Assembly (NCBI GenBank): GCA_017414435.1
Contig: JAFQMN010000009.1
Coordinates: forward strand, 62,001-126,000
DNA from: Oscillospiraceae bacterium
Lineage (GTDB): Bacteria; Bacillota; Clostridia; Oscillospirales; Ruminococcaceae
Length of the DNA: 64,000 nt
Direction: 5' to 3'
Part shown: in pieces, positions 1-64,000 of the stretch
Layout of the letters: every line of letters begins with the position of its first letter
Numbering within the stretch: the stretch's first letter is position 1
Made by a program: the position numbers and the translations under genes
The notes under the pieces: generated by a model
Database searches by the model: none
Told to the model about the DNA's origin: nothing
What the model saw: the letters and a program-made list of their open reading frames with translations, nothing else

Positions 1-1216
1 TAAACTAGCACTTTTAGAAGCAGATGTGAATTTTAATGTTGTGCGTGATTTTATTACGCAGGTGCAAGAGCTTGCTGTTAGCCAAGAAGTGTTGAAAAGT
101 TTGACACCCGGGCAGCAGGTTGTGAAGATTGTAAATGCAGAGCTTATAAAACTTTTGGGTGCTAAAAATGAAAAAATCAAATTTGCAGCTAGTGGGCCTA
201 CAGTTATTATGATGTGTGGATTACAAGGTAGCGGGAAAACTACACACAGTGCTAAAGTAGCTTATAGTTTAAAATCTAAAGGGCGCAGACCGATGCTTGT
301 GGCGTGTGATATTTACAGGCCGGCAGCAATTGAACAGCTAAAGTTTGCGGGAGAAAGAGCAAAAGTTTTTGTATTTGAAGAAGGAAAGAAAAATCCGGTT
401 GAAATTGCTAAGCGCAGCGTTAGATATGCAAAAGATAATGGTTATGACGTTGTGATTTTAGATACCGCTGGTAGGTTGCATATTGATGAAAGTTTGATGG
501 ATGAGCTGGTGCAAATTAAAAAAACTGTTGCGGTTAATGAAACGTTGCTTGTTGTAGATGCTATGACTGGTCAGGATGCTGTGAATGTGGCGCAAAAGTT
601 TGATGAACTGATTGGTGTGGATGGTGTGGTGCTTACTAAACTAGACAGTGACGCTCGTGGTGGGGCGGCAGTTTCTGTGGCGGCAGTGACCAAGAAGCCT
701 ATTAAGTTTATTGGTGTGGGAGAAAAATTAGAGGATTTAGAAGAGTTCTTTCCAGACAGGATGGCCTCTAGAATTTTAGGAATGGGAGATGTGCTCTCTT
801 TTATTGAAAGAGCAGAGGCGACTTTTGATGCGGAACAAAAACAGAAGATGGAAAAAAGCTTAGCAAAAGGCAGATTTGATTTGAATGTTTTTCTTTCACA
901 GATGGAAATGATAAAAAAATTAGGTTCGCTTAAAAGTTTAGCTTCGATGTTACCAGGGGTTGGGAAAAAGGTGACGGATGAGCAGATGGAGCAGGGGGAG
1001 AAAGAGCTGATTAGAATGAAGGCAATTATATATTCTATGACGCCGCAAGAACGGGCTACACCTTCTATTTTAAATGCGAGCAGAAAAAAACGAATTGCTA
1101 AAGGTAGCGGGCAGAAAGTTGAAGATATTAACGGGCTGCTTAAAAAGTTTGAAGCGATAAATGAAACGATGAAACGGTTTGATAGACTAAAAAGACCAAA
1201 AAAGAAACACAGATAA
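1..1216 (+). CDS. ffh: Signal recognition particle protein Ffh (5' end outside window)
   Basis: SRP GTPase that binds 4.5S RNA and signal sequences and docks ribosomes to FtsY at the membrane. The reading frame is open from base 2 to the left edge: codons before the first ATG (26) read [10 protein letters not shown], the usual end of the Ffh N-domain, so the gene starts upstream and that ATG is internal. Visible are the N-domain motif LTPGQQ, P-loop [14 protein letters not shown], the TKLD guanine-specificity motif, and a Met-rich M domain (about the last 110 residues) ending in a basic tail. It is followed after 43 bp by rpsP, the common ffh-rpsP order. About 404 residues are visible; only the first few dozen should be missing. 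Confidence 0.97.
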
Positions 1217-1259
1217 GAATTATTTATTAAAATTTTTAAAGATATGGGAGAGATTTATT

Positions 1260-1493
1260 ATGGTAAAAATTAGACTTAAAAGAATTGGTGCAAAAAAGAA
1301 TCCTTTTTACAGAGTAGTGGTTGCTGATGTACGTTCGCCACGAGATGGGAAATTTATTGAAGAAATTGGGTATTATGACCCTAACAAAAGCCCGGCAGTG
1401 GTTAAGATTGACAGTGAAAGAGCTGACTATTGGATTAAAAACGGAGCACAGCCGACAGATACAGTGAAAATTCTATTGAAAAAACGAGGGTAA
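1260..1493 (+). CDS. rpsP: 30S ribosomal protein S16
   Basis: Small-subunit assembly protein, 77 aa, a usual length for bacterial S16. It begins [20 protein letters not shown] and contains [16 protein letters not shown], both hallmark S16 segments. ATG start with GGGAGA just upstream. It lies in an ffh-rpsP-khpA string, 25 bp before khpA. The usual next genes rimM, trmD and rplS do not follow. Confidence 0.98.
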
Positions 1494-1518
1494 TTCTTTT
1501 AGTTGAAGGTGATGTTTT

Positions 1519-1752
1519 ATGGCATTAAGGCAGTTGGTTGAAGCGATAGTTGATGGGATTGCAGAAAAACCATATGAACTGAGAATTACACTTAATGATA
1601 CGCATGTTGGAATTTTTGTGGATAAAGCAGATATTGCACGTGTTATTGGGAAAAATGGTTTTACAATTGCAGCAATTAGAACTATTGTGAATGCTTTTGC
1701 AAAAACAGAAGGCAGATGTATTGGTGTGAGTGTTAATGAAAAGCAAAGATAA
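1519..1752 (+). CDS. khpA: KH-domain RNA-binding protein KhpA
   Basis: Small single-KH RNA-binding protein of 77 aa. The GxxG loop of the KH fold is visible as IGKNG at about residues 42-46, followed by the typical AIRTIV helix. Family knowledge: KhpA pairs with KhpB/EloR and influences cell elongation and small-RNA binding in Firmicutes. ATG start preceded by GAAGGTGATG. It ends the ffh-rpsP-khpA operon; downstream is an intergenic region and a fresh promoter for tRNA-Val. Confidence 0.93.
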   Translation: MALRQLVEAIVDGIAEKPYELRITLNDTHVGIFVDKADIARVIGKNGFTIAAIRTIVNAFAKTEGRCIGVSVNEKQR

Positions 1753-1852
1753 CAGTTTATAGTGATATTGAGTAAACGGTCTTGCCGTTCTGTTAAAATG
1801 AATTGACAAGACCATTTATTATGAATTTTTTTTGAAATTTTATAAAATGCAA

Positions 1853-1881
1853 TTGCTTTTTGAATTCTTATGTTGTATAAT
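1853..1881 (+). promoter_or_regulatory. Sigma-A-type promoter of tRNA-Val (and perhaps the V-ATPase operon)
   Basis: TTGCTT (1853-1858), a 17-bp spacer and TATAAT (1876-1881) stand 20 bp before the tRNA-Val gene. No other good promoter is visible between the tRNA and the first ATPase gene 27 bp after its CCA, so the operon may be read from here. That read-through is inference. Confidence 0.75.
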
Positions 1882-1901
1882 AAAACTGTATGTTGTAAAA
1901 A

Positions 1902-1977
1902 GGACGATTAGCTCAGTTGGTAGAGCATCTGCTTGACGTGCAGAGGGTCAAAGGTTCGAGTCCTTTATCGTCCACCA
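1902..1977 (+). tRNA. tRNA-Val (GAC anticodon)
   Basis: Complete 76-nt cloverleaf: acceptor GGACGAT pairs with ATCGTCC, D-arm GCTC..GAGC, anticodon stem TCTGC/GCAGA enclosing TTGACGT (anticodon GAC), T-arm with GGTTCGAGTCC, and an encoded CCA end. It reads GUC/GUU valine codons. It lies 27 bp upstream of the V-type ATPase operon. Confidence 0.96.
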
Positions 1978-2004
1978 AATTATTAAACTGGGAAGTGGTT
2001 TATT

Positions 2005-2307
2005 GTGTTTGCCAGAATTAAAGAGATAGACACAAAAGCCGTTGAAGTGATCTCACAAGCAAATAAAAAAGCTTGTGAGATCATTGAGCGTACAAACAAA
2101 GAAAAAATGGATCTTGTAAAACAGTATGATGATATGTTCCTTGAAAAGAAAAAAGAATTATATTTGAAATCTAAAGCGGAAACAGCAAGGATTATTGATG
2201 GCGTATGTGCAAAATATGAAATTTTAGCAAAAAAAATGGCAGAAAATGAAGATATGAATCGTGCCACTTGGGTTAATGATATTTTGCAGCGCATTATAAA
2301 GAGGTGA
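2005..2307 (+). CDS. V-type ATPase peripheral-stalk subunit G/H-like
   Basis: 100-aa, highly charged Ala/Lys/Glu-rich helix, predicted coiled coil over most of its length, first gene of the V-ATPase operon. In bacterial V/A-ATPases a short coiled-coil G/H (NtpF-type) protein pairs with subunit E to form the peripheral stalk, and position and shape fit that role. Sequence motifs in this family are weak, so the assignment rests mainly on context. Start is GTG at 2005 with GGGAAG upstream. The gene overlaps the ribosome-binding region of the next gene. Confidence 0.75.
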   Translation: MFARIKEIDTKAVEVISQANKKACEIIERTNKEKMDLVKQYDDMFLEKKKELYLKSKAETARIIDGVCAKYEILAKKMAENEDMNRATWVNDILQRIIKR

Positions 2308-2312
2308 CGAAA

Positions 2313-3344
2313 TTGCTTGAAAATTTATGCAGCAATGTTTTGGTCACAAAAATGAAAGTAATGAATAGTAGGCGTTTGACTCTGCAGGATTATGATGAAC
2401 TGCTAAAAAAGAAATATGTGGCTGATATTGTGGCTTACCTTAAGGAAACTCATTTTAGTGCAGTTTTGCAGGGCGTTGATGCTAGCTCGATAAAGTGTGA
2501 TGAGCTGGAAGGGCTGTTTAAAACCGCTAGGATTATGGAATATAAAAAATTATTAAAGTATGTTAATAATTTTTCTGACAGCTTTTTTAAATTATTCTGG
2601 CTGGATTTTGAACTTGAACAGCTCCTTACGATGCTTCTGCTTTTTAAAGTTGGCAGGAATGAAGATTTTGGTATAATTCATTCTGCGGAATTAGTGCAGA
2701 ACATGAAATTGAATGTTGGAATAATAGTTAATGCTAAATCTACTGCCGACATTTTAAGAGGAATAAAAAATAGAAAATATGTTGCTATTTTGAAAGCAGA
2801 ACTTGAGAATGTTGAGCCAGAAAATATAAATATACTGCTTTGTGAAAAGAAGCTAAAAACTTATTTTTATGAGCAAATGTATGAGCATCTTAAAAAGTGT
2901 AATAAAGCACTTAAAGGTAAGTTAGAAAAAAAGATTGTACAGCAGGCGGATATTTATAATTTGCAGGTTATATACAGGTTTAAAAAATACTACGATTATA
3001 GTGCGGAAGAGATTATGGAATTTATTATTCCATATGGGAATTTAGCGGATTCTGGAAGGAAACGGTTGGCACTTTGTAAGCAAATTACAGAAGATTATAG
3101 TGTGTTATTTAAAGATAAACAGTATATTTTCAATTTAGATTCAAATATATTTATGGAAGCGGAAATGAATAAGAATTTATTAAATGACGCTAAGAAAACG
3201 ATGAAAATGGAACGCTATGCTCAGGCGATTTTTTGGAGTTTTATGAATTTAGCTGAGCTTGAACAGAGGAATTTAGTTAGTGTTATTTATGGGATTGAAA
3301 ATAAGCAAGATCCAGAAGCGATAAAAAAAATGTTGGTATGCTAA
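2313..3344 (+). CDS. ntpC: V-type ATPase subunit C (d/AC39 family)
   Basis: Central-stalk socket protein joining the V1 rotor to the membrane c/K ring. About 343 aa, all helical, without membrane segments, as expected for AC39. It starts LENLCSNVLVTKMKVMNSRRL, where conserved VxxRA-like N-terminal features of the family are loosely visible. The in-frame GTG at 2304 lies inside the Shine-Dalgarno GAGGTGA (2301-2307), so TTG at 2313, 5 nt after it, is the likely start. It overlaps the 3' end of the G/H gene only through its RBS and precedes subunit I. Confidence 0.87.
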   Translation: MLENLCSNVLVTKMKVMNSRRLTLQDYDELLKKKYVADIVAYLKETHFSAVLQGVDASSIKCDELEGLFKTARIMEYKKLLKYVNNFSDSFFKLFWLDFELEQLLTMLLLFKVGRNEDFGIIHSAELVQNMKLNVGIIVNAKSTADILRGIKNRKYVAILKAELENVEPENINILLCEKKLKTYFYEQMYEHLKKCNKALKGKLEKKIVQQADIYNLQVIYRFKKYYDYSAEEIMEFIIPYGNLADSGRKRLALCKQITEDYSVLFKDKQYIFNLDSNIFMEAEMNKNLLNDAKKTMKMERYAQAIFWSFMNLAELEQRNLVSVIYGIENKQDPEAIKKMLVC

Positions 3345-3368
3345 AGGGTTTTAGGTGGTGGTTATAAA

Positions 3369-5447
3369 TTGGCTATTGAAAAAATGGTTTTAGTAACTTT
3401 GAGCGGAAATGTGGAGGAGATTAATGTTGCAGCACTGAGTTGTGCGAAATTAAAGGCTTTTCATCCAGAAAAAGCATCGGATTTAAAAGAATATACAAAA
3501 GAATATGATTTTGATGAAAATAGCAGCTCTGATGATTTTGCAAGTGAAATTAAAGAAATAGCTGAAAAATATAATATTACTCTTGGGGAGCAAAGGCAAG
3601 AGGAATATATTAATGAAAAGCAAGAAAGTGAACGCAAGAAGCAATTAATATCAAATTTTTTAAGAAGCAATCCGTATGCAGAGCTATACCAATGTTTGCT
3701 AGCTATTAGTGAAATGTGTAACTGCAAATTTAAGTATAAATATTCGGAGTCTTTTGATCTTGACACGGCTGATTTGGAAGAGCGGGTAACTTATTTATAT
3801 AATGAAATATCTGTGTTGTTTGGAGCAAAAAAAGAACTGGAAAAGAAAGAAAATGAACTTTCTCATATAGTTTCTCAGATGTCTCATTTAACGGGAATGG
3901 ATATTTTGCTAGATGAATTATTTGGGTGCCAGATGTTTAAGGTACGGTTTGGTTATATGCCGCATGAATCTTATCTTAAGCTTAAATATTACCAAGACAA
4001 GCCGTTTGTTTGTTTCTCTTATGATAATGATGGCAGGTATGATTGGTGTTTGTATATGGTGCCACGAGGAGTTCACAAAGAGACGGACAATATATTTAAA
4101 GCATTATATTTTGAACGGATAATTGTACCGGGCTATGATAAATCTGAAAAGTTTACCGCAGATGTTGTACTGCAAGAAGCAAAGGAAGAGCTTAGCAAAG
4201 TTAGTGCAAAAATAAAGGAACTGAATGTGAAGATTGACAGTTTGGTTAAAGAAAATCTTGAATTTTTACAGCAGGCTTATTGTAAAGTTAAATTTTTAAA
4301 AAAATGCTTAGAACTTAAACAATATGCTTCTGTAGTTAAAGATAGATTTTATTTGGTGGGATTTGTGCCACGAAAAAGTGTCGCTTTGCTAGAAGAAATG
4401 CTAGCCCAAACGGAAATTGACATGATTGTGAAAGACGCAGCGGATGAAGATCGTTTGCAAACGCCGGTTAAACTTAAAAATGGGAAATGGTTTAAAGCAT
4501 TTGAATCTTTGATGGGAATGTATGGTTTGCCTAACTATGGCAGTTTTGATCCAACTAAGTTCTTTACGGTTGTATATATGCTATTATTTGGCATTATGTT
4601 TGGTGATTTAGGGCAAGGGTTGGTTATTTCTTTGATTGGAGCTTTACTTTATAGATTCAAAAAAATGAGTTTAGGCAAAGTGATGGTACAAATTGGTTTT
4701 TGCTCTGCATTTTTTGGGTTTTTGTATTGCTCGGTATTTGGCAATGAAGAGATACTTGTGCCGGTGCACAATAAATTGTTTGGAAGCAATGGACCATTAA
4801 TTGCTGTTGGAAGTTCTGAGATGACGCTTAAAATTCTTTTTGCGGCGGTTGTTATTGGTGTTGTTCTACTTATAACTTCGATTGTGCTTAATATTATAAC
4901 CAACATTAGGCAAGGAAATTGGGTGGAAACATTTTTTAGCCAAAAGTGTATTGCAGGGTTAGTATTTTATTGTTCATTGATTCTTTTAGTGGTAGCTAAA
5001 TTTATTCCGGATTTTAATGTTGACGTTAAGTTGCTTGTTTGGCTTGGAATTTTATTGCCGATTATATTGATTTTTTTAAAGGAATTTATGGCACATTCTG
5101 TTCGCGAAAAAAAGTTTGGAGTGGAAGATGGAATTGGAAATTACATTCTACTCAATGCTTTTGAGTTGATTGAAATTGCTTTGAGTTTTATTTCTAATAC
5201 GCTTTCTTTTTTAAGAATTGGTGGTTTTATTTTGAGCCATGCAGGGTTAATGCTTACAATATCTATTATTTCACGGATGTTTCCAAATTCTAGTGTGATT
5301 ATTGCGATTTTTGGGAACGCTTTGGTGATTGCTCTGGAGGGTCTTATTGTGGGTGTGCAGGTTTTAAGGCTAGAGTTTTATGAGTTATTTAGCCGCTTTT
5401 TTGACGGCGGAGGTAAGCAGTTTGAACCGTTTGGTGTGGAAGTTTAA
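3369..5447 (+). CDS. ntpI: V-type ATPase subunit I (a subunit)
   Basis: Stator membrane subunit carrying the ion half-channels. 692 aa: an N-terminal cytosolic coiled-coil half (to about residue 380), then about seven or eight hydrophobic segments. Family marks include MMYGLPNYGSFDPT-type entry into the membrane half, the GIMFGDLGQG segment and the helix SFISNTLSFLRIGGF, whose Arg is the expected ion-channel arginine. TTG start at 3369 with GGTGG upstream. It sits between subunits C and K, as in other bacterial V-ATPase operons. Confidence 0.95.
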   Translation: MAIEKMVLVTLSGNVEEINVAALSCAKLKAFHPEKASDLKEYTKEYDFDENSSSDDFASEIKEIAEKYNITLGEQRQEEYINEKQESERKKQLISNFLRSNPYAELYQCLLAISEMCNCKFKYKYSESFDLDTADLEERVTYLYNEISVLFGAKKELEKKENELSHIVSQMSHLTGMDILLDELFGCQMFKVRFGYMPHESYLKLKYYQDKPFVCFSYDNDGRYDWCLYMVPRGVHKETDNIFKALYFERIIVPGYDKSEKFTADVVLQEAKEELSKVSAKIKELNVKIDSLVKENLEFLQQAYCKVKFLKKCLELKQYASVVKDRFYLVGFVPRKSVALLEEMLAQTEIDMIVKDAADEDRLQTPVKLKNGKWFKAFESLMGMYGLPNYGSFDPTKFFTVVYMLLFGIMFGDLGQGLVISLIGALLYRFKKMSLGKVMVQIGFCSAFFGFLYCSVFGNEEILVPVHNKLFGSNGPLIAVGSSEMTLKILFAAVVIGVVLLITSIVLNIITNIRQGNWVETFFSQKCIAGLVFYCSLILLVVAKFIPDFNVDVKLLVWLGILLPIILIFLKEFMAHSVREKKFGVEDGIGNYILLNAFELIEIALSFISNTLSFLRIGGFILSHAGLMLTISIISRMFPNSSVIIAIFGNALVIALEGLIVGVQVLRLEFYELFSRFFDGGGKQFEPFGVEV

Positions 5448-5469
5448 ATATTTTTTGGAGGGTGTTTAT

Positions 5470-5949
5470 ATGAATAGATTTTTGATGTTTGTGGTACCGG
5501 GTTTATTGGTTTTAAGTTTGTTGATTCCTTTTGGTTGGCTTTTTGCAAGTAAAAGAAAGAATAATTTTGCTGCTAGATCTAAAAGAGCTATAAGAATTAA
5601 TTTAATATCTTTTTTTGGAATAGTAGCAATGTTTATTTTGCTCTCTGCTACAGGTGTTTTTGCTGTGAATGATGAGATGAGCTACCAGATAGAAATGGCC
5701 AAGGCTATTCCAGTGGTTGCAAAGATGACGGTGGGTGCTGGGCTTGCATATTTGGGAGCAGCGCTTTCTACTGGGCTTGCGGCATTGGGGGCAGGAATTG
5801 CTGTGGGGGCAGCTGCACCGGCAGCAATTGGAGCTTGCAGTGAAGATCCAAAGGCAATGGGGAAAGCACTTGTGTTTATTGCTTTGGGCGAAAGTGCAGC
5901 ACTTTATGGGATGCTTATTTCTATATTGATAATTAACAATTTGGGCTAG
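5470..5949 (+). CDS. ntpK: V-type ATPase subunit K (proteolipid ring)
   Basis: Rotor-ring proteolipid, 159 aa. ATG at 5470 has TTGGAGGG 8 nt upstream; the frame is open further upstream (overlapping ntpI) but without an RBS. There are four hydrophobic segments. The last two (about residues 82-159) are a good c-type hairpin: Gly/Ala-rich first helix, polar loop CSEDPKA, and carboxylate helix ALGESAALYG with the ion-binding Glu. The first two segments (about 5-27 and 45-66) do not resemble a c hairpin and carry no carboxylate. The first hairpin helix reads GAGIAVGAA, lacking the Gln used by Na+ V-rings such as that of Enterococcus hirae. Confidence 0.93.
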   Translation: MNRFLMFVVPGLLVLSLLIPFGWLFASKRKNNFAARSKRAIRINLISFFGIVAMFILLSATGVFAVNDEMSYQIEMAKAIPVVAKMTVGAGLAYLGAALSTGLAALGAGIAVGAAAPAAIGACSEDPKAMGKALVFIALGESAALYGMLISILIINNLG

Positions 5950-5970
5950 CTTTTAAGCGAGAATTTAATT

Positions 5971-6276
5971 ATGAAGTTTTTTTTATTGACTAAAGATGTT
6001 CAAAGTTATATTGGGTTTAGATTAGCTGGAATTGACGGAAAAGTTATTGAAGATGGAGCTACGTTTTTAAAACGATTAGGTGAAGTATGTAGTGATGCAT
6101 CGATTGGGGCTATTTTGGTGACAGATGAGTTAGTGAATGAGAGCAAAGAGCAGTTTTTAAAGATTAAAGCGCAAAAGAACAAACCTATTATTGAGATCCC
6201 GGCGTCTAACAGTGGATATAGTGTTAAAGAATCAATTGATGGTTATATTAACAATGTGATTGGAGTAGAATCTTAA
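5971..6276 (+). CDS. ntpG: V-type ATPase subunit F
   Basis: Central-stalk subunit that binds subunit D and stimulates the V1 motor. 101 aa, within the 95-110 aa family range. It has the typical Rossmann-like pattern: DVQSYIGFRLAGI near the N-terminus, AILVTDELV in the middle and PIIEIPA near the C-terminus. ATG start with weak RBS AAGCGAG. It lies 21 bp after ntpK and 18 bp before ntpE. Confidence 0.93.
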   Translation: MKFFLLTKDVQSYIGFRLAGIDGKVIEDGATFLKRLGEVCSDASIGAILVTDELVNESKEQFLKIKAQKNKPIIEIPASNSGYSVKESIDGYINNVIGVES

Positions 6277-6294
6277 AGGTTGAGGGTATGGCTT

Positions 6295-6900
6295 ATGATT
6301 ACTACAGTAAATGACGAGAAGATAAAGAATATTAAAAAAATTGTTGATGATATTGCAAGTAGAAAAGCAGAAAAGTTAATTTTAGAGGCGCAAAGACTAG
6401 CTGGATCTGAAATTAAAAAGCAGAAAAAACTACTTGAGTCTGAAATTAATTTGAAGCTTAAACAAGCGGAAGCAGAAGCAGAAAAAACTAAAAAGCAAGA
6501 AGTTTTGGAGTGTGAAGCAATTAAAAAGAAAAATTTAATCGCACAAAGAGACAGTGTAGCACAAAGAACTTTTGCAGAACTTGAACTTAAGTTAGAAGAA
6601 TATGTTAGTTCACCGGAATATATTAAGAATGAAAAAGAAAAGTTGGCAAGCCTTAAGAGCATGTTTGCAGATAAAGATACCATTGTTTTTGTAAAAAATG
6701 CAGATGTAGATAAATTTAAGAAAATTGTTGAAGAAGTTTTTGAAGTTAAAGTTCAAGTGAAAGCAGATGATAAAATACGGTTTGGTGGGTTTGTGCTCAA
6801 AAATGAGAACAAGAAATTAAGCGTTGATCTTTTGTTAGATACAGCGCTGGAAGAAGAAAAAAAGCAATTTTTCTCTTTTGCAGGGCTTGCGATAGTTTAG
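6295..6900 (+). CDS. ntpE: V-type ATPase subunit E (peripheral stalk)
   Basis: Peripheral-stalk subunit: a long charged coiled coil (about residues 10-110) followed by a globular head that contacts A/B subunits. About 201 aa, the usual length. ATG at 6295 is preferred over upstream in-frame TTG (6280) because GAGGG (6282-6286) is spaced 8 nt before it. The C-terminal pattern with GGFVL and DTALEEE is typical of the family. Directly upstream of ntpA. Confidence 0.9.
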   Translation: MITTVNDEKIKNIKKIVDDIASRKAEKLILEAQRLAGSEIKKQKKLLESEINLKLKQAEAEAEKTKKQEVLECEAIKKKNLIAQRDSVAQRTFAELELKLEEYVSSPEYIKNEKEKLASLKSMFADKDTIVFVKNADVDKFKKIVEEVFEVKVQVKADDKIRFGGFVLKNENKKLSVDLLLDTALEEEKKQFFSFAGLAIV

Positions 6901-6936
6901 TTTTAAATTTGTGTTAGGCATTGGGGTGATTGGAAG

Positions 6937-8694
6937 TTGCAGAATTCCAATAAGATTTATTCGATTAATGGGGCAATTATAAAAGTAAAAGATACTAAAG
7001 ATTTTTTTATGTTAGAAAAAGTCTTTGTGGGACAAAAACAACTGATTGGTGAAGTTATTGCTGTAAATGAAAATGAAACGACAATTCAAGTGTATGAGTC
7101 AACAGCAGGCCTGAAACCTGGTGAAGAAGTTTTAGGGTCTGGCATGGCAATGAGTGTAACTTTGGGTCCGGGATTGGTCTCTAACATATTTGATGGAATT
7201 CAAAGGCCTTTAAAAGCTTTGAATAGTGTTTATGGTGCTACTATTTTACCTGGCAGCAAAGTTAAAGTTTTAGATGAAGATAAGCTATGGAATGTTAGTG
7301 TGAAGGTGAAAGTAGGGCAGACCTTAACTCCGGGGCAGATCTATGCTGTGTGTTCAGAAACTCAGCTTATTGAACATCGTTTAATGGTGCCGCCGAATAT
7401 TAGTGGCATTGTAGTGAGTTGTGCAGCAAGTGGATTGCATAAATTATTAGATGTGATTGTGATACTTGAAGATGAAAATGGCAAGCAGCATGAGTTGACT
7501 TTATGCCAGCAGTGGCCAATAAGGGTGCCAAGACCGACAAAGCAAAGGCTTGAGCTTAACATGCCGTTAATTACAGGGCAGCGTGTGATAGATTCTTTAT
7601 TCCCGATTGCTAAAGGCGGTGTGGCTGCTGTGCCTGGTGGATTTGGCACAGGGAAAACTATGACGCAGCATCAATTAGCCAAGTGGGCAGAGGCAGATTT
7701 GATTGTTTATGTTGGATGTGGTGAGCGCGGCAATGAGATGACGCAGGTGCTTAAAGAATTTGGAAGCTTAATTGACCCGAAATCGCAAAGGCCTTTAACC
7801 GAGCGCACTATTTTGATAGCTAATACGTCTAACATGCCAGTTGCGGCAAGAGAAGCTTCTATTTATACTGGAGTGGCAATTGCAGAATATTACAGAGATA
7901 TGGGTTATGATGTTGCTATGATGGCAGACTCTACATCACGTTGGGCAGAAGCTTTACGTGAAATTTCTGCTAGTCTTGAAGAAATGCCGGCAGAAGAAGG
8001 GTTCCCGGCTTATTTGCCATCTAGGCTTTCACAGTTTTATGAAAGGGCAGGCAGATACAAAACTTTAGGCGGAATGGAAGGCTCAATTTCGATTATTGGG
8101 GCAGTTTCTCCTCAGGGTTCTGATTTTTCGGAGCCGGTAACTCAGAATACAAAAAGGTTTGTTCGCTGCTTTTGGGCGTTGAGTAAATCTTTGGCGTATG
8201 GAAGGCATTACCCGGCTATTGATTGGAATATGAGTTATACAGAATATATTGAAGATTTAAGATTGTGGTTTGAAAGTAATTTAGGATCAGAATTTTTACA
8301 ATTTAGGCAAGAAGTATTAAATATTTTACAGGACGAAACAAAATGGTTAGAAATTGTTAAGTTAATTGGGTCGGATGTTTTGCCGGATGAGCAAAAATTG
8401 ACATTAGAAATTGCCAAAATAATTAGGGTAGGTTTTTTGCAACAGAATGCTTATCATAAAATAGATACTTATGTGCCACTAAAAAAACAAATGTTGATGA
8501 TGGGGATTATACTTAATTTGTATAATAAATGTAAAAATGTGTTAAAATCTGGTGCTTTATTTACTGATATTTTAGGCACAGGGATTTTTGAAGTGGTTAC
8601 CAAATTGAAGTATGACATTGCCAATGATGATTTAAAAAAGTTTGAAGATTATAATAAATTAATTGAAACCAAGTTGATGGTGTTGAATAATTAA
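6937..8694 (+). CDS. ntpA: V-type ATPase catalytic subunit A
   Basis: Catalytic ATP-hydrolysing subunit, 585 aa. The P-loop GGFGTGKT lies near residue 234 (many relatives have GAFGCGKT), followed by VYVGCGERGNEM with the catalytic Glu and MMADSTSRWAEALRE. The inserted 'non-homologous region' characteristic of A over B subunits is present between the beta barrel and the P-loop. TTG start at 6937 with GGGGTGAT 8 nt upstream. Next gene is ntpB. Confidence 0.98.
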   Translation: MQNSNKIYSINGAIIKVKDTKDFFMLEKVFVGQKQLIGEVIAVNENETTIQVYESTAGLKPGEEVLGSGMAMSVTLGPGLVSNIFDGIQRPLKALNSVYGATILPGSKVKVLDEDKLWNVSVKVKVGQTLTPGQIYAVCSETQLIEHRLMVPPNISGIVVSCAASGLHKLLDVIVILEDENGKQHELTLCQQWPIRVPRPTKQRLELNMPLITGQRVIDSLFPIAKGGVAAVPGGFGTGKTMTQHQLAKWAEADLIVYVGCGERGNEMTQVLKEFGSLIDPKSQRPLTERTILIANTSNMPVAAREASIYTGVAIAEYYRDMGYDVAMMADSTSRWAEALREISASLEEMPAEEGFPAYLPSRLSQFYERAGRYKTLGGMEGSISIIGAVSPQGSDFSEPVTQNTKRFVRCFWALSKSLAYGRHYPAIDWNMSYTEYIEDLRLWFESNLGSEFLQFRQEVLNILQDETKWLEIVKLIGSDVLPDEQKLTLEIAKIIRVGFLQQNAYHKIDTYVPLKKQMLMMGIILNLYNKCKNVLKSGALFTDILGTGIFEVVTKLKYDIANDDLKKFEDYNKLIETKLMVLNN

Positions 8695-8719
8695 TTAGCA
8701 GAAATTAAGGTGGTTTAAT

Positions 8720-10096
8720 TTGAGCTTTGAATATTTAGGATTAAAAGAAATAAATGGTCCTTTAGTAGTTTTGGAGGGCGCGTTAAATATTGCTTTTGAG
8801 GAAATGGTTGAACTTAAATTAGAAGATGGATCGGTTAAGGCTGGCCGTGTTGTTTATTTGGACGATGAAAAAGCAATTATTCAGGTTTTTGAAGGCACTT
8901 ATGGACTTTCGTTGACTAATACAAAAACAATTTGTTCTGGTAGACCGTTGACTTTACCGGTTTCGGAAGAAATTTTAGGGAGAGTGTTTTCTGGTTCTGG
9001 CAAGGCAATTGATGGATTAGGCGAGATCTGTGCGGAAAAGTATTTGGATATTAATGGTGCTCCTCTTAATCCAGTTGCTAGAACTTATCCAAGAGATTTT
9101 ATTCAAACTGGTATTTCTGCTATTGATGCTCTTTCTACTATTATTAGAGGGCAAAAATTACCGATATTTTCTGGCTCGGGCATGCAGCACAATAAATTAG
9201 CAGTTCAAATTGTTAATCAGGCAAGTGTTAAAAACAGCAGCAATGATTTTTGTATTGTTTTTGCAGCAATGGGAGTTAAAAATGATGTAGCAACATTTTT
9301 TAAACGTTCGTTTCAAGAGTCTGGGGTTGCTAATAATGTAGTAATGTTTCTTAATTTATCTAATGATCCTATTGTGGAACGAATATTAACACCAAGGTGT
9401 GCGTTAACTGCTGCGGAGTACCTTGCTTATGAAAAGGGTAAACATGTTTTGGTTATTTTGACAGACATGACAGCATACGCAGAAGCTTTGAGGGAATTTA
9501 GCTCTTCTAAAGGAGAAATCCCTGGCAGGAAAGGATATCCGGGGTATCTTTATTCGGATTTGGCTTCTATTTATGAACGAGCTGGGATTATTGAAGGGTT
9601 AGAAGGTTCTGTTACTCAAATTCCAATTTTAACTATGCCGAATGATGATATTACGCATCCTGTTCCCGATTTGACAGGTTATATTACAGAAGGGCAGATT
9701 GTTTTAGACAGGAATTTAGACCAAAAAGGGATTTATCCGCCAGTTTCAATTTTACCGTCACTTTCGCGTCTTATGAAAGATGGAATAGGAGAAGGCTTTA
9801 CTCGATGGGATCATTCGGTTCTTGCTAATCAATTATTTTCATCTTATGCCAAAGCGCAAGATGCCAGGTCGCTTGCATCTGTTATTGGAGAGGAAGAACT
9901 TTCGGCTTTAGATAAAAAGTATTTAAATTTTGGGAATATGTTGGAAACAGAATTTATTGGACAGTTGGCAAGTGAAAATAGAACGATTGAAGAAACATTG
10001 GATTTAGGATGGAAATTGTTAAAAATGTTCTCTAAAGAAGAACTGGACCGTGTGGATGAGGAAACGTTTAATAGAATTTATGGCTTGAAAAATTAG
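8720..10096 (+). CDS. ntpB: V-type ATPase subunit B
   Basis: Non-catalytic nucleotide-binding subunit, 458 aa. It contains the degenerate loop [12 protein letters not shown] where catalytic subunits have a P-loop, [15 protein letters not shown], and [14 protein letters not shown], all B-subunit signatures. TTG start at 8720 preceded by AAGGTGG. Follows ntpA by 25 bp. Confidence 0.98.
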
Positions 10097-10120
10097 TTGT
10101 AATTTGAGGTGAACGTAAAT

Positions 10121-10744
10121 ATGCATTCAAATAATATATTCCCCACAAAGGGCAACCTTTTGAATTTAAAGAAGAGTTTAGCTCTTTCTAAAATGGGGCA
10201 TAATCTTTTAGGTAGAAAGAAACAGGTGCTTTTGAGAGAAATGATGCGCATGGTTGCGAGTGTTAATAAGATAAAAACAGAGATAGATACCTGTTTTTTT
10301 GATGCATATTCGGCATTAAGGAAAACAAATGCAACATTAGGGTTAAGAACATGTTATGAGATCGCACAAAGCACGTTGACTGATGCGGGTTTAAAGGTGA
10401 ACCAAACAAGCTTAATGGGAGTAGAATTAATTTCGGTTGATTTTAAGCAAAGCAAAAGTATGTGCCAATATTATTTAACAGGGACGGATTCGCAGTTAGA
10501 TGCAACGGTACTTTTATTCAATAAATTGAAGCAAAAGTTAGCAATGCTTGCAGAATTGGAGCATAATATATATAGACTTGCACTTTCTATTAAAAAAACA
10601 GAAAAACGCACAAATGCGCTTAAAAATTTAGTTATTCCTAAGTTTGAAGAAAACATAAAATATATTTCTGATGTGTTGGAAGAACACGAACGTGAAGAGT
10701 TTTCACATCTTAAAGTGATTAAAAGAAACAAGGAAAATCTTTGA
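10121..10744 (+). CDS. ntpD: V-type ATPase subunit D (central rotor shaft)
   Basis: Rotor shaft that turns inside A3B3. About 207 aa, mainly two long helices with the family N-terminus PTKGNLLNLKKSLALSKMG and C-terminal KTEKRTNALKNLVIP. ATG at 10121 is chosen because GAGGTGA (10106-10112) precedes it by 8 nt; the in-frame GTG at 10109 is inside that RBS. Last gene of the ATPase operon; lysS follows after 18 bp and may be co-transcribed. Confidence 0.95.
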   Translation: MHSNNIFPTKGNLLNLKKSLALSKMGHNLLGRKKQVLLREMMRMVASVNKIKTEIDTCFFDAYSALRKTNATLGLRTCYEIAQSTLTDAGLKVNQTSLMGVELISVDFKQSKSMCQYYLTGTDSQLDATVLLFNKLKQKLAMLAELEHNIYRLALSIKKTEKRTNALKNLVIPKFEENIKYISDVLEEHEREEFSHLKVIKRNKENL

Positions 10745-10762
10745 AAAGGATGGATATTTATT

Positions 10763-12274
10763 GTGAGTGAAGGTATAAACAATTTTAATTTAGATTCAAA
10801 TGTTGAGCAGGATGTTATAGATTCTGAGCTACTTAAAATTAGGCGGGCTAAGTTAGAAGATTTGAAACAAACAGGGCAAGATCCGTTTTTAGTTACCAAA
10901 TTTGAAACGAACAAGCAGATCAGCGAAATTAAAAATAATTTTGAAGAGCTACAGGAACAAGAAGTTAAAATAGCTGGGCGAATTGTTTCTTGGCGTGATA
11001 TGGGCAAGGTATCTTTTATAGATTTGCAAGGGGATGACAAAGTTCAGTTGTATTTTAAACTAGAAAATTTACCGCCGGAACAGCATGAAAGTTTTACTAA
11101 ATGGGATATTGGGGATATTGTAGGTGTTTGTGGGAATGTATTTAAAACGAGACGTGGTGAAATTTCTGTTAGAGTAACATCTTGTGAGTTGCTTGCTAAA
11201 TCTTTATTACCGTTACCAGAGAAATTCCATGGCTTGAAAGACACAGATTTACGTTATAGGCAAAGGTATTTAGATTTAATTATGGATAGTGAAGTGAAAA
11301 ATACGTTTATAATTAGATCTAAGGTGCTTAAGGCTATACGCGAATTTTTAGATTCTAAAGGCTTTTTGGAAGTGGAAACGCCAATTTTACAGAACGTTGC
11401 AGGAGGAGCTGCTGCACGGCCATTTGTAACGCATCACAATGCGTTGAATATGGAAATGTTTTTAAGAATAGCGTTGGAGCTTTATCTTAAACGTTTAATT
11501 GTTGGTGGAATTGATAAAGTGTATGAACTAGGCAGAGTGTTTCGCAACGAAGGGATTTCTATTCGGCACAATCCAGAGTTTACTGAGCTGGAGCTTTATG
11601 AGGCTTATAAAGATTATGAAGGGATTATGCAACTTACCGAAGAAATGTTAAGGTTTGTGGCGCAAAAAGTGCTGGGTACTACAAAGATTTTATATGGAGA
11701 TGTGGATTTAGATTTAAGTCAGCCGTTTGAACGTATTACAATGGTTGAAGCTGTTAAAAAATATTCTGGTGTAGATTTTGATGCTATAAAAGACTTGCAG
11801 GCGGCAAGAAAGGCGGCAGATGAGCATAATATAAGCTATAAAACTGAGCATTTAAAAGGAGATATTTTAAATTTATTTTTTGAAGAATTTGCAGAAAAGC
11901 ATTTGATTTCTCCTACATTTGTTATAGATTATCCGGTAGAGATATCACCTTTGGCTAAAAGAAAGCCGACAAACCCAGATTATACTGAAAGGTTTGAATT
12001 GTTTATAGTAGGGAGAGAGTATGCTAATGCGTTTTCGGAATTGAATGATCCGATTGACCAGCGGCAAAGGTTTATGCGGCAGTTACAATTACGGCAGGCA
12101 GGGGATTTAGAAGCTAATTTGCCAGATGAAGACTTTGTGACAGCGCTTGAATATGGAATGCCACCAACTGGTGGGTTGGGAGTGGGAATAGATAGGTTAG
12201 TTATGTTATTAACAAATAGTGAGTCTATTAGAGATGTTTTATTTTTCCCGACGATGAAGCCGTTAGATAAGTAA
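10763..12274 (+). CDS. lysS: Lysyl-tRNA synthetase (class II)
   Basis: Charges tRNA-Lys. 503 aa, standard length: N-terminal OB-fold (about residues 55-160), then the class II core with motif 2 FRNEGISIRHNPEFTELE and motif 3 GLGVGIDRLVMLL. GTG start with AAAAGGATGG upstream. It follows the V-ATPase operon without a visible terminator or promoter. No T-box leader is possible in the 18-bp gap. Confidence 0.98.
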   Translation: MSEGINNFNLDSNVEQDVIDSELLKIRRAKLEDLKQTGQDPFLVTKFETNKQISEIKNNFEELQEQEVKIAGRIVSWRDMGKVSFIDLQGDDKVQLYFKLENLPPEQHESFTKWDIGDIVGVCGNVFKTRRGEISVRVTSCELLAKSLLPLPEKFHGLKDTDLRYRQRYLDLIMDSEVKNTFIIRSKVLKAIREFLDSKGFLEVETPILQNVAGGAAARPFVTHHNALNMEMFLRIALELYLKRLIVGGIDKVYELGRVFRNEGISIRHNPEFTELELYEAYKDYEGIMQLTEEMLRFVAQKVLGTTKILYGDVDLDLSQPFERITMVEAVKKYSGVDFDAIKDLQAARKAADEHNISYKTEHLKGDILNLFFEEFAEKHLISPTFVIDYPVEISPLAKRKPTNPDYTERFELFIVGREYANAFSELNDPIDQRQRFMRQLQLRQAGDLEANLPDEDFVTALEYGMPPTGGLGVGIDRLVMLLTNSESIRDVLFFPTMKPLDK

Positions 12275-12350
12275 ATTTGAATCAATTGTGTAATGCTAAG
12301 TGGAAATATGGATTTAAGGTTAAAAAAGTAAAGAGTGTGAGAGATTAAAG

Positions 12351-12791
12351 ATGCCAAAAGACTATATCTTAAGAAAAGCAACTGTAGAAGATTGCAAGGG
12401 CGTTTATGATTTGATATGTGAACTAGAAGATGAAACATTTAATTATTCTAAATTTTTGGATATATTCTGTGTGCAGTTGAGCGATAAAAACTATTATTGT
12501 CTTGTTTGCGAAAAAGAGCAAAAGATAGTTGGGGTTTTGAATTTACGATTTGAAGCACAGTTACATCATACAGATTATATTGCGGAAATTATGGAGTTTG
12601 TTGTTAGCTCTTTATGTAGAAATATGGGGATAGGAAAGGAAATTTTTAAGAAAGCTAGCCAAATTGCACGAGAGTTTGGTTGCGTTCAAATTGAGGTGGC
12701 AAGCAATAAGTTACGAAAAGATGCACATCGTTTTTACTTACGAGAAGGTATGCAGAATTGCCACTTTAAATTTTTTAAATCTTTATTATAA
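12351..12791 (+). CDS. GNAT family N-acetyltransferase
   Basis: 146-aa acetyl-CoA-dependent acyltransferase fold; substrate unknown. The beta4-alpha3 region IAEIMEFVVSSLCRNMGIGKEIFKKA carries the acetyl-CoA pyrophosphate-binding R/QxxGxG/A-like motif (CRNMGIGK), and the C-terminus HRFYLREGM is the usual GNAT ending. ATG start. No obvious functional partner nearby: lysS is upstream and a TfoX-like gene downstream. Confidence 0.88.
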   Translation: MPKDYILRKATVEDCKGVYDLICELEDETFNYSKFLDIFCVQLSDKNYYCLVCEKEQKIVGVLNLRFEAQLHHTDYIAEIMEFVVSSLCRNMGIGKEIFKKASQIAREFGCVQIEVASNKLRKDAHRFYLREGMQNCHFKFFKSLL

Positions 12792-12854
12792 TTCAGTAGT
12801 AGGAAAAACTATAACAAGGCTACAAAATACAAATTTAACTAAAAAGGGTGTTTT

Positions 12855-13175
12855 ATGGCATCGAGCAAAAGTTATTTAGATTTTATTTTGAATCAGTTAT
12901 CTGAATTAGAAAATATTACATACAGAGCTATGATGGGCGAGTATATTATCTACTATAATGAAAAGATAATCGGTGGAATTTATGATGATAGGTTACTTGT
13001 TAAGCCAATTAGATCGGCATTAGCTTATATGAAAAACATTGAATACAAAAAGCCTTATGATGGTGCTAAAGAAATGCTGATGGTTGATGATGTGGATGAT
13101 GAGCAATATTTAGTTGGTTTGTTTAAGGCTATGTATGCTGAACTTAAAAAATCCAATTTAAAAAAGAAAATTTAA
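12855..13175 (+). CDS. TfoX/Sxy N-terminal-domain-like protein
   Basis: 106 aa. The segment MMGEYIIYYNEKIIGGIYDDRLLVKP matches the core of TfoX/Sxy N-terminal domains. Full Sxy proteins regulate competence in Proteobacteria, but stand-alone Firmicutes versions have no established role, so no function is assigned. ATG start with AAAGGGTG RBS. A 100-bp gap with no clear terminator separates it from ruvX. Confidence 0.8.
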   Translation: MASSKSYLDFILNQLSELENITYRAMMGEYIIYYNEKIIGGIYDDRLLVKPIRSALAYMKNIEYKKPYDGAKEMLMVDDVDDEQYLVGLFKAMYAELKKSNLKKKI

Positions 13176-13275
13176 ATTTAAAGTTAGTTTGCTTTTTTTG
13201 TTGTGTTGTGTTACTATAGTTATTGTATGATAATATTTAATATGTTCGCTTTAATTAGTTTAGGAGCGCAAATAT

Positions 13276-13710
13276 ATGAAAATAATGGCAATTGATTTTG
13301 GTGATGCCAGAACAGGAGTTGCAATGTGCGACCCTCTGGAGATGTTAGCCTCACCTTTTAAAGTGATTAAGCAAAAAGATATAGCACAATTAGTTGAAGA
13401 AATTACATTGATTGCCAAAGAACAGAATGTGGAAAGAATTGTGGTGGGGTACCCCAAGAATATGAATGGCTCTAACGGTGAACGTGTTGCCAAAACAGAA
13501 AGGTTAGTGAACAAATTAAAACTTGCTACAAAATTAGACGTTGTGCTCTGGGATGAACGCAGTACAACGGTTTTGGCACATAAAATTTTAAAAGATAATG
13601 AGGTTTTTGGCAAAAAGCGCAAAAATATTGTTGATGCGGTGGCAGCAGTTTTGATTTTAGAAAATTATATTAAATTTAAAAAATCTAGGGAGCGAGAGGT
13701 AATAGAATAA
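13276..13710 (+). CDS. ruvX: Holliday junction resolvase-like RNase RuvX (YqgF)
   Basis: RNase H-like fold nuclease linked to 16S rRNA 5' processing and proposed as a resolvase. 144 aa, standard length. It starts IMAIDFGDARTGVAMCDP, with the catalytic Asp in the DFG motif; VGYPKNMNGS and the WDERSTT motif with conserved acidic residues also match. ATG with TTAGGAGCG RBS. It overlaps the start of the PHP gene by 1 base. Confidence 0.94.
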   Translation: MKIMAIDFGDARTGVAMCDPLEMLASPFKVIKQKDIAQLVEEITLIAKEQNVERIVVGYPKNMNGSNGERVAKTERLVNKLKLATKLDVVLWDERSTTVLAHKILKDNEVFGKKRKNIVDAVAAVLILENYIKFKKSREREVIE

Positions 13711-14492
13711 TGTATGATTCCCATGTGCATAGTGAAAACTCGAAGGATGGGCATGACAGTGTGCAAAAGATTGCAGATTATTTACCTAATGTTGGGATTG
13801 TTTCTTGTGCGATAACTGACCATTGTGAATTAGTTAAAGAGACGCAGTTTGATGATGTAAGAAAACGTATGGAAAAGATTGAAGCTGAAATTGAAGAAGT
13901 GAACGAAGCTAAAAAGAATAATATTATGTTTGGTATAGAGCTTGGTTCTGCGCAGATGGATACAGCATTGGCTGAGAAGATAATAAATTCTTTTAACTTT
14001 GATGTGATTTTAGGCTCAGTGCATTCTGTGCCGGATTTTGATGATGTTTATAAACTGCGTGAAGGAACAGATGCAGAGCGGATTAGAAGGGTTTTAAAAA
14101 GCTATTTTGATGAAATAAAGAAATTAGTTATTTGGAATAAATTTGACGTATTGACACATTTGTGGTATCCTGTTAGATATATAAATTTACAAGAACAAAT
14201 ATTCTTTGAATTTAAAACAGAAATGGAAGAGATTTTAAGCTTATTGGCACAAAACAACAAAGCTTTAGAGGTTAATACTAAAGCTTCTGGCAAAGATTTA
14301 ACTCCGTTTATTTTAACTTGTGTTCAGCTTTTTGCCAAAAATGGCGGTAAGTTTATAACTTTGGGTTCTGATGCACACTATGTTGAAGACATTGGTTATG
14401 ATTTTAATAGAATGATAAAAATGCTGCACGATTGCGGCTTTAAATATTATGTGTATTATAAAAACAGAGAACCTATAACGGTTCAAATTTAA
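13710..14492 (+). CDS. PHP-domain phosphoesterase, histidinol-phosphatase-like
   Basis: 260-aa metal-dependent PHP hydrolase. The metal ligands are visible: HVHSENSKDG near the N-terminus, AITDHCEL, ILGSVHSV and the C-terminal GSDAHY. Length and motif order match HisJ-type histidinol-phosphate phosphatases, but no his genes are nearby, so the substrate is open. ATG start overlapping the ruvX stop. Confidence 0.85.
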   Translation: MYDSHVHSENSKDGHDSVQKIADYLPNVGIVSCAITDHCELVKETQFDDVRKRMEKIEAEIEEVNEAKKNNIMFGIELGSAQMDTALAEKIINSFNFDVILGSVHSVPDFDDVYKLREGTDAERIRRVLKSYFDEIKKLVIWNKFDVLTHLWYPVRYINLQEQIFFEFKTEMEEILSLLAQNNKALEVNTKASGKDLTPFILTCVQLFAKNGGKFITLGSDAHYVEDIGYDFNRMIKMLHDCGFKYYVYYKNREPITVQI

Positions 14493-14518
14493 ATAAGAAA
14501 GGAAGATATAAATTTATT

Positions 14519-15424
14519 GTGTTGAGCAGTGTAACGGTAAAGGCACCTGCAAAGTTAAATTTAAGCTTAGACATTATAGATTCAGGCGAAGATGATTACC
14601 ACCTTATGCGGACTGTCATGCAGACAGTCGATTTGGAAGATGAGATAATTATTAAAAAGAACAATTTGGGGCAGATCAATTTATCTTGTGACAACAAAGA
14701 TGTTCCTCAAGGTGCAGAGAATTTAGCATATAAAGCAGCGCTTGTGTTTTTTGAAGAAGCGCGAATAGAAGATATTGGGGTAGATATAGTAATAAATAAA
14801 AATATCCCTATAGCTGCAGGGCTTGCTGGAGGTAGTGCAGATGCAGCAGGAGTGTTAGTAGGTTTAAATGAACTGTATGAAACGAATTTTAAAGATGACA
14901 AACTTTGTGAGATGGTGTTAAGTTTAGGAGCAGATATACCATTTTGTATAAAAGGCGGAATTAAATTAGCAGATGGAATAGGTGAGATTTTTACACCGTT
15001 GCCTCAGCTTCCAGAGTGCTATTTTGTGATTGTTAAGCCACAGGAATCAATGTCGACAAAAATAGCATTTGAACTGTTTGATAAATTTGGCTCTTTTAAA
15101 AAGCCTGATGTAGATAGTATGGTGGCAGGAATTGTTGCGCAAAATTTAGATGTTATAGCAGAACATATGTGCAATGAATTTGAAGAACCAGTTTCTGCTC
15201 GTGTTCCAGAAATTGTAAAAATAAAGCATACGCTACTTGAATGCGAAGCTATTGGTGCTAGTATGACAGGGAGCGGTACGGCAGTATTCGGTCTTTTTAA
15301 TAATAAAAATAAAGCAAAAAAGTGTGTTAAAATTTTAGAGGAAAGCTATAAAAACGTTTTTTTAGCTACTCCTATTGATGTTGGTGCAACAGTGGTGAAG
15401 AAAGATGAATGGTCTGTTAGTTAG
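14519..15424 (+). CDS. ispE: 4-(cytidine 5'-diphospho)-2-C-methyl-D-erythritol kinase
   Basis: GHMP kinase of the MEP isoprenoid pathway. 301 aa. It begins VKAPAKLNLSLDI, has the ATP loop PIAAGLAGGSADAAGVL near residue 95-110 and a C-terminal GASMTGSGTAVFG motif 3. GTG start at 14519 (or TTG 14522) after AAAGGAAG. Followed 9 bp later by the RNase J gene. Confidence 0.96.
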   Translation: MLSSVTVKAPAKLNLSLDIIDSGEDDYHLMRTVMQTVDLEDEIIIKKNNLGQINLSCDNKDVPQGAENLAYKAALVFFEEARIEDIGVDIVINKNIPIAAGLAGGSADAAGVLVGLNELYETNFKDDKLCEMVLSLGADIPFCIKGGIKLADGIGEIFTPLPQLPECYFVIVKPQESMSTKIAFELFDKFGSFKKPDVDSMVAGIVAQNLDVIAEHMCNEFEEPVSARVPEIVKIKHTLLECEAIGASMTGSGTAVFGLFNNKNKAKKCVKILEESYKNVFLATPIDVGATVVKKDEWSVS

Positions 15425-15432
15425 GGGGACAA

Positions 15433-17238
15433 ATGAACTTAATAAAAAAAGGTAAAGGTGCGACTAAAAAAAATATGCCAAAACGAATAAATAGAGCAAA
15501 TATACAAAATGAAAAAGTGAGAGAAGTTTCGCAGAAGTCTTTGAAACAAGATAGGCATATTGCTAAAAACAAAAAAGCATTAAATATTATACCGCTTGGA
15601 GGAATTAATGAAATAGGGAAAAACATGACCGTGATTGAATATGGCAATGATATGTTTATTGTAGATTGCGGCCTTGCGTTCCCGGATATGGATATGCCGG
15701 GTGTTGATATTGTTATACCGGATTTTACGTATCTTGAAAAAAATGCATCAAAGATAAAAGGTATAGTACTTACTCATGGGCATGAAGACCATATAGGAGG
15801 GTTATCGTACTTATTAAAGAAAATAAATGTGCCAGTTTATGGTACACTTTTAACAATTAGCTTAGTTAAAGGTAAGCTAAGCGAAGCAGGTATATTACGA
15901 ACTTGCAAACTTAATGTGGTAACAGCGGGCGATGTAGTTAAACTAGGTTGCTTTAATGTTGAATTTATTCACGTGAACCATTCCATTCCGGATGCATGTG
16001 CATTAGCAGTACACACACCGATTGGTATTTTGATTCATATGGGTGATTTTAAAGTAGATTATACGCCGATTGAAGGGAAAGCAATTGACCTTGCACGTTT
16101 TGGCGAGCTCGGCAGGAAAGGAGTACTTGCTTTACTTTCAGATTCCACAAATTCAGAGCGAGTTGGAGTTTCTCCGAGTGAACAAACCGTGGGAGATTCG
16201 TTTGAAAAATTATTTAAAAAAGCGGCAGATAAACGTTTGATTATAGCTACTTTTGCATCGAATATTCATAGAATAAAACAGATAGTGAAAGCGGCAGAAG
16301 ATAACAAGAGAAAAGTTGCGGTTTCTGGCCGAAGCATGATTAATGTTGTGGCTACAGCAATAGAGTTAGGGTATATTAAACCTAAGGCTGGCACTATGAT
16401 TGACATAGACAAGGCAAGTAAATTCAATGGCAATAATATTGTGATAATCACAACTGGCAGTCAAGGAGAGCCGCTTTCTGCACTGCGAAGAATGGCAAGT
16501 GGAGAGCATAAAAAGATAACGGTTAACAAAGATGATTTTATTATTATTTCAGCATCACCAATTCCAGGAAATGAGAAATATATTTATAGCGTTATAAACG
16601 ATTTAATGATGCTTGGTGCTGATGTTGTTTATGAAAGTATGTATCAGATTCATGTTTCGGGGCATGCTTACCAAAACGAACAAAAATTGATAATGAGCAT
16701 TGTAAAACCTAAATTTTTTATACCTGTTCATGGTGAATATAGACATCTTAAAAAACATGCAAGCACAGCGGAACAAATGGGTATTTTACCGGAAAATATT
16801 ATTATACCGGAGTTAGGGCATGTAATAGAAATTTCTAAGGATGAAATCAAGTTTGGAAAGACAGTTGCAGCAGGGAATATTATGGTTGATGGTATTGGGG
16901 TAGGCGATGTGGGAAGCATTGTTTTAAGAGACAGAAAATTGCTGGCTGAGGATGGTTTGATGGTAGTTACTGTGGTAATAAACCGTGAAGATTTTACTAC
17001 TTTAGCTGGGCCGGATATAATCTCTAGAGGGTTCGTTTATATGAGAGAATCGGAACAGTTAATTGACGAAGCACGGGGGGTGACAAAGGATATATTAAAT
17101 GAATGCAAGTTACAAAAGGTTAAAGAATGGAATAATATAAAAAACAAAATAAGAGAAGGGCTTTCGGATCTGTTTTATAAAAAAACAGGTCGATCACCTA
17201 TGGTGTTGCCAATTATAGAGGTTATAAATAAAAAATAA
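15433..17238 (+). CDS. rnj: Ribonuclease J
   Basis: Metallo-beta-lactamase/beta-CASP RNase with 5'-exo and endonuclease activity in mRNA decay and rRNA maturation. 601 aa. The zinc motif THGHEDHIGG, FIHVNHSIPDA, and beta-CASP motifs ISASPIPGNE and PVHGEYRHL are visible. The first ~45 residues form a basic Lys/Arg-rich extension before LNIIPLGGINEIGKN, longer than many homologues. Which paralogue (J1 or J2) cannot be decided. Next gene is a rubrerythrin. Confidence 0.96.
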   Translation: MNLIKKGKGATKKNMPKRINRANIQNEKVREVSQKSLKQDRHIAKNKKALNIIPLGGINEIGKNMTVIEYGNDMFIVDCGLAFPDMDMPGVDIVIPDFTYLEKNASKIKGIVLTHGHEDHIGGLSYLLKKINVPVYGTLLTISLVKGKLSEAGILRTCKLNVVTAGDVVKLGCFNVEFIHVNHSIPDACALAVHTPIGILIHMGDFKVDYTPIEGKAIDLARFGELGRKGVLALLSDSTNSERVGVSPSEQTVGDSFEKLFKKAADKRLIIATFASNIHRIKQIVKAAEDNKRKVAVSGRSMINVVATAIELGYIKPKAGTMIDIDKASKFNGNNIVIITTGSQGEPLSALRRMASGEHKKITVNKDDFIIISASPIPGNEKYIYSVINDLMMLGADVVYESMYQIHVSGHAYQNEQKLIMSIVKPKFFIPVHGEYRHLKKHASTAEQMGILPENIIIPELGHVIEISKDEIKFGKTVAAGNIMVDGIGVGDVGSIVLRDRKLLAEDGLMVVTVVINREDFTTLAGPDIISRGFVYMRESEQLIDEARGVTKDILNECKLQKVKEWNNIKNKIREGLSDLFYKKTGRSPMVLPIIEVINKK

Positions 17239-17251
17239 AGGGGAGTTTAGC

Positions 17252-17776
17252 ATGGAATTTAACCAAAGTAAGACATACCAGAATTTGCAAGCAGCTTTTG
17301 CTGGAGAATCGCAAGCAAGGAATAAGTACACGTATTTTGCATCTAAGGCATGTAAAGAAGGCTATAATAAAATTGCATCAATTTTTGAAGAGACAGCCGG
17401 TAACGAAAAAGAACATGCAAAAATTTGGTTTAAACTTTTAAATTCAGGTATTGGGTCAACAGAAGAGAATTTGAAGGCTGCAGCTGATGGAGAAGCTTAT
17501 GAGGCTGAGATTATGTATGTTCAATTTGCAAAGGATGCTAAGGCTGAAGGCTATGAAAATATAGCTGCACTTTTTGAAGAGGTTGGGCAGATAGAAAAGT
17601 CGCACAAAGAGAGATATGAACGTTTATTAGAACAAGTTAGAAATGGTACGGTATTTTCTAGAGAAAAACCGGTAATTTGGATTTGCAGCAATTGTGGATA
17701 TTCCCAAACTTCGGCAGAAGCACCGGATGAATGCCCAGTTTGTAGCCACTCAAAAGCTTATTTTTATTGTGAATAG
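17252..17776 (+). CDS. Rubrerythrin
   Basis: Non-haem di-iron peroxidase protecting anaerobes against H2O2. 174 aa: ferritin-like domain with Glu-rich helices (AGESQARNKY, ETAGNEKEH, EVGQIEKSH) and a C-terminal rubredoxin-like knuckle with two Cys pairs (CSNCGY and CPVCSH). AAGGGGAG RBS. It ends a transcription unit: a strong hairpin terminator begins 20 bp downstream. Indicates an anaerobic lifestyle. Confidence 0.97.
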   Translation: MEFNQSKTYQNLQAAFAGESQARNKYTYFASKACKEGYNKIASIFEETAGNEKEHAKIWFKLLNSGIGSTEENLKAAADGEAYEAEIMYVQFAKDAKAEGYENIAALFEEVGQIEKSHKERYERLLEQVRNGTVFSREKPVIWICSNCGYSQTSAEAPDECPVCSHSKAYFYCE

Positions 17777-17795
17777 ATAGAAAATAAAATAAAAT

Positions 17796-17838
17796 AAAAT
17801 TTAAGCAGGCTCTGATGTTAAGAGTCTGCTTAAATTTT
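17796..17838 (+). terminator. Rho-independent terminator after rubrerythrin
   Basis: Long inverted repeat: TTAAGCAG (17801-17808) with flanking bases pairs with CTGCTTAA (17826-17833), extended on both sides to about 18 bp with a 7-nt loop, ending in a T-rich arm. Closes the rubrerythrin unit. Confidence 0.8.
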
Positions 17839-17941
17839 ATTTGCGCATGGGCTTTTTGTTTAGGCTTAAAGTGTAAGTGATGTTGATAAGAGTGCTAATG
17901 ATTTTTGACATTACAATGTATTGAAGAGAACAAACATAGTT

Positions 17942-17977
17942 ATAGCGGGAACAACTACGCAAAGTTGTTTCCGCTAT
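17942..17977 (+). terminator. Second strong hairpin in the gap before the RiPP locus
   Basis: A 15-bp stem (ATAGCGG..AACAACT with AGTTGTT..CCGCTAT) with a 6-nt loop, followed by TTTT. It looks like a second terminator that insulates the RiPP cluster. Nothing recognisable as a gene lies between this and the first terminator (about 100 bp). Confidence 0.75.
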
Positions 17978-18072
17978 TTTTCAAAAGATGTTTGTTTGTT
18001 TATTTAGGAGTACACAATAGAATAGAATGAATATAAAGATATAACAACAAATTATTTTTAGCAGGCAAGCTT

Positions 18073-18089
18073 TTCGACAAAGTTCGACA
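18073..18089 (+). promoter_or_regulatory. Tandem Spo0A (0A) boxes
   Basis: Two exact copies of TTCGACA (18073-18079 and 18083-18089), the reverse complement of the 0A-box core TGTCGAA, start exactly 10 bp apart, so on one helix face. Tandem 0A boxes with this spacing occur in Spo0A-activated promoters such as spoIIG of Bacillus. They lie upstream of the radical SAM promoter, suggesting Spo0A control of the RiPP cluster; binding itself is inferred. Confidence 0.6.
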
Positions 18090-18104
18090 AAAATGGGGGG
18101 GGTA

Positions 18105-18132
18105 TTGAGAATTTTCTTGTAGATCATATACT
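18105..18132 (+). promoter_or_regulatory. Likely promoter of the RiPP operon, preceded by a G8 tract
   Basis: TTGAGA (18105-18110), a 16-bp spacer and TATACT (18127-18132) form a reasonable sigma-A promoter, leaving a leader of about 100 nt before the maturase ATG. A run of eight G (18095-18102), very unusual in this AT-rich sequence, lies between the 0A boxes and the -35 element. Length change there would alter spacing between activator and polymerase. Confidence 0.6.
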
Positions 18133-18238
18133 AAAAATATAAAAAATTAATGGATTGATAAGTGTTTTTGGATGTATATCTGAGCTTTAATATTAAAATA
18201 GTACGTTATATTTTTAAATTTTAGAAAGGAGCAACTTT

Positions 18239-19813
18239 ATGTCAAATAATTTAATAGATGAAGAGAGAGACGAATTAGTTCGTTGCGTAAATATGCACAA
18301 TGATGGGACGATATATCGACAAGGGAAGTTGTTTTCTACGGGCCAAAATTATTATTTGTATGATTTAGGAACAGGAAAAGTGATGATGTTAGATAATACA
18401 ATATACACTATTGTTTCTGATTTGCTGAATATTAGGAATAAAGTTACTTATGAAAACTTTTTATTAAATGATAAATATTCGTTGCAAGCTTTAAAAGAGT
18501 TAATGCAAATTTTTATAACAGAAAGTATTTTTCAAGCATATCCTATAGATAAACTATATAATAGCAGCCATTATGAATTTTTAGAGGACGAAATTAACAA
18601 TAACTTACAACAAATAATTTTAGAACTTACAGAGAAATGTAATTTAAGGTGTGAATACTGTGTTTATCAATCAAACTATAAAGTTTGTCGAGACTTTAGT
18701 CAAAAAGAAATGACACGGGCCATTGCAAAAAGGGCAATAGACTATGCGGTGCAACACGCAGGCGATAAAATTGCTGTAACGTTTTATGGTGGAGAGCCAT
18801 TACTTAAATTCAATTTAATGCAATGGTGTATAGAATATGCACGAAGCTGTTTTAAAGATAAAGAACTAACATTTTCTATTACAACTAATTTAACATTAGT
18901 AACAGAAGAAATAGCAAGCTATTTAGCTACGGTCCCTAATTTAAGTGTGGTTTGTAGCCTTGATGGGCCACGAGATATACATGATGTTTATAGAAAGTAT
19001 GAAAATGGTATGGGTTCTTTTGACAATGCGATGAAAGGATTAAAAATTTTAACGAAAGCTTTTAAGGACTCGAAAAATGTAATATCTTTTAATACGGTAT
19101 ATGCTCCACCATATGATATGGAGAAATTGGATGAAATATTAAAGTTTTTCAATTCATTAACTTGGTTGCCTCAAGGGACATCCTTTGTTATTACATACCC
19201 TAATTATGGTTCGGTAGATGACCGTAAAGAATATGAAAGATTAAAGAAAAATCATGAGAACGATATAGAAGAAAAAAAGGACAAATTTAATCCTATGTGG
19301 GCGTGGACTAAACAAATTATAGAAACAACAAAAGATTTAAATGCTAAAGAAACGCCAGTTTTTGTTTATAATCAAGTAAAATCGCTGTTAAATATTCATA
19401 AAAGATTTATTTCAGAAAAACCTTATCCTTTTTACCCATTTTTAGGGTGTTGCACACCGGGAGCAAGACGATTGTATGTTAGTACACAAGGGGAATTTTT
19501 TGTATGCGAACGTATAGGTGTTTCTCCTAGCATTGGTGATGTGTTTAATGGAATATCGATTGAAAAAGTAAGGAAACATTATGTTGATGAGTTCGTAGAG
19601 GCTTTTGAAGATTGCAAAAACTGTTGGGCTATTAGGCTGTGCCAGATGTGCTATGCCAATATCTATAAAGAAAATAGCATTAATAGAGATTTAATTAAAA
19701 AATTATGTGGATATAAAAAGGATGAAATTGAACGAGAGCTGGTACTATATCATTCTGTATATGAGCATACACCAGAAAAGCTAGATTGTTTAAATGATTA
19801 TACAATCACTTGA
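18239..19813 (+). CDS. Radical SAM/SPASM peptide maturase of a Cys-rich RiPP
   Basis: 524-aa radical SAM enzyme expected to modify the adjacent precursor peptides, most likely by thioether (sactipeptide/ranthipeptide-type) bonds. Residues 1-110 are an N-terminal domain that may bind the leader. The cluster motif CNLRCEYC supplies C134, C138 and C141; GGEP is at 184-187. The C-terminal SPASM region has Cys at about 404, 405, 423, 459, 462, 468, 471 and 490 for auxiliary Fe-S clusters. ATG start with AGAAAGGAG. Its last ~22 codons are duplicated between the two precursor genes. CcpM-type maturases are the family I would test first; exact chemistry is unknown. Confidence 0.9.
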   Translation: MSNNLIDEERDELVRCVNMHNDGTIYRQGKLFSTGQNYYLYDLGTGKVMMLDNTIYTIVSDLLNIRNKVTYENFLLNDKYSLQALKELMQIFITESIFQAYPIDKLYNSSHYEFLEDEINNNLQQIILELTEKCNLRCEYCVYQSNYKVCRDFSQKEMTRAIAKRAIDYAVQHAGDKIAVTFYGGEPLLKFNLMQWCIEYARSCFKDKELTFSITTNLTLVTEEIASYLATVPNLSVVCSLDGPRDIHDVYRKYENGMGSFDNAMKGLKILTKAFKDSKNVISFNTVYAPPYDMEKLDEILKFFNSLTWLPQGTSFVITYPNYGSVDDRKEYERLKKNHENDIEEKKDKFNPMWAWTKQIIETTKDLNAKETPVFVYNQVKSLLNIHKRFISEKPYPFYPFLGCCTPGARRLYVSTQGEFFVCERIGVSPSIGDVFNGISIEKVRKHYVDEFVEAFEDCKNCWAIRLCQMCYANIYKENSINRDLIKKLCGYKKDEIERELVLYHSVYEHTPEKLDCLNDYTIT

Positions 19814-19830
19814 AAGGAGGTGAGTAAAAT

Positions 19831-20070
19831 ATGGTGAAGAAGATAAACCCTTTCAACCGTATTATAGAAGATGCAAATACGCAGTTCCAAGCTTGCAATT
19901 GTAAATGTACAGACGTCGTGGCCTTTGTTGGAGCAAATGCATATGGAGCAGCATGGGTTTTCAGTGGTGATCAATCATGTAGAAAGTGTGGTGGCGGTTG
20001 TGGTTGTGGTTCAGGATCGCAAGGGCAGGCTGGGTTAGGAAGAAGTGCCAATGAGCCATTACATAGCTAA
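19831..20070 (+). CDS. Cys-rich RiPP precursor peptide 1
   Basis: 79 aa. Leader about 1-20 (MVKKINPFNRIIED...), then a core with seven Cys in two clusters: CNCKC near residues 22-26, a Cys-free middle containing GANAYGAAW, then CRKCGGGCGC, followed by a Gly/Ser/Gln-rich stretch and the end SAN(E)PLHS shared with precursor 2. The CxCxC...CxxC layout resembles hairpin sactipeptides such as ruminococcin C, an analogy only. Very strong RBS AAAGGAGGTGAG, 17 bp after the maturase stop. Confidence 0.9.
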   Translation: MVKKINPFNRIIEDANTQFQACNCKCTDVVAFVGANAYGAAWVFSGDQSCRKCGGGCGCGSGSQGQAGLGRSANEPLHS

Positions 20071-20163
20071 ATGAATACGATATCATTCTGTATATGAACA
20101 TACACCGGAAAAGCTAGATTGTTTAAATGATTATACAATCACTTGAAAGGAGGTGAGTAAAAT

Positions 20164-20424
20164 ATGGTGAAGAAGATAAACCCTTTCAACCGCATTATAG
20201 AGGATGTAAATACGCAATTCCAATATTGCAATTGCAAGTGCCAAGGTGAAGTGGGTCCTATTCCAGGTGTGGGAGCTGCATCAGCAAATGCATATGGAGC
20301 AGCGTGGGTACATTTTGATGAATCATGTAGGAAGTGCGGTGGTGGTTGCGGTTGTAGCTGTGGTTCAGGATCGCAGAGCAATAATGGACTAAATACTAGT
20401 GCGAATGTACCTTTGCACAGCTAG
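20164..20424 (+). CDS. Cys-rich RiPP precursor peptide 2
   Basis: 86 aa, paralogue of precursor 1 from a recent tandem duplication. The leader is nearly identical (two or three substitutions). The core has eight Cys (CNCKC and CRKCGGGCGCSCG), a longer middle segment rich in Gly/Pro (GPIPGVGAAS) before the conserved SANAYGAAW, and the same SAN(V)PLHS end. Identical RBS. Its stop codon lies inside a perfect hairpin (20408-20434). Confidence 0.9.
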   Translation: MVKKINPFNRIIEDVNTQFQYCNCKCQGEVGPIPGVGAASANAYGAAWVHFDESCRKCGGGCGCSCGSGSQSNNGLNTSANVPLHS

Positions 20425-20434
20425 TGCAAAGGTA
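20408..20434 (+). promoter_or_regulatory. Hairpin spanning the stop of precursor 2
   Basis: Perfect 11-bp stem TACCTTTGCAC / GTGCAAAGGTA with 5-nt loop AGCTA, containing the TAG stop. It has no T-run, so it is more likely an mRNA-stabilising or processing structure that lifts precursor over downstream gene expression. Role inferred. Confidence 0.6.
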
Positions 20435-20447
20435 TTGAATAGTTGAG

Positions 20448-20489
20448 CATGGAGAAAGTATGTTAGGTTCTAATATACTTCTCTCTATG
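20448..20489 (+). terminator. Imperfect hairpin before the peptidase gene (possible attenuator)
   Basis: CATGGAGAAAGTAT pairs imperfectly with ATACTTCTCTCTATG across a 13-nt loop and is followed by TATCTTTTT. It would act as a leaky terminator between the highly translated precursors and the peptidase/exporter genes. Confidence 0.5.
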
Positions 20490-20515
20490 TATCTTTTTGG
20501 GGTGAGACTTTTAAT

Positions 20516-21706
20516 ATGTACCATAGGTATATTTATAACAAAAAAGGCATAATAGATAAAGATGTAAAATATGCGCATATATATGCAATTATAAAAACAG
20601 GAGCAAATCGCGACCCTGTTTTAAAGAGAGGCCTTGCTCATTTTGTGGAACATATGAGTTTATCTTATGATAAATACAGAAGGAGCGACTTGTTAAAAAG
20701 TAGATCTCAAAAGCTAATATTACCAGATAACTATCTTTTTAGTGGGACAACAGATTATGACTATACAATTTTGAAAATAATGACAGATGATAATTTATCG
20801 AGAACTAAAGAGGCATTAATTTTATTAAGAGAGATGACAAAAATAACTTTTTACAAAAAATATTTTTTTGAAGCAGTGAGAAATGAGATTTTACTAGAAT
20901 ATGAACATAGATATGACAATATGATACAAACTCAAAAAGCTGTTTCTGTTTTGACTAATAATGATATAAATTACCTCCCAATAGGAACGATTGATAGTAT
21001 AAAATCCGTTTGTTTTGAAGATGTAATAGATTATGTAAAGCGTACTTATATGCCAGAGAATATATCTCTATTTGTAGTATCTTCATTTTCAAATGATGAA
21101 ATAAGTGCAATTATAGATGAAGAGTGGGAGGGAAATTTTGAAAACAGTCTTAATTATAAATTTTTTAAGTTAAATTCGAGTAACAGTAACAATAGTTATT
21201 ATGTATATTTTAAAAAAAGAAATTTGAATTTTTCGAGTGAAGAAAAAGCTATATTATTTTTATTTTTTCACTTACTCACTCAAGTTATAATAGAAGAATG
21301 CCGAATTTTAGGGTTAAAATGCGAGAATTTTAGAATAGTTAATAAGAATATATGTGATAAAAATGGTTTTATAGGTCTAAAGTTTAAATTGCCATACGCA
21401 GATTCAGAAAAAAGTGCCGAACTTGCGCTAAAGGTATATAATCGAATCAAACAAAGCACATTGGATAGGAAATTAATAAAGAATACTTTTAAAATATTAA
21501 CAAAAGAATTTAATAAAAAATTAAAAAAAACATTTGACGATATATTTTATTTTAGTTTGTATAACTTTGTTTATAATGAGTCAACAGCAAAACCTGAAAA
21601 GCAAGATTTACATTATTTGAAGAAAGATATTTTAAATGGGAATGCTTTTAAGAAACTATATAATATGTTTGAAAGCACTTTATATTTTTTTGTTAAAGGC
21701 AATTGA
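20516..21706 (+). CDS. M16-family (insulinase-like) zinc peptidase of the RiPP cluster
   Basis: 396-aa peptidase, probably removing the leader from the modified precursors. The inverted zinc motif HFVEH is at residues 42-46, and E124 lies 77 residues later, the expected spacing of the third ligand in HxxEH-X(69-77)-E. A single M16 pair of domains is present; no inactive partner subunit gene is adjacent. Lys/Asn-rich. ATG start with GGGGTGAG. It lies between the precursors and the exporter, whose start it overlaps closely. Confidence 0.87.
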   Translation: MYHRYIYNKKGIIDKDVKYAHIYAIIKTGANRDPVLKRGLAHFVEHMSLSYDKYRRSDLLKSRSQKLILPDNYLFSGTTDYDYTILKIMTDDNLSRTKEALILLREMTKITFYKKYFFEAVRNEILLEYEHRYDNMIQTQKAVSVLTNNDINYLPIGTIDSIKSVCFEDVIDYVKRTYMPENISLFVVSSFSNDEISAIIDEEWEGNFENSLNYKFFKLNSSNSNNSYYVYFKKRNLNFSSEEKAILFLFFHLLTQVIIEECRILGLKCENFRIVNKNICDKNGFIGLKFKLPYADSEKSAELALKVYNRIKQSTLDRKLIKNTFKILTKEFNKKLKKTFDDIFYFSLYNFVYNESTAKPEKQDLHYLKKDILNGNAFKKLYNMFESTLYFFVKGN

Positions 21707-21720
21707 AAGGAAGCTTTTAT

Positions 21721-23427
21721 ATGAAGCACAACGGGACAGTGTCGATAACATTTCGCACAATTATATTGTTGATAAAAATATCACCAATTTATTTCAGCAT
21801 TAATATACTTTTAAGTTTAGTTGTCAATTTAGCCCCTACCGGTTTATTAATTATTAATAAGATGCTGTTAGATAGTTTTGTTCAACTCTTTTGTGATTTT
21901 AGTGTTTTTAAAACCGTTGCGATGTGGTTGTGCTTCAGTTTGCTGGGAGACTTTGGTTATAGTTTGATGATAGAATTATTGTCTTACTTTCAAGCAATAT
22001 ATTCGGATTATATAAACAAGTGCACAACAGAGAAAATAATTGATAAAATAGAAGAATTACAATTAGAAGATTTTGACAACCCCAATTTATACAATGTTCT
22101 CCAAAAGTCATTTTATGAGTCAACTCCGAGATGTATATCTATGTTGAATGCTGTAACTGAAATGTTTGGAAAACTCATGAATTTATTCTTTGCAATCTCT
22201 TTGTTGAGCTTTACAAATATTAATCTAATTGTTGTGTACCTTATTTCTATAATACCTACCGTTTTGTTGAATATAAAAATTTTTAAGAAGTGGTTTAGTT
22301 TGTTTGAAGAACGCTGTGAGAAGCTGCGTTTTGTTGAAGTGCTAAAAACTATATTAATTAAAAATGAAAATTTGCAAGAAATAAAGACATATAATGTTAC
22401 TAAATTCTTAAAAGAGAAAATTAATAACATATATTCAACCAATGCAAGAGAAAATAAAAATGTACGTAAAAGTTTTATGTGGAAAACCAGTCTTACCAAA
22501 TTGTTAGAGCAATTTATTGCTTATTATGTTAAGTTGAAAATAATTTTATTTTCAATATCTACTAAAAGTACAGTTGGTACATTAAATATGTATATCTCGT
22601 TTGTAGATACTATAAAAAATGCAATTTTTTCAGTACTCACACAATTATCTTCGTTCACAGAAGATAGCTTATATATGAGAAGCTTATTTGAAATTTTAGA
22701 TATGAAAGGTGTAAACAAGACAAAAAAAATATCCTTCCATGGTGAGTTTAAAACTATTGAACTAAAAAATGTAAACTTTAAGTATAAAACATCATCTGAA
22801 TATGTACTAAAGAATCTTAATTTTACAATTGAGCAAGGCAAAATTTATGCAATATCTGGCCTAAACGGAGCAGGTAAAACAACTCTTATAAGATTATTAC
22901 TAGGATTATATAAACCTAATAAAGGGCAAGTTTTAGTAAATAGCGTAGATATAAATAAATATTCATCAGAATCTATTTTGAAAAATATAGCTTGTGTTTT
23001 TCAAACGTTCATCAAATATCCGTTAACTGTTAAAGAAAATATAAAAACGGGAACATGCTGTACAGATAATAACTTGTTAGAATTAATAAAAGAGGCCACA
23101 GAAATGGCAGGAGCTTCTGACTTTATTGAACACTTACCGAATCAATATGATACAATATTGCAAAAAGAGTGGTCTAATGGAGTTGAAATTTCTTTAGGAC
23201 AATGGCAAAAATTAGCAATTGCTAGAGCTTTTTTTAAGAAAGCAAATATTTATATATTAGATGAAGCAACAGCGTCGCTAGATGCTAAAACTGAGAAGAG
23301 TGTGTTAGACACTTTAAAAAATATGAAAGCAACTGTTATTATTATATCACATAAAGCAGAAGTGCTAAATATTGCAGATGAAATTGTAACTATCTGCAAT
23401 GGGGAAATAAAATTTACAAAAACATAA
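21721..23427 (+). CDS. ABC exporter (fused membrane and ATPase domains) of the RiPP cluster
   Basis: 568 aa. N-terminal ~330 residues are a six-helix type I exporter domain; the C-terminal ATPase has Walker A GLNGAGKTT near residue 380, signature ISLGQWQ (a variant of LSGGQ), Walker B YILDEATASLD and switch ISHKAE. No C39 protease domain, consistent with cleavage by the separate M16 peptidase. ATG at 21721 is chosen for the RBS AAAGGAAG; the open frame begins slightly earlier. Likely exports the mature peptides. No separate immunity gene is visible. Confidence 0.93.
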   Translation: MKHNGTVSITFRTIILLIKISPIYFSINILLSLVVNLAPTGLLIINKMLLDSFVQLFCDFSVFKTVAMWLCFSLLGDFGYSLMIELLSYFQAIYSDYINKCTTEKIIDKIEELQLEDFDNPNLYNVLQKSFYESTPRCISMLNAVTEMFGKLMNLFFAISLLSFTNINLIVVYLISIIPTVLLNIKIFKKWFSLFEERCEKLRFVEVLKTILIKNENLQEIKTYNVTKFLKEKINNIYSTNARENKNVRKSFMWKTSLTKLLEQFIAYYVKLKIILFSISTKSTVGTLNMYISFVDTIKNAIFSVLTQLSSFTEDSLYMRSLFEILDMKGVNKTKKISFHGEFKTIELKNVNFKYKTSSEYVLKNLNFTIEQGKIYAISGLNGAGKTTLIRLLLGLYKPNKGQVLVNSVDINKYSSESILKNIACVFQTFIKYPLTVKENIKTGTCCTDNNLLELIKEATEMAGASDFIEHLPNQYDTILQKEWSNGVEISLGQWQKLAIARAFFKKANIYILDEATASLDAKTEKSVLDTLKNMKATVIIISHKAEVLNIADEIVTICNGEIKFTKT

Positions 23428-23468
23428 ATACTCGACTATTTTAGACTATATTACCAAGTATTAGATGC

Positions 23469-23497
23469 TTGACATAATACTTTTGTTGTGCTAAAAT
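23469..23497 (+). promoter_or_regulatory. Promoter of tRNA-Leu
   Basis: Consensus TTGACA (23469-23474), 17-bp spacer and TAAAAT (23492-23497), 21 bp before the tRNA. Confidence 0.8.
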
Positions 23498-23518
23498 ATA
23501 GAACTGTATTAGGAATGT

Positions 23519-23602
23519 GCGGATGTGGCGGAACTGGCAGACGCGCTAGACTTAGGATCTAGTGTTTTAAACATGGGGGTTCAAGTCCCTTCATCCGCAC
23601 CA
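23519..23602 (+). tRNA. tRNA-Leu (TAG anticodon)
   Basis: 84-nt class II tRNA: acceptor GCGGATG pairs with CATCCGC, anticodon stem CTAGA/TCTAG encloses CTTAGGA (anticodon TAG), an extended variable arm follows, the T-loop is GGTTCAAGTCC, and CCA is encoded. It has its own promoter and terminator. Confidence 0.96.
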
Positions 23603-23619
23603 GAATATTATATTAATTT

Positions 23620-23655
23620 ATAAACCTTATAGGCATAACAACCTATAAGGTTTAT
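23620..23655 (+). terminator. Bidirectional terminator between tRNA-Leu and rarA
   Basis: Perfect 14-bp stem ATAAACCTTATAGG / CCTATAAGGTTTAT with an 8-nt loop and T-rich flanks on both sides. Serves the tRNA on the plus strand and rarA on the minus strand. Confidence 0.85.
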
Positions 23656-23672
23656 AATATTGTTTTGAGTTT

Positions 23673-25007
23673 TTATATTTTGAAGCTATCTTTATGTTCA
23701 TTTTTCCATTTTTTTATTGCTTCTAATCTCTCTTTTAATTTAATTTCTTTTCCTTGTGTACCAGGACGATAATATATTTTATTAATTAAAGATGAAGGCA
23801 AGCATTGCATGTTTGTTAATTTTTCTTTTGTATCATGTGCAAATTGATAACCTTTGCCATAATTCAATTCTTTCATTAATTTAGTAGGTGCATTGCGAAT
23901 TGCTAAGGGAACAGGCTCTGCAAGCATTTTTTTTGCATCTGAACTTGCTAGCATATACGCAACATCACATGAATTGGATTTAGGAGCTAATGACATGTAG
24001 ATCACTGCTTCTGCCAAGTGAACGTTGCATTCAGGCATGCCAATAAAGTTACAAGCGTGGTACACGTTAATAGCAACATTTAAAGCATTTGTATCTGCAA
24101 GACCAATATCCTCTGAGGCGAATCTTGTTATTCTTCTGGCAATATAAATTGGGTCTTCTCCTGCCTCTAGCATACGAGCAAGCCAATAAACTGCAGCGTC
24201 TGGATCGGAATTTCTCATAGATTTATGAAGTGCTGAGATAATATTATAGTGTTCTTCACCATTTTTATCATATAGCAGCGTTTTTTTAGTTAAAGCCTCT
24301 TCTAGTATCTCTTTTGATATGTTAATATTACCGTCTTCGTCGGCATTACAATTAATGACAAGCATGTCTAGTGCTGTTAAGGCATTTCGTGCATCTCCGT
24401 TAGCAAATTCAGCAATGATTTTCAAGTTGTCATCGGATATATTGACTTTTTGTGCCCCAAAACCGCGTTGGTCTTTTATGGCTCTTTTGAGAAGGACTAA
24501 TATATCAGTACTCGATAATTCTTTTAACACAAACACCCTACATCTTGAAAGTAAAGCGTTATTTACCTCGAAGGATGGGTTTTCTGTTGTTGCTCCAATT
24601 AAAACAATAGAACCTTTTTCTACAAATGGCAGAAAAGCATCTTGCTGCGCTTTGTTGAATCTGTGAATTTCATCAACAAATACAATTGTTTTAACTCCAA
24701 GCATTATATTATTTTCTGCATTTTCCATCACTTTTCTGATCTCTTTGATTCCAGATGTTACAGCTGAAAATGTAATAAATTCTGACTTTGTTTGTGAGGC
24801 AATAATTCTTGCAAGAGTGGTTTTACCCACACCGGGTGGACCCCAAAAGATCATGGATGGGATATGATCGCTTTCGATGATTCTTCTTAATATTTTTCCG
24901 TCTCCAACTAAATGCTCTTGCCCTATAAATTCATCGATGTTTTTAGGCCGCATACGATATGCTAAAGGTTCGGAGTAACTTGTTGCAAATAATGAAGGTT
25001 GGCTCAT
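23673..25007 (-). CDS. rarA: Replication-associated recombination protein A (AAA+ ATPase)
   Basis: RarA/MgsA family clamp-loader-like ATPase acting at stalled forks. 444 aa: N-terminal YRMRPKNIDEFIGQEHL, Walker A GPPGVGKTT, Walker B VFVDEIHRF, sensor 1 IGATTENPSF, then the C-terminal tetramerisation domain with ARRITRFASEDIG. The open frame begins with GTG at 25016, but that codon sits in the Shine-Dalgarno GAGGTGA, so ATG at 25007 is the start. Confidence 0.96.
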   Translation of the reverse strand: MSQPSLFATSYSEPLAYRMRPKNIDEFIGQEHLVGDGKILRRIIESDHIPSMIFWGPPGVGKTTLARIIASQTKSEFITFSAVTSGIKEIRKVMENAENNIMLGVKTIVFVDEIHRFNKAQQDAFLPFVEKGSIVLIGATTENPSFEVNNALLSRCRVFVLKELSSTDILVLLKRAIKDQRGFGAQKVNISDDNLKIIAEFANGDARNALTALDMLVINCNADEDGNINISKEILEEALTKKTLLYDKNGEEHYNIISALHKSMRNSDPDAAVYWLARMLEAGEDPIYIARRITRFASEDIGLADTNALNVAINVYHACNFIGMPECNVHLAEAVIYMSLAPKSNSCDVAYMLASSDAKKMLAEPVPLAIRNAPTKLMKELNYGKGYQFAHDTKEKLTNMQCLPSSLINKIYYRPGTQGKEIKLKERLEAIKKWKNEHKDSFKI

Positions 25008-25091
25008 TATATTCACCTCTTTTTATTTTATACAAAACAAAAATTATGTTTTTGAATAAATTCTTAAACGCCGACTTAGATTACTGGTAAA

Positions 25092-25886
25092 TTAGCAGTT
25101 TGATTGGAGTTTTAAGTTATAAAAATCTGACCATTCATAGATTTTATTGAGAAAGACATCTTTATGTTCAGGCTTAGGGCACACAATTTGCTGTATATAA
25201 GCTTGATGTTTTAAAAAATTGAATTCAGCACAAGCAGCAGCCACAACATCTACACCTTTATATAAGCACAAATGATATATATTTTTATTACCAAAATCAA
25301 TTTCTTGCAGATTCATAAGCTGCTTATAAGATTCTATCTCGTTTAAATTAGATATAATAACAAACCTATAGCTATTAAAGCCGGCCATTTTTGCAATTTT
25401 TCTAATAACTTCACCTTTTTTTATAGTATATTCTGGCAATGCTCTTTCGGTAAGACCGAATCCATCGGGGTTTGCTTTTATAAGGTCAAGTTTTGTTTTT
25501 GCATACATATCACGAGCATCTGGATTTTCTCGTAGATAATTCCGAAAAGTTAAATTCCAAGCAATTTCACCATTATTTTTTAAAACCACGTGAATGTGCA
25601 CATAGTTGGGCCGCTTTTTACTAAAAAATAATCTAAGTGGCAAGTTGAATTCCCATTTTGATTCATACCCGGCTTGTATTAATGTTTCTTTTGCTTGTTT
25701 TAGGTCTTTAACAATACACATTATATCTATAATAGGTTTTGCACATAACCCTGGCACACTGGTAGAGCCAATGTGATAAATTTCGATATAATTTTCTTTG
25801 AGAATTTCTTTTAACTCATTTGAATAAACTTGAAAGATATTTGGCCAATTAGCATCGTACGGAACTACGTTTATTTTCTTTTTCAT
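25092..25886 (-). CDS. GrpB-family (UPF0157) nucleotidyltransferase-like protein with C-terminal GNAT-like segment
   Basis: 264 aa. Residues 1-165 are a GrpB/UPF0157 domain: VVPYDANWPNIF, HIGSTSVPGLCAKPIIDIM with the nucleotidyltransferase GS...D pattern, and FRNYLRENPDARDMYAKTK. Residues ~175-264 (YRFVIISNLNEI ... KIYEWSDF) resemble part of an acetyltransferase fold but lack a clear acetyl-CoA loop. Function unknown. ATG start. Stands alone between rarA and the pheS promoter. Confidence 0.8.
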   Translation of the reverse strand: MKKKINVVPYDANWPNIFQVYSNELKEILKENYIEIYHIGSTSVPGLCAKPIIDIMCIVKDLKQAKETLIQAGYESKWEFNLPLRLFFSKKRPNYVHIHVVLKNNGEIAWNLTFRNYLRENPDARDMYAKTKLDLIKANPDGFGLTERALPEYTIKKGEVIRKIAKMAGFNSYRFVIISNLNEIESYKQLMNLQEIDFGNKNIYHLCLYKGVDVVAAACAEFNFLKHQAYIQQIVCPKPEHKDVFLNKIYEWSDFYNLKLQSNC

Positions 25887-26005
25887 AGTTTAATCCCTCT
25901 TATCGATTATCTAGTTTTCATTCTATAATATATTTTATGCCCTGTCAATGTTATAATTTGTTAGTTTGTTGTTACAGAGGCATATTTTTATGCTGTTAAT
26001 GATAT

Positions 26006-26034
26006 TTGCAAAATAAGCGGATTTGTTATATAAT
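26006..26034 (+). promoter_or_regulatory. Promoter of pheST
   Basis: TTGCAA (26006-26011), exact 17-bp spacer, TATAAT (26029-26034). The leader to pheS is only about 30 nt, so no T-box riboswitch is present. Confidence 0.8.
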
Positions 26035-26071
26035 AAATTTAAGTTTTAAATAGGGTTTGGAGGGAGTATGT

Positions 26072-27091
26072 TTGAGGGATATAATTGAAAAAATAAAAAA
26101 TATGGCCAAAAAAGAAATAAGCGAAGCTTCTAATATAAAAGTTCTGGAAGAACTTAGAGTAAAATATTTGGGCAAAAAAGGTGAGATTACACAAAAATTA
26201 AAAGAATTAAGTGCGGTATCTGCAGAATTAAAACCAATGTTAGGTAAACTATTAAATGATGTTAAACGTGATATTGAAGAGTTGTTAACATTCCAAATGG
26301 AGACAGTACGGAATCTTGCGTTGAAGGAAGAGCTGGAGCGGGAGAGAATAGATGTAACAATACCTGGCAAAAGGTGTATGATTGGGGCTAGACACCCGCT
26401 TAATGCTACAACCAATGAAATTGTTAGAATATTTTCTAGTATGGGATTTTCGGTTGTTGCAGGGCCAGAGATAGAGTGGGAAAAGTATAATTTTGATATG
26501 CTAAACATACCAAAAAATCATCCAGCGCGCGATGAGAGCGACACGTTTTTTATTAGTGATGAATTAGCACTTAGAACCCAAACGTCATCAGTTCAGGCAA
26601 GATATATGGAAACGCACAAACCGCCAATTCGTATTATTTCTCCGGGCAGGGTGTATAGAATTGATGAAATAGATGCGACTCATTCGCCCATGTTTCATCA
26701 AATAGAAGGCTTGATTGTTGAACGGGGAATAAACATGGGGCACCTTAAACATACGTTAGATGCTTTTGCAAGAGCATTTTATGGTGAAGATACCAAAACC
26801 AGGTTCAGACCGCATCATTTTCAGTTTACTGAACCATCTGCAGAGATGGATATGAGCTGTTTTAATTGCGGTGGGGCAGGTTGCAGAGTATGCAAAAACG
26901 AAGGCTGGATTGAATTGCTAGGCTGCGGTATGGTGCACCCCAAAGTGTTGGAGATGTGCGGAATTGACTCTAATGAATATACTGGTTTTGCCTTTGGTAT
27001 GGGGCTGGACCGTGCAGCGATGCAGAAGTTTGCAATCAATAATTTAAAACTGTTTTTTGAAAATGATGTGCGGTTTTTAAAACAATTTTAA
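26072..27091 (+). CDS. pheS: Phenylalanyl-tRNA synthetase alpha subunit
   Basis: Catalytic alpha subunit of the (alpha-beta)2 enzyme; about 339 aa. N-terminal coiled coil, then class II motifs: PGKRCMIGARHPLN, SPGRVYRIDEIDATHSPMFHQ and GFAFGMGLDRAAM (motif 3). TTG at 26072 is the likely start, with GGAGGGAG (26059-26066) 5 nt upstream; the earlier TTG at 26057 abuts that RBS. Followed by pheT. Confidence 0.97.
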   Translation: MRDIIEKIKNMAKKEISEASNIKVLEELRVKYLGKKGEITQKLKELSAVSAELKPMLGKLLNDVKRDIEELLTFQMETVRNLALKEELERERIDVTIPGKRCMIGARHPLNATTNEIVRIFSSMGFSVVAGPEIEWEKYNFDMLNIPKNHPARDESDTFFISDELALRTQTSSVQARYMETHKPPIRIISPGRVYRIDEIDATHSPMFHQIEGLIVERGINMGHLKHTLDAFARAFYGEDTKTRFRPHHFQFTEPSAEMDMSCFNCGGAGCRVCKNEGWIELLGCGMVHPKVLEMCGIDSNEYTGFAFGMGLDRAAMQKFAINNLKLFFENDVRFLKQF

Positions 27092-27122
27092 TGCAAATTT
27101 AAGGGAAGGAAATAAAAAACTT

Positions 27123-29516
27123 ATGCTGTTATCTTGGGATTGGTTAAAAGATTTTGTTGATGTAAAATGCAATGATGTTAAAAAGTTTTGTGAAGCCATG
27201 ACTATGTCTGGCTCTAAAGTAGAAAGCTTTGAGGAGTTAGGGCAAGAGATTCAAAATGTGGTTGTTGGCAAGATTATAGAGATAAAAAAGCACCCCGATG
27301 CAGAAAAACTGGTGATCTGCACAGTTGATATTGGAGCAAAAGAGTCTTTAAAGATTGTTACAGGAGCAACTAATGTTTTTGAATCTGCTATGGTGCCAGT
27401 TGCCTGCCACAATGCTAGGTTGCCAGGCGGAGTTAAAATAAAGAAAACAAGATTGCGTGGTGTGCAGAGTGAGGGCATGCTTTGCTCACTTAAAGAATTA
27501 GGCTTACAATTATGTGATTTTCCATATGCACAGGAAGATGGAATTTTAATTCTTAAGGAAGATGTGCATGTGGGCGAAGATATTTTAACAGCATTAAAAT
27601 TGAAAGATGTAGTAGTAGATTTTGAAATAACTTCCAATAGGCCAGATTGCCTTTCTATTTTAGGCTTAGCTCGTGAAGCTGCAGCAACATATAACATAGC
27701 CCTTGAAGAACCGATGTTTAACGTGAAACAATTTGAAAATAATAAAGAAAAACTCGAAGTTAAAGAAGTTTGTGAGGGTCTATGCAAACGCTATATGTTA
27801 CATAAAATATCTGATGTTCAAGTTTCTTATTCACCTCTTTGGTTAAGAGCAAGGCTTAAAGCGGTGGGTATTAGGCCTGTTAACAATATTGTGGACATTA
27901 CAAACTATGTTATGATAGAGTTAGGTCAGCCAATGCATGCTTTTGATGCAGATAAAGTTGAAGGGGCAATTTGTGTTAGGAAAGCTCATGTAGGCGAAGA
28001 ATTAGTGACCTTAGATGGTGTATTGCGTGAATTGGATGATTCTATGCTGGTTATTGCAGATGAAAAGAAAGTTTTGGCAATAGCTGGCGTGATGGGAGGG
28101 TTAGAATCTGAAATTACAGCAGGAACTAAAAATGTGATTTTTGAATCTGCAGTTTTTGATGGGACATCTGTACGCCAAACTGCAAAAAAATTGGGCTTGC
28201 GATCAGAAAGTTCAGCTAGATTTGAAAAAGGTTTATTAATATATAACTGCCCAAATGCCATTGCTAGAGCTTGTGAACTTATTGAAAAATTGGACATTGC
28301 AGACCCAATTGGAGCTACTATTGATATTGTTAATGTGCAAGAAAAGCCAAATGAAATTGAGTTAGATTGTGACGAAATTAACAATTTATTAGGCACAACA
28401 TTAACAATAGAAGAAATTGCTAACTATTTAAAGTGGCTTGGATTTGAGATGTTGGAAGATACTGTTAGAGCACCTATATTTAGAACAGATATTGAATGTG
28501 TAGCGGATCTTGCAGAAGAAGTGGCAAGGCTTTTTGGTTATAATAATATTCCTAGCGTACCGCTACCGGGCGGAGACATTGCAAAGCCAAATGATTTTGA
28601 GAATTTTAAAAATGAATTAGCTAGTTTGGCAGTTGCACATGGCTTTTACGAAACAGTTACATATTCTATGGTAAGCCCTAAGCATTTTGAAAAGCTATTA
28701 TTGGAGGAAGCAGACCCGCTACGCAATTGTGTGGAAATTAAAAATCCATTGGGCGAAGACAAGTCTATTATGCGCACAACTACAATACCCTCTATGTTAG
28801 AGACCTTAAATAAGAACATGAGCCAAAAGAATGAACGGGTTTGCTTATTCGATATAGGCTGTGCATATAAAAAGAAAGAATTTAAAGATGAAAATGGCAA
28901 AAGAGTAGTTGATGAACGGCCAATGTTTACCTTAGGGGCTTATGATATTGAAGGCAGAAACATAGATTTTTTTGTTTTTAAAGGTGCTATTGAAGGTATT
29001 CTAGATAAAATTGGGATAAGAAATTACACTTTTGAAGCTGTTAGTAACCTAAGCTTTATGCACCCAGGGAGAACAGCAAAAATTAAAATAGATGAGCTAG
29101 AATTAGGTTTTATTGGACAACTGCATCCAACAGTTGCGAAAAATTATGAACTGTGCAAAAATGTTTTAGTTGTTGAACTTGATATAAAAACAATGTTTGA
29201 ATTAGCAGAGACAAAAAAAGTATATAAACCTCTACCTAAATATCCAGCAGTTTTAAGGGATTTAGCTCTTGTGTGCGATAAAAATACCCCGGTTGCATTT
29301 ATTGAATCTATAATTAAACAAGAATTGAAAAATAATTTGGAAGAACTGGAATTATTTGATATTTATGAAGGAGTGCAGGTTCCTTTAGGTAAAAAGAGTG
29401 TGGCATTTAATTTAAAGTTAAGATCAACCGAAAAAACTTTAGATGATGAGTATATAGACAAACTAATTATTGCAGTATTAAAAAATCTAGAATCTTATGA
29501 TATAATTTTAAGATAA
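27123..29516 (+). CDS. pheT: Phenylalanyl-tRNA synthetase beta subunit
   Basis: 797 aa, full-length beta subunit: N-terminal OB/EMAP-like tRNA-binding domain (IEIKKHPDAEKL), B3/B4 editing region (ITSNRPDCLSILGLAREAAA), B5 domain, catalytic-like core and C-terminal ferredoxin-like anticodon-binding domain (PKYPAVLRDLALV). ATG start with AAGGGAAGG RBS. Confidence 0.98.
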   Translation: MLLSWDWLKDFVDVKCNDVKKFCEAMTMSGSKVESFEELGQEIQNVVVGKIIEIKKHPDAEKLVICTVDIGAKESLKIVTGATNVFESAMVPVACHNARLPGGVKIKKTRLRGVQSEGMLCSLKELGLQLCDFPYAQEDGILILKEDVHVGEDILTALKLKDVVVDFEITSNRPDCLSILGLAREAAATYNIALEEPMFNVKQFENNKEKLEVKEVCEGLCKRYMLHKISDVQVSYSPLWLRARLKAVGIRPVNNIVDITNYVMIELGQPMHAFDADKVEGAICVRKAHVGEELVTLDGVLRELDDSMLVIADEKKVLAIAGVMGGLESEITAGTKNVIFESAVFDGTSVRQTAKKLGLRSESSARFEKGLLIYNCPNAIARACELIEKLDIADPIGATIDIVNVQEKPNEIELDCDEINNLLGTTLTIEEIANYLKWLGFEMLEDTVRAPIFRTDIECVADLAEEVARLFGYNNIPSVPLPGGDIAKPNDFENFKNELASLAVAHGFYETVTYSMVSPKHFEKLLLEEADPLRNCVEIKNPLGEDKSIMRTTTIPSMLETLNKNMSQKNERVCLFDIGCAYKKKEFKDENGKRVVDERPMFTLGAYDIEGRNIDFFVFKGAIEGILDKIGIRNYTFEAVSNLSFMHPGRTAKIKIDELELGFIGQLHPTVAKNYELCKNVLVVELDIKTMFELAETKKVYKPLPKYPAVLRDLALVCDKNTPVAFIESIIKQELKNNLEELELFDIYEGVQVPLGKKSVAFNLKLRSTEKTLDDEYIDKLIIAVLKNLESYDIILR

Positions 29517-29549
29517 TAGATTGTAGTTTTAATTGGGAGCGAATTTATT

Positions 29550-30128
29550 GTGAAGATTTTAGGAGATATTTTAGCAACGATCATTTGTGAAAATTTGCTT
29601 TTAATTTATGGACTAGGAATAAAGCGACTATTTGTTGAATCAGAAAAGCAAATAAAACCACAAAAAATGATTTTTGTGTTGTTTTTGTCATCGTCTCTCA
29701 CATTTGTATTTTTTTGTTTATTTAAGTTTATTCTTGGCGATTTTATTACAAATTACGCTTTAATGCCAGTTATTCTTTTTGTTTGCGAATTGTTGAGTTT
29801 AACGCTTCAAATAGTTGTTTTAACAAATTTTAACTTTGTTGGAAAGATTAAAATTACAATGCTTTCAATTTTATTTGATCCCTTGCTTATGGGAGTTAAC
29901 CTTATATGTATATATAGGGAATATACAATTTTTCAGGGAATCTGGTTTATTTTTTGTGCTTATGTTGGGTATATATTAGCAACTTATTTGGTGGGCTTAC
30001 AAGCTGGGAATTTAAACGAGAACCAAGCCATCCCGAAAGCGTTTAGAGGCAAACCTTTGTTGCTAATATATATTGGTATTTTATCTATGGCGTGTTATGG
30101 TATGTTAGGGCAACAGATATTTAATTAG
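29550..30128 (+). CDS. Divergent RnfA/NqrE-family membrane protein (orphan)
   Basis: 192 aa, about six hydrophobic segments. The end IPKAFRGKPLLLIYIGILSMACYGM closely parallels the RnfA/NqrE C-terminus, and the N-terminal ENLLLIYGLGIKRLF parallels the first RnfA helix; length also matches. However, the Cys residues that in RnfA/NqrE hold the intramembrane Fe-S cluster appear replaced (LGIKR and VNLIC in place of LGxCP and TTNC). No other rnf/nqr gene is nearby. Likely a repurposed homologue; function unknown. GTG start. Precedes a lipoprotein gene by a few bases. Confidence 0.65.
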   Translation: MKILGDILATIICENLLLIYGLGIKRLFVESEKQIKPQKMIFVLFLSSSLTFVFFCLFKFILGDFITNYALMPVILFVCELLSLTLQIVVLTNFNFVGKIKITMLSILFDPLLMGVNLICIYREYTIFQGIWFIFCAYVGYILATYLVGLQAGNLNENQAIPKAFRGKPLLLIYIGILSMACYGMLGQQIFN

Positions 30129-30141
30129 TTTGGTGATAATA

Positions 30142-31566
30142 TTGTTTAGAAGAAGATATAAAAATGGTTTTTTAGTTTGTTTAATTATTATTTATCCATT
30201 AATATTTTCATCTTGCATGGAAATTAATTTTAACGTAGAAAAAGATATGAAGCCCCCGATTATTTCAGAAGATCAGAAGGGGATTCAAGAGGCACTTGCA
30301 CGTTTTACTGACAACCAAGAATTGAAATTAATTTACCCTAAATCTGGTGAAAATGTTATGCCATTTATTAGGCGAAGTACAAAAGACAAAGATAAAAATA
30401 CAGTTTTTGTATTTTATTCTGTTACTAACAATAATAAAACAACAACTAAAATTGCTATGCTTAAAAAGAATTCAAATATTTGGAATGTAATTAGTAGTGT
30501 GGTTGTATCTAACAGGTATAATTGTGAAATAGAGGATGTATCTTTTAGGAGGATGCGCAAATTAGGAAACGATAATCTTATTGTGGGAGTAGGAACGCAG
30601 GGCCAGAGGACAAAAGAAGTGTTTGTTTATGAGTATACCGATACTAAATTGCGCGAGATAGAAGATATGAATCACAGCTATGCAGCTAAAATTTTAACGG
30701 ATATTGATGATGATGGTTTTGATGAATTAATTTTGATCGATAGGCCTGTAAATGCAGAACCTAGTATTATAATGGTTAAACTTTGTGAAACATCACTGCT
30801 TGAATATACAGTTAGCTCTTGCTATGCTCCTTTAAAAGAGAGTTCTAACATTGTAAAAGATGCAAAGCTGACAGTGGGAAAACTAAAAAATAACAATAAG
30901 GCTATATTTATTGATGAAATAGTTTATGATGAAAGTCAAGAGAAGGAAATAATAGCAACTGAATTAGTGGAATATGTTGACAAATATGGATTAGTGAATA
31001 GGACGTTGAAAACAGAAAAAAATTTAGGAGATACAAATTTTGATTTAAGCTACTTGACACAGAGAGGGAAGAATGTAGAACTTGTTGATATAGATGGAGA
31101 TGGTTGCCTTGAAATTCCATGCGAAAGACCAATTACAGAGTTCTTAAATTCAGGAGAAGAAAATTTAAAAGAAATTGATTGGTATTCTTTTTATGGTGAT
31201 AATGTAAAACTTTCTGCAATTGAAATTATGGATATTTGGGCACAATATAGATTAAAACTTAAACCGGATTGGTTTGCAATAAAGCACGAAAAATTAAGTA
31301 ATACGGATGTGGAAGTTGAAGGTAGAACATTACAAGTAAGCGGTTACTATAAACCGGAATCGAACGGGCATATGCTAGTGCTAGAAAAAGGAAACGAAAA
31401 AATAGTTATTTATGTTGTACCAAGAGGTAAGAAAGTAAAAAATATTTTCTCTAAATTTGCAACTTCAGGGGAATTAGATTATTATGTATCTATTCCTAAT
31501 GAATCTGAGGAAGAACAGGCGATTTCCATGCGAGAATTTCAAAAGCTTTTTAAATTGTTAAATTGA
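30142..31566 (+). CDS. Lipoprotein with FG-GAP/VCBS-like Asp-rich repeats
   Basis: About 474 aa. Signal sequence with lipobox FSSC near residue 25, so membrane-anchored outside the cell. Two Ca-binding-like Asp motifs, TDIDDDGFDEL and VDIDGDGCLEI, are typical of beta-propeller FG-GAP/VCBS units. Function unknown. TTG at 30142 preferred over TTG 30130 because GGTGAT precedes it. Immediately after the RnfA-like gene, so the two may form a membrane unit. Confidence 0.78.
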   Translation: MFRRRYKNGFLVCLIIIYPLIFSSCMEINFNVEKDMKPPIISEDQKGIQEALARFTDNQELKLIYPKSGENVMPFIRRSTKDKDKNTVFVFYSVTNNNKTTTKIAMLKKNSNIWNVISSVVVSNRYNCEIEDVSFRRMRKLGNDNLIVGVGTQGQRTKEVFVYEYTDTKLREIEDMNHSYAAKILTDIDDDGFDELILIDRPVNAEPSIIMVKLCETSLLEYTVSSCYAPLKESSNIVKDAKLTVGKLKNNNKAIFIDEIVYDESQEKEIIATELVEYVDKYGLVNRTLKTEKNLGDTNFDLSYLTQRGKNVELVDIDGDGCLEIPCERPITEFLNSGEENLKEIDWYSFYGDNVKLSAIEIMDIWAQYRLKLKPDWFAIKHEKLSNTDVEVEGRTLQVSGYYKPESNGHMLVLEKGNEKIVIYVVPRGKKVKNIFSKFATSGELDYYVSIPNESEEEQAISMREFQKLFKLLN

Positions 31567-31618
31567 GAGAGCTATTTAATTTGAATAAAAAATATATTTA
31601 ACTTAGGAGGGTTAATTT

Positions 31619-31960
31619 ATGTTATTAGAAAAAAATACCATAGGCAAAATAGAAATAGCAGAGAATTTCTTTGTTGACCTGGTTAACAACATTGCAGCAG
31701 AAAGCTTTGGAGTTGTGGGAACATCAAGTAATTTTTTGCAGAAATTTTACTCTTTAATGAAAAATAGTGGCAGAAACGGTATAATTATAAGGAAAGAAGA
31801 AAACAGATTATATATTGATCTACATATAGAAGTTAAGTATGGAGTTAATATTGCGGAAACAATTAAGAATTTAACAGAGAAAATAAAATATATTATAAAA
31901 GATTGCACAGGATTTGAAACTGAAAACATTAATATTTATATAGATAAAATGAGTGTTTAA
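31619..31960 (+). CDS. Asp23/Gls24-family envelope stress protein
   Basis: 113 aa, Asp23 (DUF322) fold: GKIEIAENFFVDLVNNIAAES near the start and YIDLHIEVKYGVNIAETIKNL in the centre. Commonly encoded directly before the DAK2-domain kinase FakA/YloV, as here. ATG with TTAGGAGGG RBS. Confidence 0.9.
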   Translation: MLLEKNTIGKIEIAENFFVDLVNNIAAESFGVVGTSSNFLQKFYSLMKNSGRNGIIIRKEENRLYIDLHIEVKYGVNIAETIKNLTEKIKYIIKDCTGFETENINIYIDKMSV

Positions 31961-32004
31961 AAGCAACCCGGAATGTGAGTACTTTAAGTGTGGAGGAATT
32001 TTTG

Positions 32005-33645
32005 ATGATAAATGGCCAGATTTTAAAAGAGAGTATAATATCTGGAGCAAATAATATTTTTAATAATAAAGAATTGGTTAACGATCTAAATGTTTTCCCT
32101 GTGCCCGATGGAGATACGGGCTCTAATATGGCGAGAACTATGAACGCGGCTAAAATGGTGCTTACTAGCGAAAAAAGAGATTTATCTGTGGCAGAAGTGA
32201 TGAAGCTTACAGCCTCTGCTTTATTGCGTGGAGCACGCGGGAATTCGGGGGTGATTCTTTCTTTAATTTTTAGAGGTTTAGCTAGAGGCTTAGAGGATTG
32301 CCAAACAGTAGATGCTACTAGATTTGCAAAAGCATTTAGTGCAGCAACTGAGGCGGCTTATAGTGCGGTTGCCAAACCAACAGAAGGAACAATTTTAACT
32401 GTAATCAGATTGATTAGTTTAGAAGCGGAGGATATTGCAAAGGAATCTGGTAATTTTGCAGATTTTTGGGATAAAATTTGCAAAAAAGGAAACGAGATAC
32501 TTTTAAAGACGCCGGAATTTTTACCGATTTTAGCAGAATCTGGAGTGGTAGATTCTGGAGGCCAAGGGCTGGTTTTTATTTTTGAAGGTATGAATAGTGT
32601 TTTTGCAGGTAATGGGATAGTAGAGCTAAAGGAAAGTGAAGGAATCGATAATAGTTTAGCAAATAGAGGAAATAAAAAACATGAAGTGGAATATGGGTAT
32701 TGCACCGAATTTTTAATTAATAAGAGTAACCAATATAATAAAGAAAATGAAAAAGAGTTTAAAAACTTTTTGGAAGAGATAGGCGGCAGTATTGTTTTTG
32801 TTGACGATGATAATATAATTAAAGTACATGTCCATTCAAATCATCCAGGGGCAGTGCTTGAAAAGGCATTGTTATATGGTGGACTAACGGATGTTAAAAT
32901 AGACAACTTAAAAGAAGAAGTTGATGAGCATGAACAAAAGCATTCAGGTAAAAAGAATGTATTTGAATATAAGCCAGTGGATGAAAGTATAGAATATGGC
33001 TTTATTGCTGTTGCTGCGGGCGATGGTATTGAAAACACGTTTAAAGAGCTTGGTGTTATGAATATTGTTTCTGGTGGCCAAACAATGAACCCGAGCACCG
33101 AGGAAATTGTTAGCGCTATTAATGCAACGCCAGCAAAGTGTGTGTTTGTGTTGCCAAACAACAAGAATGTGGTACTTACAGCACAGCAGGCAGCTCTTAT
33201 TGCAGATCGTAAAGTTATTGTGCTGCCGAGCAGAACAGTGCCACAGGGGATTAATGCAATTTTGGCATTTAACGAAGCAGCAAGTTTAGAAGAAAACCAA
33301 ATTGAAATGACAGCGGCAATTGAACGCGTTAAAACGGGCTTTATTACCGTTGCGGTTAGAGATTCTAGAACTAACAATAAAGAAATTAAAACCGGCGATG
33401 TTTTAGCGCTTGAAAATGGCAGGATAAAATATATAGAAGATGATTTAGCAAAAGCATGCTTTAAACTAATTAAAAATATGGTGAAAAAGCAAAGTAGTTA
33501 TATAACACTATTTTATGGAGTCGACGTTGATCCACAAATTATGCCAGCGCTTGAAAAGCAGATAAAGCAAAAGTTCAAAGATCTTGAGGTTAATTTTATT
33601 TTTGGAAATCAACCGGTTTATCATTTTATAATAGCAGTTGAATAA
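32005..33645 (+). CDS. fakA: DAK2-domain fatty acid kinase catalytic subunit (FakA/YloV type)
   Basis: ATP-dependent kinase that phosphorylates fatty acids held by FakB partners (family knowledge). About 546 aa. The Dak2 ATP-site motif NVFPVPDGDTGSNM and GARGNSGVILS lie near the N-terminus; the C-terminal half is the DAK1-like region. ATG 32005 (GGAGG 8 nt upstream) is favoured; the frame is open from 31975 but the extra residues lack homologous character. No fakB is seen in the window. Confidence 0.88.
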   Translation: MINGQILKESIISGANNIFNNKELVNDLNVFPVPDGDTGSNMARTMNAAKMVLTSEKRDLSVAEVMKLTASALLRGARGNSGVILSLIFRGLARGLEDCQTVDATRFAKAFSAATEAAYSAVAKPTEGTILTVIRLISLEAEDIAKESGNFADFWDKICKKGNEILLKTPEFLPILAESGVVDSGGQGLVFIFEGMNSVFAGNGIVELKESEGIDNSLANRGNKKHEVEYGYCTEFLINKSNQYNKENEKEFKNFLEEIGGSIVFVDDDNIIKVHVHSNHPGAVLEKALLYGGLTDVKIDNLKEEVDEHEQKHSGKKNVFEYKPVDESIEYGFIAVAAGDGIENTFKELGVMNIVSGGQTMNPSTEEIVSAINATPAKCVFVLPNNKNVVLTAQQAALIADRKVIVLPSRTVPQGINAILAFNEAASLEENQIEMTAAIERVKTGFITVAVRDSRTNNKEIKTGDVLALENGRIKYIEDDLAKACFKLIKNMVKKQSSYITLFYGVDVDPQIMPALEKQIKQKFKDLEVNFIFGNQPVYHFIIAVE

Positions 33646-33669
33646 TATTTGTGATTTTTGGAGAAACAG

Positions 33670-35019
33670 ATGGGGTATCTTTTAGATGCAATAGAAAAGT
33701 ATTTAAAGCAAAACCCTGCTAGGTTTCATATGCCAGGGCATAAAGGTACAAATATTTTTGGCAAATGTAATTTTACACCACTAGAACAATATGATTTAAC
33801 TGAAATTAAAGGGTTAGATAATCTTTATGAAAGTGAAGGTTGCATAAGTAATTTAGAAGAAAGAGTCTCAAAAATCTTGGGATTTAAAAGTATTATTACT
33901 GCAGGAGGCTCCACATCTTGTATTCAAGCTATGCTTGCTAGTGTTTGCAACCCAGGAGATAAAATAATTGTGGATCGTAATGTGCATATTTCGGTGGTTA
34001 ATAGTATAGCTTTGTTAAATTTAACCCCAATTTGGTTGTTTAGAAAACCGCAAGAAGATTGCGCATTTGGTGCCCAAATTTCTGCAGAAGATGTTAAAAA
34101 AACGTTAAATGCAAATTCTAATGTAAAGTGTGTGTTTTTAACTGGCGAAGATTATTACGGTTTGGCACCAAATATTCTAGAAATTTCGAAGGTGTGTTTG
34201 GAACATAATGTATATCTGTTAGTAGACAACGCTCATGGTGCTTATTATAGCTTTTTAAACAAACATCCAATGCAGCTTGGAGCGTCTATGTGCTGCGATT
34301 CTTGGCATAAAACTTTACAAGCGTTAACTGGTGCAGCAGTGTTGCTTATGCAAGATGATTTTGATACACATTTTGTAAAAAAGCGGATGCAGATTTTTTC
34401 GTCATCTAGTCCAAGTTATCTTGTTCTGCTTTCTATGGACATTTGTGCAGATTATTTATATAAAGAATTTGAAACAGACTTTAAAACATTTATAGAGAGA
34501 ATTACCGAATTTAAATGTGAAATTAAAAGGTTAGGCTTTGATATTTTAAACGATAACGAAGCAAGTGTTATGAAACTTACTATTAGCGGGCTTAAGATGG
34601 GAATAAACGGAATTGATTTGGCAGGTATTTTAAGAGATAATTGTATTGAACCAGAGTATGTAGATTATAATTGTGTTGTGTTGCTAGTTAATATGTTTAA
34701 CAGACCGCAGGATTTTGAGAGACTGAGAAAAAGTTTGCAGAATATTCAAAAAAAAGCTCAATTGCCGGGAATTAGTTATTGCTTAACGCATGAACCGGAA
34801 GTGGCTTGTAGTATAAGAACGGCGATGTTTGCAGAAAGTAGAAAAGTTAGCATAAAAAAAAGCGAGGGTTGTATTGCCGGGCAAATATTACCTAAATGCC
34901 CGCCGTGTGTACCAGTTATTATGCCAGGGGAAGTAATCTCTGAAGATGTGGTTTCTATTTTAGACTCATGTGGTTATAAGTTTATAGATATTATTGAAGA
35001 AGAGGGGGCTTTGATATGA
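33670..35019 (+). CDS. Orn/Lys/Arg decarboxylase-type PLP enzyme
   Basis: About 449 aa, fold type I PLP enzyme. Visible: RFHMPGHKGT, TAGGSTSCIQA, DNAHGAYY and the PLP lysine in DSWHKTLQALTG. Short relative to full decarboxylases, like the YaaO/SpeA-like proteins found beside tmk/darA/holB in Firmicutes; no tmk is seen here. Substrate not determined. ATG 33670 with TTGGAGAAAC upstream. Overlaps darA by 4 bases. Confidence 0.88.
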   Translation: MGYLLDAIEKYLKQNPARFHMPGHKGTNIFGKCNFTPLEQYDLTEIKGLDNLYESEGCISNLEERVSKILGFKSIITAGGSTSCIQAMLASVCNPGDKIIVDRNVHISVVNSIALLNLTPIWLFRKPQEDCAFGAQISAEDVKKTLNANSNVKCVFLTGEDYYGLAPNILEISKVCLEHNVYLLVDNAHGAYYSFLNKHPMQLGASMCCDSWHKTLQALTGAAVLLMQDDFDTHFVKKRMQIFSSSSPSYLVLLSMDICADYLYKEFETDFKTFIERITEFKCEIKRLGFDILNDNEASVMKLTISGLKMGINGIDLAGILRDNCIEPEYVDYNCVVLLVNMFNRPQDFERLRKSLQNIQKKAQLPGISYCLTHEPEVACSIRTAMFAESRKVSIKKSEGCIAGQILPKCPPCVPVIMPGEVISEDVVSILDSCGYKFIDIIEEEGALI

Positions 35020-35339
35020 AATTGATTATGGCAATTGTGTCTAGTGATGATGGCTCAAAGGTGATTAATGCTTTAACGAATTCTGGGTTTGCTGTAACTA
35101 AACTTTCTACAACAGGTGGCTTTTTAGCAGCGGGGAATACAACGCTATTAGTTGGAGTTGAGGATCTAAAGGTTGATGAAGTGTTAGAAATAATTAAATC
35201 TAAAAGCAAAAAGAGAGATAAAATGGTTCCAGCTTCAGCTTCTTATGGGGCAGGAGTTTACACGGCTTTTCCGATTGATATTAAAGTAGGAGGAGCCATT
35301 GTATTTGTTTTAGATGTTGACAGATTTGAGAAAATTTAA
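35016..35339 (+). CDS. darA: Cyclic-di-AMP receptor DarA (PstA/YaaQ)
   Basis: 107-aa PII-like protein. MKLIMAIVSSDDG, the glycine-rich TKLSTTGGFLAAGNTTLLVGV and the C-terminal GGAIVFVLDVDRFEKI are family signatures. It binds c-di-AMP as a trimer (family knowledge). In the usual position before holB. Confidence 0.94.
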   Translation: MKLIMAIVSSDDGSKVINALTNSGFAVTKLSTTGGFLAAGNTTLLVGVEDLKVDEVLEIIKSKSKKRDKMVPASASYGAGVYTAFPIDIKVGGAIVFVLDVDRFEKI

Positions 35340-35360
35340 AAGGTTTTGAGGTTTTTTAAA

Positions 35361-36251
35361 TTGACGGAAGTATTTTATGAACAAATAAAGAAAGAAAAAG
35401 TGTTTAATTTATGGTGCGGTGCTAAAAATAAAAGCCATGCTATTTTAATTTTAGGTGATGCCATAAAGTGTTTAGCAGCAGCCGAAGTTGCTTTAGCGGA
35501 ACTAATGGGTGCACAGTTTTTAAGCTATGATTTAAAAATGAAGCCACATACTGATATTGACATTATTGAAGAGGGAACAGAAACAATTACTGTGGACATG
35601 ATTAGAAATTTAAAGCTTTCTGCAGGTAAAAAAGCATGTTTATTGCCTTATAGAATATGTATAATTAACGGTGCGGATCGTATGAATATTCAAGCGCAAA
35701 ATGCACTGCTAAAACTTTTGGAGGAGCCGCCCACAGATACTAAATTTATTTTTACTGCGCGGAGTAAGAACGCTTTTTTAAAAACGCTTCTTTCACGGTT
35801 AATAAAAATTAATCTTGCACCGATTTCGCCATTTGAATGTAAGCAAATTATTATTGATAGATTTAAAGTAGAACCTAAAGAGGCAGAAGAATTAAGCAAT
35901 ATTTTTGATGGCTTATTTAGTGAGGCTATTGAGTGCTTGACTAAAGAAGATAATATGAAATTGCTCAAATTAGCAGAGCAAATTGAAAAAGACATTGAAT
36001 CGAGCAATTTTTATTCTTTAGCTGCTAAATTGGATAATAATATATTAAACCAAGAGGATTTTGCACGATTTTTGCGTTATTTAAAGTGTATATTAATGTA
36101 TAAGTTTAAATCTAATAAAAAGATGGATAATATAAATGAAATTTTTGATGCAATAAACATCACGTTAGAACATTTGGAAAGAAATGCGAATTTTGGCTTA
36201 GCAGTAAGTTATTTTATTGTACTACTTTTGCAGGGAAAGATGGCGAGGTGA
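35361..36251 (+). CDS. holB: DNA polymerase III delta' subunit
   Basis: Clamp-loader component, about 296 aa. Shows NGADRMNIQAQNALLKLLEEPP and FIFTARSKNAFLKTLLSR, the delta' core. The N-terminal zinc knuckle and P-loop are degenerate, as often in clostridial delta'. TTG at 35361 is favoured (TTGAGG 9 nt upstream); the frame opens at 35346. Overlaps ricT. Confidence 0.9.
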   Translation: MTEVFYEQIKKEKVFNLWCGAKNKSHAILILGDAIKCLAAAEVALAELMGAQFLSYDLKMKPHTDIDIIEEGTETITVDMIRNLKLSAGKKACLLPYRICIINGADRMNIQAQNALLKLLEEPPTDTKFIFTARSKNAFLKTLLSRLIKINLAPISPFECKQIIIDRFKVEPKEAEELSNIFDGLFSEAIECLTKEDNMKLLKLAEQIEKDIESSNFYSLAAKLDNNILNQEDFARFLRYLKCILMYKFKSNKKMDNINEIFDAINITLEHLERNANFGLAVSYFIVLLLQGKMAR

Positions 36252-36259
36252 TTTTAAGA

Positions 36260-37171
36260 TTGGAAATTTTAGGTGTTAAAGCAGGAACTTATGACGAGAT
36301 ATCATATTATAAGTCTGTAAAGCAGACGAATATTGGGGATATAGTTTGCTTGAGGGATGGAAATAGTTTTAAATATGCTAAAATAGTAGTAAAAAAGCAA
36401 GTAATTGACGGAAATAAAGCAATGCATTTGCCCGCAATATTAAGAGTGATTAATAATAAAGATAAATTGGTTATGAAAAACACGGAAAAATTGGTTCAAA
36501 AAGCACTTAAACGCTGTGAGCAACTCATTAAAAAAAGCAATTTGCCTATGCATTTATTAGATGCATCTTATAGCTATAAAGAAAATAAAGTAACTATATT
36601 TTTTAAAGCCAATGAGCGAGTGGATTTTAGATTGCTTGTTAGAGAGTTGGTTAGTGTTTTGCGATTAAGAATAGAGTTTAGACAAGTGAGCCCCAGAATA
36701 CAAGCTAAGTATATGGGAAATTTGGGATTATGCGGTTATGAGGTTTGCTGTAAGAGGTTTTTGCATGATTTTGAGCCAATTTCGGTTAAAAAGATTAGAA
36801 GTCAGATGCCATTTCTTAATATGGGTAAAATTTCCGGGGCATGTGGTCGCTTAATGTGTTGTTTTAAATTTGAACCACTTTTAGATGATCAAGATTTATT
36901 AGCAACAGAAATGGTAGGAGAAGCGCTTTCTGTGCAGCCAGAAGAGAGTATGCCTGAAACAATTGAATTGCAAATAGAGGAAAGCAAAAAGACACGAAGT
37001 GTGGAAATGAACGAAGCACAAGATGTTAGAACACCAAAAATGAGAAAGATGAAGAAATACACGAGAAGCAGAGAAAGAATAAAGAAAAACAATAAAAATA
37101 TTAATAAGGATCCAGCTAAGCTACCAAAGAAGAAAAGTTCGAGAAGAGATAACACTCACAAAAGAGGTTGA
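36260..37171 (+). CDS. ricT: PSP1-domain protein RicT (YaaT)
   Basis: About 303 aa. PSP1 core with FFKANERVDFRLLVRELV, RQVSPRIQAKYMGNLGLCGYEVCC and SGACGRLMCCFKFE; the Cys set supports [4Fe-4S] binding in the RicAFT complex that aids RNase Y and Spo0A phosphorelay in Bacillus. The last ~60 residues are a strongly basic Lys/Arg tail, a possible RNA contact. TTG 36260 with GAGGTGA 8 nt upstream is the likely start. Confidence 0.92.
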   Translation: MEILGVKAGTYDEISYYKSVKQTNIGDIVCLRDGNSFKYAKIVVKKQVIDGNKAMHLPAILRVINNKDKLVMKNTEKLVQKALKRCEQLIKKSNLPMHLLDASYSYKENKVTIFFKANERVDFRLLVRELVSVLRLRIEFRQVSPRIQAKYMGNLGLCGYEVCCKRFLHDFEPISVKKIRSQMPFLNMGKISGACGRLMCCFKFEPLLDDQDLLATEMVGEALSVQPEESMPETIELQIEESKKTRSVEMNEAQDVRTPKMRKMKKYTRSRERIKKNNKNINKDPAKLPKKKSSRRDNTHKRG

Positions 37172-37175
37172 AAAA

Positions 37176-38213
37176 ATGCAAATAAAAGATACGATAAAAA
37201 CATTATGTGAAGCTTGCGGAATTGCTGGTCAGGAATCTACCGTTGCAAGTTTGATTAAAAAAGAAATAGCAAAATGTTGTGAATGCAAGATAGATAATAT
37301 CGGCAATGTGATTGCGTTTAAAAAAGGGAGAAAAGTACCCAAACATAAAATCATGTTAGTAGCGCATATGGATGAAGTGGGCTTTTTAGTTAGCAATATA
37401 GAAAATGACGGTTTGCTAAAGCTAGTTAAAGTAGGAAGCATTGACGCAAATATTTTAGTGGGGCAAACATTTTTAGTAGCGGCTAAAAAGAAATTTTTAC
37501 CGGGAGTTGTTGGGACTAAACCGGTGCATCTTCAGAATAAAGATGAACGTTGCAGAGAGATTGATATGTCTAGTTTGATGTTAGATATTGGCTGCAGAAC
37601 AAAAGAGGAAGTAGAAAAATTAGTAGACATTGGAACGTCGGTATATTTTTCATCAAAATTTGAAGAATTTGGTGAGGGATTAATAAAATCTAAAGCGTTG
37701 GACGATAGAGTGGGCTGCGCAATTTTAATTGAACTACTTAAAACTTTTGATGAGTGTGATTTTTATGCGGTGTTTAGCGCAATGGAAGAAGTAGGTGGTA
37801 GAGGAGTAAGAATAGCTGCCGAAGCTATAAAGCCAGATATTGCAATTGTTGTAGAATGCACAACGGCAGCCGACACACCTATTGTTAGTGAGTATGGAAA
37901 AGTCTGCTGTGTGAATATGGGGCCGGCAATAAGTTTTATGGATAATGGTACAGTATATGATCAAGAGCTTGTAGAACTCGCTTTTAAAGAGGCAGAGCAT
38001 AATAATTTGAAGGTGCAATATAAAAAAGCAGTTTGTGGGAACAATGATGCAGCAGGTTTACACTCAGCATGTACAGGAGTGAAAACGTTAGCAATTAGTG
38101 TGCCGACGAGATATTTACATTCGCAGGCTAGTGTGGCAAGTATGTTAGATATTGAGGAAACCGTTATGTTATTAAAGTTGATTATGCAGAGTTTTGTGAC
38201 AGGAGGCAAGTAG
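37176..38213 (+). CDS. M42-family aminopeptidase/endoglucanase-type metallopeptidase
   Basis: 345 aa, dinuclear zinc peptidase forming tetrahedral complexes. Metal and catalytic motifs: LVAHMDEVGF, ALDDRVGC, SAMEEVGGRG, VVECTTAADTP and PTRYLHSQ. Cytosolic; trims peptides. ATG with AAGAGGTTG RBS. Directly after ricT. Confidence 0.93.
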   Translation: MQIKDTIKTLCEACGIAGQESTVASLIKKEIAKCCECKIDNIGNVIAFKKGRKVPKHKIMLVAHMDEVGFLVSNIENDGLLKLVKVGSIDANILVGQTFLVAAKKKFLPGVVGTKPVHLQNKDERCREIDMSSLMLDIGCRTKEEVEKLVDIGTSVYFSSKFEEFGEGLIKSKALDDRVGCAILIELLKTFDECDFYAVFSAMEEVGGRGVRIAAEAIKPDIAIVVECTTAADTPIVSEYGKVCCVNMGPAISFMDNGTVYDQELVELAFKEAEHNNLKVQYKKAVCGNNDAAGLHSACTGVKTLAISVPTRYLHSQASVASMLDIEETVMLLKLIMQSFVTGGK

Positions 38214-38215
38214 AT

Positions 38216-38575
38216 TTGGCTAATTTTAGTTTAGCGCGTTTAGCAGAAGATGTTAAACGTGAACTTACAGGTATTTTACGAGATGTGAAAGATTATAGGG
38301 TGAAAGATGTAATGGTAAATATTATAAGAGTGGAATTAACCAGTGATCTTTCATATGCAAAAGTATTTATTAGTTCCATGCGTGGAACAGAAGAAACTAA
38401 GCTGGCAACGGAAGGTTTGAAAAATGCAAAAGGGTTTATTAGAAAAGAATTAAATTCAAGGGTACAGATGCGCAGATCACCGGAACTTATTTTTATTGCA
38501 GATACATCAGCAGAATATAGTGCCAGAATAAATGATAAGTTAAATAAGATATTTGAAGGAAACAAAGTAGGATGA
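38216..38575 (+). CDS. rbfA: Ribosome-binding factor A
   Basis: 119-aa KH-like 30S maturation factor. RLAEDVKRELTGILRDVKD, VELTSDLSYAKVFIS and RRSPELIFIADTSAEYSARI match the family. TTG start with AGGAGGCAAG RBS. Overlaps nrnA by 4 bases (ATGA), in the common rbfA-nrnA-truB-ribF order. Confidence 0.95.
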   Translation: MANFSLARLAEDVKRELTGILRDVKDYRVKDVMVNIIRVELTSDLSYAKVFISSMRGTEETKLATEGLKNAKGFIRKELNSRVQMRRSPELIFIADTSAEYSARINDKLNKIFEGNKVG

Positions 38576-39531
38576 ATAAAGAAAAAATTATAACCGTTGT
38601 AGATGTATTAAAAAAGATCAACAATGCAGTTATTATAACACACAAAAGTCCGGATGCAGATACATTAGGTTCTGCAGTGGCTTTATGTTTGGCGTTAAGA
38701 AAGTTAGGGAAATATGCTAATATTGTTGTAGAAGAAGAGATATCACCACGAATTGAATTTTTATTGGAAGGCTATGAAAATTTAAATTTTAAACCGCAGC
38801 ATGTGATTAGTGTGGATATTTCTAGCAATAGTTTAATTCCAGAATCGGCACCTAAGAAGATTGATATTTGTATAGACCATCATACTACAAATAATATTGT
38901 AGCAGCTTATAAATTAGTTATGGAAGATGCAGCAGCAACAGGGGAGATAGTTTTTGAGATAATTAAAGAAATGGGGATTCCTCTATGCAAAACCATGGCA
39001 AAATGCCTTTATGCAGCTATTGCTTCGGATACAGGATGTTTTAGATATTCTAATACAACTAAAAAGTCGCATTTAATTACCGCAGAACTTATGGATTATT
39101 TGAAAGATTTTGCAAAAGTGAACCAAAAGATGTTTGAATATGAATCTATAAAGGATTTTAAACTTAAACAGATGATTTTTGCAAACACTGAATTTCTTTA
39201 CAATGGAACATTAGCAATTGCAGAGGTTTCTAAAGATATGCTTGATGAGTTGGGGATTACATTAGAGCAAGTGGATGTGGCAATTGTTTCGGAATTGGTT
39301 AAGATTGAAGGAGTTAAAGTAAGTGCCTTATTGAAGGAAAAAGACGATGGAGTGAAGGTTTCGTTGAGAACAGCAGAGGGGTACAATGCGGCGGAGATTG
39401 CAGCTGTGTGGGGCGGCGGAGGACATAAAAGAGCAAGTGGCTGCATGTTTGAAGAACCGTTGCAGGTTGCTAAGCAAAAAATTATTGATGACTTAAAAAT
39501 CGTTTTATTTGAGGGAAATAATGGAGATTAA
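38572..39531 (+). CDS. nrnA: DHH-family bifunctional oligoribonuclease/pAp phosphatase
   Basis: 319 aa. DHH motifs: THKSPDADTLGSA, the SVDIS motif, IDHHTTNN, ASDTGCFRYSN, and the C-terminal DHHA1 loop WGGGGHKRASG. Degrades nanoRNA and pAp (family knowledge). Its 3' end overlaps truB. Confidence 0.95.
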   Translation: MNKEKIITVVDVLKKINNAVIITHKSPDADTLGSAVALCLALRKLGKYANIVVEEEISPRIEFLLEGYENLNFKPQHVISVDISSNSLIPESAPKKIDICIDHHTTNNIVAAYKLVMEDAAATGEIVFEIIKEMGIPLCKTMAKCLYAAIASDTGCFRYSNTTKKSHLITAELMDYLKDFAKVNQKMFEYESIKDFKLKQMIFANTEFLYNGTLAIAEVSKDMLDELGITLEQVDVAIVSELVKIEGVKVSALLKEKDDGVKVSLRTAEGYNAAEIAAVWGGGGHKRASGCMFEEPLQVAKQKIIDDLKIVLFEGNNGD

Positions 39532-40414
39532 TGCTGTAATTGGTATAAATAAGCCGAAAGGATTTACGTCGTTTGATGTGGTGGCTAAGTTAAGAAAAGT
39601 GTTAAAAACAAAAAAAATTGGGCATGCTGGGACCCTAGATCCAATGGCAACCGGAGTTTTACCAATATTAGTTGGTAAAGCAACTAAGTTGTGTGACCTT
39701 ATTTGTGATAACTATAAAGAATATATTGCAGATTTTAAGTTGGGCGTATTGACAGATACATTAGATATAACAGGGAAAATGTTATTAACTTCTGAGGTGC
39801 GTGTGACTGAACTTGATATAGAAAATGCTCTGCAGAAATATTTAGGCGAGCTTTATCAAACAGTTCCTATGTATTCAGCGGTTAAAATTAATGGCCAAAA
39901 GCTGTATAATCTGGCACGCAAGGGTCAGGAAGTAGAGAGGCCGAAAAAGTTAGTTAAGATTAGCAAGCTTGAGCTAAAAAATTACGATACTCAAACTAAA
40001 GAGGGTAGGATAATAGTTGGTTGCTCGAGGGGAACATATGTTCGGTCTTTAATTGATGATTTAGGAAAAGACCTTGGCTGTTATGCAACAATGATAAATC
40101 TTTGCCGGATAAAAAGTTGTGGAATTGATATTGCAGAAACAGTGACGTTAGGTGAATTAGAAGAGACAGTAAATGAAGGAAAGCTGAAAGATATCTTAAT
40201 TCATATGGATTACTTTTTAAAAGAATATAGGAAATATAATTTGAATTTGCATGAAAAAGAAAAATTTTTACATGGAGTAATTTTACCAATTGCTGATTCT
40301 AAATTTAAAGATCAGGAATTATTACGAGTTTATTATAGTGGGCAGTTTTTAGGCTTGGCAAAAGTAGATATGGGAAACCAAAAACTAAAAATTGTTAAGC
40401 TATTAATCTCTTAA
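39521..40414 (+). CDS. truB: tRNA pseudouridine-55 synthase
   Basis: About 297 aa. GINKPKGFTSFDVV, HAGTLDPMATGVLPI (catalytic Asp), and CSRGTYVRSLIDDLG. ATG 39521 with GAGGGAAA RBS lies inside the end of nrnA; the open frame begins at TTG 39509. Next gene is ribF after 2 bp. Confidence 0.96.
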   Translation: MEINAVIGINKPKGFTSFDVVAKLRKVLKTKKIGHAGTLDPMATGVLPILVGKATKLCDLICDNYKEYIADFKLGVLTDTLDITGKMLLTSEVRVTELDIENALQKYLGELYQTVPMYSAVKINGQKLYNLARKGQEVERPKKLVKISKLELKNYDTQTKEGRIIVGCSRGTYVRSLIDDLGKDLGCYATMINLCRIKSCGIDIAETVTLGELEETVNEGKLKDILIHMDYFLKEYRKYNLNLHEKEKFLHGVILPIADSKFKDQELLRVYYSGQFLGLAKVDMGNQKLKIVKLLIS

Positions 40415-40416
40415 TT

Positions 40417-40986
40417 TTGTTATTTTATGGAGTTGAAGAATGTTTGTTTGATAAAAAACAAGTAGCTGCTCTTGGCTTTTTTGACGGAGTTCATTTAGGG
40501 CATCAACGGATTTTGTTAGAAACAAAAAAAGCTTGCGCAAACGGTGCAGAGCCTTGTGTTTTTACATATAGAATAAAAAATAAAATGCCAAATTCTAAAA
40601 ATGGCAAGGCTATGTTAACAACATATGAAGAAAAAGTTAATAAAATTAAAAAATTAGGCATTAATTGTATTTTTGCACCTTATTTTGAAGAGTTTGCAGA
40701 CCTAACCGCAGATGAGTTTGTTGAGAAATTTTTAGTGGATATAGTCAATGCGGAGGCAGTGGTTTGTGGAGAAAATTTTAAGTTTGGTAAAAACAGATCA
40801 TATGATGTTGCTGATCTAAGAAGAGTATGCAAGAACTATGATATTAAAGTTATTAGTGTGCCGTTATTAAAAATTGGACATCAAATAATTAGTTCAAGTT
40901 TAATTAGAAACTTAATAAAAGAAGGCAACGAAACATTAGCATTTAGGTTATTAGATATTGCTACAGGGAAGGAGAAGGACTTTTGA
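40417..40986 (+). CDS. ribF: FAD synthetase domain protein, RibF lacking the riboflavin kinase half
   Basis: 189 aa versus about 310 for normal RibF. The adenylyltransferase half is intact: LGFFDGVHLGHQRI, CVFTY, VCGENFKFGKNRSYD and SSSLIRNLI. The C-terminal flavokinase domain is absent: the frame stops and the next gene begins at once. FMN must come from another kinase or from uptake. TTG start, RBS weak. Adjacent to truB as usual. Confidence 0.88.
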   Translation: MLFYGVEECLFDKKQVAALGFFDGVHLGHQRILLETKKACANGAEPCVFTYRIKNKMPNSKNGKAMLTTYEEKVNKIKKLGINCIFAPYFEEFADLTADEFVEKFLVDIVNAEAVVCGENFKFGKNRSYDVADLRRVCKNYDIKVISVPLLKIGHQIISSSLIRNLIKEGNETLAFRLLDIATGKEKDF

Positions 40987-41612
40987 ATATTTTAATTGTT
41001 GGTTGCGGTGGCACGGGTGCTCAACTTGCAAACTCTTTGTTTAAGCAAGGGCATGCTGTTTCTGTTGTGGATAGGAACGAAGCGAGTTTTGAGCGGTTAG
41101 ATGCTAACTTTGCAGGAATGTTAACCGTGGGGGTACCAATTGATATGTCTGTTTTAAAGAAAGCAGGCATAGAACAATGCGATGCAGTTGTGGCAGTAAC
41201 GAGTGATGATAATATTAATGCAATGGTAGCTCAAATGGCAAAAGAAATTTTAAAAGTAGATAAAGTGCTAGCTAGAATTCAAGACCCTTTGCGCAGCGGA
41301 GTTTTTGCAAGTTTAGGGTTTGATACGATTTCTACAACAAGTTTAGTGGTGAACGAGATTGAGGCTCGCTTAATGGAAGCAAGTGTAGATGATGGACTAC
41401 GACAAAGCTTTGAACGCTCTAGGTTTAAGTTTATAGCTTTAAAAATAAATGAAAAACATACAAATTTAGATTATTTGAAATTACGCTATGAAGAAGAAGG
41501 ACAACTTATAGGAATAGCACACAATGATGGCAGTATTTTATTACTTAAAGACATAGGAAAATATAAGCTGAAGCCGAATGACAGATTATTATTTTTACAA
41601 ACATTAGAATAA
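40983..41612 (+). CDS. TrkA/KtrA-type potassium channel regulatory subunit
   Basis: 209 aa: N-terminal RCK domain with Rossmann loop [11 protein letters not shown] and adenine-site VDRN, C-terminal RCK_C domain (about 135-209). Regulates a K+ transporter in response to nucleotides or c-di-AMP (family knowledge). No membrane subunit TrkH/KtrB is adjacent. TTG start with AGGGAAGGAGAAGG upstream, overlapping ribF. Confidence 0.9.
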
Positions 41613-41629
41613 AAAGTGTGGTGATTAAT

Positions 41630-42199
41630 TTGGATAATTTAAAATTAGAAGAACTTCGTAAAGAGGTAAAATCTTGCAATGCATGCGAACTATGTAAAAC
41701 GCGAACAAACACGGTATTTGGAATGGGAACAATAAACACCGATTTATTATTTGTGGGCGAAGCGCCAGGGCGTACAGAAGATGAGCAGGGACTGCCATTT
41801 GTGGGCCGTTCTGGTCAGCTTTTAGATAAAATGCTTGCAGCTGTTGATTTATTTAGAGATAAAAATATATTTATAACAAATATAATTAAATGCAGACCGC
41901 CTAACAATGCAGACCCTACACCAGATCAGCAAAAAGCATGCAGGAAGTTTTTAGATAAACAAATAGAATTAATAGATCCTAAATTAATTGTGTGTGTGGG
42001 CAGAATTGCAGCCATGAGTTTAATTAGTCCTAATTTTAGGGTAACTAAAGATCATGGCCAGTTTTTTCAAATTAATAACAGATATATTGTTGGTACATTT
42101 CATCCAGCAGCATTGTTAAGAGACCCTGGAAAGAAAGAAGAAGCATTTAAAGATTTTTTGAGAATTAACAATTTTGTAGCAACTTTACATACTTCATAG
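41630..42199 (+). CDS. Type-4 (Fe-S) uracil-DNA glycosylase
   Basis: About 189 aa. Cys ligands for a [4Fe-4S] cluster (CNACELC, then CRP and CRKF), motif [23 protein letters not shown] and C-terminal TFHPAALLR. Removes uracil from DNA. TTG 41630 with GGTGAT upstream is likely; the frame is open from GTG 41618. Its last 35 bp overlap the 3' end of the convergent HTH gene. Confidence 0.92.
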
Positions 42200-42479
42200 A
42201 ATATTCAATTTTTTTCATAGCGTTATGAATATGGCGGCATATTGTAGATTTATTAACCGAATATTTTTGTGCAATTTGTTCCATATTATATTCATCATAA
42301 TAATATAACTGTAGTATATTTTTTTGTTTTTCTGTTAATTCATTTTTAATTGCACACTTAAGAATTTTTTTAAGGTTGTTAACCAATTTGGTATTACTTT
42401 CACCATATTCTTCAAGAGATTTTTGGTAAGTTATCTGCTCAATCCATTTATCATTATAAAGAGATATTTTTGTTGCCAT
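42165..42479 (-). CDS. Sigma-70 region-4-like HTH protein (phage-like)
   Basis: About 104 aa. The C-terminal half is a sigma region 4 helix-turn-helix: LTEKQKNILQLYYYDEYNMEQIAQKYSVNKSTICRHIHNAMKKIE. No region 2. Such short proteins are common in prophages and conjugative elements as late-gene activators. ATG 42479 with GGAGGTG 4 nt upstream; it starts 1 nt after the stop of the preceding small gene. Confidence 0.8.
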   Translation of the reverse strand: MATKISLYNDKWIEQITYQKSLEEYGESNTKLVNNLKKILKCAIKNELTEKQKNILQLYYYDEYNMEQIAQKYSVNKSTICRHIHNAMKKIEYSMKYVKLLQNC

Positions 42480-42480
42480 C

Positions 42481-42699
42481 TTACACCTCCATAATAGCAT
42501 TTCTTGAGCAATAAATATCTATACTGTTTGCAGTGCTAATTAATTCTCTTATCTCTGTATAAAGGCAGGTAATTCTGCGCCTTAATGTAGATTGCTCTTT
42601 GTTGTTGGCTTGTTTGTATTGCTCGGTTAGCAATGCTACACGGTCGCGTAAATTTGCAGCAGCTTCAAGATATTCATTTTTTAATTTTAATATAGACAT
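42481..42699 (-). CDS. Small coiled-coil protein, unknown function
   Basis: 72 aa, charged, predicted helical (LKNEYLEAAANLRDRVALL ... LRRRITCLYTEIRELI). ATG 42699 preceded by GGTGGAG. Translationally coupled to the sigma-like gene, whose RBS lies within its last codons. Divergent from the XRE repressor gene. No family recognised. Confidence 0.7.
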   Translation of the reverse strand: MSILKLKNEYLEAAANLRDRVALLTEQYKQANNKEQSTLRRRITCLYTEIRELISTANSIDIYCSRNAIMEV

Positions 42700-42726
42700 A
42701 TCAACTCCACCTTTGTATGAATTTAA

Positions 42727-42780
42727 TATCACAAGCTAATTACGTGTGATACAATTAATATTTTAACACATTTAGTGTTA
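42727..42780. promoter_or_regulatory. Two operator-like palindromes in the divergent regulatory gap
   Basis: TATCACA-N11-TGTGATA (42727-42751) and the perfect TAACAC-N5-GTGTTA (42764-42780) stand between the divergent small gene and the XRE repressor gene. This is the usual place for cI-like operators. Binding is inferred. Confidence 0.55.
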
Positions 42781-42852
42781 TATGTCAACAAAATACACAA
42801 AAATCAGCTGTTTACACATAAATATATATTTAATTTATAAGAATTTTAACAA

Positions 42853-42881
42853 TTGCCAAGTTAAGCAAATTATGGTATTAT
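42853..42881 (+). promoter_or_regulatory. Promoter of the XRE repressor gene
   Basis: TTGCCA (42853-42858), 17-bp spacer, TATTAT (42876-42881), 46 bp before the ATG. Confidence 0.7.
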
Positions 42882-42927
42882 TTAAAGGAGCAAATATATT
42901 ATTTATTAAGAAGAAAGAAGGAAGATA

Positions 42928-43332
42928 ATGTTTAGCACAAGGCTAAAGATTTTGCGCCAACAATACGGGTTGACTCAAAGTCAGCTAGCAAAGCAACTGG
43001 GAGTTTCAACAAGTACAATAGGTATGTATGAACAAGGCAGACGTGAACCAGATCACAAAACACTATTAGTTATTTGCAAGTTATTTGGCATCTCAACAGA
43101 TTATCTTTTAGGTTCGGAAGAAACAGTATCTAGTTATGAAAACAATGATTTTAATAAAATTATAGATGGTTTTGAACGCACGCTACTGGAGCAAGAAGGC
43201 TTAATGTTTAATGGAGTGGTGCTTGAACATGATGATGTGAGAAAGATTGTAGATGCTATGAAAATAGGCGCTGAAATGGCTACACGTAGTTCTGCTAATA
43301 AAAGGAGCAAGAGTTCGGGAGAAAATGTTTAA
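42928..43332 (+). CDS. XRE-family transcriptional regulator
   Basis: 134 aa. N-terminal HTH (LKILRQQYGLTQSQLAKQLGVSTSTIGMYEQGRREPD, residues about 5-41), then a short C-terminal oligomerisation region. Paired with an ImmA/IrrE peptidase, the classic repressor/antirepressor-protease arrangement of ICEs and prophages. AAGAAGGAAG RBS. Confidence 0.9.
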   Translation: MFSTRLKILRQQYGLTQSQLAKQLGVSTSTIGMYEQGRREPDHKTLLVICKLFGISTDYLLGSEETVSSYENNDFNKIIDGFERTLLEQEGLMFNGVVLEHDDVRKIVDAMKIGAEMATRSSANKRSKSSGENV

Positions 43333-43334
43333 GA

Positions 43335-43754
43335 ATGGAATTAGCTGCTTTACAAAATATTAAGGATACAGTAGGTAAATTAGTTGAAAAATATGAGACA
43401 GCAGATCCTTGGATTTTATGTGAAAGATTGGATATAATAGTATTAATATCAGATCTACCAGTGGGTGTGAAGGGATTTTATCAGTTGATTAAAGGAAGGC
43501 AAATAATACATATTAGCCGATGGGTAAGTAATACTCAAATGAAGCTAGTATGCGCACATGAACTTGCTCATGCAATTTTACACAAAAATCAAAACATATG
43601 CCATAGAGTTGGTAATGCCAAGATGGAAGAAGAAGCGGAGTATTTTAAGCATTATCTATTAAGGTTAGAAGTTAATGAAGTTAGTAAATGGTCAAGAGAA
43701 GATATTTCTAATTTTACACATCTTTCGGAAGATATGATAATTTTAGATTTTTAA
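43335..43754 (+). CDS. ImmA/IrrE-family (M78) metallopeptidase
   Basis: 139 aa. Zinc motif CAHELAHAIL (HExxH) near residues 75-80, with downstream EEEAEYF supplying the third ligand. In ICEBs1 ImmA cleaves the ImmR repressor; here the neighbouring XRE protein is the probable substrate (inference). Starts 2 bp after the XRE stop. Confidence 0.9.
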   Translation: MELAALQNIKDTVGKLVEKYETADPWILCERLDIIVLISDLPVGVKGFYQLIKGRQIIHISRWVSNTQMKLVCAHELAHAILHKNQNICHRVGNAKMEEEAEYFKHYLLRLEVNEVSKWSREDISNFTHLSEDMIILDF

Positions 43755-43783
43755 ATACATTTGTGAGAGAAGGAATATTGTTT

Positions 43784-44464
43784 ATGAAGACATCAAAATT
43801 TTGTATGGCTTTTGTATGTTTATCTGCATTATTGTTTTTAACAAGTTGTTCTACAAAAAAACAAACATCCTGGCCAGATGCAAAAATCAAAGAAAAACCA
43901 TATTATAACACAGAGCAATACCAACCTAACAACTGGGAAGCAGATACTTTATGGCCCCAAAAAATAAAAATGTTAAGTGACACTAAGATTCCAAGTTTTG
44001 ATAATTTGCAGGAGTTAGAGAAAGAATATGTGCTAAATTTAGCGCGTTATTTGCAATCAATGTCTCCAGAAGGATTTTTATATGACGAAAAGAAGCAAAA
44101 GTATATTATTAGTGAAGCAGATGTTCAATATTTTGCTAAAGATCTGCTTGGAATTGACAGCTTTGGCTATAAAGAATCAGATGAATACAATGAAAAAGAT
44201 GCAACATATGAATGCACAGAATACCCAAGTTATGGCTTTGTAAATAGAACGTACGACAATAAAAGAATAGAAAAGTTATCAGACTCTATATGGAAATTTT
44301 CAGTTGACGTGAGAGAAAATAATGAGAATAATCAAGAATTTATAACCGAAATTTACACTGTGCAAGATGATGCAAATGGTTATAGGATGCTTTCTGTAAA
44401 AAGAATAGATTCAGAAGGTAAAGAAGTAACAAGTGATTTTAAGGAAGATGTTGCCAAGACCTAG
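43784..44464 (+). CDS. Lipoprotein of unknown function
   Basis: About 226 aa. Signal peptide MKTSKFCMAFVCLSALLFLTSC with lipobox LTSC, then a charged extracellular domain with no family I recognise. ATG 43784 chosen because the lipoprotein signal begins there and AGAAGGAA precedes it. Confidence 0.82.
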   Translation: MKTSKFCMAFVCLSALLFLTSCSTKKQTSWPDAKIKEKPYYNTEQYQPNNWEADTLWPQKIKMLSDTKIPSFDNLQELEKEYVLNLARYLQSMSPEGFLYDEKKQKYIISEADVQYFAKDLLGIDSFGYKESDEYNEKDATYECTEYPSYGFVNRTYDNKRIEKLSDSIWKFSVDVRENNENNQEFITEIYTVQDDANGYRMLSVKRIDSEGKEVTSDFKEDVAKT

Positions 44465-44502
44465 GAAAATAAGAATTATTATGATATAATATATAGTAAG
44501 AA

Positions 44503-44544
44503 AACCAATTATAATCAAGGAACAAAGATAGTTCTAAATTGGTT
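44503..44544 (+). promoter_or_regulatory. Nested hairpin in the prfB leader
   Basis: Outer arms AACCAATT/AATTGGTT enclose inner arms GAAC/GTTC, ending just before the RBS GAGGAAGTG of prfB. It may modulate RF2 translation, but no function is shown by sequence alone. Confidence 0.4.
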
Positions 44545-44558
44545 GAGGAAGTGAATTA

Positions 44559-45665
44559 ATGCTGCAGTTAGAAGATCTAAAAGTGAGAACTGCTAATCTG
44601 GCAAATGATTTTTTAGAATTGGAAAAAATTGTTGGGTATAATAATTTAAAAAAAGATTTACAAGCAGCAGAAGCTGAGGCAGCAGACCCTTGTTTTTGGG
44701 ATGATAAGTCAAGATCGCAATATGTGCTTTGTAATATTAAAACGCTAAAATATAAGATAAAAGGTTTTGAAACCTTAAAAGAAAAACAAGAAGAGCTGGA
44801 GGTACTACTAGAGATTGTTGAAGAGAGCCAAACGGAGGCAAATTTAGTAGAATTTTTGCAGCATATAAAAACTCAAGAGAAGCTTTTAAACAAATTTAAA
44901 CTAGAAATGTTCTTTGTGGGGAAATATGACCGCAATAATGCAATTTTAACATTTCATGCGGGTGCAGGTGGAACAGAAGCCGAAGACTGGGTAGAAATGC
45001 TTTATCGTATGTATTCTATGTGGTGCGCAGACCACGAATTTAAAATTAAAGTGCTAAATTATTTGTCTGGTGAGGAATGTGGAATTAAATCAGCATCTGT
45101 TTTAGTGCAAGGTTTAAATGCTTATGGCTTTTTAAAATCAGAGATGGGTGTACACAGATTAGTGAGAATATCACCGTTTGACGCATCGGGCAGACGGCAC
45201 ACATCGTTTGCTTCTTTAGAAGTAATACCAGAATTAGAAGAGTCGTTAGAGATAAAAATATTAGATTCTGATTTAAAAATAGACACATTTAGAGCAAGCG
45301 GTGCAGGTGGCCAACACGTTAATAAAACGGAATCTGCGGTTAGAATAACTCATATAAAAACCGGGATTGTGGTAGCTTGCCAAAATGAACGCAGCCAACA
45401 TCAAAATAAAGAAATGGCGATGCGTATATTGGCTTCTAAATTAATAAAAATAAAAGAAAGAGAGCATTTAGAGCATATAGAAGATATAAAAGGGAACCAA
45501 GCAGAGATAGCATGGGGCTCCCAGATGCGTTCTTATGTGTTTATGCCGTATACTTTAGTTAAAGATCATCGTACTGGGTATGAAACAGGCAATATTTCTG
45601 CGGTGATGAATGGGGACTTGGATGATTTTATTATGGCATATTTAAAACAAAACATAGCTAATTAA
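44559..45665 (+). CDS. prfB: Peptide chain release factor 2 (no programmed frameshift)
   Basis: 368 aa, reads UGA/UAA stops. RF2 identity is shown by the SPF anticodon tripeptide (RISPFDASGRRHTSF) and GGQ loop ASGAGGQHVNKTESA. The whole gene, including the N-terminal helical domain ending in ADPCFWDD, is in a single frame, so the usual CUUUGA frameshift autoregulation site is missing. ATG start. Confidence 0.96.
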   Translation: MLQLEDLKVRTANLANDFLELEKIVGYNNLKKDLQAAEAEAADPCFWDDKSRSQYVLCNIKTLKYKIKGFETLKEKQEELEVLLEIVEESQTEANLVEFLQHIKTQEKLLNKFKLEMFFVGKYDRNNAILTFHAGAGGTEAEDWVEMLYRMYSMWCADHEFKIKVLNYLSGEECGIKSASVLVQGLNAYGFLKSEMGVHRLVRISPFDASGRRHTSFASLEVIPELEESLEIKILDSDLKIDTFRASGAGGQHVNKTESAVRITHIKTGIVVACQNERSQHQNKEMAMRILASKLIKIKEREHLEHIEDIKGNQAEIAWGSQMRSYVFMPYTLVKDHRTGYETGNISAVMNGDLDDFIMAYLKQNIAN

Positions 45666-45680
45666 GAGGTGAAAATCAAT

Positions 45681-46625
45681 TTGAACAAGTTTGAAGGTCA
45701 AAAGTGCCAAATGTGTGGGGAAGAACTTAAAGAGAGGGAATTAGTGGTGGTTTGTCCGGAATGCGGAGCACCATACCACAAAGAGTGCTTTAAAAATAAT
45801 AATGAATGTATTTTTATAGAAAAACATGGTAAAGCAGATTGTTATGCTCCAGATAATAATACAGAAATTGTTACATGCAGTAACTGTGGCAAAAACAACC
45901 CTAAGGGCAGAGCGTTTTGTGAGTTTTGCAATAAGCAATTAAATAGCAAAGAGTCTACAACTGCGGCTCAAATTTTGAACAATTTAGATTTAAGAACAAA
46001 GCCGACTGCTAATTCAAATGAAGTGGCAGCAGATGAAGAAAAATTAATTGATACGTTTATTATATTTAATACTAACTATTTTAAAAAAGCGTTTAAAGGT
46101 CAAAAAAAATTCAATTATGGCGCATTTATTTGTCCAGTTTTTTATTATTTTTATAGAAAAATGTACGCAGCAGGTAGTGCATTTTTTGTAGCGATTTTAA
46201 TGTTGATTTATATGATATGCAAACAATTGAAAGACTTTTGTTTAATTTTAATGCCTAAAATGGAATCTTTAGGGGCAAATTTAGACGAATTTAGCACATT
46301 CAGTCAATTATTGGAGTTTATGAAAGTAAATATTTTTAGTAATTTAAACAATATTGACTTTATTAATTTGAAAAGGAAAGCTAATATTATACTGTTTTTT
46401 TTGTTATTAATTTTAATTATGATGGTTTTTTCTGGGTTTTTAGCTAATGAAATTTACAAAAATCATGTATATAATCAAATTGATAAATGCCGAAAAATTT
46501 CAAATGAGAATTATCAAAAATTAATACCAATTATTGGCGGAGTTAGCTTATGGTCAGCAATTTTGGCGTTTATAAGTTTTATATTTTGTGCTTTATATAT
46601 TTTTCAGTATTTTTTTATAATTTAA
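45681..46625 (+). CDS. RING/zinc-ribbon membrane protein, unknown function
   Basis: About 314 aa. Residues 1-55 hold a prokaryotic RING-like Cys/His array (CQMCGEEL, CPECGAPYHKECF), residues ~65-90 a zinc ribbon (CSNCGKNN and CEFCNKQ). The C-terminal half has about four membrane helices with a DUF2628-like entry (FNYGAFICPVFYYFYRKMY). TTG 45681 follows the GAGGTGA RBS; GTG 45669 overlaps it. Function unknown. Confidence 0.78.
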   Translation: MNKFEGQKCQMCGEELKERELVVVCPECGAPYHKECFKNNNECIFIEKHGKADCYAPDNNTEIVTCSNCGKNNPKGRAFCEFCNKQLNSKESTTAAQILNNLDLRTKPTANSNEVAADEEKLIDTFIIFNTNYFKKAFKGQKKFNYGAFICPVFYYFYRKMYAAGSAFFVAILMLIYMICKQLKDFCLILMPKMESLGANLDEFSTFSQLLEFMKVNIFSNLNNIDFINLKRKANIILFFLLLILIMMVFSGFLANEIYKNHVYNQIDKCRKISNENYQKLIPIIGGVSLWSAILAFISFIFCALYIFQYFFII

Positions 46626-46664
46626 ATATAATTGAGTGAATAAAAAGAAATGGAGTTTGGCTTA

Positions 46665-47714
46665 ATGAAAAAATTTAGAAGACTTTTAGTGTTTAGTTTA
46701 GTGATTACTTTAATTAGTACATGTTTTAGTGGTTGTAAACCTAAAAAGAGTGAATATGATGAAGAAGAAGCAGAAATTAGTACGGAACTTACAGAAGATA
46801 TGATAGAAAGACCGATTCTGCAACCAAAGTTAAAAGAGGCAATGGAAACATATGAAGATGCCGTTGGTTGGATAAATATTCCGGGAACTAATATAGATTA
46901 TCCAGTTATGCAAAGCCAAAAAGATTATACTCCTGCAGCAGGCAGTGAAGGGTTTTATTACTCTAGGCATTCAGAAGACAAAAAATACCGTCTGGAGGGT
47001 AGCATATTTACATTCAAAGAATGCAATTTTGAATCCAGAAAAAAACTTTCGCGTAACACAGTTATAATGGGGCACAACATGTGGGATGACACTGCAACGC
47101 GCACAATGTTTTCTCAGTTATTGAAATATTTTGAGATTAATTTCGCAAATGAGCATCCATATATATTTTTATCTTTGCCTGAACAAGATTTAGTATTTCA
47201 GATTTTTGCGGTTTATATAACAGAGGTGCCTTTTAGAAAATATAGCCCTAAAGTAGCATTTAATTATTATTCCTCAGATTATATGAATTCGGATGGCACA
47301 ACGGTTAAAGGTGGAGATGGTTCACTACCGGTGAATATTCCTAAAGGTAAAAAATATAGTTATGCACAAGTTGTTGCGGCAGAAGCTAAGAAGAGATCAC
47401 TTTACAATTACCCAGTACAAGTTGGCAAAAACAGTAAAATAATCACACTTTCTACCTGCACATACAAATACGGCAAAACGGATTCTAAAAACTGTAAAAC
47501 AGTAGAATTTGTAGTTCAAGGCAAGTTACTTCCTGCATCAAAAAAATTAGCAGATAAAGCTTATTTAACTAAAAATGAAAATCCAAAACCGCCGCAGGGT
47601 CTGCCAGAACCTTCTGATTTTGTTTATGAGTGTGAGGGTGAATTAATTACAGAAGAAGACGGCAAGGTTGTAACTGTAGAAGAAGACAAAGACAAAGAAA
47701 AAACAGCAGCATAG
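46665..47714 (+). CDS. Class B-type sortase, lipoprotein-like N-terminus
   Basis: About 349 aa. N-terminal signal with possible lipobox (STCFSGC). Sortase fold with GWINIPGTNIDYPVMQ, catalytic His in MGHNM (H137) and Cys in LSTCTY (C265). The Arg normally in the strand after the Cys (xRFVV) reads VEFVV, so the third catalytic residue is absent or displaced. The C-terminus is an acidic/Lys tail. No LPxTG-like substrate gene or pilin nearby. ATG 46665 fits RBS ATGGAG. Confidence 0.85.
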   Translation: MKKFRRLLVFSLVITLISTCFSGCKPKKSEYDEEEAEISTELTEDMIERPILQPKLKEAMETYEDAVGWINIPGTNIDYPVMQSQKDYTPAAGSEGFYYSRHSEDKKYRLEGSIFTFKECNFESRKKLSRNTVIMGHNMWDDTATRTMFSQLLKYFEINFANEHPYIFLSLPEQDLVFQIFAVYITEVPFRKYSPKVAFNYYSSDYMNSDGTTVKGGDGSLPVNIPKGKKYSYAQVVAAEAKKRSLYNYPVQVGKNSKIITLSTCTYKYGKTDSKNCKTVEFVVQGKLLPASKKLADKAYLTKNENPKPPQGLPEPSDFVYECEGELITEEDGKVVTVEEDKDKEKTAA

Positions 47715-47737
47715 TTAAGGTAAAAAGGCAACAGGAA

Positions 47738-48130
47738 GTGAGAACAATAGGAAACGAAACAAGATCAAATTTTATAAATATTACCATTACTTTGGGAATA
47801 TTAAATTTAACAATCATTTTAATTGCATTGCTTTTCAATTTTTTTAGTGTTTCAATTGTTTTAGGCTTATTTTTAGGGGATATTGTTTCGTTTTTTAATT
47901 TTTTGGCACTTACAATTTCAGCTTACAAAGCAGTGCAAAAACCGGACTTACTTGCCAGGCGTTATATGCGCAAGAGCTATGTAATACGTTACTTTGTTTT
48001 TGGTTTAGTTTTTATATTAGTAATTAAATACAAAATTATTTGTAGTTGGGCTTTTTTTATTCCAATGTTAGGCCCAAAACTATATTTTGTATTGATATAT
48101 AATATTATTAATAGAAAGGGGGGAAGATGA
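47738..48130 (+). CDS. atpI: ATP synthase subunit I-like membrane protein
   Basis: 130 aa with four hydrophobic segments, first gene of the F-type ATP synthase operon. AtpI assists c-ring assembly in other bacteria; the assignment is from position, size and topology since sequence conservation is low. GTG start. Overlaps atpB. Confidence 0.7.
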   Translation: MRTIGNETRSNFINITITLGILNLTIILIALLFNFFSVSIVLGLFLGDIVSFFNFLALTISAYKAVQKPDLLARRYMRKSYVIRYFVFGLVFILVIKYKIICSWAFFIPMLGPKLYFVLIYNIINRKGGR

Positions 48131-48852
48131 TGGAAATTACGGGGGCAAAGATTTTATTTACAATTCCTATTTTAGGTGGGATTAAAGTTAGCGAAACAAT
48201 TGTAAACACTTGGCTTGTAATTGTATTTTTGTTTGTGCTAATTAAAATTTTCACATGGCGGATAGAAAAAATACCGAACGGGAAGCAAGCCTTGGCAGAA
48301 AAATTTGTACTTTTTATAGAAAATTTAGTAAAAGAAAATACAGGTAAAACAGGAAATAAATTTGCAGCTTATGTTGGTACATCTTTTTTGCTTTCTATTA
48401 TGTGTAGCCTTTCTAGTTTAGTAGGACTTAGGCCGCCAACAGCAGATTTAGCAACTACTCTTAGTTGGGCAGCTATAGTATTTTTTATAATTCAAATTAG
48501 CAAGATTCGTACACTTGGTATTAAAGGTTATTTAAAAAGTTTTTTGTCTCCAGCGTTTATTATGTTGCCATTCAATATAATAGGAGAAGTAGCAGTACCA
48601 ATTTCTATGGCAATTCGTCATTTTTGTAACATTTTTGTTGGCTGCGTAATAGGTTCATTAATGGGTGTATTTTTAACATTTTTAAGCACGGCAGTTTTAG
48701 GCAATTTGGGGGTTAGTGTACCAATTTTCAAAGTAGGTTTGCCAGCAATTTTATCACTCTATTTTGATCTATTTGGCAGTTTTATACAAGCATTTGTGTT
48801 TATTATGTTAACTATGGTATTTGTAGGTCAGGCTATAGAAACAGAAGAATAA
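48127..48852 (+). CDS. atpB: F-type ATP synthase subunit a
   Basis: 241 aa, five or six membrane helices. The essential channel Arg is in AIRHFCNIFVG; final helix contains QAFVFIMLTMVFVG. ATG 48127 (or 48130) after GGGGGGAAG. Overlaps atpI and precedes atpE. Confidence 0.94.
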   Translation: MMEITGAKILFTIPILGGIKVSETIVNTWLVIVFLFVLIKIFTWRIEKIPNGKQALAEKFVLFIENLVKENTGKTGNKFAAYVGTSFLLSIMCSLSSLVGLRPPTADLATTLSWAAIVFFIIQISKIRTLGIKGYLKSFLSPAFIMLPFNIIGEVAVPISMAIRHFCNIFVGCVIGSLMGVFLTFLSTAVLGNLGVSVPIFKVGLPAILSLYFDLFGSFIQAFVFIMLTMVFVGQAIETEE

Positions 48853-48866
48853 AAAATAAAATTTAG

Positions 48867-49133
<267 letters not shown>

Positions 49134-49174
49134 CCAGCATAACAATATTCATATCCTAGAAGGGAGGAATTAAC

Positions 49175-49678
49175 TTGACGAACGACATAGTCTCTTTTTC
49201 TGTACCAGATATTGTTTTTACATGGCTTAATTTGCTGGTTATATTCTTAATAGTTAAAAAGTTTTTATTCAAACCAATTAAAGGAATAATAGAAAAACGC
49301 CAAAAGGAAGTTAAAGATATGTATTTAAGGGCCGAACAAGCAGAAAAGAAAGCACAAAACTTAGAAGCACAATACACAGAACTATTAACAAAAGCGCGCC
49401 TTGAAGCAGCAGAAATTGTGAAAAATGCAACGGAAGCTGCGCAAAGTAAAGCAGATACTATTGTTGAGCAAGCTAAAGTTAAAGCTATGGAATTACTTGA
49501 AAAGACACAGGCTCAGATCCAACGTGAAAAAGATGAATCTTTAAGAGAAGCTTTTAATAAAGTGTCTGATGTTGTGTTAATTACGGCATCTAAATTAATA
49601 GAAAAAGAGATGACAATGGAGGACCATAAAGAGATAATAGAAAAAATATTAAATGATGTAAAAACAGAAGTTAGATAA
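49175..49678 (+). CDS. atpF: F-type ATP synthase subunit b
   Basis: 167 aa: one N-terminal membrane helix (about residues 12-30), then a long charged coiled coil. TTG start with GAAGGGAGG RBS. Between atpE and atpH, the standard order. Confidence 0.95.
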   Translation: MTNDIVSFSVPDIVFTWLNLLVIFLIVKKFLFKPIKGIIEKRQKEVKDMYLRAEQAEKKAQNLEAQYTELLTKARLEAAEIVKNATEAAQSKADTIVEQAKVKAMELLEKTQAQIQREKDESLREAFNKVSDVVLITASKLIEKEMTMEDHKEIIEKILNDVKTEVR

Positions 49679-49714
49679 TTTTTGTTTTTACCTTGTAAAG
49701 AATGGTGGAAAACT

Positions 49715-50248
49715 ATGAATAATACAATATTTTTTCGATATGCCAATTCACTTTTTGAACTAGCAAAAGAAGCTGAAAGCTGTGATGAAATTTACAATCA
49801 ACTAAATATTTTATGCGCTATTTTTGAGAATAATAACGATATAAAAAAGTTTTTTGCTAATTTTTCGATTTCTAAAGAAGAAAAATTTAAATTAATAGAT
49901 CAAGATTTTGGTACGGATTTTGATGTCTATATAATTAATTTTTTAAAACTATTAATTGACAAATATAGAATTCAATTTTTACCTAAAATTTTTAAAGAGT
50001 TTAAAACATTATACAATGAATATCGAAATATAAAAGAGGTTACAGTGATATCAGCGATAAAGCTTACAGCAGATGAAAAAATCAGAATTGCGAATATTAT
50101 TCAAGCTAAATTAAATATGGCAATTGATCTAGTTGAGATTGTTAACCCTGCGCTTATTGGTGGGCTGGTTATAAAGTATGACGATAAAATGCTTGATGCT
50201 AGTTTGAAAGGCAAATTTAAAAATTTAAAGAAAAAACTTACAGTTTAG
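49715..50248 (+). CDS. atpH: F-type ATP synthase delta subunit
   Basis: About 177 aa, helical N-domain and C-terminal [25 protein letters not shown], the OSCP/delta signature. ATG 49715 (GGTGGA 7 nt upstream) preferred over the open frame from 49682. Confidence 0.94.
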
Positions 50249-50279
50249 AAATACGAGGGGGAAAAAGGTTGGTGAGAAA

Positions 50280-51791
50280 ATGCAATTAAATTCCGATGAA
50301 ATAGCTAATATTATAAAGGATCAAATTAAAAACTATTCCGAAAAATTATCGTTTTTAGATGTAGGAAAAGTAATAAGCGTAGGCGATGAAATAGCAAATA
50401 TATATGGTTTAGAAGATTGTATGTCTGGCGAGTTATTAGAGTTTGAAGATGGCACAAATGCAATGGCTTTGAACCTAGAAGAAGACACAATTGGAGCAAT
50501 TATTTTAGGCTCATGTGATAATATAAAAGAGGGAGCAACAGTAAAAAGAACAGGACGTATAGTGTCTGTGCCAGTTGGAGAAGAATTAATTGGCCGTGTA
50601 GTAAATGCTTTGGGGCAACCAATAGATGGTGCAGGGCCGGTTGATTCAAAGCAGTGGCGCAATATAGAAAATAAAGCTGCAGGAATTATAGAAAGGGACC
50701 CAGTAGATACTCCATTACAAACGGGAATTACAGCAATAGATGCGATGATACCAATAGGTCGTGGGCAGCGTGAACTAATTATTGGAGATCGACAAACAGG
50801 AAAAACCACGATAGGAATAGATACGATTATAAACCAAAAGGGAAAAAACATGATTTGTATCTATGTTGCGATTGGGCAAAAGAATTCCACAGTTGCACAG
50901 GTTGTAGAAACTTTACGTAGCAATGGAGCGCTAGATTACACAATTGTAGTTAACGCTTCAGCTTCAGAATCAAGCGCGTTGCAATATATTGCACCGTATT
51001 CAGGTTGTGCAATGGCAGAATATTTTATGGAACAGGGCAAGGATGTTTTATGTGTTTACGATGATCTTTCTAAACATGCAGTAGCATATAGAGCTATTTC
51101 TTTGCTGCTTAAAAGGCCGCCAGGCAGAGAAGCATACCCAGGCGATGTGTTTTATCTTCATTCTAGGCTACTTGAACGTGCGGCAAAGCTTAGCGCTGCA
51201 AAAGGTGGAGGATCAATTACAGCGTTACCAATTATTGAAACACAAGCGGGAGATATATCTGCATATATTCCTACAAACGTTATATCTATTACGGACGGGC
51301 AGATTTTTTTAGAATCCGAATTATTTATGTCTGGCATAAGACCTGCAATTAACCCGGGGCTTTCGGTCTCTAGGGTTGGAGGTAAAGCACAGATAAAAGC
51401 TATGAAAAAACTTTCTGGTCCGCTAAAACTTTTATATTCGCAGTTCACAGAGCTTAAAGCATTTACTCAATTTGGCACAGATCTTGATGAGGCAACAAAA
51501 CGCCAGATTGTTCAGGGTGAACGAATAGTTGAAGTGCTAAAACAGCAAAATAATTCGCCGATCGATGTTGCTTGCCAGGTTATACTTGTTTACGCAGCAG
51601 TAAATCATCTTTTAAAAGATATTGAGTTAAGAGATGTTGCAAATTTTAAAAATGGACTCATTGAGTATGCTACGATAAATAAAACAGAGTTGTTAAACCA
51701 GATAAAAGCAGATGGAATAACTGAGGATGTAGCTGATGCTATAGAAAGAACAATATCTGAATATAAAAATATGTTTTTAGCGAGTAAATAG
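50280..51791 (+). CDS. atpA: F-type ATP synthase alpha subunit
   Basis: 503 aa. P-loop GDRQTGKTT near residue 170, [22 protein letters not shown], and the alpha arginine finger region [11 protein letters not shown]. Regulatory non-catalytic subunit of F1. Confidence 0.98.
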
Positions 51792-51822
51792 GTAGAACTA
51801 GTTTAGAAGAAGGTGAAACAAT

Positions 51823-52677
51823 TTGGCGCAGAACATGAAGGATATAAAGAGGCGCATTAAAAGTGTTGAAAGCACAATGAAAATTACAAACGCCATGAAG
51901 CTGGTTTCTGCATCTAAGTTAAGAAAAGCAAAGCTACGGTTTAATCAGGTTGCGCCATTTTTTGCAGGAATTAGAAAGAACATGTTAGATATAGCCAAAG
52001 ATACCGATATTCGTACTTTAAAATATGTTCAAAAGAATGCAAGCGAAAAAGAGCTTTTTATTGTAATTGGTGGCGACCGTGGTCTTGCAGGTGGCTACAA
52101 CATAAACATCTTCAAAAAAGTTTTAGAAGAAACAAAAGGTAAGAATGTTGTAGTTTTGCCAATTGGCAAGGTGGCAGTAGACTACTTTAAAAAGAATAAA
52201 TTTGAGCTTTTAGGTAGCTATGAAAATATCGGAGAGAACATCACGATAGAAAAAGCTTATCATATGGCTACAAAAATTTTGTATCATTATAATAGATCAG
52301 AAATTGGCAAAATAAAACTAGCTTATACTGCTTTCATTTCAACACTTTCGCAAGAACCAGAGATAAAAAAAGTACTTCCACTTAAATTCGATGAAGTGGA
52401 TGAATTAAAAACAAAAAAAACAGCAGTAAACTACGATCCATCGCCGGCAGTGGTATTTGAATCGATTGTGCCGCAGTATTTTGCTGGCATGCTTTTTGGT
52501 GCTATTGTTGAATCCTTTGCAGCAGAACAATCGGCACGCAGCAACGCTATGGATTCGGCAACAAACAATGCAAAAGATATCATTGCAGATTTGTCTCTTG
52601 TATATAACAGAATTCGTCAAGCAGCAATTACTAATGAGATTATAGAGATTGTCTCTGGCAATGCGGCAAAGGAATAA
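51823..52677 (+). CDS. atpG: F-type ATP synthase gamma subunit
   Basis: 284 aa rotor shaft. DIKRRIKSVESTMKITNAMKLVSASKLRKA at the N-terminus and ITNEIIEIVSGNAA at the C-terminus are standard. TTG start after AAGAAGGTG. Confidence 0.97.
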   Translation: MAQNMKDIKRRIKSVESTMKITNAMKLVSASKLRKAKLRFNQVAPFFAGIRKNMLDIAKDTDIRTLKYVQKNASEKELFIVIGGDRGLAGGYNINIFKKVLEETKGKNVVVLPIGKVAVDYFKKNKFELLGSYENIGENITIEKAYHMATKILYHYNRSEIGKIKLAYTAFISTLSQEPEIKKVLPLKFDEVDELKTKKTAVNYDPSPAVVFESIVPQYFAGMLFGAIVESFAAEQSARSNAMDSATNNAKDIIADLSLVYNRIRQAAITNEIIEIVSGNAAKE

Positions 52678-52689
52678 CAGAGGGGGTAA

Positions 52690-54099
<1,410 letters not shown>

Positions 54100-54104
54100 C
54101 ACAT

Positions 54105-54518
54105 ATGGCGGATTTCCATTTAAAAATAATTACGCCTACAAAAACAATTTATGATGGCAGAGCTAAAAGTGTTTTAATGCGAACAACAGAGGGTGATGTT
54201 TGCATATTAGCAAACCACGAAAACTATGTAGCACCTTTAAGTGTGGGTTTATTAAAATTCGAAACAGAAGATGGCAAAGTTCGTTTCGGTGCTTCATCTT
54301 ATGGTTTTGTTAATGTTTCTGGTGGGCAAGTTTGCGCTTTTGTAATGACATTTGAATTTGCGGAAGATATAGATGTAATGCGAGCTAAGAATAGTATGGA
54401 AGAAGCGAGGCTTGCTATTGCAGAAGGATTAATTCAAGGAGATGAATTAAAGGAAGCCAAGGCGCGTTACGAACGTTGTAAGTCTAGAATAGAAGTTGCA
54501 AAGTTAATTAAAAAATAA
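54105..54518 (+). CDS. atpC: F-type ATP synthase epsilon subunit
   Basis: 137 aa: N-terminal beta sandwich (LKIITPTKTIYDG, TTEGDVCILANHENYVAPL) and C-terminal helical hairpin. Last gene of the operon, followed by a strong terminator. Confidence 0.95.
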   Translation: MADFHLKIITPTKTIYDGRAKSVLMRTTEGDVCILANHENYVAPLSVGLLKFETEDGKVRFGASSYGFVNVSGGQVCAFVMTFEFAEDIDVMRAKNSMEEARLAIAEGLIQGDELKEAKARYERCKSRIEVAKLIKK

Positions 54519-54533
54519 AAAATGTAATTATAG

Positions 54534-54562
54534 AAAAACCACCTGTTTAACAGGTGGTTTTT
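54534..54562 (+). terminator. Terminator of the F-ATPase operon
   Basis: Stem AAAACCACCTG / CAGGTGGTTTT with a short loop and T-run. The symmetric sequence can also terminate the convergent merR gene on the minus strand. Confidence 0.92.
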
Positions 54563-54601
54563 TGTTATTTAATAAGTATTTGCAATTTTTTAAATAGCGT
54601 T

Positions 54602-55330
54602 TTATGCCTTACAATATTCAGAAATAGCATTGCTTACAAACAAGGCAGTACCATCGCCGCCAACATTATCGATATTTGCTTTTAACTCGCTACTTTGAAC
54701 ATACATCTCCCCAAGAAAAGCTAATATTTCTTTTGTGCAGTTATAAAAATGTTCAGTTATGTAATTTTGAAGTTGCTGCACTTGAGTTTGCACTTCAACA
54801 GAAGAAATGTCTTTATTACGCAGTTTACCAAATTTAGCAAAGATCTGCATAAATCTAGATGCTATCAATTCATTTTCTTCTCTGGTTTTGTTGCTTGCTT
54901 TTTTAATAAACTCGCTGTATTGAGAGGTATTACCCCACTCAGCTTTTGTGCGTTTTGCATATTCTTGAATTTCACTTGTATTAAATGCTTTAAAATCCAT
55001 TACAATTCCACCCTTTTTCTTTATTTCACGAGCGAATTTGATAAGATTATCCAAGCGTTCTTTTCTTAGGGTTAGTAGTTTTATTTGCTGATTAAGAGCT
55101 TTGGTTTTATCAAAATTAGGGCTTGACATCATTATTTTTATTTCTTTTAAAGGAAATTTTAATTCACGAAATAGAAGTATTTGTTGCAATTGCTCTAAAG
55201 CTGTATCGTCATACAGCCTGTAACCTGATTCGGTTCGTTTTGTTGCTTTTAGTAACCCGATATTATCGTAATATTGCAGAGTGCGTATACTCACTCCAGA
55301 TACCTTACTTACTTCGTTGATTTTTTTCAT
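54602..55330 (-). CDS. MerR-family regulator with TipAS-like ligand domain
   Basis: 242 aa. N-terminal MerR HTH (NEVSKVSGVSIRTLQYYDNIGLL, residues 4-26) and dimerisation helix, then a C-terminal TipAS-like helical domain (about 120-242) that in TipAL binds thiopeptides or other drugs. Single gene with a typical distorted MerR promoter. Ligand and regulon unknown. Confidence 0.9.
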   Translation of the reverse strand: MKKINEVSKVSGVSIRTLQYYDNIGLLKATKRTESGYRLYDDTALEQLQQILLFRELKFPLKEIKIMMSSPNFDKTKALNQQIKLLTLRKERLDNLIKFAREIKKKGGIVMDFKAFNTSEIQEYAKRTKAEWGNTSQYSEFIKKASNKTREENELIASRFMQIFAKFGKLRNKDISSVEVQTQVQQLQNYITEHFYNCTKEILAFLGEMYVQSSELKANIDNVGGDGTALFVSNAISEYCKA

Positions 55331-55356
55331 ATCAAGCTCCTCCCTCGTGTAGTTTT

Positions 55357-55387
55357 AGTATAAACTATTACGTAAGGTTGGAGTCAA
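55357..55387 (-). promoter_or_regulatory. MerR-type promoter with 19-bp spacer
   Basis: On the minus strand TTGACT (55387-55382), a 19-bp spacer and TATACT (55362-55357). The spacer contains the dyad TTACGTAA. A 19-bp spacer with central dyad is the hallmark of MerR-activated promoters, so the regulator probably controls itself. Confidence 0.75.
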
Positions 55388-55494
55388 CACCAAAACGAAA
55401 AAACGTGAACATCTACAAAATTTTACTTTATTTATTATACAATTTTACAACAAAAAGAGCACGTAAAAATATTCAAAAAAATTAAAACAATTCC

Positions 55495-57744
55495 TCACCC
55501 AGAAGTCGCAACGGTTTTATTTTGATTTGTTGTGTTTACCCCTTGAGTTATAACTGGGTTATTTATAGGATTTATAGCTGGAGCAGCAGTATTCGTGGTT
55601 TGAGCTGCTGCATTTGCATTTTGTGCTATAGAATCATCGGTAGCCTCTTGAGAAACGTGATTGCCTGGGCAAGTTGCAGGTACATTTTGTTTACGATATA
55701 TACCATAAGAACAATCTGAGCAGGTTGGGGAGGCAAGCAAACCAGTTTTATTACAGTATTTATGTGGAACAATATTAGCTTCATCTTTTAAAAAGTCAGC
55801 TTTAGGCAGATCTTTATGCACGTCTTCCATAACTTCTCGCCAAATATTAGTTGGGGGATAATTAGGCCATAGATTATGCATTTCATGAGGAATATCATAG
55901 CCAACCCAAACACCTGCCGTGTAGTATGGTGTAGAACCAACAAACCAAACATCTTTATCATCCGAGGTAGTACCTGTTTTGCCAGCAACAGCAAAATTGT
56001 TTAATTTAGCAGCACGCCCAGTACCATTTGTAACAACACCTTGAAGAAGTTTGTTCATAACTATTGAAGTAGATTTAGAAATAACGCGTTGCGGAGCATC
56101 TGTATTTTCTAAAACAACTTTGCCATGGCTGTCTAAAACTTTGTAATAGGCGTGAGGTTGATTATACATTCCACCGTTAGCAAAGATTTGATATGCCGAG
56201 GTAAGCTCTAACACAGTAACACCATCGGTTAAAGCACCAAGCGCCATACTGGCAAGGTTTTTGTCTGTAAATATTTTATTATTTATAGTTTTGCTTTCTA
56301 CAAGAGAATCTACATGCAGTTTATTTTTCATAAAGTTAAAACAACTCTCTGCGCCCAGCATATCACAAACATTCACGGCAACAGCGTTAGATGATTGAGA
56401 AATTGCTCCAGGCAAAAGCATGTTGCCATGATAATAGCCATATGCATTTTTGGGCCAATCTTTATCATTCAATTTATGATGAGGAGAGTCTTTAACTAAA
56501 GAAGAATAATGAAGGGCATTTTTTTCTACCGCTAAAGCATACACAGCAACGGGTTTAATAGCAGAGCCAGGTTGACGTTTTGTATCGGTTGCGCGGTTAA
56601 GCCCACGGTTAATTGTTTTAGGACCTCTGCCGCCAACAATACCAACAATATGGCCGTTATTGTCTAACACTACCATAGCAGATTGAACATCACCTTTACC
56701 GCCAGAGACACGAGAGAACGCAGATGAATTTTCAAATTTATCTTGCAATATATTTTGAACATGCTCATCCATAGTTGAATAAATACGATAACCACCGCTA
56801 TAAATCTGTTTTGTGGCATATTGGCGAGTGTACCCGTATTTTTCAACAAGGCTGTTTATTACGTCGTTTATTAAATAATCCACAAAATAACTGTTAATAG
56901 CTGTATTTTTTGTGCGAGGGTTATTGCGATCACTTACTGTAAGTTCACCAGAGATTGCTTCGTCGTATTCATCTTTTGTAATAAAATTGAATTCCAACAT
57001 CTTAGCTAATATATATTCACGACGAGTTTTATTGTTTTCAGGATGGGTAAATAGGTCGTAACGAACAGGATATTTTGTTATTGCTACTATTGCCACAGCC
57101 TCTTTCAAGGTTAAATCTTTTGCATGTTTGTTAAAGTAAAGATTAGCAGCTGCTTCTATTCCGTTTGTGTTGTTGCCAAAATATACAACATTAAGATAAG
57201 CTTCTAAAATTTCTTCTTTGGTAGCTTGTTTTTCAAGGTAGAGGGCAGAGATCATCTCACGCAGTTTGCGTGTAGCTTGAACTTTATTATCCCCGGTAAT
57301 ATTTTTAATCAGTTGCTGTGTAATTGTTGAACCACCTTGCCGCCCGCCACCAAAGTGAAACATTTCATTTAAGAATGCAAAGATAGTTCGTTTAAAATCA
57401 ACACCATGATGATGCATAAAACGTTGATCTTCAACAGCAATAGCAGCGTTACCAACATAGCTTGGTATTTCATCAAGGTTCACCCATATCCGATTTTCTA
57501 CACTATGGATTCGTTCAACTTCATATGGTTGATTTTGCTTGTCGTTGGCATAGATTATAGTGGTATAGTTAAGATTTAAATTAGAAATATCTATATTAGG
57601 ACGATTTTTAACCATACTTGCTATAAAGAAAGTAAGAACCATACCTATTATACAACAAACAATAACCCCCATGCAGAACATGACGGCTATGGCCTTTATT
57701 AATTTTTGTTTAAATTGCTTTGATTTAGCACGAAATTTTACCAT
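55495..57744 (-). CDS. Bifunctional penicillin-binding protein 1A family
   Basis: Peptidoglycan glycosyltransferase/transpeptidase, 749 aa. Single N-terminal membrane helix (about 15-45), GT51 domain with EDQRFMHHHGVD and GGSTITQQLIKN, transpeptidase with SxxK in PGSAIKP, SQSSNAV (SxN) and AGKTGTT (KTG). The C-terminal ~60 residues are a low-complexity Asn/Ala/Thr tail outside the cell. Divergent from the capsid operon. Confidence 0.95.
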   Translation of the reverse strand: MVKFRAKSKQFKQKLIKAIAVMFCMGVIVCCIIGMVLTFFIASMVKNRPNIDISNLNLNYTTIIYANDKQNQPYEVERIHSVENRIWVNLDEIPSYVGNAAIAVEDQRFMHHHGVDFKRTIFAFLNEMFHFGGGRQGGSTITQQLIKNITGDNKVQATRKLREMISALYLEKQATKEEILEAYLNVVYFGNNTNGIEAAANLYFNKHAKDLTLKEAVAIVAITKYPVRYDLFTHPENNKTRREYILAKMLEFNFITKDEYDEAISGELTVSDRNNPRTKNTAINSYFVDYLINDVINSLVEKYGYTRQYATKQIYSGGYRIYSTMDEHVQNILQDKFENSSAFSRVSGGKGDVQSAMVVLDNNGHIVGIVGGRGPKTINRGLNRATDTKRQPGSAIKPVAVYALAVEKNALHYSSLVKDSPHHKLNDKDWPKNAYGYYHGNMLLPGAISQSSNAVAVNVCDMLGAESCFNFMKNKLHVDSLVESKTINNKIFTDKNLASMALGALTDGVTVLELTSAYQIFANGGMYNQPHAYYKVLDSHGKVVLENTDAPQRVISKSTSIVMNKLLQGVVTNGTGRAAKLNNFAVAGKTGTTSDDKDVWFVGSTPYYTAGVWVGYDIPHEMHNLWPNYPPTNIWREVMEDVHKDLPKADFLKDEANIVPHKYCNKTGLLASPTCSDCSYGIYRKQNVPATCPGNHVSQEATDDSIAQNANAAAQTTNTAAPAINPINNPVITQGVNTTNQNKTVATSG

Positions 57745-57780
57745 TCTATATTCATCCTACTTAACTTTTTAATATTTATT

Positions 57781-57809
57781 ATTATACATCTTATTTTTAA
57801 TTTTTACAA
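57781..57809 (-). promoter_or_regulatory. Promoter of the PBP1A gene
   Basis: Minus strand TTGTAA (57809-57804), 17-bp spacer, TATAAT (57786-57781). Confidence 0.7.
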
Positions 57810-57834
57810 GAGCAATTATACTATTTTTGCAATT

Positions 57835-57889
57835 TTGAGGTGTGTTTAAAATAAAGTTATATAAAGTTGCATACAAATATACAACTTTA
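57835..57889 (+). promoter_or_regulatory. Promoter and operator-like palindrome of the capsid operon
   Basis: TTGAGG (57835-57840), 17-bp spacer, TATATA (57858-57863). Directly at the expected start point is the inverted repeat TAAAGTTG (57862-57869) / CAACTTTA (57882-57889), with further internal symmetry. The position suggests a repressor operator. The repressor is not identified; the palindromes near the XRE gene differ. Confidence 0.55.
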
Positions 57890-57952
57890 AGATTAATTTC
57901 AGATTGGAATTGAACATTGTTGTTCAAAAAAATTAAAAGGAGAGAGTTAAAT

Positions 57953-58300
57953 ATGAGAGTTTCTTTTACAGGAATTGGAGAAACAGTAGTAACATTTGAA
58001 TCCGATAAAAAACTTGAAGTAGGAACATTAGTTAATGTTGCTGAAAGTGGTAAAGTGGCCGCAGCTAAAGAGAATGAGAAGTTTGTTGGAATTGTTGTGA
58101 ACGCAACTGAACATGAGGCAAGTGTGCAGATTAAAGGTTATGTTAAAGTAAAATTCGAAGGGACGATTGAAGCAAATGCACTGGGCTGTTGTAATATGTG
58201 TTTAGGGAAGGAAGGAAAGTTAAAATTAAGTGACAAAGGAAGGGAAGTTCTATTGTTAGATGTTAATACTGAAAATAGTGAAATTGGGATTTTTATGTAG
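57953..58300 (+). CDS. Phage capsid decoration-like small protein
   Basis: About 115 aa, all-beta character with repeated Gly/Val turns (VGTLVNVAESGKVAAAKENEKFVGIVVNA), resembling small decoration/stabilisation proteins encoded beside phage capsid genes. Strong RBS AAAAGGAGAGAG before ATG 57953; the earlier in-frame TTG lacks one. The assignment depends on the two following genes. First gene of a three-gene operon. Confidence 0.6.
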   Translation: MRVSFTGIGETVVTFESDKKLEVGTLVNVAESGKVAAAKENEKFVGIVVNATEHEASVQIKGYVKVKFEGTIEANALGCCNMCLGKEGKLKLSDKGREVLLLDVNTENSEIGIFM

Positions 58301-58314
58301 AAGAGGATATGTTT

Positions 58315-59244
58315 ATGGAAAATAATATAATGATGCAAAATATTGATTCGGATTTAGAATTGATTAATAAACTTACTCGCAGACCGCTTAAAGCAGAAGA
58401 AGTATATACATTTAATGTGGTACTATGTGATAATGACCTCGATCGTGACTTTGAAGTGTTTGATTTAAAATGCTTATATGAATTAAAAGAACTGTTTTTA
58501 GGAAAAACAGGTATATTTGATCATGATCCAAAAGGAAGTAATCAAACATCTCGTATATATTTTACAGAAGTTGTGCGCGATCCAATAAAAAAAACAAAGC
58601 TAGGGCAGGATTATTATATGCTAAAAGCTAAGGCATATATGATTAGAAATGAAAAAAATAAGGACTTAATTGAAGAGATAGATGGTGGAATAAAAAAAGA
58701 AGTAAGTATTGGCTGTAGCGTTTCTTGTGTTAAATGTTCAATATGTGGATGCAACACAAAAAAAGAGAAGTGCGAACATGTTTTGGGGAATAGATATATT
58801 ATAAACGGAGAAGAACAATTATGCTATCATGTTTTAGAAAATGCCAGTGACGCTTATGAATGGTCTTTTGTAGCAGTGCCAGCTCAAAGGCAGGCAGGAG
58901 TAGTAAAAAGTATAAGAAAAAAGTTTACAGATTCGTACGAAACTAATAATTTTGGCAACGAAGACCAAACACAGTTAAATAAGTGCTTGGAATATATTTC
59001 GCAGCTAGAATCAATTGTAGGCGAGTTTGAAGAGGAATTAAGATCACAAGTAAAAAAATCATTTGCAGTTTTACAACCGGAGTTAAAACTTTCTACAATA
59101 AAAAGTATGGTAGAAAAATTAAATGTTGCAGAATTAAAAGAGATAAAAAAAGTACAAGATGAAAAGATGGGCAAGAATGTTATAATTCAAGCAGAAGGAG
59201 CAGAAACATCAAAAGATACAGACTTAACCAAATTTTCAATTTAA
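58315..59244 (+). CDS. Prohead (capsid maturation) protease
   Basis: About 309 aa. HK97/herpes-type assemblin-like protease: candidate catalytic His in IFDHDP (H70) and Ser in KKEVSIGCSV (S131), followed by a Cys-rich finger (C138, C141, C144, C146, C153, H155) and DAYEWSFVAVPAQ, a motif I associate with clostridial prophage proteases. The last ~100 residues are a charged coiled coil, like scaffold domains fused to proteases. ATG 58315 has AGAGG 8 nt upstream. Precedes the capsid gene by 16 bp. Confidence 0.82.
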   Translation: MENNIMMQNIDSDLELINKLTRRPLKAEEVYTFNVVLCDNDLDRDFEVFDLKCLYELKELFLGKTGIFDHDPKGSNQTSRIYFTEVVRDPIKKTKLGQDYYMLKAKAYMIRNEKNKDLIEEIDGGIKKEVSIGCSVSCVKCSICGCNTKKEKCEHVLGNRYIINGEEQLCYHVLENASDAYEWSFVAVPAQRQAGVVKSIRKKFTDSYETNNFGNEDQTQLNKCLEYISQLESIVGEFEEELRSQVKKSFAVLQPELKLSTIKSMVEKLNVAELKEIKKVQDEKMGKNVIIQAEGAETSKDTDLTKFSI

Positions 59245-59260
59245 AGGGAGGACATTTATT

Positions 59261-60259
59261 ATGGAATGTTATAAAAGTGTAAAGTTAGATAAAGACATGT
59301 ATAGAGTAGCGAATAAAAGTTTTTCAGAAGTTCTAGAAAGCTATGATAGTTCAAGTAACTATAGAGAAAGTTCACTTGCAAATATAGATGCATTTCAGCG
59401 TCAGTTAAAGCGGTTCGATATAAGAGTAGGACGGAACAATTCAGATGAGGTAGAGAAATTTTTCAGAAGTGCACAAACGGCCACATTATTTCCAGAATAT
59501 GTTTTGCGTGCAGTAAAATCTGGCACAGATGTAGTTAATACACTTAATGAAATAATTGCAGTTAAAACAAAAATAGACAGTATGGATTATCGTGCAATAT
59601 ATTTTGAACAAGATGATGAGCCTACGGTTATTGGGGAAGGAGCATCAATTCCTAGCGTTAATATAAAATTAAAAGAAAATTTAGTGACATTAAAAAAGAC
59701 AGGTCGGATGTTGGTAGTAGATTATGAAACTATTAAGAATAGAAAGATAGAAGTATTTACAATTGCATTAAAACAGATTGGTTATAAAATTGCGGAACAA
59801 CAACTAAAAAGTGCCATAGATATTTTAATAAATGGTGATGGCAACTTTAAACCAGATGTAAAAACAATAAGTGGTGGTTTAAAGTTTGAAGATCTAATAG
59901 ATTTATGGAACAGTTTTACTGAATATAAAATGAACACAGTGTTAATTTCTCCTAACATGGCCAAAAAGATGCTAGGCCTTAAAGAAATTTTTAATCCATA
60001 CAACGGTTTAAAATTTGAATTAACAGGCCAAGTAGATACTCTCATGGGAGCGAGATTATTAAAATCCAAATTTATACCAGATGATGTAATTATTGCTCTG
60101 GATAAAAATTTTGCTTTAGAGATGGTATGTTGTGGAGATATTCAAGTTGATTATGATAAATTAATCGATAGACAACTTAAACGTTCGACAATTACTTCAA
60201 CTTATGGTTTTACCAGAATTTGTGAAGATGCAGTTAAGATTTTAAAATTTTCCGAATAG
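59261..60259 (+). CDS. HK97-fold major capsid protein
   Basis: 332 aa. Region from about 68 on (SAQTATLFPEYVLRAV, then IYFEQDDEPTVIGEGASIP, LKKTGRMLVVDYE, LISPNMAKKML, TSTYGFTRICEDAVKIL) has the motif order of phage HK97-like capsid proteins. Residues 1-65 are polar and may be the delta domain removed by the protease. AAAGGGAGG RBS. A terminator follows 12 bp after the stop, and no portal, terminase, connector or tail genes are present. Encapsulin is less likely because of the dedicated protease. Confidence 0.85.
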   Translation: MECYKSVKLDKDMYRVANKSFSEVLESYDSSSNYRESSLANIDAFQRQLKRFDIRVGRNNSDEVEKFFRSAQTATLFPEYVLRAVKSGTDVVNTLNEIIAVKTKIDSMDYRAIYFEQDDEPTVIGEGASIPSVNIKLKENLVTLKKTGRMLVVDYETIKNRKIEVFTIALKQIGYKIAEQQLKSAIDILINGDGNFKPDVKTISGGLKFEDLIDLWNSFTEYKMNTVLISPNMAKKMLGLKEIFNPYNGLKFELTGQVDTLMGARLLKSKFIPDDVIIALDKNFALEMVCCGDIQVDYDKLIDRQLKRSTITSTYGFTRICEDAVKILKFSE

Positions 60260-60271
60260 TAAAGTAAACAC

Positions 60272-60300
60272 AAAAAATCCCCTTGAATAGGGGATTTTTT
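60272..60300 (+). terminator. Terminator of the capsid operon
   Basis: Perfect 11-bp stem AAAAAATCCCC / GGGGATTTTTT with 7-nt loop. It shows that the capsid operon ends here. Confidence 0.93.
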
Positions 60301-60459
60301 ACTTATATATAAAATAGAAATTTTTTTTTATTTGTAACTTATTTTGTAGAATATAGAACTTAACAGAATTTATTATATAACAACAAATAAATTCAAACAT
60401 GCTAATATTAATTACAAGATTGGTAAATTTATACAAATAAGTTAACATAAATTACATAA

Positions 60460-60488
60460 TTGACAAGCTAATTCCAATATGTTAGCAT
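60460..60488 (+). promoter_or_regulatory. Likely promoter of the DGR
   Basis: TTGACA (60460-60465), 17-bp spacer, TAGCAT (60483-60488), 52 bp before avd. The 160 bp before it are very AT-rich, with partly repeated GCTAAT/TTAGCAT words and no ORF. Confidence 0.55.
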
Positions 60489-60539
60489 TAATATAAACGT
60501 ATAATTTAGCGCAAAAGTACATAAAGGGAGAAGATTCTA

Positions 60540-60935
60540 ATGACAGCAGGAGAACTGGCGGTTATAACTAAAGCGAAGGATGTTTGCAATTATATTATAA
60601 CAGTTACAGATAAATCCCCTAAAAAATTTCGTTTTACCTTAATTGGGCGTATGCAAAATTATGCTCTAGATATTATAGAAGGAATGATTATGGCAAATGA
60701 AGTTTACGTTACAGAAAAAGGACGAAGTATTAATGTAGAAGCATTAAAAGAGAGGCAAAAATTGCAAAGGAATGTGCTTACAAACATAAAACTATTGGCA
60801 TATGTATCGCAACTTTCTATGGAGCAAAAATGCATATTACCAAAACAATATGAGCAGATTACAGAAAAGCTCTATACATGCCAAAACCTCTTGGGCGCCT
60901 GGATTAAAAGCGATTTGAAAAGGTTTGGCAAATAA
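60540..60935 (+). CDS. avd: DGR accessory variability determinant (Avd), four-helix bundle
   Basis: 131 aa, basic, predicted four helices. Features of Avd-like four-helix proteins: KFRFTLIGRMQNYALDIIEGMIMANEV near the N-terminus and a basic C-terminus (LGAWIKSDLKRFGK). Avd forms a pentameric barrel that binds the DGR RNA and reverse transcriptase (family knowledge). It sits directly before the template repeat, as in canonical avd-TR-RT cassettes. ATG start with AAAGGGAG RBS. Confidence 0.9.
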   Translation: MTAGELAVITKAKDVCNYIITVTDKSPKKFRFTLIGRMQNYALDIIEGMIMANEVYVTEKGRSINVEALKERQKLQRNVLTNIKLLAYVSQLSMEQKCILPKQYEQITEKLYTCQNLLGAWIKSDLKRFGK

Positions 60936-60985
60936 TATCGGTATATCACACGTTTAATGTGTAGATATATAGGGATATGGTTGCA

Positions 60986-61108
60986 TGGTTCTGGTTGCGT
61001 TCTCCGAACGCGAGCAATAGCAACAATGCGCTGAATGCTAATACTGGCAACTATGTGAATAACAACAATGTCAACAATAGCAATAGGTGCGTCCCCGCAT
61101 GGCCTTAA
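60986..61108 (+). repeat. DGR template repeat (TR)
   Basis: Read in frame from 60986 it gives WFWLRSPNASNSNNALNANT, then GNYVNNNNVNNSNRCVPAWP and a stop (TAA 61106-61108). About 15 of 40 codons are AAC/AAT, whose adenines are the mutable positions of DGRs. This matches variable-region ends of C-type-lectin/FGE-fold DGR targets (xLRSP...NNNNVNNSN...VxPA). There is no start codon or RBS, so it is a template, not a gene. Exact edges are inferred; no VR copy is found in the window. Confidence 0.9.
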
Positions 61109-61116
61109 CGTCTGAT

Positions 61117-61138
61117 GATGTTTTTAAGGAAAAACATC
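61117..61138 (+). promoter_or_regulatory. Hairpin immediately after the TR
   Basis: Perfect 9-bp stem GATGTTTTT / AAAAACATC with 4-nt loop AAGG, 8 bp downstream of the TR end. BPP-1-type DGRs carry a stem with a 4-nt loop just after the VR that aids retrohoming; here a similar element follows the TR. Its role is inferred. Confidence 0.55.
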
Positions 61139-61394
61139 CGGTGAAGCTAATCATGAATTTGCTTCTTAACCTTAAGGCAAAGGAACCATATTCCTTTTTG
61201 ACTGCAAACTAAACTGAATTTGTGTGGATTTATTTTTCGGTTTTGTTAAGCAGCAGAAAAATACATACCGCCGGAAGGAAAAATGTATAAAGGAAATACT
61301 GTGAAGAAGATACTTTTGGACTGTGGCGCAAGCCCCGGCGGCTAGCGGAAATGGTAAAATAGGAAATAGTTAAAAACAAAGGGGAGTATTACAA

Positions 61395-62447
61395 TTGTAT
61401 GAAAAATTAACAGATTTTGCGAGTATTTATCAGGCATATAGAAAAACAGCAAAAGGGAAACATAATGAAAACGAGGTAGTACGTTACGAAACGAATTTGC
61501 ATATGCAATTATGGCGCTTAAAAGAAAGAATAGAAAATAAGACGATAAAAATTGGTGGTTACCATAAATTTATGGTGTTCGATCCTAAAAAACGAGAGAT
61601 CCAAGCACTAAGCTTTTCAGATAGAGTATTTCAACATTTACTATGTGATAAAGTGTTAATGCCATATTTTGAACCTAAACTAATTTATGATAATGCTGCA
61701 TGCAGAAAAAATAAGGGCACACATTTTGCTCAAAACCGCTTTTCTAGCTTTTTAAGAGATCACTATAAAAAATATGGTAGTAAAGGCTATATTCTAAAAT
61801 TCGACATCAAAGGCTATTTTAACTCTATACACCATAAAGTGCTGAAAGAAAAACTTAAAAATTTTCCAGATAAAGACGTTAAAAAACTTCTCTATTATAT
61901 TATAGATAGCTACGAAAATGAACCAGAACGCGGTATACCCATGGGAAATCAATCTAGTCAATGGTTTGCACTTTATTATCTAGACTGTCTGGATAGAACT
62001 ATAAAAGAAAAATTGCATATCAAATATTATATCAGGTATATGGATGATGGAGTGCTATTACACCAAGATAAAGAGTATTTGAAAAAATGCCTAGCAATTA
62101 TAAAAGAGCAAGCAGCTAAAGATAAACTTGAATTTAATAAAAAAACACAAATTTTCCCATTATGCCAAGGGGTAGATTTTTTGGGGTTTCACTTTTATCT
62201 TACAGATACCGGCAAAGTTATAAAAAAACTTAGAACATCTAATAAAAAACGATTCAAAAGACGCCTTAAACGGTTTGAAAGGCAATATGCAAAAGGTCAA
62301 ATCTCTTATGAAGAAATAAAAAGAAGTCTTGCTAGCTACCAAGGTCATCTAAAGCACGGTCATACATATAAACTTAGGAAACATGTAATCTCTAATATAA
62401 AATTTACACAAAAATCAAACAAAAACGAAACAGAAAATAGCTTTTAG
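61395..62447 (+). CDS. Diversity-generating retroelement reverse transcriptase
   Basis: 350 aa, compact DGR-size RT that copies the TR with adenine mutagenesis. Motif A FDIKGYFNSI (D137), motif B/4 GIPMGNQSSQW (181-190) with the DGR-style GNxxSQ in place of the group II QGxxxSP, catalytic YMDD (215-218), and GVDFLGF after it. Basic C-terminal thumb. No maturase or endonuclease domain. TTG start at 61395 after AAAGGGGAG. The gene ends inside a terminator. Confidence 0.93.
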   Translation: MYEKLTDFASIYQAYRKTAKGKHNENEVVRYETNLHMQLWRLKERIENKTIKIGGYHKFMVFDPKKREIQALSFSDRVFQHLLCDKVLMPYFEPKLIYDNAACRKNKGTHFAQNRFSSFLRDHYKKYGSKGYILKFDIKGYFNSIHHKVLKEKLKNFPDKDVKKLLYYIIDSYENEPERGIPMGNQSSQWFALYYLDCLDRTIKEKLHIKYYIRYMDDGVLLHQDKEYLKKCLAIIKEQAAKDKLEFNKKTQIFPLCQGVDFLGFHFYLTDTGKVIKKLRTSNKKRFKRRLKRFERQYAKGQISYEEIKRSLASYQGHLKHGHTYKLRKHVISNIKFTQKSNKNETENSF

Positions 62448-62460
62448 AAAAGCTATTTTT
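62435..62460 (+). terminator. Terminator at the DGR RT stop
   Basis: AAAATAGCTTTT / AAAAGCTATTTT followed by more T; the arms overlap the TAG stop. Closes the DGR transcript. Confidence 0.85.
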
Positions 62461-62477
62461 TTATATTTTAAAATATT

Positions 62478-62510
62478 AACAAATATCTCTCATATTGAGA
62501 GATATTTGTT
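62478..62510 (-). terminator. Terminator of the Ser-rich peptide gene
   Basis: Perfect 13-bp stem AACAAATATCTCT / AGAGATATTTGTT with a 7-nt loop, 18 bp after the stop of the minus-strand gene. Confidence 0.8.
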
Positions 62511-62528
62511 AATTCAAATTAGCAATAA

Positions 62529-62819
62529 TCACACTCTTGGTAAGCGTACGTTGTAAGTGTAACTAGCTGACTCCCCACCACTAGAGCTTTTAGTAGTGCT
62601 ACTACTTTGTCCTGAAGATTGCCCACTAGATCCACTAGACCTGCTAGTTGTACTAGTATGTGTAGTAGTTGATGCACTACTGCTTGGACTCGAAGATTTT
62701 CTAGTACTACTTGAGCTAGTCTTACCATTGCTACCGTTAGCAAAAGCCATTTGACTGCACAAAAGTACAAATATGCTTGCAACCGAGCAACATACACTCC
62801 TTTTACATTTTTTTAACAT
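62529..62819 (-). CDS. Ser/Thr-rich secreted peptide, unknown function
   Basis: 96 aa. Signal peptide MLKKCKRSVCCSVASIFVLL... with cleavage probably after AFA (about residue 27). The mature ~69 residues are extremely rich in Ser, Thr and Gly without Cys, ending YTYNVRLPRV. RBS GGAGTGG before ATG. Convergent with the DGR RT. It is not a variable-repeat protein: it has none of the TR motifs. Could be a wall-associated, glycosylated or structural peptide. Confidence 0.7.
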   Translation of the reverse strand: MLKKCKRSVCCSVASIFVLLCSQMAFANGSNGKTSSSSTRKSSSPSSSASTTTHTSTTSRSSGSSGQSSGQSSSTTKSSSGGESASYTYNVRLPRV

Positions 62820-62860
62820 TAATATCCACTCCTAACATTATTTTGTTTATAAAATCGTAC

Positions 62861-62903
62861 AAAACAGGTAGCAAAGCAATAAAACGACTACGCTACCTGT
62901 TTT
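62861..62903 (-). promoter_or_regulatory. Long hairpin upstream of the Ser-rich peptide gene
   Basis: 12-bp stem AAAACAGGTAGC / GCTACCTGTTTT with a 19-nt loop, 42 bp before the start codon. Could be a 5'-UTR attenuator or a terminator insulating the gene from uvrA. Beyond it, to 62987, nothing further is recognised. Confidence 0.5.
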
Positions 62904-62987
62904 TGGGGAAGTAAATGATTAATAAAGGAAATAGTAAACTAATTATACAGCAAATTGGAAACAATGTAAATACATGGCAATAAATTT

Positions 62988-62994
62988 TTCGACA
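62988..62994 (-). promoter_or_regulatory. Single 0A-box-like site
   Basis: TTCGACA on the plus strand (TGTCGAA on the minus strand), about 170 bp upstream of the Ser-rich peptide gene. A single 7-mer could be chance, but it equals the two boxes at the RiPP promoter. Confidence 0.3.
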
Positions 62995-63035
62995 AATTAA
63001 ATTTTAAAAAATAAACTATTCCTTTTCTCATAATG

Positions 63036-63074
63036 AAAAGCAAATAAAAAATAATTTATTTTTTATTTGCTTTT
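63036..63074 (-). terminator. Terminator after uvrA
   Basis: About 19-bp inverted repeat (AAAAGCAAATAAAAAATAA with its complement) ending in T on the plus strand, 27 bp beyond the uvrA stop. AT-rich but perfect. Confidence 0.65.
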
Positions 63075-63100
63075 TTGTATTTTAATATTAAAAAGTGCAT

Positions 63101-64000
63101 TTATTGTAATTTTTTACTCAAATAGTAACCGGTATACGATTTTGGATTTTTAGCCACCTCTTCTGGAGTTCCTTCACAAACAATTTCACCACCAAAATCT
63201 CCACCTTCTGGCCCTAAATCAATGATATAATCAGCATTTTTAATAACATCTAAATTATGTTCTACAGTTATAACTGTGCTGCCTGCATCAACAAGCTTGT
63301 GCAGAACTAAGATTAGTTTATCAACATCTGCAAAGTGTAGACCGGTGGTAGGTTCATCTAACAAATACAAATTTGACCCGGGGGATTGTTTGCTAAGCTG
63401 AGCCCCCAGTTTAACTCGCTGAGCTTCTCCACCAGAAAGTGTTGTAGAAGACTGACCGAGCTTTATATAGCCTAGACCAATTTCATATAAACTTTTTAAT
63501 TTTCGTTTAATTTTAGGGATATTATCAAAGAAGATTACAGCTTCTTCTATTGTCATATCGAGTACATCAGCGATATTTTTATTTTTGTATCTAACATTTA
63601 AAGTTTCTCTGTTATAGCGAGCTCCACCACAAACTTCGCAGGGCATAAAAACATCCGGCAAAAAGTGCATTTCAATTCTAAGCATACCGTCACCAGCACA
63701 AGCTTCGCAACGGCCACCAGCCACATTAAAAGAGAATCGCCCAGCACTGTAACCTTTAGCTTTAGCTTCTGGCAGACTAGCGAATAATTCTCTAATATCA
63801 GAAAAAACAGAGGTATAAGTAGCAGGGTTAGAACGAGGGGTTCTGCCAATCGGGCTTTGATCTATATTAATAAGCCTTGCGATATTTTCTTTACCAATAA
63901 TTGCTTCGTGCTTACCAGGTATAGCATTTCCTTTACTCAGAGCACGATAAAGAATTTGGTTGATGAGAGTACTTTTACCGGAGCCAGAAACCCCAGTAAC
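63101..64000 (-). CDS. uvrA: Excinuclease ABC subunit A, C-terminal part (5' end outside window)
   Basis: DNA damage sensor of nucleotide excision repair. The frame is open from the stop at 63101 to the right edge: 300 codons, beginning [17 protein letters not shown] (second Walker A). Zinc finger CEACAGDG...CEVCGG, signature [13 protein letters not shown], Walker [13 protein letters not shown] and VEHN switch follow. The internal ATG at 63724 and another-frame ORF there are not a frameshift. About two thirds of the gene is missing to the right. Confidence 0.97.

Follow-up and report, generated by a model that had tools for sequence, protein, structure and literature searches.

A probable, divergent ruminococcin C-type sactipeptide gene cluster in a 0.94-Mb Oscillospiraceae genome

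The gene cluster and its setting

The window, a 64,000-nucleotide stretch of contig JAFQMN010000009.1 from an Oscillospiraceae bacterium (assembly GCA_017414435.1), carries a co-directional RiPP gene set at 18239-23427, delimited by checking of open reading frames and by motif and profile searches (Table 1). An earlier note, made from the letters alone, had read here a maturase, two Cys-rich precursors, an M16 peptidase and an ABC exporter free of a C39 domain, and all five of these open reading frames are present. Shine-Dalgarno-like sequences (GAAAGGAG, GAAAGGAGGTGAG, GAAAGGAAG) can be read 5' of the maturase, both precursor and ABC genes. On one side of the cluster lies a rubrerythrin-like gene (17252-17776; name assigned by eye), on the other a gene for tRNA-Leu (23519-23602). 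The G+C content of the maturase, peptidase and exporter stretches is 0.26-0.31, versus 0.33-0.38 in most of the surroundings, while the Gly/Cys-rich precursor stretch, unlike the rest of the cluster, is not lowered. As to the claim of a complete pathway, genes for precursor, maturase, peptidase and exporter are all there, but completeness is not proven, because no dedicated immunity gene was identified. Overall, the RiPP cluster is real and intact, and it is probably functional.

Table 1. Features of the cluster, in window coordinates
Feature	Position	Strand	Evidence
RumMC-like peptide maturase (predicted RRE-type N-terminus, radical SAM, SPASM), 524 aa	18239..19813	+	NF035951, PF04055, Cys motifs
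Precursor 1, 79 aa, 7 Cys	19831..20070	+	ORF, strong ribosome-binding site, leader and Cys layout versus relatives' profile
Stray copy of the maturase gene 3' end, tandem-duplication footprint	20072..20151	+	88% identity to maturase residues 501-524, with TGA; repeat D1
Precursor 2, 86 aa, 8 Cys, tandem duplicate of precursor 1	20164..20424	+	ORF, repeat, relatives' profile, syntenic homologue in sibling genome
Stable RNA hairpin followed by U-rich run	20447..20491	+	-23.5 kcal/mol, z -2.7; arms kept in sibling
M16 family zinc peptidase, 396 aa	20516..21706	+	PF00675, HFVEH at residue 42, candidate third ligand Glu124
ABC exporter (permease-ATPase fusion), 568 aa, best start ATG 21721	21721..23427	+	PF00005, Walker A, signature

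The maturase is the most informative member of the set. It matches PF04055 (radical SAM) in the Pfam search, its radical SAM motif CX3CX2C at residue 134 reads CNLRCEYC, and all seven SPASM cysteines are present, spaced CX13GX4CX35CX2CX5CX2CX18C, thus agreeing with the published RumMC spacing, CX13GX4CX36CX2CX5CX2CX18C (PMC6779426), except that one gap is one residue shorter. The best NCBIfam match is the RumMC model NF035951 (489.8 bits, model positions 5-508 of 510), followed by the models for CcpM (TIGR04068, 287.3 bits), lachnocin (180 bits), PapB (152 bits) and SCIFF (137 bits); the curated cut-offs of both the RumMC model (720 bits) and the CcpM model (500 bits) are missed. The full-length match to NF035951 suggests an N-terminal RRE domain, which in RumMC occupies residues 16-94 (PMC8188230). 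The highest identity to any relative is 40%, to the maturase of a RumMC-like locus in another genome (L017, genome G510), and a maturase tree, built without RumMC1/2 and the CA_C0660 neighbour, did not resolve the nearest kin. No relative of the maturase was found in a scan of viral contigs, and a phage collection returned distant radical SAM matches only, of at most 32% identity among the eight matches listed. Single-sequence AlphaFold2 models have a mean pLDDT of 43 for the maturase and 39 for the M16 protein.

The two precursors share one plan, MVKKINPFNR...CNCKC...CRKCGGGCGC(SC)...PLHS, the Cys clusters being CNCKC and CRKCGGGCGC in precursor 1 and CNCKC and CRKCGGGCGCSC in precursor 2. 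They are tandem copies spaced by 333 bp, and the duplicated segment includes the last codons of the maturase gene along with a ribosome-binding site; the displaced maturase C-terminus is encoded at 20072-20143. The stretch ANAYGAAW is common to both, with ANATGAAA at the same place in the copy of a sibling genome, and the PLHS end is present in all three precursors (two in the window, one in the sibling); both features are absent from the collected RumC-type precursors of other bacteria. The earlier note had proposed a search of precursor families, and its outcome is that no curated family takes in these peptides, every cut-off being missed. The only family with any match is CA_C0660 (NF035954; 16.3 and 18.3 bits, E 0.0077 and 0.0018, cut-off 60), while RumC sactipeptides (NF035950, cut-off 40 bits) gave no match at E up to 1, nor did the Apre_1838 (TIGR04067) or CLI_3235-type (TIGR04065) models match. 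Precursor 2 has no match in PDB or among plasmids, and neither precursor has a PHROG match. When a profile was made from seven precursors encoded beside RumMC-like maturases, with the window sequences left out, the two precursors scored 27.2 and 27.6 bits with no composition correction, a score reached by none of 2000 shuffles of each, and 12.3 and 9.0 bits with the correction, reached by 1 and 4 of 2000 shuffles, respectively. They were not among the hits when this profile was run genome-wide, and support for this kinship is therefore modest. From sequence, the precursors appear to be true though remote kin of the RumC, CA_C0660 and Apre_1838 clan, the likeness lying in the leader and the Cys layout.

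The M16 protein passes the gathering score of PF00675 (25.8 versus 22.3 bits), its zinc motif is intact, its Glu124 was aligned by eye with a Glu of the M16 protein of L017, and its sequence matches in PDB are PqqL and other M16 proteins. L017 is the one other RumMC-like locus with a clear M16 gene adjoining the maturase gene, and no paper linking RumC with M16 peptidases was found in a literature search. M16-like proteins with HLLEH at two further loci (L019 and L020) were not counted, having no Pfam M16 support. The exporter matches PF00005 at 110 bits, with Walker A GLNGAGKT and signature ISLGQ, and no C39 peptidase domain was found in it by the Pfam search. The hairpin that follows precursor 2 might hold the level of precursor RNA above that of the peptidase and exporter RNA, as a possible leaky terminator or a processing site, the case for such a role being weak since the terminator scan did not list this hairpin.

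Relatives, a decayed sibling copy and other loci of the genome

Relatives of the maturase are sparse. At the level of the class, matches to NF035951 of 366-540 bits occur in 4 other genomes among the 391 sampled, with one more in the phylum; at the level of the order the window's own genome is the sole match among 295 sampled, and at the level of the family matches are confined to the two genomes of the window's genus (148 sampled). With such a distribution in order and family, the cluster likely reached the genus by horizontal transfer. Plasmid-encoded relatives of the maturase in Sarcina, Paraclostridium and Anaerococcus adjoin annotated precursors of Apre_1838-family sactipeptides or a putative bacteriocin precursor. 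The precursors of relatives begin with MKLVNPLGR, MKIINPIGR, MKFINPLGR, MLKVRNPYQR or MLKIMNPYQQ and have, after the leader, the same layout as in the window: CxC, a stretch free of Cys, another Cys block and a tail again free of Cys. Two of the related loci have peculiarities of their own. In L017 (5494-8943) the precursor is apparently split, its N-terminal half lying 5' of the maturase gene and its C-terminal half 3' of the M16 gene, with similar sequence flanking both breaks, as if the maturase and M16 genes had been inserted into the precursor gene or a rearrangement had taken place. The RumMC-like locus L019 (G513) lies beside apparent prophage genes (endolysin- and tail-like open reading frames, by eye), which hints at carriage by a mobile element.

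The second genome of the genus, a dairy-cattle rumen MAG (G087, apparently the same genome as L009), carries the cluster at the same genomic place, with one precursor. Its maturase gene has two in-frame stops, TGA for CGA (Arg) and TAG for CAG (Gln) of the window, its M16 gene has a 1-base frameshift, one A being lost from a run, and its ABC gene has an in-frame TAA and is also broken across contigs, one contig ending inside the gene and another beginning at that point with some 140 bases unlike those of the window. Both flanking genes chosen for comparison are intact: the rubrerythrin-like gene and, at 15433, a gene for a 601-aa protein (RNase-J-like by eye). An alternative genetic code was considered for the stops in the maturase gene and set aside, given the frameshift and the TAA alongside them and the intact flanking genes. 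Synonymous divergence between window and sibling is low in the maturase gene (0.10), the M16 gene (0.08) and the first part of the ABC gene (0.10), and higher in the last part of the ABC gene (0.30), the precursor (0.37) and these flanking genes (0.39-0.50). As the central part is far less diverged than the flanks, recombination of this part is suggested, and the plainest reading is that the cluster predates the split of the two lineages, its central part being later exchanged between them and then decaying in one; the pattern in the sibling may also be an artefact of MAG assembly. Intact and broken copies within one genus offer a natural comparison for the gain and loss of such a trait. The sibling differs at two further points. 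The first is the start of its contig G087:C10 (L047), which falls within the ABC gene and has a CCACGACTTTAGTCGTG-type hairpin; this hairpin resembles the end of an IS200/IS605-type element and may mark an insertion into the exporter gene. The second is the 447-aa gene that follows tRNA-Leu in the window (23673-25016; by eye, an MgsA/RarA-like AAA ATPase), which the sibling lacks, a different sequence of about 385 bases standing instead.

The window's genome (935418 bases, 98% complete) has about nine radical SAM RiPP loci, the window's included, the others being L033, L034/L035 and L036-L041. Of these others, three have a CXXX-repeat maturase and two a lachnocin-like one, both of the latter with a subtilisin-like open reading frame (by eye) and one of them divided between two contigs; the rest have a SCIFF maturase (638 bits), a CcpM-like maturase and a Clo7bot-like maturase (577 bits against a cut-off of 600), the last accompanied by several short peptides of the MKYIVEPE type. 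At L033, a Cys/Ala/Gly-rich precursor-like peptide (1634-1864; MNDLKIIEEIELQESDEIAGCNCLGCAVGVACVACAGCLACVFPPAAA...) lies beside the CcpM-like maturase and a second radical SAM/SPASM-like protein. Such a number of RiPP loci in so reduced a genome is remarkable, and perhaps more surprising than the window cluster.

Proposed product and competing readings

While the class of the cluster had been called uncertain in the earlier note, the maturase and the precursor layout now point to the ruminococcin C, CA_C0660 and Apre_1838 group of sactipeptides. Judged from sequence, the cluster is most likely a divergent variant of the RumC-type clan and not a new class, its product being a sactipeptide bacteriocin whose thioethers form two nested hairpins. 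It is filed as a divergent variant and not as a member of the RumC family because every curated cut-off is missed and because the precursors have 7-8 cysteines versus 4. In other words, machinery predicted to work in the RumC manner is well supported, while membership of the RumC family fails on the curated cut-offs. The same departures, precursors below every family cut-off and 7-8 cysteines instead of 4, make a new linkage pattern and a new product, as the earlier note proposed, plausible. For the explanation as a whole, a ruminococcin C-type sactipeptide system including leader removal by the M16 peptidase and export, we would put the probability at roughly 0.7.

In such a system, the N-terminal domain of the maturase would bind the precursor leader (MVKKINPFNR...), and the enzyme, using SAM and its SPASM clusters, would join Cys thiols to alpha carbons of residues C-terminal to them, a linkage that we infer solely from the nearest characterised maturase. 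In RumC1, the bridges to alpha carbons are Cys3-Asn16, Cys5-Ala12, Cys22-Lys42 and Cys26-Arg34, resulting in two hairpins (PMC8172795), and RumMC2 starts with the inner bridge of the second hairpin (PMC8188230). By analogy, CNCKC would be linked into the Cys-free, A/N/G-rich middle to give the first hairpin, and CRKCGGGCGC(SC) into the polar tail to give the second. The M16 peptidase would then remove the leader, a role that fits because the exporter lacks C39, the domain that cuts leaders in other exporters, and the ABC protein would export the product, which comes in two variants from the duplicated gene and would most likely act as a bacteriocin on Gram-positive neighbours in the rumen. In a bolder version, every one of the 7-8 cysteines would be thioether-linked, so that the two hairpins would be multiply nested and hold nearly twice as many crosslinks as RumC, and the dedicated M16 enzyme, not trypsin, would cut off the leader; this appears doubtful though conceivable. 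Sactipeptides covered by a review generally carry 1 to 4 thioethers (PMC8326336), and a product with all of its cysteines linked would be more heavily crosslinked than these.

The competing readings concern the linkage, the peptidase and the state of the cluster. The same kind of enzyme could place thioethers at beta or gamma carbons, as SCIFF and PapB enzymes do, so that this would be a ranthipeptide system whose product may be a signal and not a bacteriocin; clostridial Cys-rich peptides with radical SAM enzymes often are ranthipeptides, the PapB and SCIFF models also match the maturase, and no immunity gene was identified. However, the RumMC model, whose characterised member links alpha carbons, scores over three times higher, and in leader and CxC layout the precursors resemble the RumC-type clan, making this reading unlikely. 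M16 enzymes often degrade small peptides, and the M16 and ABC proteins might thus give immunity or degrade foreign peptides, the more so as no separate immunity gene was seen. In that case a different protease would remove the leader, much as RumC depends on trypsin for leader loss and activation (PMC6779426). The few basic residues between the precursor leader and the first Cys, the position of the M16 gene in the operon and the exporter devoid of C39 all argue against such a division of labour, which we regard as rather improbable.

The last reading, of an inherited relic on its way to being lost, with no functional peptide any longer made in the genus, takes its strength from the sibling, where maturase, M16 and ABC genes are all disrupted and unrelated sequence stands at the contig end inside the ABC gene. 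Against it, every gene of the window is intact with all motifs, and dN/dS is 0.18-0.20 for the maturase, precursor 2 and ABC genes, though 0.52 for M16, values that include changes on the decayed side; we consider it very unlikely. If the ruminococcin C-type reading holds, the range of RumC-like double-hairpin sactipeptides would come to include a rumen bacterium whose genome measures 0.94 Mb, in a form with more cysteines and possibly a leader peptidase of its own.

Comparison with known systems

The closest known system is ruminococcin C of Ruminococcus gnavus (RumC1-5, RumMC1/2), whose maturase model is the nearest one and whose SPASM spacing is almost the same as here; both systems have precursor copies in tandem, an ABC exporter and two Cys blocks, a Cys-free stretch coming after each block. 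The differences are in the cysteines, 7-8 in the window precursors versus 4 in RumC (as CxC and CxxxC), in the single maturase versus two, in the M16 peptidase within the cluster, in the immunity gene, none being identified here, and in the scores, with the maturase under the NF035951 cut-off and the precursors unmatched by NF035950. Another likeness is to the CA_C0660 family (NF035954, putative sactipeptide bacteriocins) and the Apre_1838 family (TIGR04067), whose precursors also adjoin RumMC-like maturases and share the leader K-x-[IV]-N-P-x-x-R, CxC and a CxxCGCxC-like second block; the window precursors, however, are longer, with CxCxC, CxxCxxxCxC(xC) and the PLHS end. The CcpM maturases (TIGR04068), found with CLI_3235-type peptides, are related (287 bits) but under the cut-off of 500. 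The SCIFF and PapB ranthipeptides are likewise clostridial, Cys-rich and served by radical SAM/SPASM maturases, but the window maturase reaches just 137-152 bits with their models, and the genome holds a separate, true SCIFF maturase (L036, 638 bits).

Follow-up and report, generated by a model that had tools for sequence, protein, structure and literature searches.

We analysed a 64,000-nucleotide window from the chromosome of an Oscillospiraceae bacterium (genome G000; 0.94 Mb, 98% completeness), in which three capsid genes lie on the forward strand between PBP1A and uvrA. The first (57953–58300) starts with ATG and encodes a decoration/cement-like capsid protein of 115 aa (phrog_4588, 2.6e-18). 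It is followed by a prohead protease of 309 aa (58315–59244; 311 aa with the upstream ATG at 58309), which matches phrog_16951 at 1.9e-92 and the head maturation protease family phrog_18299 at 5.7e-5, and by an HK97-fold major capsid protein (MCP) of 332 aa (59261–60259; phrog_3922, 1.4e-81; PF25209, 45.7 bits, cut-off 27). The PHROG and Pfam profiles confirm the trio with intact frames proposed by an earlier sequence-only reading of this DNA. The AlphaFold model of the MCP (pLDDT 78) has the HK97 fold and matches the HK97 head (2fs3, 1.8e-10), the capsid of the Rhodobacter capsulatus gene-transfer agent RcGTA (6tsu, 4.2e-10; 6tb9 matched too) and encapsulins (around 1e-9), with the capsid of the capsid-forming PICI EcCI2 also among the good structural matches.

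The signals around the unit were compared with the sister genome G001 (rumen MAG RGIG1454, Oscillospiraceae, a metagenome assembly), the one further genome found for the genus. A palindrome of the form GTTGC-N10-GCAAC with one mismatch (GTTGCATACAAATATACAAC, 57866–57885) lies 67 nt before the start of the decoration gene and recurs before other units described below, and an intrinsic terminator with a 12-pair stem and a T-run (60272–60300, forward strand) closes the unit; both features, already read from the sequence, are real and conserved in the sister. A short inverted repeat, TTGAACA-N4-TGTTCAA (57911–57928), sits just 5' of the RBS, and in the sister its arms are kept and its loop is altered. 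The unit had also been credited with a promoter of its own, but a sigma-70 promoter was not demonstrated, promoter-like matches in the capsid region being no commoner than in shuffled sequence. An Rfam search of the same region gave no match above threshold.

The sister carries the same block, PBP1A-trio-Avd-RT-uvrA, with all three capsid frames free of stops and no full prophage at the site, so that neither outcome named beforehand as refuting the proposal was seen. The trio is thus conserved between PBP1A and uvrA in a related genome, as had been suggested for checking, though a separate element on which that reading was silent, a diversity-generating retroelement (DGR), intervenes before uvrA. 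It comprises the accessory protein Avd (60540–60935, forward strand; phrog_3206, 8.7e-21; PF22296, 38.8 bits, just below the cut-off of 40), a template repeat (around 60986–61101, forward strand) and a DGR-type reverse transcriptase (RT; 61395–62447, forward strand; PF00078, 1.6e-19; phrog_1423, 5.5e-113), the sole PF00078 match in G000. Its two variable repeats are far off. One (C8:114901) lies in a 901-aa secreted surface protein (Big/DUF6273) next to dnaJ/dnaK, the other (C8:224268) in a frameshifted copy adjoining the portal gene (C6 and C8 being contigs of G000). Template and first variable repeat differ at 17 positions, 16 of them at a template A. Particle genes as the DGR target were considered and ruled out, and we claim no link between the DGR and the particle because the variable repeats lie outside the particle genes. 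The RT of the sister (L017 10140–11200) has +2 and +1 indels, and the template and one variable repeat persist there.

Particle genes at other chromosomal loci

Searching G000 with the genes of relatives' contiguous clusters recovered further particle units; together with the capsid unit and a boxed lysis gene they make six transcription units in four chromosomal neighbourhoods. The terminase genes terS-terL (C8:66.2–67.8k) lie between holA and hisS, the portal unit (C8:225.4–226.5k) between an nth-like gene and tsaE, and both a unit running from the connector through a LysM protein to the hub (C6:61.9–65.2k) and a baseplate J unit (C6:66.0–66.9k) near ftsEX; these flanking-gene names are assignments read from sequence. 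A holin-amidase gene of 294 aa (C6:51.35–52.23k) has the palindrome upstream and keeps its position in the sister. The absence of terminase, portal, connector and tail genes is accordingly true of the locus and false of the genome, and the description of the trio as an orphan fails at that level. The frames of the particle units are intact in G000, the units are resident in the chromosome between housekeeping genes with no replication or integration genes beside them, and neither an integrase nor satellite regulators adjoin them. The traced units sit at corresponding places in the sister, where indels of 1–2 bases affect the portal, baseplate J, holin-amidase and the neighbouring RT. Their cause could be variation between strains, a fault of the assembly or incipient gene loss in that genome; the low dN/dS of the flanking sequence argues that they are recent or assembly errors.

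Several other genes lie close to these units. Divergent from the baseplate J unit, and sharing the palindrome region with it, is a 792-aa winged-helix and AAA ATPase (L069 12968–15346), followed by a short lysine/glycine-rich protein (L069 15660–15941); this arrangement is conserved in the sister and may represent a regulator or accessory of the particle. Directly 5' of the portal unit in both species is a small protein whose leader is of the double-glycine type (LSLEELFSINGG; L053 10788–11024 and L073 10070–10309), which is possibly bacteriocin-like. A recombinase-like 571-aa ORF and a primase-like 770-aa ORF (L070 916–6486; C8:58.9–64.5k) lie on the far side of holA, the recombinase-like ORF being 1.7 kb from terS and occurring in G000 only; both are missing from the corresponding sister stretch L072, and these mobile-element-like genes are apparently an unrelated insertion.

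In relatives at 45–53% capsid identity, the same genes form a single contiguous cluster, terS-terL-portal-protease-(decoration)-MCP-connector-...-hub, to which some genomes add sheath, tube and baseplate genes, and the examined clusters are flanked by housekeeping genes. A glgP flank is common to four genera, and the Anaerotruncus and Marasmitruncus loci have common DegV/pgk/tpi/gpmI flanks. Two genomes of genus g83 (G083 and G156; 0.7 and 0.8 Mb) hold the same units in scattered form, as four operons (terS-terL; portal; protease-MCP; connector-to-baseplate), although the terminase and connector units remain neighbours in G083, and the unit breakpoints are common to G000 and this genus. No sheath or tube homologue turned up in the retrieved units of the short and dispersed forms (G000, G083 and G156), so the particle is probably very short-tailed; a receptor-binding protein was likewise not found in the retrieved units. 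Two faecal entries filed as 'Bacteriophage sp.' (MT835508 and MT835952; L202 and L203) look like bacterial chromosome with a particle cluster in the middle, surrounded by ribosomal proteins and an Rnf-like operon, and are either misfiled or packaged host DNA.

A palindrome common to the particle units

Every particle unit of G000 has GTTGC-N10-GCAAC, with at most one mismatch, just upstream, and the sister retains the arms of this box, with differences in some spacers. Four exact copies occur in the whole genome, before the connector, terS and portal genes and inside cdsA. With up to one mismatch allowed there are 43 sites, and 29 of the 36 inspected fall within coding frames, including the exact cdsA box and a near-match in fliH, both of which were discarded as candidates. 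The remaining seven are intergenic: five precede particle units, one precedes the holin-amidase gene and one lies within the broken copy of the DGR target. From 43 sites in 935 kb, we estimate that about 0.04 boxes would be expected in the ~900 bp upstream of the six units.

The same association is found in genus g83, where each of the four operons in both genomes has an exact box at or just 5' of its first gene. Indeed, the 0.7-Mb genome G083 contains exactly four exact boxes genome-wide, all at the four particle operons, and G156 contains seven, four at particle units and one before a holin and an amidase, which both match the G000 holin-amidase in sequence. In several genomes with contiguous clusters, this box or a palindrome related to it also lies 5' of terS; no recognisable box was found at the Anaerotruncus-group loci. 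G105 and G024 each have a second exact box ahead of a lone lysin gene, Glucosaminidase in G105 and Peptidase_M23 in G024, so that the boxed lysins span three unrelated families (Amidase_2, Glucosaminidase and Peptidase_M23) and the box therefore seems to recruit non-homologous lysins. The spacers are non-pairing in G000, which speaks for a DNA operator rather than an RNA hairpin or leader. The distribution of the box suggests that particle, packaging and lysis functions may be under common control.

Additional exact boxes in G118, G206, G063 and G014 were followed up and have no clear particle link. In G118 (L173–L175), GTTGCATAGTTTGATGCAAC or its reverse complement is found three times, in each case ahead of paralogues of one protein (MAEKRNEHKSFVMYNDWGNSLQEF...). 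In G066 (L112) two copies of the box GTTGCACGTTTGCGTGCAAC stand 5' of the cluster, apparently within repeated sequence, with a near-identical copy downstream near a 540-aa HTH protein. G156 also carries, at C1:254–269k (L177), a second, unrelated phage-tail-like cluster (spike, gp25-like and large baseplate proteins), possibly a contractile injection system, that contains one box-like site.

Selection, inheritance and the nature of the particle

We calculated dN/dS between G000 and G001, for which dS is about 0.3–0.6 for most genes. In the capsid unit the ratio is 0.044 for the MCP, 0.059 for the protease and 0.12 for the decoration protein, values like those of housekeeping genes that indicate purifying selection on the trio and agree with the earlier argument that its intact frames speak against random decay. 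Packaging genes are similarly constrained (terS 0.071, terL 0.063, and portal 0.044 for its in-frame part only), as are the connector (0.042), LysM protein (0.05) and hub (0.15). The highest ratio for a particle gene is 0.23, for one gene of the tail operon, and the in-frame part of the holin-amidase gives 0.22; control genes range from 0 to 0.17 (PBP1A 0.059, holA 0.12, hisS 0.13, ftsW 0.046, tsaB 0.17).

The MCP is present in 145 of 297 genomes of the family, representing 53 of 95 genera, almost always as one unbroken copy. Distances among the particle proteins correlate with UvrA distances, at a Mantel rho of 0.69 for TerL, 0.60 for the portal and 0.44 for the MCP, values reached by none of 2000 permutations, and the TerL, portal and MCP trees share clades with UvrA, including ((G000,G001),(G083,G156)). 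Judged from these sequence comparisons, inheritance across the family appears broadly vertical, and the lack of the MCP in half of the family genomes implies repeated loss or some horizontal spread.

These data bear on what the trio is. A prophage remnant in decay, split up by rearrangements, would fit the phage origin of the genes, which is certain, and the frameshifts of the sister assembly in three units, but we consider it very improbable: the capsid-unit dN/dS of 0.04–0.12, measured at a dS of about 0.4–0.6, is at the housekeeping level, the traced units occupy identical sites in both species, the same palindrome stands before every unit with breakpoints common to genus g83, and nearly all carriers have a single unbroken copy. 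Neither relaxed selection nor stops were found throughout the genes, which show dN/dS of 0.04–0.23 and intact frames in G000 itself. The sequence-only reading had proposed a domesticated particle, in the form of a nanocompartment, a satellite capsid or a gene-transfer component. We give almost no credence to a stand-alone encapsulin-like nanocompartment of three genes, for although the MCP has the HK97 fold and encapsulins are among its structural matches, the protease and decoration protein share a regulon here, and one cluster in relatives, with the terminase, portal and connector. A phage satellite capsid of the cf-PICI type, for which the EcCI2 capsid is a good structural match, is just as implausible, as no integrase or satellite regulators lie beside the units and the loci are dispersed, inherited congruently with the host and not mobile. 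Against both stand the intact terminase, portal, connector and lysis gene of the one regulon and the absence of mobility genes from every unit.

Purifying selection, conserved sites, vertical inheritance and the shared operator strongly support the domesticated-particle and gene-transfer part of that proposal. The trio is very probably the capsid unit of a dispersed, domesticated, host-regulated particle of the gene-transfer-agent (GTA) type. An unlikely alternative is a domesticated particle for killing competitors (PBSX- or bacteriocin-like), which packages some host DNA without heritable delivery; it would need the same kinds of genes, and such a use is left open for Faecalibacterium by the authors of the FpGTA study (PMC12946183). 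Against it, the terminase, portal and capsid are under strong constraint, and a contractile killing tail is unlikely because the short and dispersed forms are without sheath and tube.

In plan, the nearest published system is FpGTA of Faecalibacterium prausnitzii (Borodovich et al. 2026, PMC12946183). It consists of a 10.5-kb operon and a further locus that encodes baseplate and lysis functions, lacks replication genes, occurs in 12/12 Faecalibacterium genomes examined and forms particles of ~40 nm that hold ~9 kb of DNA and in which no tail is visible; the same study describes GTA-like packaging in Ruminococcaceae and Oscillospiraceae (PMC12946183). The likeness is one of gene plan and lies in the order TerS-TerL-portal-one gene-MCP in related gut Clostridia (portal RCH50851, MCP RCH50849), the single gene between portal and MCP being deduced from these accession numbers and matching the arrangement here. 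FpGTA has two operons, and no shared palindrome is mentioned in PMC12946183, whereas here at least six box-controlled units occupy four neighbourhoods, with the portal split from both terminase and capsid. Flavonifractor phage Cormatin (ON453905) has the order terS-terL-portal-protease-MCP-adaptor and a protease 37% identical, but its genome is that of a complete phage, replication and tape-measure genes included.

RcGTA is likewise domesticated, with dispersed loci, host control, an HK97 capsid and a terminase that packages host DNA. Its head-tail genes stay in one large cluster. Here even the head genes are split, and sequence similarity is low, the structural matches being at 14–17% identity. 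PBSX of Bacillus subtilis, too, is a defective-phage particle encoded in the chromosome of a Gram-positive, and it packages host DNA. It is one contiguous contractile-tailed prophage. PBSX is a killer, whereas the genes here are scattered, neither sheath nor tube turned up at the units, and no contiguous contractile-tail cluster is present in the retrieved units of G000, G083 and G156. Our literature searches found no GTA for Anaerotruncus or for reduced genomes.

A GTA-type particle of this kind could work as follows. A dedicated regulator would read the palindrome and turn on all units jointly in some cells, the protease would mature the capsid, and the terminase would pack short stretches of host chromosome into it via the portal. 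The connector and the hub/baseplate would seal a particle with a very short tail, and the holin-amidase would lyse the producer, so that freed particles could bring DNA to kin. With its genes at separate loci, the particle cannot spread them as one block, and its persistence must therefore come from host selection. On balance, we favour the reading that a GTA has been fully taken apart as a genetic unit and reassembled as a regulon of the bacterium, in which terminase, portal and capsid lie at separate loci, each with a copy of one dedicated operator, in which that operator also recruits unrelated lysins, and whose layout has outlasted genome reduction to 0.7–0.9 Mb in two genera. On the same reading, retention in reduced genomes would suggest that particle-mediated exchange is worth keeping when most genes are lost.

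Few lineages are known to have GTAs, and what is understood of GTA control comes mainly from Alphaproteobacteria. The novel features here are the full scattering across six units or more, an operator common to them, the recruitment of lysins and the retention in reduced genomes. The analysis also carries a warning, since such loci get filed as phages or pass for orphan capsid genes. For this common gut and rumen family, it points to a GTA-type system whose parts may be listed from one DNA word, with an apparently broadly vertical history kept through extreme genome reduction, and with the operator as a starting point one can search directly for the regulator, the inducing conditions and the missing components.

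Follow-up and report, generated by a model that had tools for sequence, protein, structure and literature searches.

Which genes does a diversity-generating retroelement (DGR) rewrite when no target lies beside it? The question is raised by a locus in a 64-kb stretch of Oscillospiraceae DNA (called the window herein), where a sequence-only reading had described a full cassette of avd, template repeat (TR) and reverse transcriptase (RT) with no VR-like copy in the window, and had proposed that the element acts in trans on remote, perhaps surface-protein, genes. All three parts of the cassette were found (Table 1). The RT contains the motifs GNQSSQ (within GIPMGNQSSQ) and YMDD, including the GxxxSQ motif of the DGR clade, and matched phrog_1423 of PHROG (E = 5.5e-113); against the PDB, the RT of the BPP-1 DGR (8ub7, E = 6.5e-36) came far ahead of the runner-up (E = 1e-9). 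In a tree of 70 RTs the RT grouped with the DGR RTs, in a set of six with L015, L016, L018, L019 and L047, while the outgroups (group II intron RTs and Drt3a RTs) fell elsewhere; support was strong for this local clade and moderate for the wide split between DGRs and outgroups. The avd product matched phrog_3206 (Avd; E = 8.7e-21), and since neither its match to NCBIfam Avd NF033474 (E = 1.1e-14) nor that to Pfam bAvd (E = 1e-9) reaches the curated cut-off, we regard it as a divergent Avd. By the sequence tests applied, the avd-TR-RT cassette is a DGR.

Some limits of the cassette needed correction. Fourteen of the 37 TR codons are Asn (AAY) codons, and the stretch shared with the VRs described below ends at 61098, or at 61101 if the last mismatch is counted, and not at 61108 as first proposed. 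The region 60936-61394 is 95% identical to that of a sister species, a fold of -78.8 kcal/mol (z = -2.0) was obtained for 61086-61394, and the spacer between TR and RT is probably part of the TR RNA. The promoter-like site at 60460 agrees with the consensus, in a region that held four such matches where 12 were expected on shuffling. At the possible terminator a hairpin and T run can be seen by eye, and the terminator scan made no call because the hairpin has too few G-C pairs. Directly 3' of the RT, 62529-62819 (minus strand) encodes a small Ser/Thr-rich, secreted-looking protein, whose counterpart in the sister species has a different repeat region.

Table 1. Features of the DGR, its remote targets and phage-type genes (positions in the window unless preceded by a contig name)
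Feature	Position	Strand	Remarks
avd, DGR accessory protein	60540..60935	+	131 aa, intact
Template repeat (TR)	60986..61098	+	between avd and RT; matches both remote VRs
TR 3' end, IMH-like, AGGTGCGTCCCCGC	61085..61098	+	identical in VR1, VR2 and the VR of the sister
TR-RT spacer, non-coding	61099..61394	+	probably part of the TR RNA
DGR reverse transcriptase	61395..62447	+	TTG start, 350 aa
Hairpin and T run, possible terminator	about 62435-62463	+	overlaps RT stop codon; seen by eye
T1	C8:113167-115872		901-aa ORF, downstream of dnaJ, holds VR1
VR1	C8:114848-114963	-	inside T1
T2	C8:223085-225289		T1 paralogue, holds VR2
VR2	C8:224258-224373	+	inside T2
Portal gene	C8:225355-226512	-	adjoins T2
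TerS/TerL pair	C8:66.2-67.8k

The check that the sequence-only reading had named, a search of the whole genome with the TR, was run on 935 kb (0.94 Mb; 98% complete, nine contigs). The search returned the TR itself and exactly two VRs, both on contig C8 (E = 1e-37 and 1e-32). Patterns made from the 5' and 3' ends of the TR led to the same three places, and the reversed control found nothing. VR1 has 16 mismatches to the TR, all but one at A (15; p = 2e-7), and VR2 has 11, of which ten are at A (p = 5e-5), plus one deleted base. Each VR has a single mismatch at another base, which in T1 and T2 is a T-to-G change beside changed adenines. No VR was found in the window beyond the TR itself, nor on the DGR's own 204-kb contig, where the DGR lies in mid-contig. 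The absence of a nearby target was confirmed, and the proposed action in trans is supported by two remote VRs with adenine-specific mismatches. Neither of the outcomes that the sequence-only reading had named as refuting it was obtained: VRs with A-specific mismatches exist, and the RT is inside the DGR clade.

Two further signals accompany the VRs. The TR ends in 14 bases, the IMH AGGTGCGTCCCCGC, that are identical in all VRs, and a 17-nt IMH pattern with up to three mismatches has no occurrence in the 935 kb outside the TR, VR1 and VR2. Each of the three genes with a VR (T1, T2 and the T1 orthologue of the sister species) can form a hairpin on the coding strand downstream of the VR, past the end of TR similarity, with stems of 8 bp and a 4-nt loop in T2, 6 + 4 bp and a 3-nt loop in T1, and 7 bp and a 3-nt loop in the sister. 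These hairpins were stronger than those of synonymous-codon shuffles (p = 0.002, 0.024 and 0.064, values that are not independent). Their loops (GCCA; 3 nt) do not match the GRNA consensus of phage DGRs, and at about 37 bp from the IMH they lie slightly past the published 4-34 bp. In BPP-1, the hairpin is needed for efficient homing and its stem sequence is free to vary; in an experiment, transfer of an IMH and hairpin to a different gene sufficed to redirect a DGR (PMC3240598). Five non-target paralogues of T1 and T2 were aligned, three from this genome (C6:119.7-121.5k, C8:26.6-29.4k and C5:196.3-197.9k) and two from the sister, and TR similarity beyond a short stretch, the IMH and the hairpin are absent in all of them. 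Since true targets and non-target paralogues are found in one genome, the locus is a natural counterpart of the IMH/hairpin transfer experiment (PMC3240598).

As had been anticipated in the guess at surface proteins, both targets begin with a signal-peptide-like N-terminus, and from this we predict that T1 and T2 are secreted. The N-terminus is followed by a DUF6273-like domain with the VR inside, and in T1 by Ig-like domains and then by a C-terminal domain found family-wide. The domain matches DUF6273 (PF19789) with E = 0.0017 in T1 and 2e-4 in T2, both under the cut-off, and a profile match ties the T1/T2-type domain to the target of L015 (E = 1e-8). DUF6273 is a known DGR-target domain and reportedly C-type-lectin-like (PMC10743442, PMC11792537). 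The C-type-lectin type of variable end proposed earlier therefore has a sub-threshold domain match behind it, and for the remainder rests on this literature.

The only other genome of the genus examined, that of a sister species from cattle rumen (0.8 Mb), has the same cassette block at the same place, between pbp1A and uvrA, and no VR on its 75.8-kb DGR contig. Its single VR lies in the T1 orthologue, with ten of 11 changes at A (p = 4e-5). The TRs of the two species differ at six sites, none of which sets a VR at odds with its own TR: at four, all three VRs have the base of their own TR, and the other two sites are A in one of the species. Since the VRs follow their own TR and the synonymous divergence of neighbouring genes between the species is 0.3-0.7, we infer that they were rewritten from their own TR after the split. 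These comparisons point to retrohoming in trans since the two species separated, and would make the remote layout older than that separation.

We conclude that this is very probably a chromosomal DGR that acts only in trans, on two remote secreted targets. By analogy with BPP-1, the avd and RT products would reverse-transcribe the TR RNA, putting random bases opposite its adenines, and the resulting cDNA would replace the VR, with IMH and hairpin marking the target. In T1 and T2, the rewritten stretch would be part of the DUF6273 (C-type-lectin-like) domain. Since that stretch lies inside a domain of secreted proteins, rewriting probably varies what the cell surface binds.

The breaks seen in several of these genes could mean that T1 and T2 were diversified in the past, and that the DGR is now inactive and the VRs are fossils. 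The frame of the sister RT is broken by two insertions and that of the sister portal gene by one, and T2 is broken twice, once in the signal-peptide part, where there is a 9-G tract, and once in the VR by the one-base deletion, the remaining gene being open. We consider a relic unlikely, as RT, avd and T1 are intact here, dN/dS against the sister species is 0.053 for the RT, indicating purifying selection, and 0.074 for avd, and the VRs match the TR of their own species, so that activity postdates the split. Since the sister RT is broken and yet gives a dN/dS of 0.053, its break should be recent or an assembly error; these insertions and the frame lesions of T2 may alike be real decay or assembly errors. 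Both T2 lesions fall at fast-changing sites, a homopolymer and a DGR-rewritten stretch, and T2 may have become a pseudogene recently, may be a gene that is off for now or may be an assembly artefact. T1 is the working target, T2 being out of frame at present. A coding phase switch in T2 was also considered and set aside: the other tracts of at least eight G in the genome are mostly intergenic, so the tracts alone give such a switch no support.

It is considerably less probable that the DGR under study belongs to a prophage or gene-transfer-agent-like element that owns the flanking phage head genes. Decoration, protease and capsid genes do lie just upstream of it (57917-60259) in both species, under purifying selection (dN/dS 0.04-0.12 against the sister), and a portal gene lies beside T2. 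However, no RT was found in the sequence examined of the capsid's phage relatives (L204-L208), none of six head clusters from family members had a match to the avd or RT found here, the targets are not tail proteins and begin with signal-peptide-like sequence, and a strong, bidirectional terminator-like hairpin (60270-60302) separates the capsid gene from avd and the rest of the DGR. No functional link between the DGR and the head genes was found, and we judged their association to be coincidental or historical. The locus does not fit a prophage-borne DGR with a virion target: only isolated head genes lie nearby, and the targets look secreted and unlike virion proteins. That a cis target was simply missed, or lies within the missing 2% of an assembly that is 98% complete in nine contigs, is barely credible given a DGR in the middle of a VR-free 204-kb contig and a 75.8-kb sister contig that is likewise VR-free, while one more remote VR elsewhere is possible.

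As to the head genes themselves, a related portal gene was found in 20 of the 61 genomes searched, usually once, and was accompanied by protease and capsid genes in six of six clusters examined. This set resembles the gene-transfer-agent-like elements recently described from Oscillospiraceae and Ruminococcaceae (PMC12946183). The head and packaging genes (decoration, protease, capsid, portal and TerS/TerL), which stand intact and under purifying selection in three places of this genome, could possibly form a dispersed system of that kind.

The remote arrangement of the trans-acting DGR can be set against its relatives. Of 57 RT relatives flanked on both sides by 4 kb or more, 50 have a VR in cis by a simple A-bias test. 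The nearest RT, that of L015 (Ruminococcaceae RUG11259; 59-60% identity), has a cis target just downstream of it, which is secreted and DUF6273-like with an internal VR. Because the L015 target is in cis, we reason that the genus once had such a target and then lost it; on this comparison, an ancestral cis target was probably lost. No cis VR was found in L016 and L019 of the nearest clade, and these were left out of the remote-target DGRs because their TR was unrecognised too. In L018 (Clostridiales SIG415), long direct-repeat arrays (7700-9550 and 10235-10957) lie near a cis-VR DGR.

A comparison of T1 and T2 bears on how a second remote target arose. Just upstream of the VR they are 25-50% alike; at the VR there is a sudden onset of similarity, and over about 115 bp beyond the IMH they are near-identical except in the hairpin, which differs and yet pairs in both. 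So sharp a start looks like the copying of a cassette and is less easily given by descent of whole genes, with the caveat that the DGR itself homogenises the VR. We infer that one paralogue probably received from the other a cassette made up of VR, IMH, hairpin and flank, giving the second remote target. A fuller scheme, in which targets spread by cassette copying (the flank included being about 100 bp), the G tract acts as a switch for T2 and the lesion in the T2 VR would be overwritten at the next retrohoming, so that T2 is silent and can be re-activated, is more doubtful, and we hold it tentatively at best.

Compared with BPP-1 (mtd-avd-TR-brt; PMC3240598), the order avd-TR-RT, a homologous RT, A-specific changes and a hairpin 3' of the VR are shared. 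The BPP-1 target, however, is a tail protein encoded in cis with its VR at the 3' end, whereas the targets here are remote and secreted, and are longer proteins with an internal VR. Remote-target DGRs are known from Treponema denticola, cyanobacteria and Thiohalocapsa PB-PSB1 (PMC4891356, PMC7517822, PMC10907252). As far as the passages cited go, these also have one DGR with paralogous targets elsewhere, mostly exported proteins in Treponema, but there the remote targets occur alongside a local-target DGR, or at loci with partial DGRs; here, neither species has a cis target, and the genome is below 1 Mb. Since remote targets are known elsewhere, the novelty lies in targets that are only remote, in two small-genome species, and in a clean contrast between target and non-target paralogues.

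Closer likenesses in the targets come from phages. The Tentaclin targets of gut phages nd4 and nd12 (PMC10743442) and the DUF6273 targets of Faecalibacterium prophages (PMC11792537) also carry the VR in a DUF6273-like C-type-lectin domain followed by Ig-like domains, and the nd12 RT is 45% identical to the one here. Those targets are phage proteins encoded with their RT in one phage genome, unlike T1 and T2 with their signal-peptide-like N-termini and a C-terminal domain common to paralogues in the genus, and T1 is only weakly similar to nd12 target 1 (hhalign probability 31%). The DGR of L015 resembles the one here in having the nearest RT and a secreted target of DUF6273-like type in which the VR is internal, and differs in its cis target downstream of the RT. 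Surveys of metagenome contigs are blind to remote-target DGRs (PMC8144416); as this case shows, a whole genome can reveal the targets of a DGR that seems to have none. Purifying selection on a DGR in a genome of less than 1 Mb suggests that variation of the surface proteins matters to the cell.

Several minor observations concern the T1 paralogues and the G tracts. One non-target paralogue of T1 (locus L211, C5:192000-199000) lies between SPASM radical-SAM-like and ABC transporter genes, a neighbourhood that suggests peptide export. On the same contig, a 509-aa open frame has an in-frame 9-G tract (C5:29998-30006) and a T1-type C-terminal domain (31090-31245), hinting at a surface-attachment module shared with T1. 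About a dozen tracts of 8-9 G occur in this A+T-rich genome, among them 18095-18102 of the window, C2:14070, C5:189925, C7:43293, C8:149294, C8:181979 and C9:21478. Several lie between genes in the context TTCGACAAAAAT-GGGGGGGG-TATTGA...TATACT, with Spo0A-box-like and promoter-like sequence adjoining; these could be copies of one regulatory element, or phase-variable promoters.
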